Shown: piece after piece, positions 1 through 39,670 of the stretch
How the letters are laid out: every line of letters starts with the position of its first letter
Position numbering within the stretch: the stretch's first letter is position 1
NCBI GenBank assembly: GCA_944388575.1
Contig: CALXJF010000012.1
Span: 1 to 39,670 of the forward strand
DNA length: 39,670 bases
Direction: 5' to 3'
Source of the DNA: an uncultured Clostridia bacterium
GTDB taxonomy: Bacteria; Bacillota; Clostridia; TANB77; CAG-465
Translations under genes and position numbers: made by a program
The notes under the pieces: model-generated
Told to the model about the DNA's origin: nothing
The model's input: the letters and a program-made list of their open reading frames with translations, nothing else
The model's database searches: none

Positions 1-6
1 AGTCAA

Positions 7-52
7 GCCCTAAAGCTATTGTTATTACTAGCTTTAAGGCCCTTTTTTATCT
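7..52 (+). terminator. Terminator of a gene left of the window
   Basis: An imperfect hairpin pairs GCCCTAAAGCTA with TAGCTTTAAGGC (one mismatch) and is followed by a six-T run. It looks like the intrinsic terminator of a plus-strand gene ending before the window. No coding part of that gene is visible. Confidence 0.75.
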
Positions 53-105
53 AAAAAAATGTCAAACTTAGGTTATATCATAAAAAAATAGTTTGTAAAT
101 ATTTT

Positions 106-114
106 TTCGACAAA
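106..114 (-). promoter_or_regulatory. Possible Spo0A box (TTTGTCGAA)
   Basis: The minus strand reads TTTGTCGAA, an exact match to the known Spo0A-box consensus TTTGTCRAA. It lies between two terminators and not in front of any gene start visible here, so a regulatory role is doubtful; it could be a chance match in AT-rich DNA. Confidence 0.2.
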
Positions 115-144
115 AATAATTATAAACTATTAATTACAAAACTA

Positions 145-187
145 AAAAAGTAAATGATCAAATAATATATCTAACCATTTACTTTTT
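145..187 (-). terminator. Terminator after the TIR/NB-ARC gene
   Basis: Twelve-base arms, AAAAAGTAAATG and CATTTACTTTTT, flank a 19-nt loop directly downstream of the minus-strand TIR/NB-ARC stop codon. The arm sequence gives a T-run on either strand, so it may work in both directions. Confidence 0.8.
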
Positions 188-195
188 AACAAAAT

Positions 196-2559
196 TTAAA
201 CTATATTCTCAATTTTTTCTGATAATAATTTACACCACTCTTGAGTATTATAATATTTAGTCTCCAGAATGTTCAGTATTTCTTTATAAATTGTATATGC
301 CTCTTTATTCTTTCCAACTATCACATATGCATCAGCTAATAGCTCTTTATATTTCAACAAATTAGCATCAAATGATACAAAGTATTCTTCTCTGATATCA
401 ACAGCCTCATTTAAAGCTAAAATTGCTTTTTCATAATCTTCTAACTTTAGATATATTTGACCAAGCACTCTTGATACACTAGCTATATCATTGTTTTTTA
501 TCATATGATTTTCTGATAAAATTTCATAAGCCTTATTTGCAAAATCTAAAGCAGTATTATATTCTTCTAGCTCATAGTAAGCTTTAGCAAAATCAAGACA
601 AAAAGAGCCATCTAAAATTCTATCCTTTTGTAGCCCTTGATCATTAAATATTCTATATGCATCATCTAAATATTTTTTGGCCACAGTGATATCTTTTTCA
701 GCCAGAAAAATCGAAAACAAAGACTTATATCCATCACATAATAATCTATAATCCTCATTCTCTTCAGCATAATTAATCATTTTAGTATAATACACTTTCG
801 CTTCATTGTAATCATTCTTCTTATGATAAAGATAAGCTATTTGATGATACAAATATCCTAAATTAGGATATTCATTTATTTTTTCTGCTATTTTTAATAT
901 TTCAAAAAATATTTTTTCCGCTATCTCAAAATCGCATACATCACGTAAGAAGAAACTAAATTTTAAAAAGTATTCTAAATTATCTTTATCAATATTGGGG
1001 AACTTTTGATATATCGATTTTATAATATCAACATATTTTTCTTTTTCCTTAAGTGATAAATACCAAGAATATTCTTTAGCTATATTATTAAATAATACTT
1101 TATAATTCTTGTCACTTACATTAAATTCATTTTTTACTACACTTGCTATAACGGGGTGAAGTGATATAACATCTGTTATATAGTTATAACTAATAAAACT
1201 CTTTTTTATTAGACCATTTATAATTTGAGCCGAATGTATATCACAAAGTTTCATAAAGAATTCAAAATCACAGCCAGATATTGGAAAAACATATAACATA
1301 GATAAAATATATTTTTCTTCCTTACTTAAACTCGACATATCAAATACCTTTGAAATGCACTGATAAATAGACTCAAACTCCTTAAAATTATAACTAACCT
1401 CACCTTTTAAACCAGGATTAATACCCAAATTATTCAAGTTATCAAGCATTATTTCAGGTTTTATTCTTAGGTCTTGCATGATACTTGCAATAAGTAAAAT
1501 AGCTAACGTATGTCCATTTACTTTAGATATTATTTCTAATACAATACTCTCATCCTCTTTAGATAAATTAAGATAGTAGTTTTCCTTAAATAATTCTAAT
1601 AATTTATTACTTTCAGATAACTCTTTTATATTTACTATAGATAATTTATATTTTTTTAAATCATTTCTACTAGTAAAAATTATATGATAATTTCCTTCTA
1701 GTAATTTTTCTAAATTTTCATCTTTTTCAGTATCAAAATTATCTACAATAATTAAGGTCTCATCATTAGTAATCTTAAATATTTCTTTTAACTTTCTTTC
1801 AAAGAAAATATCGTCATTCTCTTTATTTCCATTTTCATCTATTTTTCTATAAAAATCTTCTATATAAAAATAATCTTCATTTAATATCATATTCTTAATA
1901 CTACCATCATAGATAGCAAATATTATTGTTTTATATTTATCTTTATTTAAATTAGCATACTGTTTAGCTATCTCACTCTTACCTATTCCTCCCATTCCAT
2001 TTAAAACCACTCTACCATACGTCTGCAAATTATCTTCTATCTGTTTCATTTCAGCATCTCTTGCAATAAAATTTGGATTAACTAAGTATTTATTTCCTTT
2101 TAACATTTTTTTAGATACATTTTTTTCCTCTGTAATTTCATCATTTAAATTTAATAAATAACTAATTCTTTGACTTAATTCTTCAATCCTTTTTTCCAAA
2201 GGAGGTGTTATAGCATCAATCCAATGCATTCTACCTATATAATATTTAGCATCTTGACTTATATCCTCATTTGAAATATGAAAAGGAATTATTGATATAT
2301 TTTCTGAAGCCCTTACTCTTTCAACTGCTAAATTAATTTCATTTAGTACATCTTCTGAATATGAAGCTTCTTTATTTAATATTAACAGAAATATCTTACA
2401 ATTATTTATAGCTTCAACAATACTTTTAGCATAAGCACCTACTGTATTTCTTGGAGCATACCAACAGCGTATATTTTTACTTTCTAAATTATTACAAATT
2501 GCTTCTGTTATTTTGAGTGAAGACTTAGTATGATGGCTAATAAATACATCTACTTTCAT
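196..2559 (-). CDS. TIR / NB-ARC (STAND) / TPR protein, NLR-like
   Basis: A 787-residue three-part protein. Residues 1-135 form a TIR domain: it opens with a DVFISHH strand, and E74 in the VLNEINLAVE helix is the candidate catalytic glutamate of NAD-consuming TIRs. Residues 160-500 form an NB-ARC/STAND NTPase with P-loop GMGGIGKS (188-195), a Walker B-like IIVDNFD and an FTSRND sensor motif. Residues about 540-780 are tetratricopeptide-like helical repeats, the likely sensing part. By family, such proteins oligomerise on a trigger and activate TIR NADase activity; bacterial examples act in anti-phage defence with abortive infection. That role is inferred here. AAAGGAGG precedes the ATG with good spacing, and the gene has its own promoter and terminator. 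A second TIR gene lies 245 bp upstream on the same strand. The domain call is firm; substrate and trigger are unknown. Confidence 0.9.
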   Translation of the reverse strand: MKVDVFISHHTKSSLKITEAICNNLESKNIRCWYAPRNTVGAYAKSIVEAINNCKIFLLILNKEASYSEDVLNEINLAVERVRASENISIIPFHISNEDISQDAKYYIGRMHWIDAITPPLEKRIEELSQRISYLLNLNDEITEEKNVSKKMLKGNKYLVNPNFIARDAEMKQIEDNLQTYGRVVLNGMGGIGKSEIAKQYANLNKDKYKTIIFAIYDGSIKNMILNEDYFYIEDFYRKIDENGNKENDDIFFERKLKEIFKITNDETLIIVDNFDTEKDENLEKLLEGNYHIIFTSRNDLKKYKLSIVNIKELSESNKLLELFKENYYLNLSKEDESIVLEIISKVNGHTLAILLIASIMQDLRIKPEIMLDNLNNLGINPGLKGEVSYNFKEFESIYQCISKVFDMSSLSKEEKYILSMLYVFPISGCDFEFFMKLCDIHSAQIINGLIKKSFISYNYITDVISLHPVIASVVKNEFNVSDKNYKVLFNNIAKEYSWYLSLKEKEKYVDIIKSIYQKFPNIDKDNLEYFLKFSFFLRDVCDFEIAEKIFFEILKIAEKINEYPNLGYLYHQIAYLYHKKNDYNEAKVYYTKMINYAEENEDYRLLCDGYKSLFSIFLAEKDITVAKKYLDDAYRIFNDQGLQKDRILDGSFCLDFAKAYYELEEYNTALDFANKAYEILSENHMIKNNDIASVSRVLGQIYLKLEDYEKAILALNEAVDIREEYFVSFDANLLKYKELLADAYVIVGKNKEAYTIYKEILNILETKYYNTQEWCKLLSEKIENIV

Positions 2560-2581
2560 TATTTCCTCCTTTTTTTCTTCT

Positions 2582-2610
2582 ATTATATCACATATTTAAT
2601 AATTTGTAAC
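2582..2610 (-). promoter_or_regulatory. Promoter of the TIR/NB-ARC gene
   Basis: On the minus strand GTTACA is followed by 17 nt and TATAAT, with TG one base before the -10 (extended -10). The -35 is weak, so the extended -10 probably carries the promoter. It means the gene need not depend on the upstream TIR gene for transcription. Confidence 0.6.
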
Positions 2611-2804
2611 TTTTATTTATTATTCGTTAGTATAAAGTTTTAATAGAAAACTTTGAATAAAAGATATCAATTTAATAGAATATTTTTCTAAAAAACAATA
2701 TTCAAAGGATACCATCAGGTTGTACAGATACCAAAATAGCCATCGAGATATTTAACTGCAAAATAAATATACGCAATTTTCATTATTGAATCAGATTTCT
2801 TTAA

Positions 2805-3749
2805 CTATTTTTCAAGGAATTTTGATAATATTTCTAATTCTTTGAAATTTATTACTTCATATTGTCTTAATAATAAAGGTAAATCAGCAATATTCATTAA
2901 ATCATCTATAACAGTTATAATATTTCCTGTTTTTCTATTTGAGCGTTTTTCATTTGCAAATGTGGACCATTCATACTTAACCCAACCAGATAATACTACT
3001 TCTTTAGATGTTGCTACAACAACAATATTTTTAGCTTTTTCTAGTGCATTGTCTATTTCAAAAGAATAATCTGTATTAGACAATGCAGGAAGAGAAATCT
3101 CTGATAAAAAACATGAAAATCCAGTACTAATCAAATTATCATATATTTTTTTAGATTTTAGAAAATCATTGCTTTTATGCGAAATGAAAACATCTATTGT
3201 TTCATCATTATTTAATTCTTCAATTTCTTGAATCAGTTCTGATGGAATCAGCTTATTCTCTTTATGCGCTTGAGAAATAATATCTGCAATATTGTTATAA
3301 TTATTACCTCCAATCCAGAAAAGGTATTGATTTTTTTCCTTGTCATATAAATGAATTCCTGTTCCTTTTACACCAAATTCAAAATGCTCTGGTTTTAAAA
3401 TTGCTCTTTGCTCATGCTGTTCCATTTTTAAAAGAAGTTCTTGCATAGAATTACTATAACAAATATACGAACTAATTCTTTCTGTAGGCCAAAACATTTC
3501 TGTACATACTCCTCTGTATCGATATGGTTCTTCTACGTTTTTTCCATAACAATTAAAAACTTCCTTAATTGTTTGTAAATCAAAAACACAATGACGAAAT
3601 GCAAGATCACATATACAATCTTCATAAGACATATAAGTTCCTAAATATTCACTACCTTTATACAGCTGTAATCCAATTCCTGGTGCATTGTTTTCAAAAT
3701 GAAATTCATTAAAAAATTTTATTTTATCAATCGTATTTTTCATATTCAT
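2805..3749 (-). CDS. TIR-domain protein with duplicated N-terminal module
   Basis: A 314-residue protein. The TIR domain is at the C-terminus (about 184-300): TIDVFISHKSND opens it, and E260 in WVKYEW sits where the catalytic glutamate of TIR NADases is expected. The first 180 residues match no family I recognise but contain two copies of one module: residues 17-65 begin HFE, then GIGLQLY and EYLG; residues 122-178 begin HFE, then GTGIHLY and QYLFWIG, each followed by a helix-rich stretch. A duplicated N-terminal sensor or ligand-binding part joined to a TIR effector is a reasonable reading. No membrane segment or signal peptide is seen. The start is the first ATG; the ribosome binding site (GTGAGAGTG) is weak. 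It lies just upstream of the TIR/NB-ARC gene, suggesting a defence island. TIR call firm, the rest inference. Confidence 0.82.
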   Translation of the reverse strand: MNMKNTIDKIKFFNEFHFENNAPGIGLQLYKGSEYLGTYMSYEDCICDLAFRHCVFDLQTIKEVFNCYGKNVEEPYRYRGVCTEMFWPTERISSYICYSNSMQELLLKMEQHEQRAILKPEHFEFGVKGTGIHLYDKEKNQYLFWIGGNNYNNIADIISQAHKENKLIPSELIQEIEELNNDETIDVFISHKSNDFLKSKKIYDNLISTGFSCFLSEISLPALSNTDYSFEIDNALEKAKNIVVVATSKEVVLSGWVKYEWSTFANEKRSNRKTGNIITVIDDLMNIADLPLLLRQYEVINFKELEILSKFLEK

Positions 3750-3784
3750 TTTTTCACTCTCACTTACTATTTTTTCTTAAATTT

Positions 3785-3813
3785 ATTATATATTTAAATT
3801 ATAAAATATGCAA
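3785..3813 (-). promoter_or_regulatory. Promoter of the second TIR gene
   Basis: The minus strand has TTGCAT, 17 nt, TATAAT, about 36 bp upstream of the ATG at 3749. Spacing and -10 are consensus; the -35 has two mismatches to TTGACA. Confidence 0.6.
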
Positions 3814-3955
3814 CTACAATATAATACAAATGTAGAGTTTAACTAAAAAGATTTATCTTTTATTGTAAGAGATTTATGAAAAAAACAATAAATTTACAAT
3901 TTAAGTAAAAAGTTCTCCTTACAAAAATTTATACCAGCTTATTTATTCACAAAGT

Positions 3956-3984
3956 TTGACAAAAAAAATATTATATATTAAAAT
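3956..3984 (+). promoter_or_regulatory. glmS promoter
   Basis: TTGACA, 17 nt, TAAAAT. Transcription would begin about 40 bp before the ribozyme cleavage site, as expected for a glmS leader. Confidence 0.8.
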
Positions 3985-4029
3985 AAAATAAATTTTTGTA
4001 TTATTAAGGTGGTGAAATTAAATAATACA

Positions 4030-4175
4030 TATAATAGCGCTAAGGTTAAAAAAGACTAACGAGGATGATAGTTGTCGAATTTTTAAGCGGATGCTATCAC
4101 GGTATTTTTAGTATCGTTATACATATTACAAAAGTAAAATCTAAAATTACTACAAAAAATATGTAGTCTAAAAAA
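4030..4175 (+). ncRNA. glmS ribozyme (GlcN6P-responsive self-cleaving leader)
   Basis: The leader carries the hallmark segments of the glmS ribozyme in order: the cleavage context ATAGCGC (predicted cut between A4036 and G4037), the core segment AACGAGGATGATAG at about 4058, TTGTCGAA, GCGGATGCTATCACGG at 4087, and a closing hairpin CTACAAAAAATATGTAG near 4151-4170. By family knowledge this RNA uses glucosamine-6-phosphate as a cofactor to cut itself, after which the downstream mRNA is degraded, giving feedback on GlmS. It ends about 50 bp before the glmS start, which has a GGAGG site. Confidence 0.9.
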
Positions 4176-4226
4176 ATTTCGTTATAAATTATATAACTTT
4201 GAAAATAATATATATGGAGGTTTATT

Positions 4227-6045
4227 ATGTGTGGAATAATTGGATATTGCTCAAAAAAGCAAAATGCAAAAGATATAGCAATTGCAGGGCTAAAAAATCT
4301 TGAATATAGAGGGTATGACTCTGCTGGTATAGCTACATGCGAAAATAACACAATAAAATTATATAAATCAAAAGGAAAAATCTCTAACTTAGAAGAGAAA
4401 TTAAACAAAGTAGAAATTCAAAGTTCAACAGCTATTGCTCATACTAGGTGGGCTACTCATGGTGAACCAAGCGAAACAAACGCTCATCCTCATAAAGTTG
4501 GAAGTGTAACATTAGTCCATAACGGTATTATCGAGAATTATATAGAGTTAAAAAATTTTTTAAAAAATAAAGAAGTAACTTTTAAATCAAGCACAGATAC
4601 TGAAGTAGCATGTGCATATATAAACTATATATATCAAAAATCAAATGATAAAAACAAATTACATATATTAAAAACAGCTTGTAATGAATTTAGAGGCTCT
4701 TATGCTTTCTCTATTATATTTGATGATGAACCTAATACAATTTATGCTACAAGAAAAGATAGTCCACTAATTGTAGGACTTAATGATGACGGAAACTTTT
4801 CAGCCTCTGATGTTTCAGCAATTCTGGAATTTACAAATAAATACATTTTACTTGAATATGGTGAATATGCTAAAATAACTTCAAATGATGTTCAAATATT
4901 TAATGAAAATTTAGAGCCAATTGAAAAAGAAATAAAGATAGCAGATTGGAACGCTACAGAATATAAAAAAAATGGATATGAGCATTATATGCTAAAAGAA
5001 ATAAATGAACAACCAGAAGTTGTGGAAAAATTATTTAAAAGTTACTTTGCAAACGAAGATTATTTAGGTGTTAATATTTCAAATTACTCTGAAATACATA
5101 TAGTAGCTTGTGGAAGTGCTATGCATGCTGGAATGGTAGGGAAATACTTATTTGAAAACTTTGCTTCAATACCTGTAACTGTAGAAATTGCATCAGAATA
5201 CAGATATAAAAAGCAACTAATTACTCCTACTACTTTAGTAATAATAATATCACAATCAGGAGAAACTGCAGATAGTCTTGCTGCTCTTAGAATTGCAAAA
5301 GAACATGGTGCCAAAGTTCTTGCTATAGTAAATGCAACTCGGCTCTAGTATAGCACGTGAAGCAGATAAAACAATTTATACTTATGCTGGTCCTGAGATT
5401 GCAGTTGCTACTACTAAAGGGTATACAAGTCAAGTTGCTATTTTAGCACTACTTGTACTTGATACGATGAGACAAAAAAATATATTAAATGATAGTTTTA
5501 AAGCAGAAATCGAATCTCAAATAGATAATATTTCTTCTCTAATGAAAGATACAATAAAAAGATATGACGAATACTTAAATATCGCTAAAAAAATTCAAAA
5601 TGATGAACATTTATTTTTCTTAGGACGTGGAATTGACTACTCTTTATGTTTAGAAGGTTCTTTAAAACTAAAAGAAATTTCATATATGCACTCTGAAGCA
5701 TATGCAGCTGGTGAATTAAAGCACGGAACTATTTCATTAATTACTAACAATACACCAATAATTGCAATTGCTACTGATGATGATTTATATGAAAAAACTG
5801 TAAGCAATATAAAAGAAACTAAAGCAAGAGGTGCCTTCGTTATATTTATAACTAATAAAGATTTAAATATTGAGGATCATAACGATTTTGCTGATATTGT
5901 TTTGACTCTTCCTAAAGTTAATGAATTACTGCAAGTACTTGTAACTATACTACCTTTACAACTTATTGCTTATCAAACAGCTAAACTTCGTGGTTGCGAT
6001 ATAGATAAGCCTAAAAATCTAGCAAAATCGGTTACTGTTGAATAA
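4227..6045 (+). pseudogene. glmS: glutamine-fructose-6-phosphate aminotransferase, frameshifted
   Basis: GlmS makes glucosamine-6-phosphate from fructose-6-phosphate and glutamine, the first step to UDP-GlcNAc. The N-terminal amidotransferase begins MCGIIGYC with the catalytic Cys2, then RWATHG, and the first SIS domain has SQSGET. The frame runs 4227-5348 and stops after ILAIVNATRL; a second frame (5332-6045) continues GSSIAREADKT through AGPEIAVATTKGY, the second SIS domain and a proper C-terminus. Dropping one C at about 5340 restores a full-length protein of normal size (IVNATGSSIARE against the usual IVNVVGSSIARE). The break is inside the first SIS domain, so neither half should work alone. 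Ribozyme, promoter, ribosome binding site and terminator are all intact, which argues for a very recent mutation or a sequence error rather than old decay. Confidence 0.88.
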
Positions 6046-6055
6046 AAAAATTAAG

Positions 6056-6082
6056 CCAAACTAGAATTTCTAGTTTGGTTTT
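6056..6082 (+). terminator. glmS terminator
   Basis: CCAAACTAG, a 5-nt loop AATTT and CTAGTTTGG form a 9-bp stem followed by TTTTA, 11 bp after the glmS stop. Confidence 0.85.
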
Positions 6083-6089
6083 ACTATAC

Positions 6090-6116
6090 AAAAAAGAAGC
6101 TGGGGATTTTACCCCA
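6090..6116 (-). terminator. Terminator of the orphan membrane gene
   Basis: On the minus strand TGGGG, a 6-nt loop and CCCCA form a GC stem, followed after GCTTC by a T-run. It ends the gene at 6159-6791 and faces the glmS terminator. Confidence 0.7.
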
Positions 6117-6158
6117 AACTCCAAGGATTAAGAGTTACATTTGCCCAATTTTAAGCAA

Positions 6159-6791
6159 TTAGAAAATTACTTCATTGCTTAAAATTTTATTTCCGACTTC
6201 TGTCTTTAATTCTTCAGCCTTTTTAAGCAAAGTCTTAGAATTATATGACTGCCATTGTTGCTCAGACTTATTAGCATTAAGAAGCATTTTATGTACTTCG
6301 GACTGAGCTTGATTCATAGTAGTATGTTCCATTGTATACTTTAATGACTTTTTGCTCGCAGCTTCAGTTGCTAACGAATAAGTATCAAGATACTCTTGAG
6401 TCTTAATATCAACTGCTTCTTGAAACTTGTTATAAAGATTAGCCCTTACATCAGGATTACCTAATGTGTTACACATCTTAGCTTCCTGATACTGTGCAGC
6501 TATTGCCTTTGTGGCAAATATTTGCACTGCATATAAGTCTGCATCTAAATCCCGCTGTACATTTGTACTTACAGAATTTAGTTTCTGAGCATGAAGATGA
6601 TTAATAGCCTCCTGAGAAGCTTTTTTATCCGCTTGCGTCTGCTCATATGCTTGACTTTCTGCTACAACATTATTATGATAATGAATTCCAATTACTGTGA
6701 GCATTCCTGCTGCAAATATTCCAGCTGCGATAAATACAGCAACTATACCGTATACTACGGATTTATTTATTGATATTGTTTGTTTATTCAT
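6159..6791 (-). CDS. Unknown membrane-anchored, alanine/glutamine-rich helical protein
   Basis: Not recognised. A 210-residue protein with one N-terminal membrane segment (about residues 9-33, rich in Ala, Ile, Val and Gly) followed by about 175 residues of predicted, mostly helical soluble sequence rich in Ala, Gln, Lys and Glu, probably outside the cell. It has no lipobox and no evident enzyme motif. I chose the ATG at 6791 because GGAGG sits 8 nt upstream; an in-frame extension to 6866 lacks such a site. It has its own extended -10 promoter and terminator. Sampled lines rise to about 42% G+C (6481-6540), above the host average, though others are near 30%. It separates glmS from rpsO. Possibly an acquired phage- or plasmid-derived gene; function unknown. 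Confidence 0.72.
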   Translation of the reverse strand: MNKQTISINKSVVYGIVAVFIAAGIFAAGMLTVIGIHYHNNVVAESQAYEQTQADKKASQEAINHLHAQKLNSVSTNVQRDLDADLYAVQIFATKAIAAQYQEAKMCNTLGNPDVRANLYNKFQEAVDIKTQEYLDTYSLATEAASKKSLKYTMEHTTMNQAQSEVHKMLLNANKSEQQWQSYNSKTLLKKAEELKTEVGNKILSNEVIF

Positions 6792-6902
6792 GATTGTTTC
6801 CTCCATTTTTTGTCTTTTATTTTTTGTAACTCTTAAATTAAATTTACTTAATTGGATTTTACCCATATTAATTAGGTAATTAAATAAATTTTTCCTAATT
6901 AT

Positions 6903-6932
6903 ATTATAGCACTTTTTTTGATATTATGTCAA
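6903..6932 (-). promoter_or_regulatory. Strong promoter of the orphan membrane gene
   Basis: TTGACA, 18 nt, TATAAT on the minus strand, with TGC before the -10 (extended -10). Both hexamers are perfect. The 5' leader would be roughly 105 nt. Confidence 0.8.
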
Positions 6933-6951
6933 TCAGCGTGTATGACACAAA

Positions 6952-6977
6952 GAGCTATAAGTTATAACCTATAGCCC
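6952..6977 (-). terminator. rpsO terminator
   Basis: On the minus strand GGGCTATA pairs with TATAGCTC (one G-U pair) directly after the rpsO stop. The following T-run is broken, so termination may be partial. Confidence 0.55.
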
Positions 6978-6985
6978 TTTATTTA

Positions 6986-7249
6986 TTACTTACGAATATT
7001 TAATTTAGAAATAATTGCTCTATATCTTTCAATATCTTTCCTTTCAAGATATTTTAACAATCTTTTCCTTTTACCAACCATTATTAACAGTCCACGTCTA
7101 GAATGTTCATCTTTCTTGTGTACTTTTAGATGTTCTGTTAATTCATTGATTCTTTCTGTTAAAAGTGCAATTTGTACTTCAGCAGAACCAGTATCATTTG
7201 CTTCTCTTGCATATGTTGATAAAATTTCAGCTTTTCTTTCTTTAGTCAT
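6986..7249 (-). CDS. rpsO: 30S ribosomal protein S15
   Basis: An 87-residue protein of typical S15 length. It shows the family signature from [15 protein letters not shown] through the basic [17 protein letters not shown] segment to the C-terminal [13 protein letters not shown]15 binds the central domain of 16S rRNA early in small-subunit assembly. GGAGGG precedes the ATG at good spacing. In many bacteria pnp follows rpsO; here a terminator and an orphan gene follow instead. Expression is probably controlled by S15 binding to its own leader (7250-7323), a common arrangement for rpsO. Confidence 0.97.
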
Positions 7250-7323
7250 TTTTTACCCTCCTTTTGGATTTTACCTTGCCTAAAACTCAGAAAAAACTTG
7301 AGGTAATGTAAATTCCGAGAAAT
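7250..7323 (-). promoter_or_regulatory. rpsO 5' leader, candidate S15 autoregulatory RNA
   Basis: From the predicted start near 7323 the leader is about 75 nt. It can pair TTAC with GTAA (around 7273-7312) enclosing CTCA...TGAG, just ahead of the GGAGGG site. S15 leaders vary greatly between phyla, so this is a position- and structure-based suggestion only. Confidence 0.35.
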
Positions 7324-7329
7324 AGGTGC

Positions 7330-7358
7330 TATATAAATAATTGAAAATATATATTCAA
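7330..7358 (-). promoter_or_regulatory. rpsO promoter
   Basis: TTGAAT, 17 nt, TATATA on the minus strand, between the M23 peptidase stop and the rpsO leader. Confidence 0.55.
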
Positions 7359-7373
7359 TTTATTTATCTATTT

Positions 7374-8378
7374 TTATTTTCCTGCAATATATGGATATGG
7401 ATTTACAGGTACACCATTAAGTCTTACTTCAAAATGTAAATGTGGGCCTGTTGTATATCCAGTTAAACCTATTTTTGCAATAATTTGTCCTTCAGAAACT
7501 TGTTGACCTGCAGAAACTAATAATTCACTACAATGGGCATATAATGTAGACATACCATTACCATGGTCTACTTTTACATGTAATCCGTAGCCTGATCCCC
7601 ATCCTGCGAATGTAACTGTACCACTTCTATATGCATAAATAGCTGTTCCAACTGCACCTCCAAGATCTATTCCAGTATGTCCAGAATATCCCATATACTG
7701 GCAATTAATTCTTCTATTAACAGTTGGCCATATACCACTTCCAGTAGCAGCAACAGAAGTTGCTCCTATTGTTTGAGCTGTCTTTACGTTACTTGTTGTA
7801 GTATTAGCTTTTACTGTTGCTTTTGGAGTTTCAACCGGTTTGTTTCTATCTACTATCTCTTTTAATATATTATCTGCTCTTTCAATTGATGTCATTTCAC
7901 CAAGTTCAGAGACTTTTTCAACTTTTACTTCAGTATTTAACTTTGACACTTCACTCTTTAAACTTTCAGCATATTTATTTGCCTCGTCTTGAGTATTAAA
8001 TGTCATTTTGGTTTCGCCATCAACGGCAACGTTGTATATTGTATATTCAGTCTTTATTTCAGCTCTTAAATTAGTATATACATTTTGATCTGCTATTACA
8101 CTATCTCTAATGTAACTAGTTTCAAATGTAGGTTCATAGTCTAAATATACCTTTACATTTGGATCAATACTTTGCTTTTCAGTCACTAAGTCATTATATA
8201 CCTCATCAAATTGTTGTTCACTAGAAAAATATCCAATAAACTTTCCATTTAAATAGGCCTTTACTGCTGGTTTATACGTATTAAGTATAGTTACAAGTAC
8301 AGCACTAAAAATTAAAGCCATTGTAAAAACAGTAAAGAAAATAAATCTTAGCGTACTGAGAACGCCTTTCTTTTCCAT
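7374..8378 (-). CDS. Membrane-anchored M23 (LytM-type) peptidase
   Basis: A 334-residue protein with an N-terminal membrane segment (about residues 12-31) and a long extracytoplasmic linker; the last 125 residues form an M23 zinc endopeptidase domain. HTGIDLG supplies the first His and Asp ligands; TLYAHCS and GPHLHFEVR supply the remaining His residues, so the active site looks complete. Such enzymes cleave peptide cross-links of peptidoglycan or, in spore formers, act at the forespore septum (the SpoIIQ type). The sequence does not show a clear SpoIIQ assignment, so a general wall-remodelling role is safer. It has a perfect consensus promoter. The spacing between AAGGAAGGTG and the ATG is rather long (about 12 nt), but no alternative start is available. 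Confidence 0.88.
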   Translation of the reverse strand: MEKKGVLSTLRFIFFTVFTMALIFSAVLVTILNTYKPAVKAYLNGKFIGYFSSEQQFDEVYNDLVTEKQSIDPNVKVYLDYEPTFETSYIRDSVIADQNVYTNLRAEIKTEYTIYNVAVDGETKMTFNTQDEANKYAESLKSEVSKLNTEVKVEKVSELGEMTSIERADNILKEIVDRNKPVETPKATVKANTTTSNVKTAQTIGATSVAATGSGIWPTVNRRINCQYMGYSGHTGIDLGGAVGTAIYAYRSGTVTFAGWGSGYGLHVKVDHGNGMSTLYAHCSELLVSAGQQVSEGQIIAKIGLTGYTTGPHLHFEVRLNGVPVNPYPYIAGK

Positions 8379-8416
8379 AATTAAAATTTACACCTTCCTT
8401 TTTTGGCTACTTTTTT

Positions 8417-8445
8417 ATTATAACATAATTTTAAAATATTGTCAA
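8417..8445 (-). promoter_or_regulatory. M23 peptidase promoter
   Basis: TTGACA, 17 nt, TATAAT with TGT before the -10. All elements match consensus. The 8446-8695 stretch between this and the divergent nfeD-like promoter shows nothing further that I can support. Confidence 0.8.
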
Positions 8446-8695
8446 ATTTTAGAATTTTCATATGCTTTAAAATCAAGTTAATTTTAGCATATATAATATT
8501 ATATGTCAAGTTTGTAACAAACATTTAACATTAATGTAAAAATCATGAAAATTTCAATATTTTTATACTTTTTACTTTACTTTTTTTAAAACTCAAAACT
8601 TAAGAATTATACTAAAATAAGTACTAATTAATATAACTTTTTTATGTTCACAGCATGTTTTTAATTAACTATTTTCAATGTTTTTTTGTTTTATA

Positions 8696-8724
8696 TTGTT
8701 TTTTAATAAAAATTATTGTATAAT
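8696..8724 (+). promoter_or_regulatory. Promoter of the NfeD/SPFH operon
   Basis: TTGTTT, 17 nt, TATAAT, about 46 bp upstream of the chosen NfeD start. Confidence 0.6.
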
Positions 8725-8770
8725 TATATTATATTTTTATATATTTTATATTAAGAGAGGGGGAATGTAT

Positions 8771-9202
8771 ATGTTACCTATCTGGGCTATCTGGTTAATA
8801 CTATGTGGTATATTTCTTTTAATAGAAATATTTACCGTTTCATTTTTAATGTTCTGGCCTGGTATTGGTGCATTCTTTGCCTTCATAGTAAATATATTAG
8901 GGTTTTCTTTTCCAGTTCAACTAGGAGTATTTGCTATTTCAACTGCCCTAATGATAATTTTTATGAAGCCACTGGTAAAAAAGATCTTTAGAACAAAAGA
9001 CGTACCTATGAACAATAATGCCATGATTGGAAAACAGGCTATTGTAATAAAACAGATTGATAACTTGAATTCCAAAGGTCAAGTTAAAGTAAATGGAGAA
9101 CTTTGGTCTGCACTATCAGTTGACGATTCAATAATTGAAGAAAATTCAACTGTTGAAATAGTTGGTATTGATGGTGTAAAACTTAAAGTAAAAAAAGTAT
9201 AG
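8771..9202 (+). CDS. NfeD-family membrane protein
   Basis: A 143-residue short-form NfeD protein: two to three membrane segments in the first 75 residues (including IWLILCGIFLLIEIFTVSFL and a following hairpin), a short basic stretch, then an OB-fold domain (about 90-143; IGKQAIVIKQI, KGQVKVNGELWSA and a valine-rich end). NfeD proteins pair with SPFH/flotillin-like proteins in bacterial membrane microdomains, and the SPFH partner follows 9 bp later. I start at the ATG at 8771 because GGGGG lies 7 nt upstream; ATG 8765 is too close and the longer upstream frame has no site. Confidence 0.88.
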   Translation: MLPIWAIWLILCGIFLLIEIFTVSFLMFWPGIGAFFAFIVNILGFSFPVQLGVFAISTALMIIFMKPLVKKIFRTKDVPMNNNAMIGKQAIVIKQIDNLNSKGQVKVNGELWSALSVDDSIIEENSTVEIVGIDGVKLKVKKV

Positions 9203-9211
9203 GAGGATTTT

Positions 9212-10147
9212 ATGGAAATATTTTTTATTATTTTAATTATATTTTTTATTGTAGTAGCTGCTGCTTCAATAAAAGTAGTAAGACAATCTGAAGTTCGTAT
9301 AATCGAACGTTTTGGAAAATATCATAAAACTGCAGAGGCTGGACTAAATTTTATTGTTCCTTTTATAGATAATGTAAGAGCAGTAGTAAGTTTAAAACAA
9401 CAAACAATGGATGTAACACCACAAAGTGTTATCACAAAAGATAATGTAACTATTACAATAGATACTGTTGTTTTCTATCAAATAACAGAACCTGCTAAAG
9501 CAGTATATGAAATAGAAAGTCTACAAAAAGGTATTGCTTACATAGCAATCACAACTATTCGTGATATTGTTGGTAAGATGGACTTAGATAATACTTTTAG
9601 TTCTAGAGATTTAATAAATAATCAATTAAGAACTATACTTGATGAAGCTACAGACAAATGGGGATGTAAAGTTGACCGTGTTGAAATAAAAGATATTAAA
9701 CCACCTGTAGACGTAAGAGATGCAATGGAAAAGCAAATGAATGCTGAAAGAAATAAAAGAGCAACAATTCTTGAAGCTGAAGGTAAACGCCAAGCTGATA
9801 TAACATTAGCCGAAGGTAAAAAACAAGCGACAATTCTTGAAGCTGAAGCAGAAAGAGAATCTAGTATCAGAAGAGCTCAAGGTGTAAGAGAATCTAGAAT
9901 TCTTGAAGCTGAAGGTAACGCTGAAGCAATAAAAAAAGTTGCTGACGCTAAAGCTCAAGAAATCAATATGGTATATTCCGCTATAATGGAAACTAAACCT
10001 GATCAAAATCTTATAGCGTTAAAATCTTTAGAAGCTTTAGAAAAAGTTGCTAATGGTACTGCAAATAAGGTATTTATACCTTTTGATGCGACTAAAGCTA
10101 TGGGAGCACTTGGAGCTGCTACTGAAGTACTAAAATCTGATAAATAA
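9212..10147 (+). CDS. SPFH/Band 7 (stomatin-like, QmcA-type) protein
   Basis: A 311-residue protein with an N-terminal membrane segment (residues 2-22), a Band 7 domain (about 25-190; VRQSEVRIIERFGKYHKT and GLNFIVPFIDNVR are typical), then a long helical region with repeated ILEAEGKRQA / ILEAEAERE units (about 180-245) that should form a coiled coil and drive oligomerisation. The C-terminus is Ala- and Lys-rich. It is expected on the inner face of the membrane as a scaffold, working with the NfeD protein encoded 9 bp upstream. AGGAGG precedes the ATG. No protease gene is nearby. Confidence 0.93.
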   Translation: MEIFFIILIIFFIVVAAASIKVVRQSEVRIIERFGKYHKTAEAGLNFIVPFIDNVRAVVSLKQQTMDVTPQSVITKDNVTITIDTVVFYQITEPAKAVYEIESLQKGIAYIAITTIRDIVGKMDLDNTFSSRDLINNQLRTILDEATDKWGCKVDRVEIKDIKPPVDVRDAMEKQMNAERNKRATILEAEGKRQADITLAEGKKQATILEAEAERESSIRRAQGVRESRILEAEGNAEAIKKVADAKAQEINMVYSAIMETKPDQNLIALKSLEALEKVANGTANKVFIPFDATKAMGALGAATEVLKSDK

Positions 10148-10168
10148 AAACACAATGGATTATATTTA

Positions 10169-10199
10169 AGTAATAGAGAATTTCTCTATTGCTTTTTTT
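10169..10199 (+). terminator. Terminator of the NfeD/SPFH operon
   Basis: A near-perfect palindrome around AATAGAGAATTTCTCTATT with flanking pairing, followed by CTTTTTTT. Confidence 0.85.
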
Positions 10200-10230
10200 A
10201 TGGAAATTTGTGACAATTTTGTGAAGTAAA

Positions 10231-10259
10231 TTGACATCATTTTAATATAATGTTAATAT
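10231..10259 (+). promoter_or_regulatory. Promoter of the small exported unknown
   Basis: TTGACA, 17 nt, TAATAT, about 80 bp upstream of the start codon. The -10 differs from consensus and a TATAAT lies 3 bp further on with poorer spacing. Confidence 0.5.
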
Positions 10260-10338
10260 AATAATATAGGGATATTTTTTATTACAAATAAATTATTTTG
10301 TAAAAGAGTTACTAATGTGTATTAAGGAGGACTTTTTA

Positions 10339-10755
10339 ATGAGAATTCTACAAAAATTCACAAAAGCTTTTTTCAACATTATGTTAATGTCTATATTAAC
10401 TATTTTCTTTGTACTGTTTTTTACAGGTAATTTAAACTCTGAAACAGAAAAACCTACACCAGAAATTAAGATTAAAGAAGTATTAAACGATGAGGTGAAA
10501 ATTTCCATGTCTTTAAATGGGAATCATAATATACCAGCTTCAAATATTGAAAATTCTATAAAATCTCAAAATAATTTTAAAAATCTAAGAGTGTCAATAG
10601 GTCAATATGATTTAAAAACACAAAAAACAAATTATAATATTACCATCAAACTAAATGAAAACACTAATCAAAAACAAATTATATTACATATACCAGACGA
10701 AAAATTGTATAATGGAGGTAGCTACAGACTTAACTTACAAAATACTGATAAATAA
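10339..10755 (+). CDS. Small exported or membrane-anchored protein, unknown
   Basis: Not recognised. A 138-residue protein with an N-terminal hydrophobic segment (about residues 10-30) after a basic start, then about 105 polar residues that look beta-rich, with many Asn, Lys and Ile. There is no cysteine lipobox, so it is either cleaved and secreted or anchored by the N-terminal helix. AGGAGG stands 8 nt before the ATG at 10339, which I prefer to the in-frame ATG 24 bp upstream. It is monocistronic, with its own promoter and a strong terminator. Confidence 0.7.
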   Translation: MRILQKFTKAFFNIMLMSILTIFFVLFFTGNLNSETEKPTPEIKIKEVLNDEVKISMSLNGNHNIPASNIENSIKSQNNFKNLRVSIGQYDLKTQKTNYNITIKLNENTNQKQIILHIPDEKLYNGGSYRLNLQNTDK

Positions 10756-10793
10756 AAAGTGCTGACTTTTTATTATTTGTCAACACTTTACTT

Positions 10794-10828
10794 AAGAATA
10801 TATAGTTAATACTATATATTCTTTTTTT
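10794..10828. terminator. Bidirectional terminator
   Basis: AAGAATATATAG, a 6-nt loop and CTATATATTCTT form a perfect 12-bp stem followed by a T-run on the plus strand; the minus strand also has T residues. It separates convergent genes. A weaker hairpin (GTG-TGAC / GTCA-CAC, about 10768-10788) lies between it and the upstream stop. Confidence 0.85.
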
Positions 10829-10845
10829 AATCCAATACCAATATT

Positions 10846-11943
10846 CTAATTTTTTTTAGAAATATTATAATTACTATACATATTATTCAGTGTAACTTCT
10901 TTAAAAATACCTCCATAACCAGGAAACTCAATAACTTCATTTCTACTAGTCACCCTTGCTTCTAAAATTGCTAACTTAGAAGGATTTTCAAAGACATCTA
11001 ATGTATAATAAATATTATCCTTAGAAAAATACCACCTTTGTTTATCTATAATTGCATGACTATTATCTGCTTCCCTCAAAAATAACTTATACATATCATA
11101 TGTTATTGGAATCTCCTTAATTCCCACTGTATTGTCCTTATACTTTATTGTATAATAATATACTTCTTCTCCAGGTATTCCTATCTCTCTTACTCTTCTT
11201 TCGATATTACTATCACTTGATAATAAATATGTCTGCTTGATAAACCTACATTGTGGTTTATATAGTTTAACTTGTTTTATAAATTCATCTTTATCAACTA
11301 AAAATTTTCTTTGCTCTAGTTTTGGTATTGCCAAATCTAAATTTTGAAATATAGTATCTATAACTCTTTGTATCTTACCATCAAAATTTGTAGAATTATC
11401 TATATATTTAACATTTAGATGTCCATAATAAGCTGCTTTAACCTTATCTTCTACCCTTCTTGCTTCCTCAATGCTTTTTTCTCCTCTTTGATTATTATTT
11501 TCACAAGTATATGCATTTTCAGCTCCATAAGCAGCTGTAACCAAATGAATAACAGAATCATATCTTTGAAAGACTTCTGATTCAGATAGAGCAAATTCAA
11601 TTAATAACTTTTTCCATTCTTCATCATTAATATATGCCTTACTATCAATAATAGATCTATCAAGTAATATCACAAGAGGTCTATCAGATTTAAACTTAAT
11701 ACTTTTAATAGCATTTTCCCAAAATAGTTGATATTTAAGTAAAAATCTCTGAAATTCTAATACACTTACAACTCCATTATTTACCTTTATCCCACTATTC
11801 ATAACTGTAGTAGCAGCCTCAGCTACATTTATCACTTCATATCCAGCTGAAAGTAACCGTTCCGTACATATAGGGAGCACTGTAGTTTTTCCTCCGCCAG
11901 GACCACCTGTAAGTACAATTTTTTTAATCTCCTTAGAATTCAT
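10846..11943 (-). CDS. AAA-type nucleotide kinase-like domain fused to a CYTH domain
   Basis: A 365-residue two-domain protein. Residues 1-200 are a P-loop domain of the AAA_28/NadR-like type: GGPGGGKTT (13-21), then VILLDRS as the Walker B/LID-proximal strand and basic residues later. Residues about 215-360 are a CYTH (triphosphate tunnel) domain, opening EQRKFLVD and continuing with alternating charged strands such as YYTIKYKDNT, QRWYFSKDNIYYTLDVF and ILEARVTSR. CYTH domains bind triphosphates with divalent metal and occur in triphosphatases and class IV adenylate cyclases. The fused pair is known in Firmicutes but its substrate is not settled; a nucleotide or organic-phosphate kinase/phosphatase role is inference. 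AAAGGAGG precedes the ATG; it is transcribed alone from a TTGAAA/TATAAT promoter. Confidence 0.82.
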   Translation of the reverse strand: MNSKEIKKIVLTGGPGGGKTTVLPICTERLLSAGYEVINVAEAATTVMNSGIKVNNGVVSVLEFQRFLLKYQLFWENAIKSIKFKSDRPLVILLDRSIIDSKAYINDEEWKKLLIEFALSESEVFQRYDSVIHLVTAAYGAENAYTCENNNQRGEKSIEEARRVEDKVKAAYYGHLNVKYIDNSTNFDGKIQRVIDTIFQNLDLAIPKLEQRKFLVDKDEFIKQVKLYKPQCRFIKQTYLLSSDSNIERRVREIGIPGEEVYYYTIKYKDNTVGIKEIPITYDMYKLFLREADNSHAIIDKQRWYFSKDNIYYTLDVFENPSKLAILEARVTSRNEVIEFPGYGGIFKEVTLNNMYSNYNISKKN

Positions 11944-11996
11944 TTTTGTTCCTCCTTTATATTAATAAATAGGTTAACATAGTTCAATGTATAATT

Positions 11997-12025
11997 ATTA
12001 TATCATACACGAATTATTGTTTCAA
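11997..12025 (-). promoter_or_regulatory. Promoter of the AAA/CYTH gene
   Basis: TTGAAA, 17 nt, TATAAT with TGA before the -10, lying in the 119 bp after the dnaE stop. Confidence 0.7.
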
Positions 12026-12062
12026 CATTTTAACAATTATATAATATACTACTTTAAAACTC

Positions 12063-13862
12063 TTATTTTACCTTTACATTGTCATTTCCAAAAGCAATTT
12101 GCAATCTATCTAATGTTTCTTTAGATAGATTTAACCAATTATCTTTATTTAATAATTTTAATTTATTTGTTCCATCATAAAAAATGTATACAGGAATATT
12201 ACCTTTAAAGTCATTTTCTAAGTTATTAATAAAAGTAATAACCCTATCTTCTAAATCTAATTTATCCTTGGGAAGTCTTATATATATTTTTTTATTAACT
12301 GTAATCATTTCAACATTTGATATTAATATCTTAGCCTTCTCATTTTCTTTTAAATTAATTTTACCTGTTACTTTTAATATATTATCTTTTTTTAGTATAT
12401 CTGAAAATCTCAAATAAACATTGGGAAAAATAACAGCTTCTATACTACCATACATATCTTCAATTTCTGCAAACATCATCTGTTTATTAGCTTTAGTAGT
12501 AAGTATTTTGGTTTTTGTCAGTATTCCACAATAAACTTGAGTTGTTTCATCATAGGAAACTTTTTCTTCTCTAAATTCATTATCTATAATTTCTTCATTT
12601 TGGACAACTAAATCTTTACTAGTTACTGTTGAATTCTTTAAAATATATTGCGAATATTCATCAAGTGGATGTCCAGAAACATATAAACCTAACATTTCTT
12701 TTTCCATATCTAAAAGTTCTCTTTTAGTAGGTTGTTTACCACATTTTTTTATTACAACACTACTTGATTTTATGTCTTCTTGGATATCAAATAAATTTAT
12801 TTGATTTATATAATTATTCTTTTTTTCTTGAGTAACGTTATCAACAATTGCCTCGTAACTTTCAAGTAAATCATAGCGATTTATTCCTTTTTCAATTTCA
12901 TCAAAAGCACCTGCCATTATCAAGCTTTCTATACATTTTTTATTTACTTGTTCTCCTGAGACTCTTTGGCAAAAATCAACAAAACTTGCATACCTTCCCT
13001 GTCTTTTTCTATCTTCTACTATTTCTTTAATAGCATTTTCTCCCACATTTTTTATAGATACAAGTGCAAATCTTATCTTTTTATTAATTACTGCAAATTT
13101 AGCATAACTCTCATTAATATCTGGTTTTAGTACCTCTATATTCATAGCTTTACATTCAGCAATATACTCTGGTATTTTATTTAAATTTCCAATCATACTA
13201 TTCATAAGAGCTGCCATGAATTCATGAGGATAATGTGCTTTTAAATAAGCCGTTTGATATGCAATTACCGCATAGGCAGCTGCATGAGATTTATTAAAAG
13301 CATATTTTGCAAATTCTGCCATCTCATCAAATATTTTATTTGCACTTACTTCATCAATATTATTTTTAATAGCACCTTTTACAAATACTTCTCTTTCTTT
13401 TGCCATTACATCCAATTTTTTCTTTCCCATAGCACGTCTAACCAAATCTGCTCTTCCAAGGCTATATCCTGCCAAATCTCTAAATATTTGCATTACTTGT
13501 TCTTGATAAACCATACATCCATATGTAACATTTAAAATTGGTTTTAAAGCCTCATGAGTATAAATTATATCATCTTTGTTATTTTTATTTCTTATATATC
13601 TTGGAATTTGATCCATTGGACCAGGTCTATATAACGATATCATGACAATAATATCTTCTAAACAATCTGGTTGCATTTTCATCATCATTTGCCTAAAACC
13701 TTTACTTTCCATTTGAAATATACCTGTTGTTTTTCCTTCACACAGCATCTTAAATGTTTTGGTGTCATTCATATCTTTTCCAAAATCTATTCTAATTCCA
13801 TGTATTTTTTCTACTAATTTTAATGCATCAGATATAACAGTCAACGTTCTAAGTCCTAAAAA
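12063..13862 (-). CDS. dnaE: DNA polymerase III alpha subunit, 3' exon
   Basis: The second coding part of dnaE after the group II intron. The true sequence begins FLGLRTLTVISDALKLV (13862); residues before this in the open frame (MPTVFVTYHY) are intron-encoded and not part of DnaE. It includes the rest of the palm and the fingers (GIFQMESKGF, DIIVMISLYRPGPM, YGCMVYQEQVM, RRAMGKKK, FNKSHAAAYAVIAYQTAYLK), the helix-hairpin-helix part and an OB-fold near the C-terminus (VYCGILTKTKILTTKANK, MMFAEIEDMYG). The 599 residues here plus 549 from the 5' exon give 1148, normal for DnaE. Without splicing this piece has no good start and lacks the PHP domain and the catalytic aspartates. Confidence 0.93.
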   Translation of the reverse strand, partial: FLGLRTLTVISDALKLVEKIHGIRIDFGKDMNDTKTFKMLCEGKTTGIFQMESKGFRQMMMKMQPDCLEDIIVMISLYRPGPMDQIPRYIRNKNNKDDIIYTHEALKPILNVTYGCMVYQEQVMQIFRDLAGYSLGRADLVRRAMGKKKLDVMAKEREVFVKGAIKNNIDEVSANKIFDEMAEFAKYAFNKSHAAAYAVIAYQTAYLKAHYPHEFMAALMNSMIGNLNKIPEYIAECKAMNIEVLKPDINESYAKFAVINKKIRFALVSIKNVGENAIKEIVEDRKRQGRYASFVDFCQRVSGEQVNKKCIESLIMAGAFDEIEKGINRYDLLESYEAIVDNVTQEKKNNYINQINLFDIQEDIKSSSVVIKKCGKQPTKRELLDMEKEMLGLYVSGHPLDEYSQYILKNSTVTSKDLVVQNEEIIDNEFREEKVSYDETTQVYCGILTKTKILTTKANKQMMFAEIEDMYGSIEAVIFPNVYLRFSDILKKDNILKVTGKINLKENEKAKILISNVEMITVNKKIYIRLPKDKLDLEDRVITFINNLENDFKGNIPVYIFYDGTNKLKLLNKDNWLNLSKETLDRLQIAFGNDNVKVK

Positions 13863-13959
13863 ATAGTGATAGGTAACGAACACCGTCGGCATTATCTGTT
13901 ACGGGTCGTTTTCCCCCACTTCACACCATACGTGCGACTTTCAACGCATACGGCGTTCC
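13863..13959 (-). ncRNA. Group II intron domains V and VI
   Basis: On the minus strand, the 34-nt domain V is visible at about 13922-13958: GCCGTATGCG, GAAA-type loop, GTCGCACGTATGG, close to the consensus catalytic hairpin. Domain VI fills the rest to 13863, with an unpaired A at position -8 as the likely lariat branch point. Confidence 0.85.
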
Positions 13960-14039
13960 ACCAAGTATAGTAGTCTTCGGTAAACTACTTTCGGGTTATG
14001 TCAGATTTTGTTCAAGTTTTAACCAGTTTAGTGTTTTGG

Positions 14040-15899
14040 TTATTCTAGTTTCTTACGATATTTCGCAAGTTTTTTCATTGTTTTTTCTGACAAATCTTCA
14101 GGTTTTGAATCATTATGAATCAGCTGATGACAGTATTTGTGTACTGTGATAAGGTTTTTGACCTTATTCCTTTGATTGCTTGGTAATTTCGGTTCGACAT
14201 GGTGGAAATGCGCATCATTGGGTTCAACATATCCTCCACAGATTTTGCATTCCCCTTTGTCTCTATTGTATGTGTATGGTCGGTTCATGAAGTATTCGAA
14301 GTCATAGAGTGGATGTTTGCTCATTCTTATGTACAATGCATGAGCATTGGAATTCACTTCGTCCGTTCGGACTTGTAATCCTTTTCTACGCATTCTCTTG
14401 TTATAAATCTCTCTTCCTTCTGGAGTGTATGGATTTTCAGCTTGATTTTTGCATATTGGATTTTCCCATTTTGCAAAATTTATATCTGTAATTCCAATCC
14501 ACATTCCTTTATATTCGACTGCTGGGATATTGGCTTTGTGCCCTTTGTGCAGCCCAATCAGATTTGAGACTTGGTTTGCTCTGACCCATTTACCACCATA
14601 ACGTTTCAGTGATTTGTATGCTGTATATTTCAGTAGCCATGCATACTTTCTCACAATAACGCTAATCTGGTCACACATATTATAATAATTGATAAGTCCT
14701 ACAATAATCGAATTAACTCGCACTATGTTTTGAATCAGTCTGTCTCTGTCCAGTGTGGAAGTTTTCCTTATATAGAACAGTTCACGACTTAGCTCTTTCA
14801 TCTTGCGGTCAAATCTTTCTTTGTCTGGAGAAACTCTATTAACCAGCATTCCGTTTTTGTTATACATCTTGATTTCTACACCAAGAAACTTAATCGGCCT
14901 GCTGCACACATTCGTTATCAGTGCTTTTTCATCTGATAATTCCAGCTTCAAGGCTTCTTTCAGATACCTTTTGGCTTTATATTTCAGACGTTCAGCGGCT
15001 TTTTTACTATCAGTCAAGATAACCCAGTCATCCGCATACCTGATGAAGTAACAGGTTTTAAGATTACTATGATTTCTCATAGCAGTCAATTCACCGTCTC
15101 TTCTTGAATGTGTTTTTTTGAGTCTCTTTCTCTCAAAATCACCTGTCATATAATTATCGAATCGATTTAAGTAAATGTTTGCTAATAGTGGAGAAATGAT
15201 ACCACCTTGCGGTGTTCCTAATTCACTTTTTACGCATTCATCCATCACTCCAGCTCTGAGCATTTGCTTAATGATACTTAGTACTCTTCTGTCTCGAATT
15301 CCAATATTCCATAGACTTTTTATCATTACATTGTGGTCAATGTTATCAAAAAATCCTTTGATATCTCCTTCGACTGCCCAGTAGCATTTGGATGTCCAGT
15401 TAATGCGCTTGATTCTTGCTATTGCCATGTCCGCCGACCTCATGGGCCTAAAGCCGTATGAGTGTTCAAAGAACTGTGCTTCTGCGATTGGCTCCAGAAT
15501 ATTTCTTACGCATTCCTGGATAATTCTATCGATAATCGTTGGTATTCCAAGTGGTCTTTTTTCGGACTTACCTGGTTTCGGTATCCATACTCTTCGCACC
15601 ATTTCAGGTTTGTAACAGTACAATCTATTTCTGACTTCCTGTAGAACCTCATCATAGTTTTTATTTAAATAATCATCCATTGTTTTCTGGTCAATTCCAG
15701 CAGTGTTGCTGCCTTTGTTTCCTTTAATTTTATGGATTGCAGAAACTATATTTGGTTCTGATGCAATAATTTCTAGGATACCTGTGAAATTACTTTGCTT
15801 TCTTTCATCATAATTTTTCTTTGCCTTCAAATAAATATTTTGTAAGAGTTCGTTGAGTTCCTTTTCTGTTATAGGAACTTTATTAAGTTTTGTCCCCAT
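14040..15899 (-). CDS. ltrA: Group II intron reverse transcriptase/maturase (RT, maturase, HNH)
   Basis: A protein of about 619 residues of the LtrA type. The reverse transcriptase part begins around residue 60 (GIDQKTMDDYL, WIPKPGKSEKRPLGIPTIIDRIIQ, YGFRP) and has LGTPQGGIISPLLANIYL and the catalytic FIRYADDWVIL (YADD near residue 290). The maturase/thumb region follows, then an HNH endonuclease at the C-terminus (CKICGGYVEP, DAHFHHVEPK, NLITVHKYCHQLIH). All functional parts look complete, so the intron should be both self-mobile and able to help its own splicing. I take ATG 15899, 9 nt after GGGGG; an in-frame TTG at 15905 is closer to that site. Base composition is richer in G+C than the surrounding dnaE. 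Confidence 0.95.
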   Translation of the reverse strand: MGTKLNKVPITEKELNELLQNIYLKAKKNYDERKQSNFTGILEIIASEPNIVSAIHKIKGNKGSNTAGIDQKTMDDYLNKNYDEVLQEVRNRLYCYKPEMVRRVWIPKPGKSEKRPLGIPTIIDRIIQECVRNILEPIAEAQFFEHSYGFRPMRSADMAIARIKRINWTSKCYWAVEGDIKGFFDNIDHNVMIKSLWNIGIRDRRVLSIIKQMLRAGVMDECVKSELGTPQGGIISPLLANIYLNRFDNYMTGDFERKRLKKTHSRRDGELTAMRNHSNLKTCYFIRYADDWVILTDSKKAAERLKYKAKRYLKEALKLELSDEKALITNVCSRPIKFLGVEIKMYNKNGMLVNRVSPDKERFDRKMKELSRELFYIRKTSTLDRDRLIQNIVRVNSIIVGLINYYNMCDQISVIVRKYAWLLKYTAYKSLKRYGGKWVRANQVSNLIGLHKGHKANIPAVEYKGMWIGITDINFAKWENPICKNQAENPYTPEGREIYNKRMRRKGLQVRTDEVNSNAHALYIRMSKHPLYDFEYFMNRPYTYNRDKGECKICGGYVEPNDAHFHHVEPKLPSNQRNKVKNLITVHKYCHQLIHNDSKPEDLSEKTMKKLAKYRKKLE

Positions 15900-16679
15900 A
15901 GGCAATCACCCCCTATGGTTAGTTCGTTTCGCTCAACGGCTACCTTAATAATTGAACATTCTTACATAACCCTATTCTTGGCTATGCCCCTTCGCTTCAC
16001 AGACATTACTCTGCTTCAACACTACTACGGGCTGCTGCCACTCGAATTCACAAGTCATTTCCTACTTGCTAGAAACATCGACACTTAAACATCTTATCAT
16101 TTTCTTTCGAGCTTCAATTGTTCCATTGATTTTATCCTTTTATTATAGCAACTTAGCTGCCGCCTTTAACCCGTAAGCTATTCTTTCTCCCGTTAGCTGA
16201 ATGGAATCAGAACGCATATCCTTTACTGGATACACACCGTATTCGCAATGGACAATACGAATACCGCAACTTAAATCCCTACAGGGATGACCCAACTTTC
16301 GTCGGGGTCGTTAAATTACGAGCCTTTCATACGGCGGTTCCTGGTGAGTCAGCATATTGCATTTTTCAGGACCCCCGACCTACTTCGTCTTCTTATAACC
16401 TACTCTATATTTTCTAACGGGCGGGCTCTAGCCACTTTTGTACCAGCTATACTTATATATTTCGTTTACTTAGAATTCTTTTCAGCCGACTTTACCGAGC
16501 TTCATACCTTTCAGTTTTAAGACTGATTGGCATGTCGGAGTCTCAGGGATTAGAGTATCAGCATTTACTCTATAGTTGGAATTTCACCAACCAAATCAAA
16601 TCAATAGTTAAGCAGATTCTATTCTGCTCCGCTAACTTGTTTCCATTTCTAGAGTGTTTCATTAGCGAACAATTCGCAC

Positions 16680-18326
16680 ATCCATTTTAAGTAATCCAAG
16701 CTCTTCTAAAGTTGTCATTGTATATTGCGTAGAAATAATATTTTGACTTTCATATAATGGTACATAATTTACAACTTCTTCCTTAGTTATAACAACTCCT
16801 GCTGCATGAGTTGAAGCGTGTCTAACCATTCCTTCTGCCTTTTTAGCTAAATCTATTATCTGTTTTACTTGTTCATCTGTTTCATATAAATCCTTTAAAC
16901 CTTTACTTATATCTAAAGCCTTATTTATCGTCATCTTTAATTCGTGCGGTATTAATTTAGCTATTACATCAGCCTTTTGATATGAGACATCCAAAACACG
17001 AGCAATATCTCTAACTGCTGCACGAGCCGCCATAGTTCCAAATGTTATAATTTGAGCTACATGGTTCTGGCCATATTTTCTTGCTACATAGTCAATCACT
17101 TCTTGACGTCTTTCATAACAAAAATCTATATCAAAATCAGGCATACTTATTCTTTCTGGATTTAGAAAACGTTCAAATATTAAATTAAACTTTAAAGGAT
17201 CTATATCAGTTATTCCAATTAAATATGCAGCTATTGAGCCTGCACCACTTCCTCTACCTGGTCCAACAGATATACCAACTGACCTTGCATAATTAATATA
17301 ATCTTGAACTATCAGAAAATAATCTATATATCCCATTTTATCTATTACACTAATTTCATACTCAAGTCTATCAGTAACCTCTTTACTATAATTTTTTCCG
17401 TATCTACTTTCTATTCCACCATAACAAAGGTTCCTAAAATATTCTAAATGAGAAATATTTCCTGGAATTTTAAATTCCGGTAATATTGTCTTTCCAAATT
17501 CGAACTCAACGTTACACATATCTGCAATTTTTACTGTATTTTCTATTGCCTCAGGTATATTTTTAAAAGCTTCTTCCTCCTCTTTAGCTGATTTGACATA
17601 AAATTCATTTGTCTTAAAAGTCATCCTATCTGGGTCATTTATTGTTTTTCTAGTTCCTATACAAAGTAGTACTTCATGAAAATCATAATCCTCTTGATTT
17701 AAATAATGACAATCATTAGTAGCTACTAAACCAATTCCAAACTCCTTTGAAAACTGTATTAATTGTTGATTTACAAGAATTTGCTCCCTTAATTTATTAT
17801 CTTGAACTTCTAAAAAATATCTTTCTTTTCCAAATATATCGATAAATTCTTTTATGGTCTCTTTAGCTCCATTAATATTTGTATTTATAATTTGAGTTGC
17901 TACCTTTCCAGCTAAGCAAGCACTCAAACATATTAAACCCTCATTATATTCTCTTAAAATATCCATATCTATACGAGGCTTATAATAGAAACCTTCTGTA
18001 TAACCAGCAGAACATAACTTTACTAAATTATGATATCCAATATTATTCATTGCAAGTAATATTAAATGATTTGGTTCTGTATCTACTTTTCCCTGCTTAT
18101 CAAATCTACTACGCGGTGCAACATAAACTTCACACCCTATAATAGGTTTTATTCCTTCAGCTTTACATTTTTTATAAAATTCAATAGCACCAAACATATT
18201 ACCATGATCTGTTATAGCAACAGACTTCATTCCTAACTCTTTTACCTTTTTTACTAAATCATTTATTCGTATAGCACCATCTAATAAACTATATTCTGTA
18301 TGCACATGTAAATGTACAAAATCCAT
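16680..18326 (-). CDS. dnaE: DNA polymerase III alpha subunit, 5' exon
   Basis: The first 549 codons of dnaE. It holds the PHP domain (residues 1-210; HLHVHTEYSLLDG, AITDHGNM, IGCEVYVAP) and the first half of the polymerase core, including GPGRGSGAGSIAAYLIG and MPDFDIDFCYERR, whose two Asp residues are catalytic. It ends LGLLKMD; by alignment to E. coli DnaE this last Asp is the third catalytic residue. The open frame continues into the intron for five codons (VRIVR) before a stop, so unspliced mRNA would give a truncated polymerase. DnaE in Firmicutes works beside PolC in lagging-strand synthesis and is normally essential. I start at ATG 18326, preceded by GGTGAGG; nine further in-frame codons upstream lack a site. 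Confidence 0.95.
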
Positions 18327-18344
18327 ATTCCTCACCTTATGGTT

Positions 18345-18373
18345 ATTATACAAAAATTTTAAGCTTCTGTCTA
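18345..18373 (-). promoter_or_regulatory. dnaE promoter
   Basis: TAGACA, 17 nt, TATAAT on the minus strand, about 19 bp before the dnaE start codon, giving a very short leader. Confidence 0.6.
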
Positions 18374-18437
18374 TAATTTAATCTAACAAATAAAAAAATG
18401 ATTAATCTTTTAGCTATTTCAATACATTTTTTGTATA

Positions 18438-18465
18438 TTGACTTTTTAATTATCTATGATATAAT
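18438..18465 (+). promoter_or_regulatory. Promoter of the 18.5-19.5 kb gene pair
   Basis: TTGACT, 16 nt, TATAAT, diverging from the dnaE promoter. Confidence 0.65.
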
Positions 18466-18558
18466 TTTTTTACAAAAATACATAGATAATTTATATAATT
18501 ATAGATTGGAGTGAAAAAAATGAGAGAAAAAAATAATATTAAAAAAGGAGATATAGCT

Positions 18559-19014
18559 ATGAAAAAGAGAAAAAATAAAGTATTCTTCGTAGATATAATT
18601 GACATTTATATCTACGATCCAAAGAACCGGTATGCTCTTATAACCCCCAAAAATATACAAACTAAACTACTATCACCTACACAAATATTAATTTCTATAG
18701 ATCTTAATAGTACTATATTAAAAGATTTTTCAGACAGAAGTTATATTATTATCTATCCATGCTTTAGTAAAAAAGCATATGAAAACGTTTTTTTTACAAT
18801 AGAAAAAATTGAAGGGGATTTACATATAATGACTTTACTATCAGAAAAAGAAAATATGCCAGATGTCAATATATTTTTAGATCATAAGACTTCTTTTAAA
18901 TTAGATGCTTTTTACTATAGAGATAAAAGTCCAATTTTTAAAATCCCATTAAAAGAAAACAAAAACAAATCTGGTAAAATAGTAATCTCTGTGGAAGAAA
19001 AAGTTGATAATTAA
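18559..19014 (+). CDS. Small soluble protein, unknown
   Basis: Not recognised. From ATG 18559 it has 151 residues, with no membrane segment and a beta-rich look: alternating hydrophobic stretches such as KVFFVDIIDIYIYD, SYIIIYPCF and VFFTIEKIEGDLHIMTLL, plus a Lys-rich C-terminus. AAAGGAG lies 8 nt before this ATG. An in-frame ATG at 18520 with GGAG upstream would add 13 residues (Lys- and Asn-rich) and is also possible. It is followed 56 bp later by a membrane protein gene on the same strand, and the two share a promoter and terminator, so they probably form an operon. No function can be assigned. Confidence 0.68.
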   Translation: MKKRKNKVFFVDIIDIYIYDPKNRYALITPKNIQTKLLSPTQILISIDLNSTILKDFSDRSYIIIYPCFSKKAYENVFFTIEKIEGDLHIMTLLSEKENMPDVNIFLDHKTSFKLDAFYYRDKSPIFKIPLKENKNKSGKIVISVEEKVDN

Positions 19015-19070
19015 ATGAAATTTATATTTGCATATAATTTATATTAACAATGATACAAGGAGAAATAATT

Positions 19071-19541
19071 ATGCATAAATTTAAACTACTAACAAAACGG
19101 ATTAATGAAAAACTTACATTAAATCAGACCACTTTTATCATAATTATAAGCGGATTTTTAATTTTATCTTTATTTCTTATACTTATCAAGAATAACTATT
19201 ATCTGCTGTTATTTTTAATAATACCATTAATTTTATTGTGGTTATATATCTATTATATTGCTATTAATAAAACTGCACATAAAAAGTATATGTGTATGCA
19301 ACACGCTGCATTAAAAGTAATTAAAAGTAATTTATCTTCTTCATTTACAAAAGTTAACTTTATTTTAAAATTAAATAATAATATAATAAATACTGTCTTT
19401 TCTAATCTTAATTTAAATTTTTGGGCAAAGATAGATGAAGATGATACTATTACTCTAATAGCTAAAGATATTAATAATACTATAATTCATGAAGAAAAAA
19501 CACAAAACTATTTATGGTTTATAAATAATTTTTATTATTAA
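19071..19541 (+). CDS. Small two-helix membrane protein, unknown
   Basis: Not recognised. A 156-residue protein with two close membrane helices (about residues 22-42 and 45-66) joined by a short turn, leaving both ends on the same side, probably the cytoplasm. The 90-residue C-terminal part is polar and Asn-rich. AAGGAG lies 8 nt before ATG 19071; an in-frame ATG at 19050 has no good site. It lies 56 bp after the soluble gene at 18559-19014 and ends at a strong terminator. The pair could be functional partners, but the sequence does not show this. Confidence 0.68.
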   Translation: MHKFKLLTKRINEKLTLNQTTFIIIISGFLILSLFLILIKNNYYLLLFLIIPLILLWLYIYYIAINKTAHKKYMCMQHAALKVIKSNLSSSFTKVNFILKLNNNIINTVFSNLNLNFWAKIDEDDTITLIAKDINNTIIHEEKTQNYLWFINNFYY

Positions 19542-19549
19542 TATATTAT

Positions 19550-19574
19550 CGACCCGTAATAACGGGTCGTTTAC
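19550..19574 (+). terminator. Terminator of the unknown gene pair
   Basis: CGACCCGT, loop AATA, ACGGGTCG: an 8-bp GC-rich stem followed by TTT. Confidence 0.8.
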
Positions 19575-19633
19575 TCTATTTCTAACTTTCGTCTCATATA
19601 TATATTATATCTAATCAGTTTCTTTACTTTTAT

Positions 19634-20917
19634 TCATTTTTCTATTTTATTTCTTAGTCTATACATCATAAAAAGATTTGGTAAAATCATTAATGCATTT
19701 GCAATTGATGACATACTTAATACAAATTTTAGTGCTGTTACAGTACCAATATATACACATAAAATATATATATATCTATATAGTTTCTGTGCAAATTTAT
19801 TATCCTTAAAAATAAACTTTATACCTATACTACCATAATAACTCCAACATGGAATTGTTGCAAGTGCAAATATAGCTAAAGAAAATGTTAATAAATATTT
19901 ACCATAAGGTATTAGTGCAAATGTGTTTTGTACTAAGCTCATTGTTTCATTGCTCAAATTCCACATTCCACTAGCTACAAACACTAATCCTGTAATACTA
20001 CAAAGAAAAACTGTATCTATAAAAACACTAGTTGAAGCTATTATTGATTCATCTTTTAAATTAGAAATATTTACTGTTGCATTAAATAAAGGAGAACTCC
20101 CCATTCCTGCTTCATTTGAAAATAACCCCTTTGACATACCTGCATTCATAGCTCTTATAGCTACTATTCCAAAAATACCTCCGCCAACAGCTTCTAAAGA
20201 AAACGCCTCTTTAACTATATAAATAATACTTGGTATTAAATTATATCTAAACATACATAAAAGATAAAAGCACATAATCATATAAACAATAGTTGCAAGG
20301 GGAACTAACACACTAGATATATTTGAAATCCTCTTTTCATCTCCAAAAATCATATAAGAACATACTATTGTAACTATTATTGCAATAAAATATTTGTTTG
20401 TAGTAAATGTTTCTTGAAGTGAAATGGACATTGCATTAGATTGTATCATAGCCCCCATTCCAAATGCAGCAGCAATGACAAAAATACTAAATAACTTAGC
20501 TAACCTTTTATTATTTAGCACATCCCTTAGTACATACATTGCTCCACCATAATATCCCTTTTCTCCACTCTTCCTATATTTTAAAACTAAATATGTCTCA
20601 GCATATTTAGTGGCTATTGCAAATATACCTGAAATAAATATCCAAAAAATACTACCAATACCTCCAATAGTTATTGCCGCTGCAATTCCTATTATATTAC
20701 CAGTTCCAAGTGTTGCTGCAAGAACTGTCATAAGTGACTTAAATGAACTTATGCCTTTTTGAGTTTTATCATTTCCTTTAAACATTAACTTTAAACCTTT
20801 AAAAGTATATTTTTGAGGCCATTTTAGTTTTATTGAAAAAAAAATATGAGTTAATATTAAAAGTAATACAAGTGGGGTACTCCATATAAACTCTTCTATT
20901 TTAGTTATAATTTCCAT
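19634..20917 (-). CDS. AGCS-family sodium:amino acid symporter
   Basis: A 427-residue membrane protein with about ten hydrophobic segments. Family marks of the alanine/glycine:cation symporters are clear: LAATLGTGNIIGIAAAI in the first third, KYAETYLVLKYR after it, RAMNAGMSKGLFSNEAGMGSSP near residue 265, and a C-terminal PCWSYYGSIGIKF. Such proteins bring alanine, glycine or glutamine into the cell with sodium. GGTGG lies 7 nt before ATG 20917; ATG 20920 is equally in frame but closer. It is transcribed alone and no riboswitch is visible upstream. Confidence 0.92.
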   Translation of the reverse strand: MEIITKIEEFIWSTPLVLLLILTHIFFSIKLKWPQKYTFKGLKLMFKGNDKTQKGISSFKSLMTVLAATLGTGNIIGIAAAITIGGIGSIFWIFISGIFAIATKYAETYLVLKYRKSGEKGYYGGAMYVLRDVLNNKRLAKLFSIFVIAAAFGMGAMIQSNAMSISLQETFTTNKYFIAIIVTIVCSYMIFGDEKRISNISSVLVPLATIVYMIMCFYLLCMFRYNLIPSIIYIVKEAFSLEAVGGGIFGIVAIRAMNAGMSKGLFSNEAGMGSSPLFNATVNISNLKDESIIASTSVFIDTVFLCSITGLVFVASGMWNLSNETMSLVQNTFALIPYGKYLLTFSLAIFALATIPCWSYYGSIGIKFIFKDNKFAQKLYRYIYILCVYIGTVTALKFVLSMSSIANALMILPNLFMMYRLRNKIEK

Positions 20918-20973
20918 CATCTTACCACCAATTACAATATATGCAAATATCAACATTTTTATTTTTTATAATA

Positions 20974-21011
20974 TAAAAAAAGCAGGTAGTTGAATTAACA
21001 ACTTACCTACT
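20974..21011 (-). terminator. Terminator of the CPYC-motif orphan gene
   Basis: On the minus strand AGTAGGTAAGTTG pairs with CAACTACCTGCT around a 6-nt loop, followed by seven T. It ends the gene at 21019-21375 and insulates it from the symporter. Confidence 0.85.
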
Positions 21012-21018
21012 CATAAGA

Positions 21019-21375
21019 TTATGAAATATAGCCTCCTTCCTTAAGTTCTGTGATAACATTATAAGGCATAACAGAACAAGCTTTTTCAAATTCCTCTAAA
21101 GTATCATACCCAAATATACCATTAGCTTCGCACGAACAATATGGACAGTGTTCATCTCCAAAGATCGCCCTTGGCTGAAGCACTTTAGGCCAAATCTGAC
21201 GGCAAATATCAGCACATTCTTTTGGAGCTTTTGCCCAATAAACTCGGCTATAATTCTCTATAGCCTCTTCAGGACCAGAGAACTTTGTTCCAGATACAAT
21301 AGCATCAACCTCTTGAAGTTTAATTCTTCCTTCGAGGATATCTTTTACACCAAACGACAACGAACTTAAGTACAT
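21019..21375 (-). CDS. Small soluble orphan with CPYCSC motif, unknown
   Basis: Not recognised. A 118-residue acidic protein with no membrane segment. It holds five or six Cys, including ECADICRQIW near the middle and HCPYCSCEA at about residue 81, which could bind metal or take part in redox chemistry; the motif resembles CxxC sites but the rest is not thioredoxin-like. The sampled line 21121-21180 has 28 of 60 G+C, against roughly 25% nearby. AAGGAGG precedes the ATG. It has its own extended -10 promoter, a 5' leader hairpin and a strong terminator, making a self-contained cassette between the symporter and an 85-residue unknown. Foreign origin is likely. Confidence 0.7.
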   Translation of the reverse strand: MYLSSLSFGVKDILEGRIKLQEVDAIVSGTKFSGPEEAIENYSRVYWAKAPKECADICRQIWPKVLQPRAIFGDEHCPYCSCEANGIFGYDTLEEFEKACSVMPYNVITELKEGGYIS

Positions 21376-21396
21376 AATAAAACCTCCTTAAAATCC

Positions 21397-21415
21397 AGCT
21401 CTTTAATCATGAGCT
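21397..21415 (-). promoter_or_regulatory. 5' leader hairpin of the CPYC-motif gene
   Basis: On the minus strand AGCTC and GAGCT pair around a 9-nt loop, in the leader about 10 nt upstream of AAGGAGG. It may stabilise the mRNA or shape initiation; a chance hairpin cannot be excluded. Confidence 0.35.
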
Positions 21416-21439
21416 ACTTCTTTTATAACTTATAGTTTT

Positions 21440-21468
21440 ATTATACCATATATTTACATAAAAAACAA
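21440..21468 (-). promoter_or_regulatory. Promoter of the CPYC-motif gene
   Basis: TTGTTT, 17 nt, TATAAT with TGG before the -10 (extended -10). Confidence 0.7.
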
Positions 21469-21509
21469 GAACTTTACATAATTTTTTTTAGTTATATGCA
21501 ATATGGATA

Positions 21510-21538
21510 TTGTTTTTTATCTTAATTTATGATATATA
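21510..21538 (+). promoter_or_regulatory. Promoter of the 85-residue unknown gene
   Basis: TTGTTT, 17 nt, TATATA, about 50 bp before the start codon. Confidence 0.45.
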
Positions 21539-21590
21539 TATTAATAATAACTAATAAAAACTATAATTAATATTAAGGAGGATCTATATC

Positions 21591-21848
21591 ATGGAAACCA
21601 AAAAAACTACAATAAAAACTAAAGACAATTATATTATTTATGCTGTAGGAAATAAAGATATACAAATTGTAAAGGTATATAACATGAATAATAATGCTCT
21701 TCTTTATAAATTTTATATGGATGGTTCTGGCGATTTAGTAAATCTATATAAAGTAAGTCAAAAGAATTACGGTATATGTCATTATATAGGTAGTATTGTT
21801 GTAGAAGCTTTAAAATTTTTTGAGTTTTGGGAAATTGTAAAGTTATAA
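21591..21848 (+). CDS. Small soluble protein, unknown
   Basis: Not recognised. An 85-residue protein, polar and Lys-rich at the start, then alternating hydrophobic strands (YIIYAVGNKDIQIVKVYN, ALLYKFYMDGSGD) and a helical C-terminus ending FFEFWEIVKL. No membrane helix or known motif. AAGGAGG lies 10 nt before the ATG, which supports a real gene. It is monocistronic with its own promoter and a very strong terminator shared with spoIIE. Confidence 0.65.
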   Translation: METKKTTIKTKDNYIIYAVGNKDIQIVKVYNMNNNALLYKFYMDGSGDLVNLYKVSQKNYGICHYIGSIVVEALKFFEFWEIVKL

Positions 21849-21876
21849 TTCGTATTCTTTGAATTAATCCCTAAAA

Positions 21877-21916
21877 AATACCAATATAGTAGTTTTTAAT
21901 TTACTATATTGGTATT
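21877..21916. terminator. Bidirectional terminator between the 85-residue gene and spoIIE
   Basis: AATACCAATATAGTA and TACTATATTGGTATT form a perfect 15-bp stem around a 10-nt loop, with T-runs on both strands. It serves convergent genes. Confidence 0.9.
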
Positions 21917-21922
21917 TTTATA

Positions 21923-24274
21923 TTAAGACTTAACAATCTTGGTAACAATTATAGTAACATCATCTTCAAGTAATCCTTTATTTTCTTTTAAAACATATTT
22001 TAGCAATTCATCTGATATAGCTTTACTACTCTTTGAAATATCTATAGTTAATAAGTGATCTTTAAAGTAATTATTATTTATATCCATATCTTCTTTAACT
22101 ACACCATCAGATATCTGAACTACTATATTTCCTTCTTTTAATTTCTTCCCAATTGGTACATAATCTGTTTCTTTAACTATTCCAACAGGTAAACTAGAAG
22201 TATTTATTGTAATTACTTTGCCTTCATCTACTATATATGTTGGAGCAGCTCCAAACTTTATAAATTCTGCATTTGCATTTTTTAAATCAAATATAAATGC
22301 ATCTAAACTAGAAAAATTAGTATCTTCAGCTTTTAATTTTATTATACTATTTATTATATCTATAGATTTATCTTCTGAAAAGCCTCCCTCTAGTAGTTTT
22401 TCGAGCATACTTACAATAGAAGTAGATGACTTAGCTGCATTCCTTCCTGATCCGGCTCCATCACTTATAACATTAAGATGTTTTAAATCCTCTAATTCCA
22501 TAGAAAGATATGAATCTCCTGATATCTCTTCGCCAGATTTAGTTTCTGATACAATAGAAGTATAGACATCATACTCTGGTTTTGATACTAACTTAATTTT
22601 AGATTTTTCTTTTTTACTACTGTTCATAATAAGTTTTATTGTCATTGTTTGCTCTAATATATTAGAGGCTATATCTATTATTTGTTTCTTTTGAGAATCA
22701 ATATTTGTAAGTATATCTGTTACAAAAGTATATTCAATATTCTCATTTTCTTTAATCCAACTATCCTCATATACTATATATCCATAAAACTTTAATTCTT
22801 CTCTTAACTTTATCAAAGATTTATCCTTTACAATTGCATTCTCCTTAATATTTTTAGCAACCGTTGATAAAATTTTAGAAACTTCTTTATACTGCTTTGA
22901 TAGTTTTTGGGTATTCTCTCTCTCTTGTTTTTTTAATATTCTAGTTAATTTCATACTATTATATATCTCAATAATATCAGGTATTATATCATCTGATATA
23001 TAACATTTAAAATCTAACATTGACGGTTCTATTGTTTCATTATTTTCAAGTTTTCCAGCTATATAATCTACAGTAATTTTTAGTTTTTCATTATCTAAAC
23101 AATTTCTCTTCTCTTTACAATCTATACAGTTATTTTCAACATAATCCTCTATATACTTTTTTATAACCTCTCTTGTTTCCTCTAAATCTTCAGGAGTATT
23201 TTCGATTGTAATATCAGCTAAACTATCAAAAACTTCAGACATAGCACCAATCTTATCCTTAGCGTTGCTTGCACTCCCAAGGATATTATTATATGATTTA
23301 TTTAAAGTATTATTTTTATTAAATAACTTATCTAGCTTTAACTCTATAGCCTTTGGCATAAATAGCAAACTAATTGATGCAATCAACATCTCACTTAATC
23401 TCATAGTAAGTTCAGAAAATCCACTAGAGTGATATGAAACATATACATTTCCTAGTATAAAACCAATAATAATTGGAATTTTTCCAAATCTACTTAAAAT
23501 ACCAGCTATACCTCCACTTATAGCCATAGATACCACTAAAGACATATTAGCATCTGTTATTCCTGTAAGAAGTAATCCTATAAGTAAACCAGAACAGGTA
23601 CCAAGAACAGCACCATTTTTCCAACCATATGTTAATACTAATACCATAACTAATATATTATATATAGAAAATCCAAAAACATTTACGTCTTTAAGTACAG
23701 AAATCAATATAGCAATTAAAGTTATCATAGCAATACTTTCTTCTTTAGAATATACATATGATTTCCTAATATTAAGAATTACTGCCATACCAGGTACAAA
23801 TATAAAAAACAATATAGCAATAATGACAGCATTTGTTAAAATAGTAATGATACTAGAAAATAATACTCCAGAAATAATGGCATCCACTATTTCAACTAAG
23901 AAAAATGAAATTATTAATTTTATAAAAACTCCATATTTCTTACTTACTCCCTCAATATTAATAAACGCAGTAATTACAGAAAATACTACAAAAAGAGCTA
24001 CAACCTTTAATATTGTAACTGTTGCTAAAGAACTAAATAACATACCAATAATGGATGAAATTAAAACTAATAATAAAGGTATGTTAAATACACTAGCCAC
24101 ACCAAATAAAACAATACTAAATGGTTCATAACTTCCCATAAAACTTTGAGAAGATATACACAAAGAAAAAATCACAAAAATTATATTTGGTACATTGATT
24201 CCTTTTTTTATATAATCAAATATAGCAGACACTTTTTCACCAAATCCACTTTCCAAATATTTATTATAAATCAT
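21923..24274 (-). CDS. spoIIE: Stage II sporulation protein E (PP2C phosphatase)
   Basis: A 783-residue protein of normal SpoIIE length. About ten membrane helices fill residues 25-310, a central regulatory region with Cys residues (NNCIDCKEKRNC) follows, and the last 210 residues are a PP2C-type phosphatase. The metal-binding aspartates are in EEISGDSYL, ISDGAGSGRNAA, VQISDGV and LEDDVTIIV, so the active site is complete. SpoIIE dephosphorylates SpoIIAA at the polar septum and so activates sigma-F in the forespore; it also helps septum placement. Its presence implies an intact sporulation start. GAGGTG precedes the ATG. A TTGAAT/16 nt/TATTAA promoter-like pair and a poor Spo0A-box match (TTTGTCATA at about 24336) lie upstream; neither is strong. 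Confidence 0.95.
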   Translation of the reverse strand: MIYNKYLESGFGEKVSAIFDYIKKGINVPNIIFVIFSLCISSQSFMGSYEPFSIVLFGVASVFNIPLLLVLISSIIGMLFSSLATVTILKVVALFVVFSVITAFINIEGVSKKYGVFIKLIISFFLVEIVDAIISGVLFSSIITILTNAVIIAILFFIFVPGMAVILNIRKSYVYSKEESIAMITLIAILISVLKDVNVFGFSIYNILVMVLVLTYGWKNGAVLGTCSGLLIGLLLTGITDANMSLVVSMAISGGIAGILSRFGKIPIIIGFILGNVYVSYHSSGFSELTMRLSEMLIASISLLFMPKAIELKLDKLFNKNNTLNKSYNNILGSASNAKDKIGAMSEVFDSLADITIENTPEDLEETREVIKKYIEDYVENNCIDCKEKRNCLDNEKLKITVDYIAGKLENNETIEPSMLDFKCYISDDIIPDIIEIYNSMKLTRILKKQERENTQKLSKQYKEVSKILSTVAKNIKENAIVKDKSLIKLREELKFYGYIVYEDSWIKENENIEYTFVTDILTNIDSQKKQIIDIASNILEQTMTIKLIMNSSKKEKSKIKLVSKPEYDVYTSIVSETKSGEEISGDSYLSMELEDLKHLNVISDGAGSGRNAAKSSTSIVSMLEKLLEGGFSEDKSIDIINSIIKLKAEDTNFSSLDAFIFDLKNANAEFIKFGAAPTYIVDEGKVITINTSSLPVGIVKETDYVPIGKKLKEGNIVVQISDGVVKEDMDINNNYFKDHLLTIDISKSSKAISDELLKYVLKENKGLLEDDVTIIVTKIVKS

Positions 24275-24389
24275 ATATTAAACACCTCATTTGTTACTTT
24301 TAATACCATATATTTTACAACATTCAATCCCTATTTTTTTGTCATATTTTTAAAATAACACATAAATTTTTTGTATTATTTTATAATAT

Positions 24390-24420
24390 AAAGTAGTCTA
24401 AAGAAACTTTAGACTACTTT
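24390..24420 (-). terminator. Terminator of the AT-hook coiled-coil gene
   Basis: AAAGTAGTCTAAAG, loop AAA, CTTTAGACTACTTT: a perfect 14-bp stem directly after the stop codon. Confidence 0.85.
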
Positions 24421-24424
24421 ATAC

Positions 24425-25675
24425 TTAACTATTTATCTTTTCTTTTCTTGGTCTTCCTACTCTTCTTTTTGTTTCTTTCTTCTCTTTTTCCTCTTTTTTA
24501 TCTTTATCTGCTTTTGGTTTCCTTCCCCTTCTTGATTTTTTCTTCTCTTCTGGTTGCTCCTCTTTATCTTCCTTAATCTCTTCTTTTGAATTATCTTCAA
24601 ATTCTACATTCTCTATAACTAATTCTTCTAAATTCTCTTCTACTCCCTCTTTTTCTTTTAAATCTTTAGATAAAATCTCCTTTACTTTTTCTGATAAAGT
24701 AGATTCAATCGCTCTTTTTTGAACAAATTTATCCAATTCATCATAATCTAAATTAGCTAAAAGTTTTGAATACTCTAAGTATTCATCTTCTGTAGCAATA
24801 GTTCTATGAACATCATTTACCATAGTCTTAATTTTTTGATCATATATATCTTTATACATTCTAATATAATCTTTTATATCCATTATTCCACTTTCTAAAC
24901 TTTCATCATAAATTCCTTGTAATTTTTCAAAAATCTTATCTATTATTTTAAAATATCTATATGCATTCTTACAAATATTAATAACAAGATTAAATTCATA
25001 CATATGTCTATCAATATCAGACTCTATACCTTTAATCATTGTTTCTATAACAAACTCAATAAGTTCCCTTTCATCAGAAGGTAGTTTAGAAATATCATAA
25101 TTATCATTTATATAACTTACATATTCGTCTACACATTCAAATAAATTTTTATATAACTCTTCTGTATACTCCTCTGTTTGAATTTTTGTATCTATATCTT
25201 CAGACATTTTTATAACATTATTATATCTCTGTGATTTTCCTTCATCTTTAATATTTTGTTTTACGGCATCTATAGCTGAAGAAATAGCTAATAAATTAAA
25301 TTTTATATCCTCCCTTGATTTAAATTTTGCTCTTGTTACTCTGTCATATTCCATTTCTAAAAATACTTTTTGAAGTTCTAATCTTTCTATTTTATCAGTA
25401 GAATTAATTTTATCAACAATATCTTGTGGATATGAAATCTTTAACTCATACATTTCTCTTTGCATAATATCATATTGATATTTTACAAAAACAATCTCTC
25501 TTAAAATATTTTCTTGATATAATTTTTGCTCATCACCTTCTGTTTTATGAATAACTGATAAATGCTCATCTATAGCTCTATTCATTTTGTTCATATTTAC
25601 CATTATTACAACACTTTGTATTACTCTGTCGAAAAGATTTATTTTCCTTTTTGACCCTACTACTATATCAGCCAT
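24425..25675 (-). CDS. Helical protein with two C-terminal AT-hooks
   Basis: Family not recognised. A 416-residue, strongly charged and mostly helical protein. Residues 1-345 look like long alpha-helices with coiled-coil character and no membrane segment; residues about 346-380 are very acidic (EENLEELVIENVEFEDNS and on). The tail has two AT-hook-type motifs, RRGRKPK (382-388) and RRVGRPRK (404-411), in a lysine-rich linker. AT-hooks bind the minor groove of AT-rich DNA, so a nucleoid-associated, DNA-bridging or DNA-anchoring role is suggested; this is inference. AGGAGAGG precedes the ATG. It has its own promoter and terminator and sits upstream of spoIIE on the same strand without being in its operon. 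Confidence 0.72.
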   Translation of the reverse strand: MADIVVGSKRKINLFDRVIQSVVIMVNMNKMNRAIDEHLSVIHKTEGDEQKLYQENILREIVFVKYQYDIMQREMYELKISYPQDIVDKINSTDKIERLELQKVFLEMEYDRVTRAKFKSREDIKFNLLAISSAIDAVKQNIKDEGKSQRYNNVIKMSEDIDTKIQTEEYTEELYKNLFECVDEYVSYINDNYDISKLPSDERELIEFVIETMIKGIESDIDRHMYEFNLVINICKNAYRYFKIIDKIFEKLQGIYDESLESGIMDIKDYIRMYKDIYDQKIKTMVNDVHRTIATEDEYLEYSKLLANLDYDELDKFVQKRAIESTLSEKVKEILSKDLKEKEGVEENLEELVIENVEFEDNSKEEIKEDKEEQPEEKKKSRRGRKPKADKDKKEEKEKKETKRRVGRPRKEKINS

Positions 25676-25752
25676 ATACTTAATCCTCTCCTTACTATAT
25701 ATAAAATATACTATTTAAATAGCATACTAAACTCACATGATTATTCATTTAT

Positions 25753-25780
25753 ATTATATCGTTTTTTTCAATAATTGCAA
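25753..25780 (-). promoter_or_regulatory. Promoter of the AT-hook gene
   Basis: TTGCAA, 16 nt, TATAAT on the minus strand, about 78 bp before the start codon. Confidence 0.55.
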
Positions 25781-25932
25781 GTCTTTATTAATAAATTTTA
25801 CAAAATTGTTACAAAAATTATATTAAAAAGAAATATATATTTTTTCACCTTGAAAAATAACAATAAAAAAACATTTTTATATAAACTCTTATTTGACAAT
25901 TTTAGCCAAAAAACTTTATAATATATATATAT

Positions 25933-25964
25933 AAATATATAAATATATAAATATATAAATATAT
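25933..25964. repeat. Tandem 8-bp AT repeat
   Basis: Four perfect copies of AAATATAT, extended on both sides by further AT dinucleotides (about 25915-25970). It lies in the 490-bp gap between the divergent AT-hook and antiporter genes, where I see no gene; a 62-codon open frame there is low-complexity. Confidence 0.85.
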
Positions 25965-26167
25965 ATATTTTTATTTCGATAAACAAATACTTTCTTCTTA
26001 GAGAAATAAAGTTAAAAAATATTATAATTCACTTTATATTTCAAGTTTTTATTATTTTTTATTTTTATTACTTATATTGACAATAACTATTTATATTATT
26101 AATGATAAAACAACAAAAAAAATCACATAATATTATAAATTATATTTTGTGTGTCAGGAGGAAACTA

Positions 26168-27130
26168 ATGATAAAAGACTTATGTTTAATTGTCATAGGC
26201 TTTATTCTTTTAATTATAGGAGCAGATGCTCTAGTTAAAGGTTCTAGTAATCTTGCAAAAAAATTTCATATTCCAGAAATAATAATAGGGCTTACAATTG
26301 TTTGTATTGGGACATCAATGCCAGAACTTATAATAACAATAACTTCCGCCTCAAAAGGTTATACAGATTTAATTGTAGGAAATGCTATAGGTAGCAACTT
26401 ATGTAATTTATTATTAATACTTGGTATTGCAGCAATTTTAAAACCAGTCAAAATTGACAAAGATATAAAAAGGATACACTTACCTATTGCAATTTTTGCT
26501 ACAATTCTAGTATTGATAATTGGTAATATTTCAATTGGAAGTGGAAAATTTATAATAGGAAGAGTAGAAGGAATTGTACTCCTTATCTTGTTTATAATAT
26601 ATTTTTCTTATCCTGTTATTATTACAATAAAAGATATTATAAAAGTTGAACATCAAAAAAGAAAACCAAGAAAAGATATTAGTGTTATTAAATCTATTAT
26701 TTTTATAATAATAGGTGCTATAATGCTAAAATACGGTGGTGACTTTGTCGTTGATACATGTGAAAGTATAGCATTAACTTTTGGAATTAGCGAAAGAGTA
26801 ATTGGCTTAACTATAGTTGCAATCGGTACAGCACTTCCTGAACTTATTACAACTATAATTGCTACTATTCAAAAAGATACAGCTCTAGCTGTGGGCAATT
26901 TAATTGGATCATGTATGCTTAACTTATGGTTAATACTTGGAATAGGTGCTGTAATAACTCCACTTGTCTTTTCAATAGACTTTAATTTAAATTTAGTATT
27001 GTTAGCATTTGCCACTTTAATGGTATGGTTATTTTGTTATATAGGAAAAAAGAATACTATAACTAGTGCAAATGGATTAATACTTTTATTTACATTTTTC
27101 ATATATCTAACTAAATTATTTGTTGCATAA
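26168..27130 (+). CDS. CaCA-family calcium/sodium antiporter (YrbG-like)
   Basis: A 320-residue membrane protein with the inverted two-half layout of the Ca2+:cation antiporter family. The two alpha-repeats are clear: GTSMPELIITITSA then IVGNAIGSNLCNLLLILG in the first half, and GTALPELITTIIATI then AVGNLIGSCMLNLWLILG in the second, each with the conserved acidic residue for ion binding. About ten membrane helices are seen. It likely expels calcium in exchange for sodium or protons. AGGAGG lies 8 nt before ATG 26168; the frame extends 22 codons further upstream without a site. It is transcribed alone. Confidence 0.93.
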   Translation: MIKDLCLIVIGFILLIIGADALVKGSSNLAKKFHIPEIIIGLTIVCIGTSMPELIITITSASKGYTDLIVGNAIGSNLCNLLLILGIAAILKPVKIDKDIKRIHLPIAIFATILVLIIGNISIGSGKFIIGRVEGIVLLILFIIYFSYPVIITIKDIIKVEHQKRKPRKDISVIKSIIFIIIGAIMLKYGGDFVVDTCESIALTFGISERVIGLTIVAIGTALPELITTIIATIQKDTALAVGNLIGSCMLNLWLILGIGAVITPLVFSIDFNLNLVLLAFATLMVWLFCYIGKKNTITSANGLILLFTFFIYLTKLFVA

Positions 27131-27132
27131 AT

Positions 27133-27171
27133 AAAAAGAAGATTTTAAAATACTTATAAAATCTTCTTTTT
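27133..27171. terminator. Bidirectional terminator after the antiporter gene
   Basis: AAAAAGAAGATTTTA and TAAAATCTTCTTTTT form a perfect 15-bp stem with T-runs on both sides, between convergent genes. Confidence 0.9.
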
Positions 27172-27178
27172 ATTATAC

Positions 27179-27526
27179 CTATAATAAATATTTAAACTGA
27201 TTTAATCTGATACTTATATTTTTCAAGGTAAATTCAATTTTTCCAAGTAATAATAAAACCTGCAGGTAATGATCTACTCCTATTTTTGCAAAGGGTATTA
27301 GTAACTTAGCTAATATATTATTACTAGTATAAATATACTCATACAGATTACAGAAGTTTTGCAATTTTTGAGCATTATTATTAATATATTCAGTACATAT
27401 ATTGCTTGTTTTTTCCATCTTTTTAAAATAACACTCGATTCTTTTATCAGATAATTTTACATTACTTCTATTTATCTTCTTATAATAAGTTAACAACCGC
27501 TTATGTAGAAAAATTTCTCTTAACAT
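27179..27526 (-). CDS. Small helical protein downstream of addB, unknown
   Basis: Not recognised. A 115-residue, basic, probably all-helical protein (YYKKINRSNVKLSDKRIE, ICTEYINNNAQKLQNF) with a more hydrophobic C-terminal helix (YLQVLLLLGKIEFTL). I start at ATG 27526 because GGAGAG lies 7 nt upstream; the frame extends further into the addB coding region but has no site there. It lies 85 bp after addB on the same strand and before a strong terminator, so it is probably the last gene of the scpB-addB operon. It occupies a place where addA might be expected, but it is no helicase. Confidence 0.62.
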   Translation of the reverse strand: MLREIFLHKRLLTYYKKINRSNVKLSDKRIECYFKKMEKTSNICTEYINNNAQKLQNFCNLYEYIYTSNNILAKLLIPFAKIGVDHYLQVLLLLGKIEFTLKNISIRLNQFKYLL

Positions 27527-27611
27527 ATCATCACTCTCCAAAATATTAATCTGGTTATACAACATACTAATGAGAATAAGTATATCATATTTTTTATGTA
27601 TTGTAAACCTA

Positions 27612-30600
27612 CTAAAGATTACTTGTCTTTCTACAAATATTAATATATTTACAATATTTACAATAATCACACTTTTTATTAGGTCTAATTTTTACTGTTC
27701 CTTCCAGCATTTCGCTACCTATATTCTTTAATATATCCTTAATTTCCAATGATAACTCTTCAAATTCCTTATAATCTAAAGCTTTTTTACTTCCTTTACT
27801 TATTGATATTTTTGATATATCTAACATTCTATTTGTACTATCAGAAATCTTCTTATCCATTCTCTCTAAAATACTTATATCTTTTAAAAATATACCTTTA
27901 AGTCTTAAACTCTTTATAATTTCTGCTTTAATTTTATCTTCGCTATTTGTATAATCAGACAAGTTAATTAATTTATCTGATAGATTAAAGTAAACACACG
28001 CAGCAGGAATTACTTGCTTATTCTCCTTTTTTAAGTTATCTATTAATGCTGTTAAATATGTCATGAGTTGCAAAGATATTCCTTCTTTAATATCATCTAA
28101 TTCTAGGCTCCTACTAGAAGATTTATAATCTACTACTCTTATATATGAAGTATCTTCAGCTTGCAATATATCTACTCTGTCAATTTTACCTATAAGCTTC
28201 ATATACATATTATCGCTTACTTTTATTTCTATTGGAGTAAATAAACTTCCATCTTTAAATTCTATTTCATAACCTAAAGGTTCAAAATCGCTTTGCTTAA
28301 AACTTTTAGCAATAACTATAATAACATTTTTCATTGTATTAATAAGCTTTTGCCTCAAAATTGCAAATTTTATATTTTCTTGATGTTTTTTTAAACTAAA
28401 TTCTAATTCTTTATCAATTACCTCATATAGTTTTTTTAAATATTCTTCTTTTAAATCTTCATCTTCTTTTAAAATATGATAGTAAAATATATTATTTTTT
28501 AATAAATATTTAGAAAATTGCTCCAGTACATCATGCATAAATGTACCTGTATCTAAACTAGTTATTTCATAAGTAACTTTTGGATTTATATTTAAAGAAT
28601 ATTGCATAAAATATGAAAAAGGACATTTTTTATACAGCTCTAATCGAGAAACACTAGTAGTTAAAGAATTACCAAACAACATCTCAACACTTTCTTTAGA
28701 TAAGTTATCATCATTTTTAGTATAATGCAAGACCTCTCTATATTTATCTATACTATTAAATATTTTATATATAGATAATTCCTTTTCATTGATTTTTCCA
28801 TTAATACATGAAACTATTAATTCTTTAAATATCTGTTCTTTGGAATAAATATCAAACTCTTCATCTTCACTAGTTATATCTCCCACTACATCTATATCCA
28901 ACTGTTGTTTTATTAAAGTAATAAGACTTGAAGGTCTCAAAGATCTACCACTAGTATCTGAAGCTAGTATAAAAATATTTAATTCCTCCAAAACATTTGA
29001 AATGGCAGTATATATATTATACATTCCCATGTTTAGTCTAGATATACTATTTTCTTTAAATTCTATATTTTTATTACTTAATTTATCAAGTTCAAAATCC
29101 GAAAAAAATATATCTTCATTCACATTTTTAGGAAACTTATCCTCATTAACTTGAACAAAATATGCATATTTAGTAGGTCTACCTTTGGATACATTTATAT
29201 CTAAAACCTTTACATTATCAATAGATGGTGGAATTGATTTTATATAACAATCAGAAAGAGCAATTTTAAATATTTGATTGAAAGTCTTAATTTCAAGCTC
29301 TTCGTCAAAATATACCTTATTAATTGAACTAAATATCTCACAAATTTTCTCCCATACTTGAGAATCAAAATAATTATTTCCCTCAATATTTATAACTTTA
29401 TTTACTAAATTATCATAATTTTTAAATATATTATTCTTCAATAAATGATCATATATGGATTTAATTATATTAATTGTTGTATTTTTAGTAATTAATTCTT
29501 TTTCTATACTAAATATTTTTATTATTTCATTTCTTAAACAATTTAACATCTCTAAATTATAGACATGATTACTTTTATTATTATAGCTTAATTCCTTACT
29601 TAGACTTCTTTTCCCAAGGTTAAATTCACACACATAATTATCTAGTTCAGCTAATTTACTTTCATCTATATCATTAAGTCCTAACTTTAATATATTTAAA
29701 ACACTTTCATAATTAATATCTTTTATACAAATATCTAATAATTTAATAATATATTCTACTAATCTAGATTTTTCTATTTTTTGCTTAGTATCGATATAAT
29801 ATGGAATATTATACTCACTAAATATTCTTTTTAAGATAGATTGATATTCTTGTGTATTAGTAGTATATATAACAAAATCATTATATCTTGAGCCAGCTCT
29901 TATTTTCTTTGATATATCCCTTGCAATATGCCTTATTTCCTTATACATATCATTTTTTAAATATATATGTATTGAGTCATCTGCTTTTTTTAATGAAACA
30001 CTCTTATCAATACTAAATAAATTTTGAGACAAATACTTTATACTTTCTTTAGATTTTGAATAATTGTTATAAAATAAATTATTATTTACCGAAATATTAT
30101 TTTGATTACATATTCTTAACAGTTTTTTATATGTTTTATTTGACATTTCAAATATACTTTGAGTATTACCAGATTCAATATCTATAATTGAAGATATATC
30201 ACTATCAATAGATATTGTAATTAAAGCACCTGCTTTAATTAAATAATCAATAAATAACAATTCACTATTTGTAAAATTATTATATCCATCAAAAAAAATT
30301 CTTCTATTCTTAAAATTAAAATTTTCTCTATTACTTTCTATAAATAAGCTGATTTCATCAATACTATTAATAAATTTATTCTTTATAGTCTCATTATATT
30401 TTTCATATATCTTAAGTATTTCTATTAACTTTTCTTCAAGAATTTTATCACTAAATTTTACCTCTTTAAAATCTTTTATATTAATATTTTCTTTTTTAAA
30501 TATATCCATATAAATGTATAAATTATCTAAAAATCCTTGTTTTAAGCTAACTTTTGAAAACATATTAAATATATTAGAATTTTCTATTATTGTTTTAGCA

Positions 30601-30887
30601 AGTAATAATTTTTTATCAGTCTTTGATAATTTACTACTTTCAAAATTCAAGTTATTATTCTTTAATTGTTGCAATACGAATGAAGATATAGTAGTAATAT
30701 CTACACCTATTATTCCATCTAAGCCAAGTTCTTGCATAAATTCTTCTTCTGTTGTCAGTCTTGTTTGAGATGGAACAAAAAGTATATCATAAATTCCCTC
30801 ATCTATATCTTTTTTTATACAATTATATATATATCTACTTTTACCAGTTTTAGACTTTCCTAGTAAAATCTCCATTTCCACATTCAT
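27612..30887 (-). CDS. addB: ATP-dependent helicase/nuclease subunit B
   Basis: A 1091-residue AddB. The N-terminal P-loop GKSKTGKS (near residue 10) opens an inactivated helicase-like half used for Chi recognition. The C-terminal third is a RecB-type nuclease: VRVVDYKSSSRSLEL has the Asp and Lys of the active site, and an iron-sulfur cluster is indicated by YKKCPFSYF upstream plus CX2CX5C in CDYCKYCKYINIC at the end. With AddA it resects double-strand breaks for RecA. Very Ile-, Asn- and Lys-rich. It begins 13 bp after scpB ends, so the two are co-transcribed. The start is uncertain: ATG 30887 is only 0-1 nt from AGGTG, and GTG 30881 or ATG 30875 are alternatives. addA is not next to it. Confidence 0.9.
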   Translation of the reverse strand: MNVEMEILLGKSKTGKSRYIYNCIKKDIDEGIYDILFVPSQTRLTTEEEFMQELGLDGIIGVDITTISSFVLQQLKNNNLNFESSKLSKTDKKLLLAKTIIENSNIFNMFSKVSLKQGFLDNLYIYMDIFKKENINIKDFKEVKFSDKILEEKLIEILKIYEKYNETIKNKFINSIDEISLFIESNRENFNFKNRRIFFDGYNNFTNSELLFIDYLIKAGALITISIDSDISSIIDIESGNTQSIFEMSNKTYKKLLRICNQNNISVNNNLFYNNYSKSKESIKYLSQNLFSIDKSVSLKKADDSIHIYLKNDMYKEIRHIARDISKKIRAGSRYNDFVIYTTNTQEYQSILKRIFSEYNIPYYIDTKQKIEKSRLVEYIIKLLDICIKDINYESVLNILKLGLNDIDESKLAELDNYVCEFNLGKRSLSKELSYNNKSNHVYNLEMLNCLRNEIIKIFSIEKELITKNTTINIIKSIYDHLLKNNIFKNYDNLVNKVINIEGNNYFDSQVWEKICEIFSSINKVYFDEELEIKTFNQIFKIALSDCYIKSIPPSIDNVKVLDINVSKGRPTKYAYFVQVNEDKFPKNVNEDIFFSDFELDKLSNKNIEFKENSISRLNMGMYNIYTAISNVLEELNIFILASDTSGRSLRPSSLITLIKQQLDIDVVGDITSEDEEFDIYSKEQIFKELIVSCINGKINEKELSIYKIFNSIDKYREVLHYTKNDDNLSKESVEMLFGNSLTTSVSRLELYKKCPFSYFMQYSLNINPKVTYEITSLDTGTFMHDVLEQFSKYLLKNNIFYYHILKEDEDLKEEYLKKLYEVIDKELEFSLKKHQENIKFAILRQKLINTMKNVIIVIAKSFKQSDFEPLGYEIEFKDGSLFTPIEIKVSDNMYMKLIGKIDRVDILQAEDTSYIRVVDYKSSSRSLELDDIKEGISLQLMTYLTALIDNLKKENKQVIPAACVYFNLSDKLINLSDYTNSEDKIKAEIIKSLRLKGIFLKDISILERMDKKISDSTNRMLDISKISISKGSKKALDYKEFEELSLEIKDILKNIGSEMLEGTVKIRPNKKCDYCKYCKYINICRKTSNL

Positions 30888-30899
30888 CACCTAAAATAC

Positions 30900-31463
30900 T
30901 TAGTTATCTTTATTACTCTGACTTTCAAAATCAGTAACAAGCAATTGTTCATCTTTTATTCTAATATCTTCAAAATTTGGCAATTCTTCAATACTACTTA
31001 TACCACATGATTTTAAAAATTCACTTGTCACACTATATGCTGCTGGTCTACCAGGTAGATTAAGTCTTGCAACTTCTTCTATAAGTCCACATTCAAGCAG
31101 TCTACTCACAGAAAAATCACTATTTACTCCTCTAATTTTTTCAATTTCAGCTTTAGTTATCTTAGGATTATATGCAATAATACTAAGTGTTTCAAGCGCA
31201 GCACTTGATAAATTTTGTCTTTTAGTGTTTTCTACAAATTTATTAACGTATTCATAATATTTATTATTTGTAACAAGTTGATACTTATCATTTACAAATA
31301 TTAAATTAATTCCTGTTTTATTATTATACTTATCAGCTAAATTATATATTGCTTTTTTAACTTCTTCTTTTTCTACTTGTAATGTACTTGATAACTCATC
31401 TATTGAAATTTCCCTTCCAAGAGCAAAAAGAACTGCTTCTACTATATTTTCTAAATTTTCCAT
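30900..31463 (-). CDS. scpB: Segregation and condensation protein B
   Basis: A 187-residue ScpB of normal size with two winged-helix domains. Family marks are VEAVLFALGREIS at the N-terminus, SSAALETLSIIAYNPKITKAEIEKIRGVNSD in the second domain, and LNLPGRPAAYSVTSEFL. ScpB dimers bind ScpA and SMC in the condensin complex for chromosome organisation. scpA, usually just upstream, is not in the expected position. I start at ATG 31463, preceded by GAGGAAAG; five further codons upstream are in frame without a site. It is followed 13 bp later by addB. Confidence 0.95.
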   Translation of the reverse strand: MENLENIVEAVLFALGREISIDELSSTLQVEKEEVKKAIYNLADKYNNKTGINLIFVNDKYQLVTNNKYYEYVNKFVENTKRQNLSSAALETLSIIAYNPKITKAEIEKIRGVNSDFSVSRLLECGLIEEVARLNLPGRPAAYSVTSEFLKSCGISSIEELPNFEDIRIKDEQLLVTDFESQSNKDN

Positions 31464-31555
31464 GATAACTTTCCTCATTTCTAATACTACATATATATTA
31501 CTACAAAATACACTATTTTACAAGAAATTTTTCAAACTAATAATATAGCTATAAT

Positions 31556-31607
31556 AAAAAAAATAAATTACTTTAGTATTTATCTAATTAACTAAAGTAA
31601 TTTTTTT
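31556..31607 (-). terminator. Terminator of the acyl-CoA ligase gene
   Basis: AAATTACTTTAGT and ACTAAAGTAATTT form a 13-bp stem around a 13-nt loop, with T-runs on both strands, between the ligase stop and scpB. It separates scpB-addB from the upstream unit. Confidence 0.85.
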
Positions 31608-31616
31608 AATCCACAT

Positions 31617-33344
31617 TTATTTAGTCTTTTCTTTATCCTTATTCAACTCAACAAATCTTTTTATTTTCATTGTAGTTGTTTTTACAAATTTATCTTTCTT
31701 TATTTCAAGTTCTTTAACAGCCTTATATGAAACCATTGTTCTATTTATTGCTTTAATACCTTCCCAAATTTGTTTATATATTTCCTCATCGCTTGGTCTA
31801 TTATTTCTATATGTTTCTTCAATATAATCTTCATCCAAAGTAACCTTAACAGCTACAATTAGTTCATTTTTATGTTTAGGATCTTTTTTACCATAAGCCA
31901 TAGATTCCTCTACAAGTGGTATTTTATTTATTTCAAACTCTATTTCTTCTGGGAAAATATTTTTTCCATTTGAAGTCACAATTACATTTTTACTTCTACC
32001 AGAAATAACTAAATTACCTTGTAAGTCAAAATAACCTACATCTCCAGTATAAAACCAACCTTTACGTAATGCCTTCTTAGTTTCTTCCTCATCTTTATAA
32101 TAGCCCATCATAATATTATCACCCTTAGCTATTATTTCTCCAACATTGCTATTTTCGTCTTCATTTGCACTTAAGTCTATTCTTACTTCTACTCCATGAA
32201 CTGGTTTACCAACTGTACCAGCAACTCTATTATCAAAAGCAGTACCAGCAATTAAAGGTGAAGCTTCAGTAACACCATATCCCTGATAGAAATAAAATCC
32301 ATAAGATTCCATTTTTTTGATTAATCCTTTATCTACAGGAGCTGCACCACAAAAAATATGTTTTAATTTTCCACCAAAATTATCTTGAACTTTTTTAAAC
32401 ACTTGCCTTCTAAAATCAAGACCTATTTTACTAAGCCCCTCTGTTACTTTACTTACAGTTTTTATCATTCCTTCTTTTCCAGTTTCTTTTATAGCTTTTT
32501 CTATTTTTTTATTTATATTTTCAATTAAAGCTGGAACAGCAAAAAGACAATCAGGTTTTACCTCTTTCATATTTTTAGCCACATATTTTAATCCTTCACA
32601 TATAGCTATTTTAGCTCCACAACTTGTTCCATAAATATATACAAGTGAAAATTCATAAGTATGATGCATAGGAAGAACAGAAAGATATGTATAATCATGC
32701 ATTTTTGGAACTAAACAGTAACAAGCCACAGTATTAGCACATATATTTTTATGATTTAACATTACTCCTTTTGAAGCAGCTGTAGTACCAGAAGTAAATA
32801 ATAATATTTTAAATTCTTCTCTATCTATTTCCATATCTATATATTTTGTATTTCCAGTATCAACAAGTTCCTTACCTTCTTCGACTAATTTATCTAATGA
32901 ATATGACATATCATCACTTTCTTCTTTATTCATTTCAATATATATCATATTCTTTGGCAAATCTTTTCTTATCTCATCAATTAAATCTTTTTTTCTACTA
33001 GAATAAACTATACATTTAGATTCAGATCTTTGTAATAAATTTAAAATCTCATTAGCAGGAAGCTCTTTATCAAGTGGAACTATTATTCCAACTCCACAAA
33101 CAACTGCCATATATGTCATATACCATCTATAACTATTTTCTCCAATTACAGCAACCTTTTTATCCTTTAATTTTAATTTTTCTAGCATTACAGTTCCAAG
33201 TCCGTTTACATCTTCCTTAACTTTAGAATAAGTTATCTCTTGAAATTCTGGATGCTTACCATCTTTTTCTAAAAAAGCTACTCTATCCTTATACATATCA
33301 CATCTTATATTTATTATATCTTTTAAAGAATTCATTTCTTCCAT
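31617..33344 (-). CDS. AMP-forming acyl-CoA ligase / long-chain fatty acid CoA ligase-like
   Basis: A 575-residue ANL-superfamily enzyme. It shows the P-loop-like LLFTSGTTAASKGVMLNHKNI (about residue 190), YQGYGVTEASPLI (adenine binding), GWFYTGDVGYFD and the C-terminal hinge SGRSKNVIVTSNGKNIFPEEIE, with a lysine-rich end. It activates a carboxylic acid as acyl-AMP and most likely transfers it to CoA; the closest family look is long-chain acyl-CoA synthetase, but the acid cannot be read from sequence. No membrane segment. I start at ATG 33344, with GGGGTG 6 nt upstream. It follows the RpiB-like gene by 26 bp, so the two are probably co-transcribed. Confidence 0.9.
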   Translation of the reverse strand: MEEMNSLKDIINIRCDMYKDRVAFLEKDGKHPEFQEITYSKVKEDVNGLGTVMLEKLKLKDKKVAVIGENSYRWYMTYMAVVCGVGIIVPLDKELPANEILNLLQRSESKCIVYSSRKKDLIDEIRKDLPKNMIYIEMNKEESDDMSYSLDKLVEEGKELVDTGNTKYIDMEIDREEFKILLFTSGTTAASKGVMLNHKNICANTVACYCLVPKMHDYTYLSVLPMHHTYEFSLVYIYGTSCGAKIAICEGLKYVAKNMKEVKPDCLFAVPALIENINKKIEKAIKETGKEGMIKTVSKVTEGLSKIGLDFRRQVFKKVQDNFGGKLKHIFCGAAPVDKGLIKKMESYGFYFYQGYGVTEASPLIAGTAFDNRVAGTVGKPVHGVEVRIDLSANEDENSNVGEIIAKGDNIMMGYYKDEEETKKALRKGWFYTGDVGYFDLQGNLVISGRSKNVIVTSNGKNIFPEEIEFEINKIPLVEESMAYGKKDPKHKNELIVAVKVTLDEDYIEETYRNNRPSDEEIYKQIWEGIKAINRTMVSYKAVKELEIKKDKFVKTTTMKIKRFVELNKDKEKTK

Positions 33345-33370
33345 AAAATTCACCCCTTTAAATTACACCT

Positions 33371-34006
33371 TTATATTATATTCATTAAAAATTTAGCTAT
33401 TTCATCATCTTTACAATTTTTAAAGAAATATTCTTTAAATCTTTCTGAAGATATAGCTCCTTTTAATAATTCTCTATCTAGATTTTGTAAAATATCAATA
33501 AAACTAGTATGTGTAATCTTTTTTACCTCATCTAATATTTTTTTATTTCTTTGTTCTGGAACCGCTCTTTCTTTAGGATATCCTTTTCCTGCTTCTTCTG
33601 CAAAGAGTTGTTCAAATATATATTTTAAATTAAGTTCTGCTCCCCATCCAAATCCTTTAGCAAACGGAATTGCAATTGCATTTCCATTATTTATTTGAGA
33701 AAACATATACGCATCAGAAGGATCAACAATATGTCCACATAATACATTAGGAAATGCATTTAATGCAAGCATAGCTCCTTCACCAGTTCCACACCCAGTA
33801 ACTACAAAATCGACAGCTTTTGAATTTAATAAAATTGCTGCAAGAATACCTGCTTGTACATATGTAATACTATTCTTATCTTCATCTGAATACATTCCAT
33901 AATTAAAAACTGTAAATCCTTTCTTATCACAGACTTCTCTTAACGCATTATATATAATTTCATTTTTTGAAGCTTGACTATTTTCATTTATAAGAGCTAC
34001 TTTCAA
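33371..34006 (-). CDS. RpiB/LacA/LacB-family sugar-phosphate isomerase-like protein
   Basis: A 211-residue protein. The first 150 residues match the RpiB/LacAB fold: MKVALINENSQAS at the start, VDFVVTGCGTGEGAMLALN with the active-site Cys, and LCGHIVDPSDAYMFSQINNGNAIAIPF. The usual CGTGIG is here CGTGEG, and there is a C-terminal helical extension of about 60 residues, so it belongs to a divergent branch; substrate unknown, possibly a five- or six-carbon sugar phosphate. The start codon is TTG at 34006, with AGGAGG 9 nt upstream and no competing ATG in that position. It lies 26 bp before the acyl-CoA ligase-like gene, in the same direction. Confidence 0.82.
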   Translation of the reverse strand: MKVALINENSQASKNEIIYNALREVCDKKGFTVFNYGMYSDEDKNSITYVQAGILAAILLNSKAVDFVVTGCGTGEGAMLALNAFPNVLCGHIVDPSDAYMFSQINNGNAIAIPFAKGFGWGAELNLKYIFEQLFAEEAGKGYPKERAVPEQRNKKILDEVKKITHTSFIDILQNLDRELLKGAISSERFKEYFFKNCKDDEIAKFLMNII

Positions 34007-34098
34007 ACAAATCTACCTCCTACTTTTTTATATATTTTATCACACTAATTATTTAAATACAACAACAAAATAAAATTATATTTATTTTTTAGCTCAAT

Positions 34099-34127
34099 TT
34101 GACAGTTAACATAAAATGTGGTATAAT
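34099..34127 (+). promoter_or_regulatory. Full-consensus promoter of the basic membrane orphan
   Basis: TTGACA, 17 nt, TATAAT, with TGG before the -10. Every element is consensus, so this should be one of the strongest promoters in the window. Confidence 0.85.
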
Positions 34128-34163
34128 ATATAGTAGGAAAAATATATTTTAGGAGGTCATACT

Positions 34164-34586
34164 ATGACAAACGGAAAAAGAATTTCAAAAAAAATTATAA
34201 GAAGACGGATAATAAGCTTTGCAGCACTCCTTACTCTTGGAATACTTGCTATTTATGTACTACTCAACTTAATCCACATCGGATTATTACGAGTTGAATA
34301 TGCAGAGGCCTTATATCAAAGTGATACAACTTGGGCCAATATAGTGTTTAAGCAGCGTCAAGCAATTGGAAGTGGCTCAGGTATATTGACAACACTGTAT
34401 AACTTACCTTCGATTTTAAAGATTCTATCTTTGATTTTATCATTGAGTGTACTGGGGACTGTTTCTCATATATTCTATGATATTTATAAGATGAGTCAAA
34501 AAAGGAAAAGGAGGTTAAGAAGGATAGCAAGAAAAGCTCATAAAATAGCATATAAAAGAGCTCAATATCCGAAAAGATCCTGGTGA
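34164..34586 (+). CDS. Small basic two-helix membrane protein, unknown
   Basis: Not recognised. A 140-residue, strongly basic protein. A basic N-terminus (KRISKKIIRRR) leads to a first membrane helix (about residues 17-38); a polar loop with IVFKQRQAIGSGSG follows; a second helix (about 83-108) leads to a tail of about 30 residues with many Arg and Lys (KRKRRLRRIARKAHKI). Both ends are expected in the cytoplasm, and the tail could bind nucleic acid or acidic lipids. AGGAGG is 7 nt before the ATG, the promoter is full consensus and a terminator overlaps the stop. The line 34321-34380 has 27 of 60 G+C, while 33421-33480 next door has 13. It interrupts a series of minus-strand core genes, so it looks acquired. 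Confidence 0.72.
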   Translation: MTNGKRISKKIIRRRIISFAALLTLGILAIYVLLNLIHIGLLRVEYAEALYQSDTTWANIVFKQRQAIGSGSGILTTLYNLPSILKILSLILSLSVLGTVSHIFYDIYKMSQKRKRRLRRIARKAHKIAYKRAQYPKRSW

Positions 34587-34603
34587 CTAACCAGGGTCTT
34601 TAA
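34574..34603 (+). terminator. Terminator overlapping the stop of the basic membrane orphan
   Basis: AAGATCCTGG and CCAGGGTCTT form a 10-bp stem (one G-T pair); the TGA stop codon lies in the loop. A short T-run follows. Confidence 0.7.
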
Positions 34604-34606
34604 TTA

Positions 34607-35089
34607 TTAACTTTTATGCCAATCTTCTACATCATCAGGACTTTCTTCTTGTTTTTCTTTTTGATTTGCTACAGTATTTTTTACAGCTTGTTTTGGATTT
34701 TCCATAGATTTATTTATGAAATTATTAGCTTTTTCTACAACATCTGGTACTAAATCTATTAACTTATCAACAGGACTAGTTCCATTTAAAGTCATTAATC
34801 TTGTAGTTCCATCTTTTACTACCAAAAAAGCCATTGGAGAAATATGAACCCCAGCACCACTACCACCACCAAAAGGAAGTTTGGCATTTTCTGAAAATTT
34901 ATTTAATTTATTTGTATTAAATTCACTACCTCCTGCTGCAAAACCAAAACATACTTTTGAAACAGGTATTATAACAGTTCCATCTGGTGCAGTTAACATA
35001 TCACCTACTATAGTATTTACATCTACCATATTTTCAAGTGAAGTCATAGCTGTCATCATTAAGTTTTCTATTGGATGTTGTTCTGCCAT
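34607..35089 (-). CDS. ytfJ: Sporulation protein YtfJ (GerW family)
   Basis: A 160-residue protein of typical length. Family marks are HPIENLMMTAMTSLENMVDVNTIVGD, GTVIIPVSKVCFGFAAGGSEF, the glycine-rich LPFGGGSGAGVHISPMAFLVV, and a C-terminal helical part with a charged tail. YtfJ is a conserved forespore protein needed for proper germination in Bacillus; its biochemical role is not known. AGGTGG lies 9 nt before the ATG. Its first 56 bp overlap the end of the DUF2953 gene, its usual partner, so translation is probably coupled. Confidence 0.95.
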   Translation of the reverse strand: MAEQHPIENLMMTAMTSLENMVDVNTIVGDMLTAPDGTVIIPVSKVCFGFAAGGSEFNTNKLNKFSENAKLPFGGGSGAGVHISPMAFLVVKDGTTRLMTLNGTSPVDKLIDLVPDVVEKANNFINKSMENPKQAVKNTVANQKEKQEESPDDVEDWHKS

Positions 35090-35702
35090 CTTTATTTACC
35101 ACCTTTCTAAACCTAATTATTATTTTTATAATTACAATTATAGTATTAACTAAATTCACTCTAATTATACTATCAACTTTTATATTAAATATTTTATTAG
35201 AAATATAGGTTATATAATTTGTTTTATTAAAATTAATTTTATCGGAGTTTTTAGCAAAATACATATTAATAATTGCATTTAAAAAGGAAATAATATATGC
35301 ATTATATAGTACATCTTTAAAATTTATACCTATGTTTAAATCTATCTTTTCAAAAAAAATATTATTATTAATGCATTTTATATCTTTATAATTTAATAAT
35401 GCATTATCAATTTTTTTAAAATTTAAAAAATCAAGCAAAAATTTATATATCATATCAAATACATTTTTTCTACTCGTACTCTCCTCTTTTAAATTTGAGT
35501 TTTGCTTATTCTTCATTTCTAACTTTTTTATTTTAATAAAATAAAGAATATATATATTAACATAGTTTAATGTATTTAATTGATCTTTATTACTTTCATT
35601 CAAATCTGTATTTACTTCATATTTTACTTCTAGCCTTATTGGTATTATTAATATTAAGAATAATATTAATAACAATCCTATAAAAATATATAAAAATACC
35701 AT
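35034..35702 (-). CDS. DUF2953 family membrane protein (YtfI-like)
   Basis: A 222-residue protein with an N-terminal membrane segment (about residues 1-22), a variable Asn- and Lys-rich middle, and a hydrophobic stretch near residues 135-150; it ends with basic residues (IIRFRKVVNKDGR). DUF2953 proteins are encoded next to ytfJ across spore-forming Firmicutes, and the position here, overlapping ytfJ by 56 bp, is the main support because the sequence itself is divergent. Role unknown, presumably in sporulation. I start at ATG 35702, 6 nt after AGGTG; an in-frame GTG at 35711 is less likely. Confidence 0.78.
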   Translation of the reverse strand: MVFLYIFIGLLLILFLILIIPIRLEVKYEVNTDLNESNKDQLNTLNYVNIYILYFIKIKKLEMKNKQNSNLKEESTSRKNVFDMIYKFLLDFLNFKKIDNALLNYKDIKCINNNIFFEKIDLNIGINFKDVLYNAYIISFLNAIINMYFAKNSDKINFNKTNYITYISNKIFNIKVDSIIRVNLVNTIIVIIKIIIRFRKVVNKDGRTTSNRKLNDDSYDFT

Positions 35703-35786
35703 ATATATCACCTATTTTTATTATTTTCATATATTTTATTTTTAAACCTTTTATGTATTTTTTATTTAAATATTTCACAAAATATG

Positions 35787-35815
35787 TTGTTTTTTGTAAA
35801 ATATTAGTATATAAT
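35787..35815 (+). promoter_or_regulatory. Promoter of the Spo0A-C gene
   Basis: TTGTTT, 17 nt, TATAAT, about 35 bp before the ATG. Confidence 0.65.
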
Positions 35816-35850
35816 ACAACATATAACGTAGTGTTTAAAGGAGCAAACTT

Positions 35851-36294
35851 ATGAAAGAAAAAATAAAATCAAGTAGTATTGTTAATATTTTTCCTAAAGA
35901 ATTAGTTAATAATTTAAAAGATACACCTTTTGAACTAGCACTAAATACTTCAATTGATATTGAAACAAGAGTTGAATTTTTATTGCCTTTTTTAGGTGTA
36001 CCATCTAATTTAAAAGGATACAATTATATAAAAAAAGCTCTAATTATTGTATGTAAAGATGAAAGTAAACTAAAAAAAGTAACTACTTTTTTATATCCAG
36101 AAATAGCTAAAATATATAATACCACCCCAAGTAGAGTAGAAAGATCTATTAGACATGCTTTAGAAATATGTTTTAATAGAATGGATCCTATTTTAGCTAA
36201 ATGGTTTTTTGGATATAGCATTGATCCTATTAAAGGTAAATGCACAAACACTGAATTTATTGCTAGAATTTGTAGACTTTTAACAGAGGTATAA
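35851..36294 (+). CDS. Stand-alone Spo0A C-terminal DNA-binding domain protein
   Basis: A 147-residue protein matching the Spo0A effector domain over about residues 48-145: FLGVPSNLKGYNYIKKAL, KVTTFLYPEIAKIYN, the recognition region NTTPSRVERSIRHALE, then FGYSIDPIKGKCTNTEFIARIC. These line up with Spo0A's [35 protein letters not shown], and KPTNSEFIA. The phosphorylated receiver domain is absent; the first 45 residues are too short for one. AAAGGAG precedes the ATG, so it is not a fragment of a longer reading frame here. It could bind Spo0A boxes without phosphorylation, acting as an antagonist or a constitutive regulator; this is inference. It neighbours the ytfJ pair (divergent) and the ankyrin genes (convergent). 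Confidence 0.88.
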   Translation: MKEKIKSSSIVNIFPKELVNNLKDTPFELALNTSIDIETRVEFLLPFLGVPSNLKGYNYIKKALIIVCKDESKLKKVTTFLYPEIAKIYNTTPSRVERSIRHALEICFNRMDPILAKWFFGYSIDPIKGKCTNTEFIARICRLLTEV

Positions 36295-36353
36295 GTAGAA
36301 TAATATAAAAATAGATTATACAAATATAATTTACTTATAAAAAATTAGAAATT

Positions 36354-36392
36354 AAAGACTATACCAATATATTAATTGATATAGTCTTTTTA
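36354..36392. terminator. Bidirectional terminator between Spo0A-C and ankyrin genes
   Basis: AAAGACTATA and TATAGTCTTT, with CAAT/ATTG pairing inside, form a long hairpin followed by T-runs, between convergent genes. Confidence 0.85.
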
Positions 36393-36434
36393 TTAATCAA
36401 TCATCAGATGTTACTTGCCTTCAATACTATAAGT

Positions 36435-38138
36435 TTACAACTTAAATATATCCATTTTTTGATTTATTTGCATATTATAAAGTGCCGTTTTCAAACAATT
36501 TACAACTTCAGTATGTCCTTTTTGGGATGCCCACTTTATTGCAAAATTATCTTCTGCAGAAGGATTTACTCTCTCATCTGCAAGCAATAATCTTACAATC
36601 TCAACATGACCATTTTTGGAGGCATACCTTATTGAAAAATTATTTCCTGAAGAGGGATCTACTCTCTCATCTTTTAGTAATAATTTTACAACTTCAGTAT
36701 GTCCTTTTTGGGATGCCCACTTTATTGCAAAATTATCTTCTGCAGAGGGATCTACCCTCTTATCTTCAAGTAACAGTTTTACAACTTCAGTATGTCCATT
36801 TTGGGATGCCCACTTTATTGCGGAATTATCTTCTGCAGAGGGATCTACCCTCTTATCTTCAAGTAACAGTTTTACAACTTCAGTATGTCCATTTTGGGAT
36901 GCCCACTTTATTGCATGATTATCATATGCAGAGGGATCTACTCGCCCATCTTCAAGTAACAGTTTTACAACTTTAGTATGTCCATTTGCTGAGGCACTGC
37001 TTATTGCATTACTATTTCTTGCAGAGGGATCTACTCGTCCATCTTCAAGTAACAGTTTTACAACTTCAGTATGTCCATTTTCTGAGGCATTCCTTATTGC
37101 ATAATTATTTTTTGCAGAGGGATCTACTCTCTCATCTTTTAGTAACAGTTTTACAACTTCAATATGTCCGTTTGCTGATGCATGACTTATTGCATAATTA
37201 TCTTCTACAGAGGGATCTACTCGCCCATCTTTAAGTAATAGTTTTACAACTTTAGTATGACCATTTTCTGAGGCACATGCTATTGCAAAATTATTATCTG
37301 CAGAGGGATCTACCCTCTTATCTTCAAGTAATAGTTTTACAACTTCAGTATATCCATTTTCTGAGGCAAACTTTATAGCAAAATTATCAAATGCAGAGGG
37401 ATCTATTTTCTCATCTGCAAGTAATAATCTTACAACTTCAGCATGTCCATTTTCTGAGGTATACCTTATTGCATAATTATTTTCTGCCGAGGGATCTACC
37501 CTCTCATCTTCAAGTAATAGTTTTACAACTTCAGTGTGTCCGTTTTTCGAGGCATACCTTATTGCAGAATTATCTTCTGCAGAAGGATCTACTCTCTCAT
37601 CTTCAAGTAATAATCTTACAACTTCAGCATGTCCTTTTTCTGAGGCATACCTTATTGCATAATCATCATATGCAGAAGGATCTACTCTCTCATCTTTTAG
37701 TAACAATTTTACAACTTCAGTATGTCCATTTTGGGATGCATATCTTATTGCAAAATTATTGCTTACAGAAGGATCTACTCGTCCATCTTCAAGTAACAGT
37801 TTTACAACTTCAGCATGGCCATTTTTTGAAGCAAATACTATTGCATAATTATTTTCTGCCGAGGGATCTACCCGTACATCTTCAAGTAACAGTTTTACAA
37901 TTTCAACATGTCCATTTTCTGATGCATACTTTATTGCAAAATTATTTCTTGCCGAGGGATCTACTCGTCCATCTTCAAGTAACAATTCTACAAATTCTAA
38001 AAGTCCTCGTTCACATGCCCATCCAAAAACATAATTATTATCTATTAAATTGGCTTCCCGATTTTCCGAGAGTGACATTTTTACAATAGTTAATAAATAC
38101 TCTTTCAAATCATTTTCGTTTTTAAAAATACTTTGCAT
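36435..38138 (-). CDS. Ankyrin-repeat protein, 17 units of 31 residues
   Basis: A 567-residue protein made of an N-terminal cap of about 40 residues and about 17 tandem ankyrin-like units. The unit is 31 residues (93 bp; for example, successive GAGGGATCT motifs at 36745 and 36838), two shorter than the canonical 33, with pattern VDPSAxxNxAIxxASxNGHxEVVKLLLED. The variable positions change from unit to unit, as in binding surfaces. The first unit is capped by NNYVFGWACERGLLEFVELL, and the last loses the LLL motif. No signal peptide, membrane helix or catalytic domain is present, so it is probably a cytoplasmic binding protein. AGGAGG is 8 nt before the ATG. A shorter paralogue with the same N-terminus and promoter follows upstream at 38543-39472. 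Partner unknown. Confidence 0.88.
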   Translation of the reverse strand: MQSIFKNENDLKEYLLTIVKMSLSENREANLIDNNYVFGWACERGLLEFVELLLEDGRVDPSARNNFAIKYASENGHVEIVKLLLEDVRVDPSAENNYAIVFASKNGHAEVVKLLLEDGRVDPSVSNNFAIRYASQNGHTEVVKLLLKDERVDPSAYDDYAIRYASEKGHAEVVRLLLEDERVDPSAEDNSAIRYASKNGHTEVVKLLLEDERVDPSAENNYAIRYTSENGHAEVVRLLLADEKIDPSAFDNFAIKFASENGYTEVVKLLLEDKRVDPSADNNFAIACASENGHTKVVKLLLKDGRVDPSVEDNYAISHASANGHIEVVKLLLKDERVDPSAKNNYAIRNASENGHTEVVKLLLEDGRVDPSARNSNAISSASANGHTKVVKLLLEDGRVDPSAYDNHAIKWASQNGHTEVVKLLLEDKRVDPSAEDNSAIKWASQNGHTEVVKLLLEDKRVDPSAEDNFAIKWASQKGHTEVVKLLLKDERVDPSSGNNFSIRYASKNGHVEIVRLLLADERVNPSAEDNFAIKWASQKGHTEVVNCLKTALYNMQINQKMDIFKL

Positions 38139-38229
38139 TTTTTAATCCTCCTAAAAATTTTTTTAGTATATATGCCTATATATCTGATTGTATGATTATA
38201 TAATAATTACATAAATTTGTCAATCCCAG
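38091..38229. repeat. Duplicated ankyrin leader and gene start, copy 1
   Basis: About 139 bp covering the first codons, ribosome binding site, leader and promoter of the first ankyrin gene, nearly identical (four differences noticed) to 39425-39563 at a spacing of 1334 bp. This marks a tandem duplication that carried the control region. Confidence 0.9.
38195..38223 (-). promoter_or_regulatory. Ankyrin gene 1 promoter and leader
   Basis: TTGACA, 17 nt, TATAAT, both perfect. The 50-nt leader has two small palindromes, the second (38151-38166; CTAAAAA with TTTTTAG) ending at the AGGAGG site. The rest of the gap to 38475 shows no gene. Confidence 0.8.
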
Positions 38230-38475
38230 GTCATTTATATACAGGGTAATTCCATCGAATATTACAAAAATATTTCAAAGAATTACAATAATATGCTAAT
38301 ACTTCAATTAAAATCTCCTCATTTAGTAGACATTTTCTCATATTAACTATTATTGTTTTTCTTTTTAAATTATGATTTTCTATATATTTCTTTATAATTA
38401 GAATGCAATATATTTAGACATATGTTGGAGTTTATATTTGTCTCTTTACTATTGTCTTCATCATAAAAATATTTT

Positions 38476-38519
38476 AAAAAATAAGATTTGTGGTTAAATA
38501 TCCACAAACCTTATTTTTT
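38476..38519. terminator. Terminator of ankyrin gene 2
   Basis: An 18-bp near-perfect stem (AAAAAATAAGATTTGTGG against CCACAAACCTTATTTTTT, one wobble/mismatch) around an 8-nt loop, with T-runs on both strands. Confidence 0.88.
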
Positions 38520-38542
38520 TATAGTACTTTTTTATAAATCGT

Positions 38543-39472
38543 TTATTGAATGTTCCTTAACTCTAATGCTAGGAGTTTTACAATTTCAATATGTCCGTTT
38601 TTCGAGGCATACCTTATTGCAGAATTATCTTCTGCAAAGGGATCTACTCTCTTATCTGCAAGTAACAATTTTACAACTTCAACATGTCCGTTTGCTGATG
38701 CATGCCTTATTGAGAAATTAATTCCTGCCGAGGGATCTACCCTCTTATCTTCAAGTAACAGTTTTACAACTTCATCATGACCATTTTCTGATGCCCACTT
38801 TATAGCATGATTATCATATGCAGAGGGATCTACTCGCCCATCTTCAAGTAACAGTTTTACAACTTTAGTATGTCCTTTTGCTGAGGCACTGCTTATTGCA
38901 TTACTATTTCTTACAGAGGGATCTACCCTCTTATCTTCAAGTAACAGTTTTACAACTTCATCATGTCCTTTTCTTGAGGCAAATACTATTGCAAAATTAT
39001 CATCTGCTGATGGATCTACTCTTCCATCTGCAAGTAACAATTTTACAACTTCAATATGTCCGTTTGCTGATGCATGCCTTATTGCATAATTATCATATGC
39101 AGAAGGATCTACCCTCTTATCTGCAAGTAACAATTTTGCAACTTCAACATGTCCGTTTGCTGATGCATGCCTTATTGCAAAATTATCATCTGCTGATGGA
39201 TCTACTCTTCCATCTGCAAGTAACAGTTTTACAACTTCAACATATCCATTTTGGGATGCACATCTTATTGCAAAATTATTTTCTGCCGAGGGATCTATCC
39301 CCTCATTTACAAGTAATATTCTTACAAATTCTAAAAGTCCTCGTTCACATGCCCATTTAAAAACATAATTATTATCTACTAAATAGCCTTCATTATTTTC
39401 TGAGAGTGCCATTTTTAGAATATTAAATAAATACTCTTTCAAATCATTTTCGTTTTTAAAAATACTTTGCAT
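38543..39472 (-). CDS. Ankyrin-repeat protein, 9 units of 31 residues (paralogue)
   Basis: A 309-residue paralogue of the neighbouring gene: a shared N-terminus (MQSIFKNENDLKEYL), the same cap (NNYVFKWACERGLLEFV) and about nine 31-residue ankyrin-like units, ending in a degenerate last unit (KLLALELRNIQ). Units 5 and 6 (NSNAISSASAKGHTKVV, DNHAIKW) are nearly identical to units 11 and 12 of the longer protein, pointing to exchange between the genes. Positions facing a partner differ elsewhere. No signal peptide or enzyme domain. AGGAGG is 8 nt before the ATG and the promoter is full consensus. Probably a cytoplasmic binding protein with its own partner; function unknown. Confidence 0.88.
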   Translation of the reverse strand: MQSIFKNENDLKEYLFNILKMALSENNEGYLVDNNYVFKWACERGLLEFVRILLVNEGIDPSAENNFAIRCASQNGYVEVVKLLLADGRVDPSADDNFAIRHASANGHVEVAKLLLADKRVDPSAYDNYAIRHASANGHIEVVKLLLADGRVDPSADDNFAIVFASRKGHDEVVKLLLEDKRVDPSVRNSNAISSASAKGHTKVVKLLLEDGRVDPSAYDNHAIKWASENGHDEVVKLLLEDKRVDPSAGINFSIRHASANGHVEVVKLLLADKRVDPFAEDNSAIRYASKNGHIEIVKLLALELRNIQ

Positions 39473-39563
39473 TTTTTAATCCTCCTAAAAATTTTTTTAG
39501 TATATATTCCTATATATCTGATTGTACGATTATATAATAATTACATAATTTTGTCAATACCAT
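39425..39563. repeat. Duplicated ankyrin leader and gene start, copy 2
   Basis: Second copy of the 139-bp segment described at 38091-38229, covering the promoter, leader and start of ankyrin gene 2. Identity falls away just upstream of the -35 hexamer, so the duplicated block ends at the promoter. Confidence 0.9.
39529..39557 (-). promoter_or_regulatory. Ankyrin gene 2 promoter
   Basis: TTGACA, 17 nt, TATAAT; same spacing as in copy 1, with the same palindromic leader downstream. Confidence 0.8.
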
Positions 39564-39645
39564 GTCAGTTATTTTAAGTTTCCGCAAAAAATTATATTTA
39601 TATTTCTATATTCATTTTTTACTATTACAGTAAACTTCAAAAACA

Positions 39646-39670
39646 GTAAGTTTTTCATATCCAAACTTAC
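39646..39670 (-). terminator. Probable terminator of a gene beyond the right edge
   Basis: GTAAGTTT and AAACTTAC pair around a 9-nt loop; on the minus strand CTGTTTTTG follows. The window ends at the stem, so the arms may be longer. Confidence 0.5.

Follow-up and report, generated by a model that had tools for sequence, protein, structure and literature searches.

The dnaE gene in the stretch of DNA analysed here (the window, 39,670 nucleotides from an uncultured Clostridia bacterium) is split between the codons for KMD and FLGLRT by a complete group II intron of 2817 nt, 16679..13863 on the minus strand. The element is very probably an intact mobile group II intron from a lineage that specialises in the K-M-D/F-L-G-L-R codon junction of Clostridia dnaE. 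Relatives occupy the same nucleotide of dnaE in nine other genomes, and the intron and its hosts have different histories.

The intron and the interrupted dnaE

The features under discussion are these:

16680..18326, minus strand: dnaE 5' exon, 549 codons from ATG, ending ...LLKMD; NF005298 positions 2-549; Pfam PHP and DNA_pol3_alpha
16680..16686, minus strand: IBS1 at the exon end, AATGGAT, covering the Met and Asp codons and the third base of the Lys codon; pairs 7/7 with EBS1
13863..16679, minus strand: group II intron, 2817 nt, GTGCG...CACTAT; RF02004 and RF00029; insertion point common to nine relatives
16364..16612, minus strand: domain I core, RF02004, 58.2 bits, E 5e-10
16247..16253, minus strand: EBS1 guide GUCCAUU, invariant across nine introns; pairs 7/7 with every host's exon
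16238..16265, minus strand: EBS1 hairpin, 8-bp stem and 12-nt loop; pairing in 90% of cells, with covariation
14040..15899, minus strand: intron-encoded protein (IEP), 619 aa, reverse transcriptase with YADD, maturase and HNH endonuclease; TIGR04416, RVT_1, HNH
13863..13958, minus strand: domains V-VI, RF00029, 48.2 bits, ending at the splice site
12063..13862, minus strand: dnaE 3' exon, 599 codons, starting FLGLRTLT; NF005298 positions 551-1151; finger, HHH and OB domains

The initial annotation, made from the sequence alone, had proposed a group II intron lying in the sense direction within dnaE, with ends GTGCG...CACTAT, whose removal would give KMD/FLGLRTLT and a DnaE of 1148 residues. 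Its coordinates are exact, and the intron and both exons are all on the minus strand. Read on that strand, the junctions (16680/16679 and 13863/13862) are ...CTTAAAATGGAT / GTGCGAATTG ... CCTATCACTAT / TTTTTAGGACTTAGA; the intron begins with GTGCG at 16679 and finishes with CACTAT at 13863, which fits the boundary rule of 5' GUGYG and 3' AY. The Rfam model group-II-D1D4-5 (RF02004) matches 16612-16364 with 58.2 bits (cut-off 34.5, E 5e-10), and the D5-D6 model Intron_gpII (RF00029) matches 13958-13863 with 48.2 bits (cut-off 40), its terminus coinciding with the proposed 3' splice site. The domain V triad is CGC, in contrast to the AGC of the Rfam consensus. The window's genome contains one RF00029 match and one copy of the intron protein; a partial match on a separate contig, 30% identical, is not a second IEP copy.

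The two dnaE exons abut, as seen from their matches to NF005298 (DnaE, 1151 positions), which cover 2-549 and 551-1151. Joining them gives a single open frame of 549 + 599 = 1148 residues from the ATG at 18326. (In the residue numbers used below, the insertion falls after residue 558, counted from an upstream TTG; this is 549 from the ATG.) By residue count along an alignment to 2hpi, the aspartate preceding the intron aligns with D618 of Thermus aquaticus pol III alpha, which we take to be equivalent to E. coli D555, the third catalytic aspartate of DnaE. This agrees with the earlier placement of the insertion directly after a catalytic aspartate, and the likening of the target to the conserved DnaE motifs chosen by inteins also holds.

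The IEP frame is open and matches TIGR04416 (group II reverse transcriptase/maturase, 319 bits) in addition to RVT_1 and HNH. Among solved structures the best match is LtrA (ML), but it is distant. The YADD active site is kept in the nine full-length IEPs that we compared, and purifying selection on the protein is strong (dN 0.047, dS 0.89, dN/dS about 0.05 between the window and its nearest relative, L008, from Faecalimonas umbilicata).

In outline, the dnaE pre-mRNA would be transcribed with the intron inside, and an unspliced message would yield a DnaE that stops five residues into the intron (...KMD-VRIVR-stop). The IEP would be translated from within domain IV and, acting as a maturase, would aid splicing of the RNA, which would restore full-length DnaE. 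The excised RNA-protein particle would then locate dnaE alleles that lack the intron, in other strains as well, through pairing of EBS1 with the Lys-Met-Asp codons, and would enter them by reverse splicing followed by target-primed reverse transcription, for which the HNH domain would nick the opposite strand. Splicing, dependence on the maturase and retrohoming are here what the known biology of group II introns would lead one to expect.

DnaE is essential in Bacillus subtilis. The window's genome (1.47 Mb, 96% complete) encodes one DnaE, the interrupted copy, and one PolC, and each of the nine relatives' genomes likewise has one DnaE, interrupted, and one PolC. An uninterrupted second dnaE, which the initial annotation had named as one finding that would count against it, was absent from all of these genomes. 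Judging from the interruption of the sole dnaE, growth of the cell may depend on splicing of the intron, although PolC is also present.

It might be that the intron splices poorly or not at all, leaving dnaE effectively split or knocked out and the cell leaning on PolC. PolC is indeed present in every carrier, and the 3' exon has an ATG-led frame of its own from 13892. We nevertheless consider this very unlikely, as the exons are open and the frame is restored exactly in every carrier for which both sides of the junction are present, the IEP is strongly purified by selection, two of the carriers are isolate genomes, and the gene is essential in B. subtilis.

Relatives at the same site and their mode of spread

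Among 84,980 species genomes, a scan with the IEP as query detected nine relatives at 67-92% identity; this number is a lower bound, since the scan was seeded by exact short peptides. With the joined DnaE as a tblastn query, dnaE proved to be interrupted after residue 558 at all nine loci, so the search for the same insertion in other genomes that the initial annotation had proposed was positive in nine. The nucleotide junction common to the relatives is AARATGGAY / GTGCG ... / TTY, the comparison for one of them (L016) being made at the 3' end. The carriers are Faecalimonas umbilicata DSM 103426, Lachnospiraceae bacterium TWA4, a Cellulosilyticum, a Eubacterium, one Ruthenibacterium-type Oscillospiraceae, other Lachnospiraceae and two less defined bins; all of the named carriers are Clostridia. 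Since all nine relatives sit at the same spot in dnaE in distantly related Clostridia, the element behaves like a single-site specialist parasite.

The nine full-length dnaE-site IEPs are monophyletic (support 99/100), apart from relatives of about 45% identity discussed below. In all 36 carrier pairs the identity of the IEPs exceeds that of the DnaE proteins: between the window and L008 the IEPs are 91.7% identical and the DnaE proteins 57.6%, and between L011 and L012 the values are 91.6% and 61.2%. Approximately unbiased (AU) tests show the conflict from both sides, as the DnaE data reject a grouping of the window with L008 (p 0.00013) and the IEP data reject a clade of L008, L009, L013 and L015 (p 6e-6). 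At the nucleotide level, the 88% identity of the intron drops sharply at the exons, which are about 60% identical, and on both sides the 60-nt exon bins adjoining the junction show no greater similarity than the outer bins; thus the flanks did not travel with the intron. From the conflict between the IEP and DnaE trees, the sharp edge of similarity at the exons and the dN/dS of about 0.05, we conclude that the intron spreads alone. Retrohoming is well established for group II introns, and the horizontal spread of the intron, and the intron only, between families of Clostridia is the pattern that it predicts. The earlier suggestion that this target would let the intron pass between distant hosts is borne out by nine relatives from several families at one dnaE nucleotide, with conflicting intron and host trees.

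We considered the possibility that the intron moved as a passenger during horizontal exchange or recombination of dnaE alleles, with no retrohoming involved, as the identity of gene and site in every carrier might suggest. The sharp drop from intron to exon identity directly at the junction, the absence of a co-converted tract in the 60-nt bins and the rejection of the intron grouping by the DnaE tree make this highly improbable, and for the window and L008 passenger transfer is refuted, since their exon flanks are not alike. That the intron is ancient in Clostridia and was inherited vertically with many losses, as the restriction of named carriers to that class and the conserved site would allow, is scarcely credible when IEPs are 92% identical in hosts whose DnaE proteins are 58% identical, when each data set rejects the grouping of the other, and when the sampled congeners of the window lack a close IEP.

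The element is very rare. One of 391 genomes drawn from the class is a carrier, and in the families of L008 (397 genomes) and L014 (298 genomes) the carriers are the seed genomes alone. This rarity implies that mobility is infrequent or that carriers tend to vanish. Of 245 class genomes, 200 have the empty target, AARATGGAYTTYYTNGGNYT, which is missing from the window's genome; that the element is so rare when its target is so widely available points to little transfer, to a fitness cost or to both.

The initial annotation had taken the raised G+C of the intron as a sign of recent arrival. This fits the host in the window (38% in the intron, 28% in the dnaE exons), but it is not general: the IEP has 33-43% G+C across all hosts, and is below the exons in seven of the eight other hosts measured and equal to them in L009.

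Several of the related introns have unusual structures. In L012 (4429-4494), about 60 nt of extra sequence at the intron 3' end includes a second domain-VI-like copy (CTAACAGATAATGCTGAGGAT) ahead of exon 2, which is reminiscent, in appearance alone, of the 3' extensions described for Bacillus introns (PMC3261151). L013 (3683-3753) and L015 (3706-3776) carry, near position 55, a duplicate of intron segment 209-279. Four introns have additional sequence downstream of the IEP stop and ahead of domain V (L008:6355-6657, L009:6355-6864, L010:6360-6701 and L015:6355-6670), containing differing small frames, mostly with an RBS-like sequence and a hydrophobic N-terminus; one of these frames matches DUF3139, and that of L008 has no obvious start codon. 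These are apparent cargo genes. The dnaE of F. umbilicata contains a second group II intron (L008:7400-8719) between YAFNK and SHAAAYA, where joining AATAAAT to CTCATGCT gives back N-K-S-H-A. With an IEP cut down to about 132 aa, this intron would require a maturase in trans; a longer protein, 62% identical, is found at G516:C37:5142.

Pairing of the guide with the target codons

The EBS1 assignment comes from an alignment of the nine 5' ribozyme regions, in which the loop ATTGTCCATT is invariant yet carried on a variable stem. Of the stem's cells 90% are paired, five of its eight pairs show compensatory changes, and its covariation score was matched by none of 500 shuffles and lies above all slid controls. 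The guide GUCCAUU pairs 7/7 with exon positions -7 to -1 (R-AUG-GAY) in all nine hosts; it is the sole aligned 7-mer that does so, and the sole full 7-nt match within the 780-nt 5' part of the intron. By chance, a single shuffled sequence would contain about 0.7 such 7-nt matches, and therefore the case for EBS1 lies in its invariance, its covarying hairpin and its pairing in nine hosts. The pairing check proposed in the initial annotation thus succeeded for EBS1 and IBS1, but not for EBS2, as a scan over all offsets yielded no segment with pairing in each of the nine introns.

The exon positions that vary among hosts are -7 and -1, the third bases of the Lys and Asp codons. These bases face U and G in the guide, so that all four synonymous spellings pair, with wobble. 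When we enumerated the 16 base choices at the two outer EBS1 positions, only G...U gave 7/7 pairing with the four synonymous Lys-Met-Asp targets. The Asp codon is GAT in six of nine hosts, for which the Watson-Crick partner would be A, yet the G of EBS1 is invariant. We put at even odds the idea that selection has shaped EBS1 to recognise an amino-acid motif instead of one DNA sequence, which would permit homing throughout Clostridia irrespective of the codons that a host prefers. That codon tolerance was selected for is a reasonable supposition but short of proof, because the nine introns are of common descent. Homing endonucleases tolerate variation at synonymous sites, and a codon-tolerant EBS1 would be the RNA counterpart. 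KFD-type sites, as in E. coli, pair 5/7 with EBS1, hence the range should be confined to bacteria with KMD.

Relation to other introns and to inteins

Relatives of the IEP at about 45% identity sit in other genes, several of them of conjugation type. Going by gene names read from the translated flanks, the sites are in a VirD4-like coupling protein at VTDPKGEL (L024), a VirB4-like ATPase (L019), a DNA methyltransferase beside PPYW (L018), a helicase at DEAHNYKN (L005) and an SPFH protein (L006). The introns in L024, L019, L018 and L005 resemble the dnaE introns in having a related IEP, the same boundary sequences, sense orientation and, in several cases, insertion at recognisable motifs; they differ in that their targets are typical of mobile elements and that they fall outside the dnaE clade. 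A further related intron (L007, G117:C21; IEP 41% identical) apparently splits another reverse transcriptase gene near its catalytic region. No relative of the dnaE intron was found in viral contigs, and IEP matches were below 45% identity in phage records and below 48% in plasmids, so there is no direct evidence of a phage or plasmid vector for the dnaE lineage.

Mechanistically this is a canonical mobile group II intron, and what is new is a rare lineage dedicated to dnaE with a codon-tolerant guide. It shares with Ll.LtrB-type introns the reverse transcriptase-maturase-HNH architecture and IEP domains, the GUGCG...AU ends, EBS1/IBS1 targeting, sense insertion within a gene and relatives in conjugation-type genes. 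Ll.LtrB-type introns, however, target relaxase and other mobile-element genes, whereas the dnaE lineage targets a chromosomal and normally essential replication gene, and the whole lineage stays at one site. Most bacterial group II introns lie outside housekeeping genes, and those reported within such genes are mainly in cyanobacteria and in the CL and ML lineages (PMC4424553). As with those introns, expression of the host gene would require splicing; unlike them, the dnaE introns form a clade of ten at one nucleotide across several families of Clostridia. Among the open-access papers searched, none described a group II intron in dnaE. The inteins of DnaE (the cyanobacterial split inteins and others) are likewise selfish, lie in conserved DnaE sequence and are removed without a scar, although an intein is removed as protein and the intron as RNA, and inteins move by a homing endonuclease and repair whereas the dnaE intron is expected to use reverse splicing.

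In every known carrier, then, one lineage occupies a single codon position in the catalytic site of a replication polymerase, and it has crossed families without its flanks. F. umbilicata DSM 103426, with two introns in one dnaE, offers a cultured system for studying life with a core replication gene that would need splicing. The wider question is whether RNA-guided selfish elements evolve toward targets defined by protein motifs.

Elsewhere in the window, two neighbouring minus-strand ORFs (36435-38138 and 38543-39472) consist of 93-bp repeats that encode ankyrin repeats, and a glmS ribozyme/riboswitch lies at 4025-4175 on the plus strand.

What the first reader, a model, noticed from the sequence alone, without database searches (positions are those of the whole stretch)
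36435..39472. Tandem ankyrin genes made of 31-residue units
The units are 31 residues rather than 33, highly uniform at DNA level (93-bp period) with variable surface positions, and no enzyme domain is attached. The VDPSAxxNxAIxxAS-type unit is more reminiscent of repeats in amoebae and their viruses than of most bacterial ankyrins (from memory, not a search). Such pairs could be host- or phage-facing binding proteins or adaptors, with diversity produced by recombination among units.
Basis: partly seen in the sequence, partly recalled or inferred. Interest (0 to 1): 0.58.

Follow-up and report, generated by a model that had tools for sequence, protein, structure and literature searches.

The report
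Diversifying ankyrin gene pair, virus-like repeats
A gut bacterium carries two neighbouring genes for pure repeat proteins built from 31-residue units that match units of large bacterial viruses and giant viruses, and the residues on the presumed binding face look selected to change, as if these proteins must keep pace with shifting targets.

Summary
Genes A (567 aa, 16 units) and B (309 aa, 8 units) are a ~58-residue cap plus units of exactly 31 residues, with no other domain. Each has its own perfect sigma-A promoter. Together they form a complete ~3.4-kb insertion between spo0A-C and zntA; two sister species show the empty site. Six of 28 genomes of the genus carry such genes (25 ORFs, 164 exact units), scattered between housekeeping genes. 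The predicted unit is an ankyrin helix pair without beta-hairpin: the inner helix is longer and TPLH is absent. The same unit (consensus 28 of 31 identical) occurs in 15 IMG/VR contigs, some clearly large tailed phages, and in one Chlamydiae MAG; by fold search giant viruses are the nearest viral relatives. Nine variable positions, chosen on A+B, show pN>pS in three of five other genomes; the framework is conserved. Copying between A and B and tandem unit duplication are visible. Best reading: cytosolic binding proteins diversified by selection and recombination, probably in conflict with phages or mobile elements. Targets are unknown, strain variation could not be tested, and a eukaryote-facing role is not excluded. 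New variant of a known kind.

The parts
36435..38138 (-). Ankyrin gene A: 58-residue cap, 16 units of 31 residues, short tail (567 aa)
   Evidence: ORF; unit split; Pfam Ank_2 476.9 bits
38543..39472 (-). Ankyrin gene B: 58-residue cap, 8 units of 31 residues (309 aa)
   Evidence: ORF; unit split; Pfam Ank_2 144.2 bits; AlphaFold pLDDT 91.3
38195..38223 (-). Promoter of A, TTGACA-17-TATAAT, 12 of 12
   Evidence: consensus match only
39529..39557 (-). Promoter of B, TTGACA-17-TATAAT, 12 of 12
   Evidence: consensus match only
38147..38152 (-). AGGAGG ribosome-binding site of A
   Evidence: sequence
39481..39486 (-). AGGAGG ribosome-binding site of B
   Evidence: sequence
38476..38519 (-). Terminator-like hairpin after B (18 pairs)
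   Evidence: fold -20.4 kcal/mol, z -7.7
36354..36389 (-). Terminator-like hairpin after A (15 pairs)
36838..37034 (-). A part (units 11-12 region) of the 197-bp tract shared with B at 95.9%
38730..38926 (-). B part (units 5-6 region) of the 197-bp tract shared with A at 95.9%
36684..36914 (-). Recent tandem duplication in A: 138 bp repeated 93 bp further on at 97.8%
36295..39670 (.). Inserted stretch between the Spo0A-C gene and zntA (zntA follows on contig C15, 77-bp overlap); absent in G018 and G027

Best explanation
A and B are stand-alone, probably cytosolic binding proteins of a lineage-specific family inserted as small gene cassettes. Each 31-residue unit supplies one lengthened inner helix; residues 6, 9, 13 and 16 form one stripe on it, with 12, 20, 28 and 30 nearby, and stacked units make a groove. 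The framework is held constant by purifying selection and by exchange between units. The stripe residues are under selection for change, and whole units are duplicated, lost or copied between genes, so new binding surfaces arise quickly. Most likely they bind and sequester, or mark, a fast-changing foreign protein inside the cell, most probably of a phage or another mobile element. Shown: anatomy, promoter-like sites, insertion, distribution, unit kinship with phages and giant viruses, pN>pS at the variable positions, recombination tracts. Inferred: cytosolic location, binding function, the helix stripe as interface. Guess: phage or mobile-element target (about 0.35). The confidence below is for the binding-and-diversification part with this target as the favoured one.
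For: Exact 31-residue units, no other domain. Empty sites and scattered positions. 6 of 28 genomes of the genus. pN/pS at nine positions 0.43/0.19 in G000, 0.50/0.38 G013, 0.45/0.28 G022, 0.31/0.11 G018, framework pN far below pS in all. A-B tract 95.9% over 197 bp against mean 79.0%, sd 4.0. Same unit in 15 of 20 viral contigs examined, with terminase in large ones and tail sheath beside one array. No hydrophobic N-terminal segment of signal-peptide strength in most (23 ORFs); no WXG100 hit in the 6 carriers.
Against: pN is not above pS in G015 (0.34/0.48, 9 units) and G027 (0.56/0.63, 5 units). The positions were chosen on A+B, so the G000 value is circular. Carriers cluster in two clades, which fits plain inheritance. 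Units compared are paralogous and recombining, for which pN/pS is rough. No phage or defence gene adjoins the Ank genes. The nearest viral structures are from eukaryotic giant viruses. Caps of G015 and G022 genes are mildly hydrophobic (up to 1.39).
Confidence: 0.5

Rival explanations
1. Eukaryote-facing effectors: the proteins leave the cell (by unknown export or lysis) and bind proteins of the animal host or of gut protists, like ankyrin effectors of Wolbachia and Legionella or the secreted ankyrins of sponge-symbiont phages.
For: The same unit is used by giant viruses of eukaryotes, some with F-box, and by a Chlamydiae MAG whose Ank protein has an F-box-like start (18.9 bits, cut-off 20.5). 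Three carriers carry the MAG label 'Lapin', presumably rabbit gut.
Against: No signal-peptide-like start in most ORFs, no WXG100 protein in the 6 carriers, no secretion gene next to the Ank genes; other secretion systems were not searched.
Confidence: 0.22
2. Endogenous adaptors or chaperones: the repeats bind proteins of the cell itself, and paralogues specialise.
For: Vegetative-type promoters; several paralogues per genome (25 ORFs in 6 genomes).
Against: Absent from 22 of 28 genomes of the genus, so not needed for core functions; variation is concentrated on the face even within one gene.
Confidence: 0.15
3. Largely selfish or neutral repeat genes: units expand by slippage and unequal exchange, and the variable positions are simply unconstrained.
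For: Tandem duplication and high unit identity; G015 and G027 show no excess of amino-acid change.
Against: pN at the variable positions exceeds pS both there and in the framework in four genomes including the one used for choosing; frames are intact and promoters and ribosome sites kept.
Confidence: 0.13

Closest known systems
Ankyrin arrays of IMG/VR contigs incl. large tailed phages (3300025117_000031, 154 kb; 3300023049_000005, 271 kb)
   Same: 31-residue period, DPS/DPT motif, no TPLH, consensus 28 of 31 identical, entropy profile correlation 0.93, often several genes per contig
   Different: Phage genomes, different caps and tails; hosts and function unknown
Ankyrin proteins of Marseillevirus LCMAC202 and Pithovirus LCPAC (BFVD)
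   Same: Best viral fold matches, 41-56% identity over most of B
   Different: Giant viruses of eukaryotes; some carry F-box or Nudix domains
Tandem ankyrin genes of Bodo saltans virus (PMC5871332, passages read)
   Same: Many directional tandem ankyrin genes with recent duplication, read by the authors as an arms race
   Different: Giant virus, 148 copies, some fused to fragments of viral genes; unit length not checked here
ANK repeats of fungal NLR receptors (PMC4986451, section 17 and passages read)
   Same: Internal uniformity, repeat exchange, positive selection at concave positions
   Different: Joined to NACHT/NB-ARC and effector domains; strain polymorphism shown there, not here
Ankyphage and Wolbachia phage WO ankyrins (review PMC7064744, passages read; Jahn et al. 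2019 only as cited there)
   Same: Phage link of ankyrins; eukaryote-directed binding proposed
   Different: INPHARED finds only WO phages, at 26-30% identity; no prophage here
30-residue TPLH-less ankyrins of the same bacterial order (GADVTADDNYAI type)
   Same: Pure repeat proteins, no TPLH, related Clostridia
   Different: 30-residue unit without DPS; other family of the order

Membership tests
Ankyrin repeat superfamily | Profile score above Pfam gathering cut-off | tested here: met
   Ank_2 476.9 and 144.2 bits against 27.3
Ankyrin repeat superfamily | Stacked helix-turn-helix solenoid | tested here: met
   AlphaFold model, pLDDT 91.3; Foldseek to DARPins, TM 0.79 to 6mok
Ankyrin repeat superfamily | 33-residue unit with TPLH motif (recalled) | tested here: not met
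   31 residues, no TPLH
Ankyrin repeat superfamily | Beta-hairpin between units (recalled) | tested here: inconclusive
   No strand assigned in the model; no solved structure
31-residue DPS class shared with phages | 31-residue period, [VI]DP[ST], no TPLH | tested here: met
Ankyphage-type secreted ankyrins | Encoded in a phage or prophage | tested here: not met
   Complete insertion between spo0A-C and zntA holds only A and B
Ankyphage-type secreted ankyrins | Secretion signal | tested here: inconclusive
   No strongly hydrophobic start by a simple hydropathy scan; no dedicated predictor
Bacterial ankyrin effectors of eukaryotic cells | Secretion system to deliver them | tested here: inconclusive
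   WXG100 0 of 6 carriers; other systems not searched
PADLOC candidate PDC-M72 | Match to subunit A plus its partner gene | tested here: inconclusive
   A and B match PDC-M72A only as ankyrins; partner not sought
NLR-type hypervariable receptors | Nucleotide-binding domain joined to the repeats | tested here: not met
   No such domain in A, B or 9 other Ank proteins of the genus
NLR-type hypervariable receptors | Repeat-number polymorphism between strains | not testable with these tools
   One genome per species held

The most novel reading that the evidence does not exclude
A bacterial repertoire of free-standing, hairpin-less ankyrin binders, traded with large phages, whose inner-helix stripe is diversified by selection and unit exchange: an immune-like, recombination-built recognition family without receptor or effector domains, used by the cell to capture phage proteins, and by phages to capture defence proteins.
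Probability: 0.25. Interest if true: 0.8.

Novelty: new variant of a known kind. Interest (0 to 1): 0.5.

Why it matters
Repeat families with a fixed framework and a varied face are hallmarks of recognition systems (DARPins in the laboratory, fungal NLRs in nature). A natural bacterial family of this form, sharing its unit with large tailed phages and giant viruses, would link three kinds of genomes through one binding module. It offers a compact natural scaffold without beta-hairpins, and it can be tested directly by structure, pull-down and strain comparison.

Tried and rejected
The giant-virus capsid profile found nothing in 12 viral records, but its controls were silent too, so this excludes nothing. 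INPHARED phages and PLSDB plasmids hold only relatives of about 26-32% identity. PHROG and PADLOC matches are generic ankyrin similarity; odd Pfam rows (Big_2, RepB_primase and others) I take for repeat artefacts. I suspected that the array ran on beyond the contig end and rejected it: the neighbouring contig overlaps by 77 bases and then holds zntA. I considered a role for the adjacent Spo0A-C gene: its close orthologues (57-61%) occur only in G000, G018 and G027, all Ank carriers, but these three are one clade, and in the other two the gene is not next to Ank genes. Strain variation was not testable: one genome per species, no metagenome scans.

Rows dropped before counts: the MutL tree used 26 of 28 genomes (G026 no match, G001 only broken ORFs). 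Hydropathy used 23 of 25 Ank ORFs (22c is cut by the contig end, 22g lacks a clear start) and the promoter table 24 of 25 (22c left out). Unit scans needed at least 4 or 3 units per ORF. The selection test on the own genome used 22 of 24 units, because the last unit of each gene is not followed by another.

Full report
What is there. The window is the whole contig C12 (39,670 bases) of a 1.47-Mb, 53-contig draft genome. Its sporulation genes (Spo0A-C, YtfJ) and low G+C suggest a spore-forming member of the Clostridia; relatives are labelled uncultured Clostridia. Two minus-strand genes lie at its right end: A, 36435-38138, 567 aa, and B, 38543-39472, 309 aa. After a related cap of 58 residues they consist of 16 and 8 units, and all 22 spacings are exactly 31 residues. 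Pfam recognises ankyrin repeats far above cut-off and nothing else credible. Mean identity between units is 79% in DNA and 69% in protein. G+C is 34.5%, above eight other genes of the window (22-32%), and GC3 is slightly higher too (17% against 9-15%).

Expression signals. Each gene has a perfect TTGACA-17-TATAAT site 56 bases before the start and an AGGAGG ribosome-binding site. These two are the only 12-of-12 matches in the stretch, although the total of promoter-like matches (20) is no more than in shuffled sequence (24.1). The roughly 95 bases upstream of both genes are nearly identical and then diverge. Terminator-like hairpins follow both genes. Of 24 Ank genes of the genus examined, 8 have a 12-of-12 and 7 an 11-of-12 match within 200 bases; no shuffled control was made for that table.

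It is an insertion. In the two closest relatives (G018, G027; 78-79% MutL identity; one clade with the window genome, support 100/99) the Spo0A-C gene is followed after about 50 bases by a gene for a zntA-like ATPase (named from sequence, recalled). In the window genome that gene lies at the end of contig C15, and the last 77 bases of C12 equal the end of C15 in reverse complement. The pair is therefore complete and occupies about 3.4 kb between these two genes. A third gene of the same genome sits beside mutL: 1 of 27 genomes with mutL has an Ank gene there, and mutS or its neighbour was visible in 23 of the 26 others. A fourth lies elsewhere. I recognised no transposase or phage gene next to the Ank genes in the stretches listed (read from sequence, not searched).

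Distribution. 6 of 28 genomes of the genus match at E<=1e-10, with 25 Ank ORFs and 164 exact 31-residue units by motif spacing. G013 carries nine Ank genes in one 15-kb block interrupted by other genes. On a MutL tree of 26 genomes the carriers form two groups (2 changes, 0 of 500 shuffles as low): either two gains, or old presence with losses. In the order, 12 of 385 genomes match the four-unit profile at E<=1e-25, six of them of this genus; in the other six the one locus examined per genome has 30-residue units of another type. In a phylum sample of 398 genomes only the window genome matches. Three carriers agree in contig number and length with MAGs labelled 'Lapin' (French for rabbit), hence presumably rabbit gut.

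The same unit in viruses. Scans of IMG/VR found 31-residue arrays of the same type: 15 of the 20 viral contigs examined carry them, up to four ORFs in one contig. Mean unit score against the profile trained on the genus reaches 57.9 bits in viral ORFs, within the range of the genus itself (42.6-69.8), against 38.8 at best in the Chlamydiae MAG, about 35 for 30-residue and about 21 for 33-residue units. The consensus units of genus and viral contigs agree at 28 of 31 positions, and their entropy profiles correlate at 0.93. Several of these contigs are tailed phages: a terminase profile matches 4 of 12 records tested, three of them with 31-residue arrays and 152-271 kb long, and a tail-sheath gene lies near an array in L133. 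In the library of predicted viral structures the 50 best matches of the model of B are all from giant viruses of eukaryotes, first Marseillevirus LCMAC202 and Pithovirus LCPAC202 (E 3e-23 and 1.5e-22, 41% and 56% identity), some with F-box. In the PDB the best are DARPins and animal ankyrins (E 1.5e-9, 20-36% identity among the 50 listed). The direction of transfer is unknown.

Structure. AlphaFold on an 11-row alignment gives mean pLDDT 91.3, lower in the first 40 residues. Every unit is a long inner helix (positions 5 to 16 or 17) and an outer helix (20 to 28) joined by a short loop around DPS; no strand is assigned. Compared with 33-residue units (consensus recalled), two residues of the hairpin region are missing and TPLH is replaced.

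Diversification. Variable positions 6, 7, 9, 12, 13, 16, 20, 28 and 30 were defined on A and B. There pN is 0.43 and pS 0.19, while the remaining positions have 0.05 and 0.30 (22 of 24 units). In genomes not used to define them the values are 0.50/0.38 (G013, 71 units), 0.45/0.28 (G022, 42) and 0.31/0.11 (G018, 8), with bootstrap intervals of the difference above zero. Against this: G015 0.34/0.48 (9 units) and G027 0.56/0.63 (5 units). Positions 6, 9, 13 and 16 have helical spacing and should lie on one face of the inner helix; that this faces the groove is inferred, since coordinates were not inspected. A 197-bp tract covering two units is 95.9% identical between A and B; of 105 two-unit comparisons the mean is 79.0%, sd 4.0, and the next best is 87.6%. 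A 138-bp stretch of A is repeated one unit further on at 97.8%. Because an exact repeat of 91 bases exceeds the 77-base overlap between contigs, the repeat number in A is not certain.

Reading. A constant frame, a varied binding face, exchange of units, stand-alone expression signals, patchy presence and kinship with units of large phages and giant viruses fit binding proteins engaged in a conflict. Fungal NLR repeats show the same mode of evolution, with positive selection on the concave face of ANK repeats (PMC4986451, section 17 and passages), and the tandem ankyrin genes of Bodo saltans virus are read by its authors as products of an arms race (PMC5871332, passages). The absence of a strongly hydrophobic N-terminus in most and of WXG100 proteins in the carriers favours action inside the cell, hence phage or mobile-element proteins as likeliest targets. 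This last step is a guess at about 0.35. Giant-virus relatives, and a Chlamydiae relative with an F-box-like segment just below cut-off, keep a eukaryotic target possible.

Novelty. Searches of the paper library for ankyrin with phage and gut, gut metagenomes, jumbo phage, Firmicutes and gene transfer, ankyphage, 31-residue, huge phages, Wolbachia with diversifying selection, rabbit caecum, and pithovirus with F-box listed no paper whose title or shown abstract describes this family; the library lacks most subscription papers. Besides the two papers above I read passages of PMC7064744, PMC12660748 and PMC10664404 and the abstract of PMC13170367. Ankyrin proteins are well known, so this is a new variant of a known kind: a hairpin-less 31-residue class with a gut-bacterial expansion under apparent diversifying selection.

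Noticed in passing
window 13863-16679 (minus strand): A group II intron (Rfam RF02004 and RF00029) with a reverse transcriptase-HNH ORF at 14040-15905 splits dnaE between 16662-18353 and 12063-13892. The reading breaks at KMD and resumes at FLGL, and the intron begins GTGCG, so an essential replicase gene seems to depend on splicing.
   Followed up: partly
window 196-2559 and 2805-3749 (minus strand): A TIR-NB-ARC-TPR protein and a separate TIR protein lie side by side (Pfam); the second matches ThsB-like TIR models weakly. Possible defence genes.
   Followed up: partly
window 4025-6045 (plus strand): A glmS ribozyme (Rfam) precedes glmS, which is read in two overlapping ORFs, 4227-5348 and 5332-6045: a frameshift in the gene or the draft.
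   Followed up: partly
window 35851-36294 (plus strand): A Spo0A DNA-binding domain without receiver (147 aa). Orthologues at 57-61% exist only in G018 and G027 of 28 genomes, the sister species; full-length Spo0A is elsewhere in the genome.
   Followed up: partly
L275-L280, L062, L057: Other gut Clostridia carry pure ankyrin proteins with a 30-residue TPLH-less unit (about ADVTADDNYAIRYASENGHTEVVKLLIEAG), a parallel family also matched by viral contigs.
   Followed up: partly
L038:7718-12834 and L039:957-9266: Nine Ank genes of G013 in one block around genes that look like IF-3 and EF-P (named from sequence, recalled); two cap types, each shared by successive genes.
   Followed up: partly
L131 and L136 and their contigs: Ank-31 phage contigs of 56-154 kb carry the array genes in several dispersed places; two of the fetched stretches also hold a gene resembling adenylosuccinate synthetase (recalled, not searched).
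   Followed up: no
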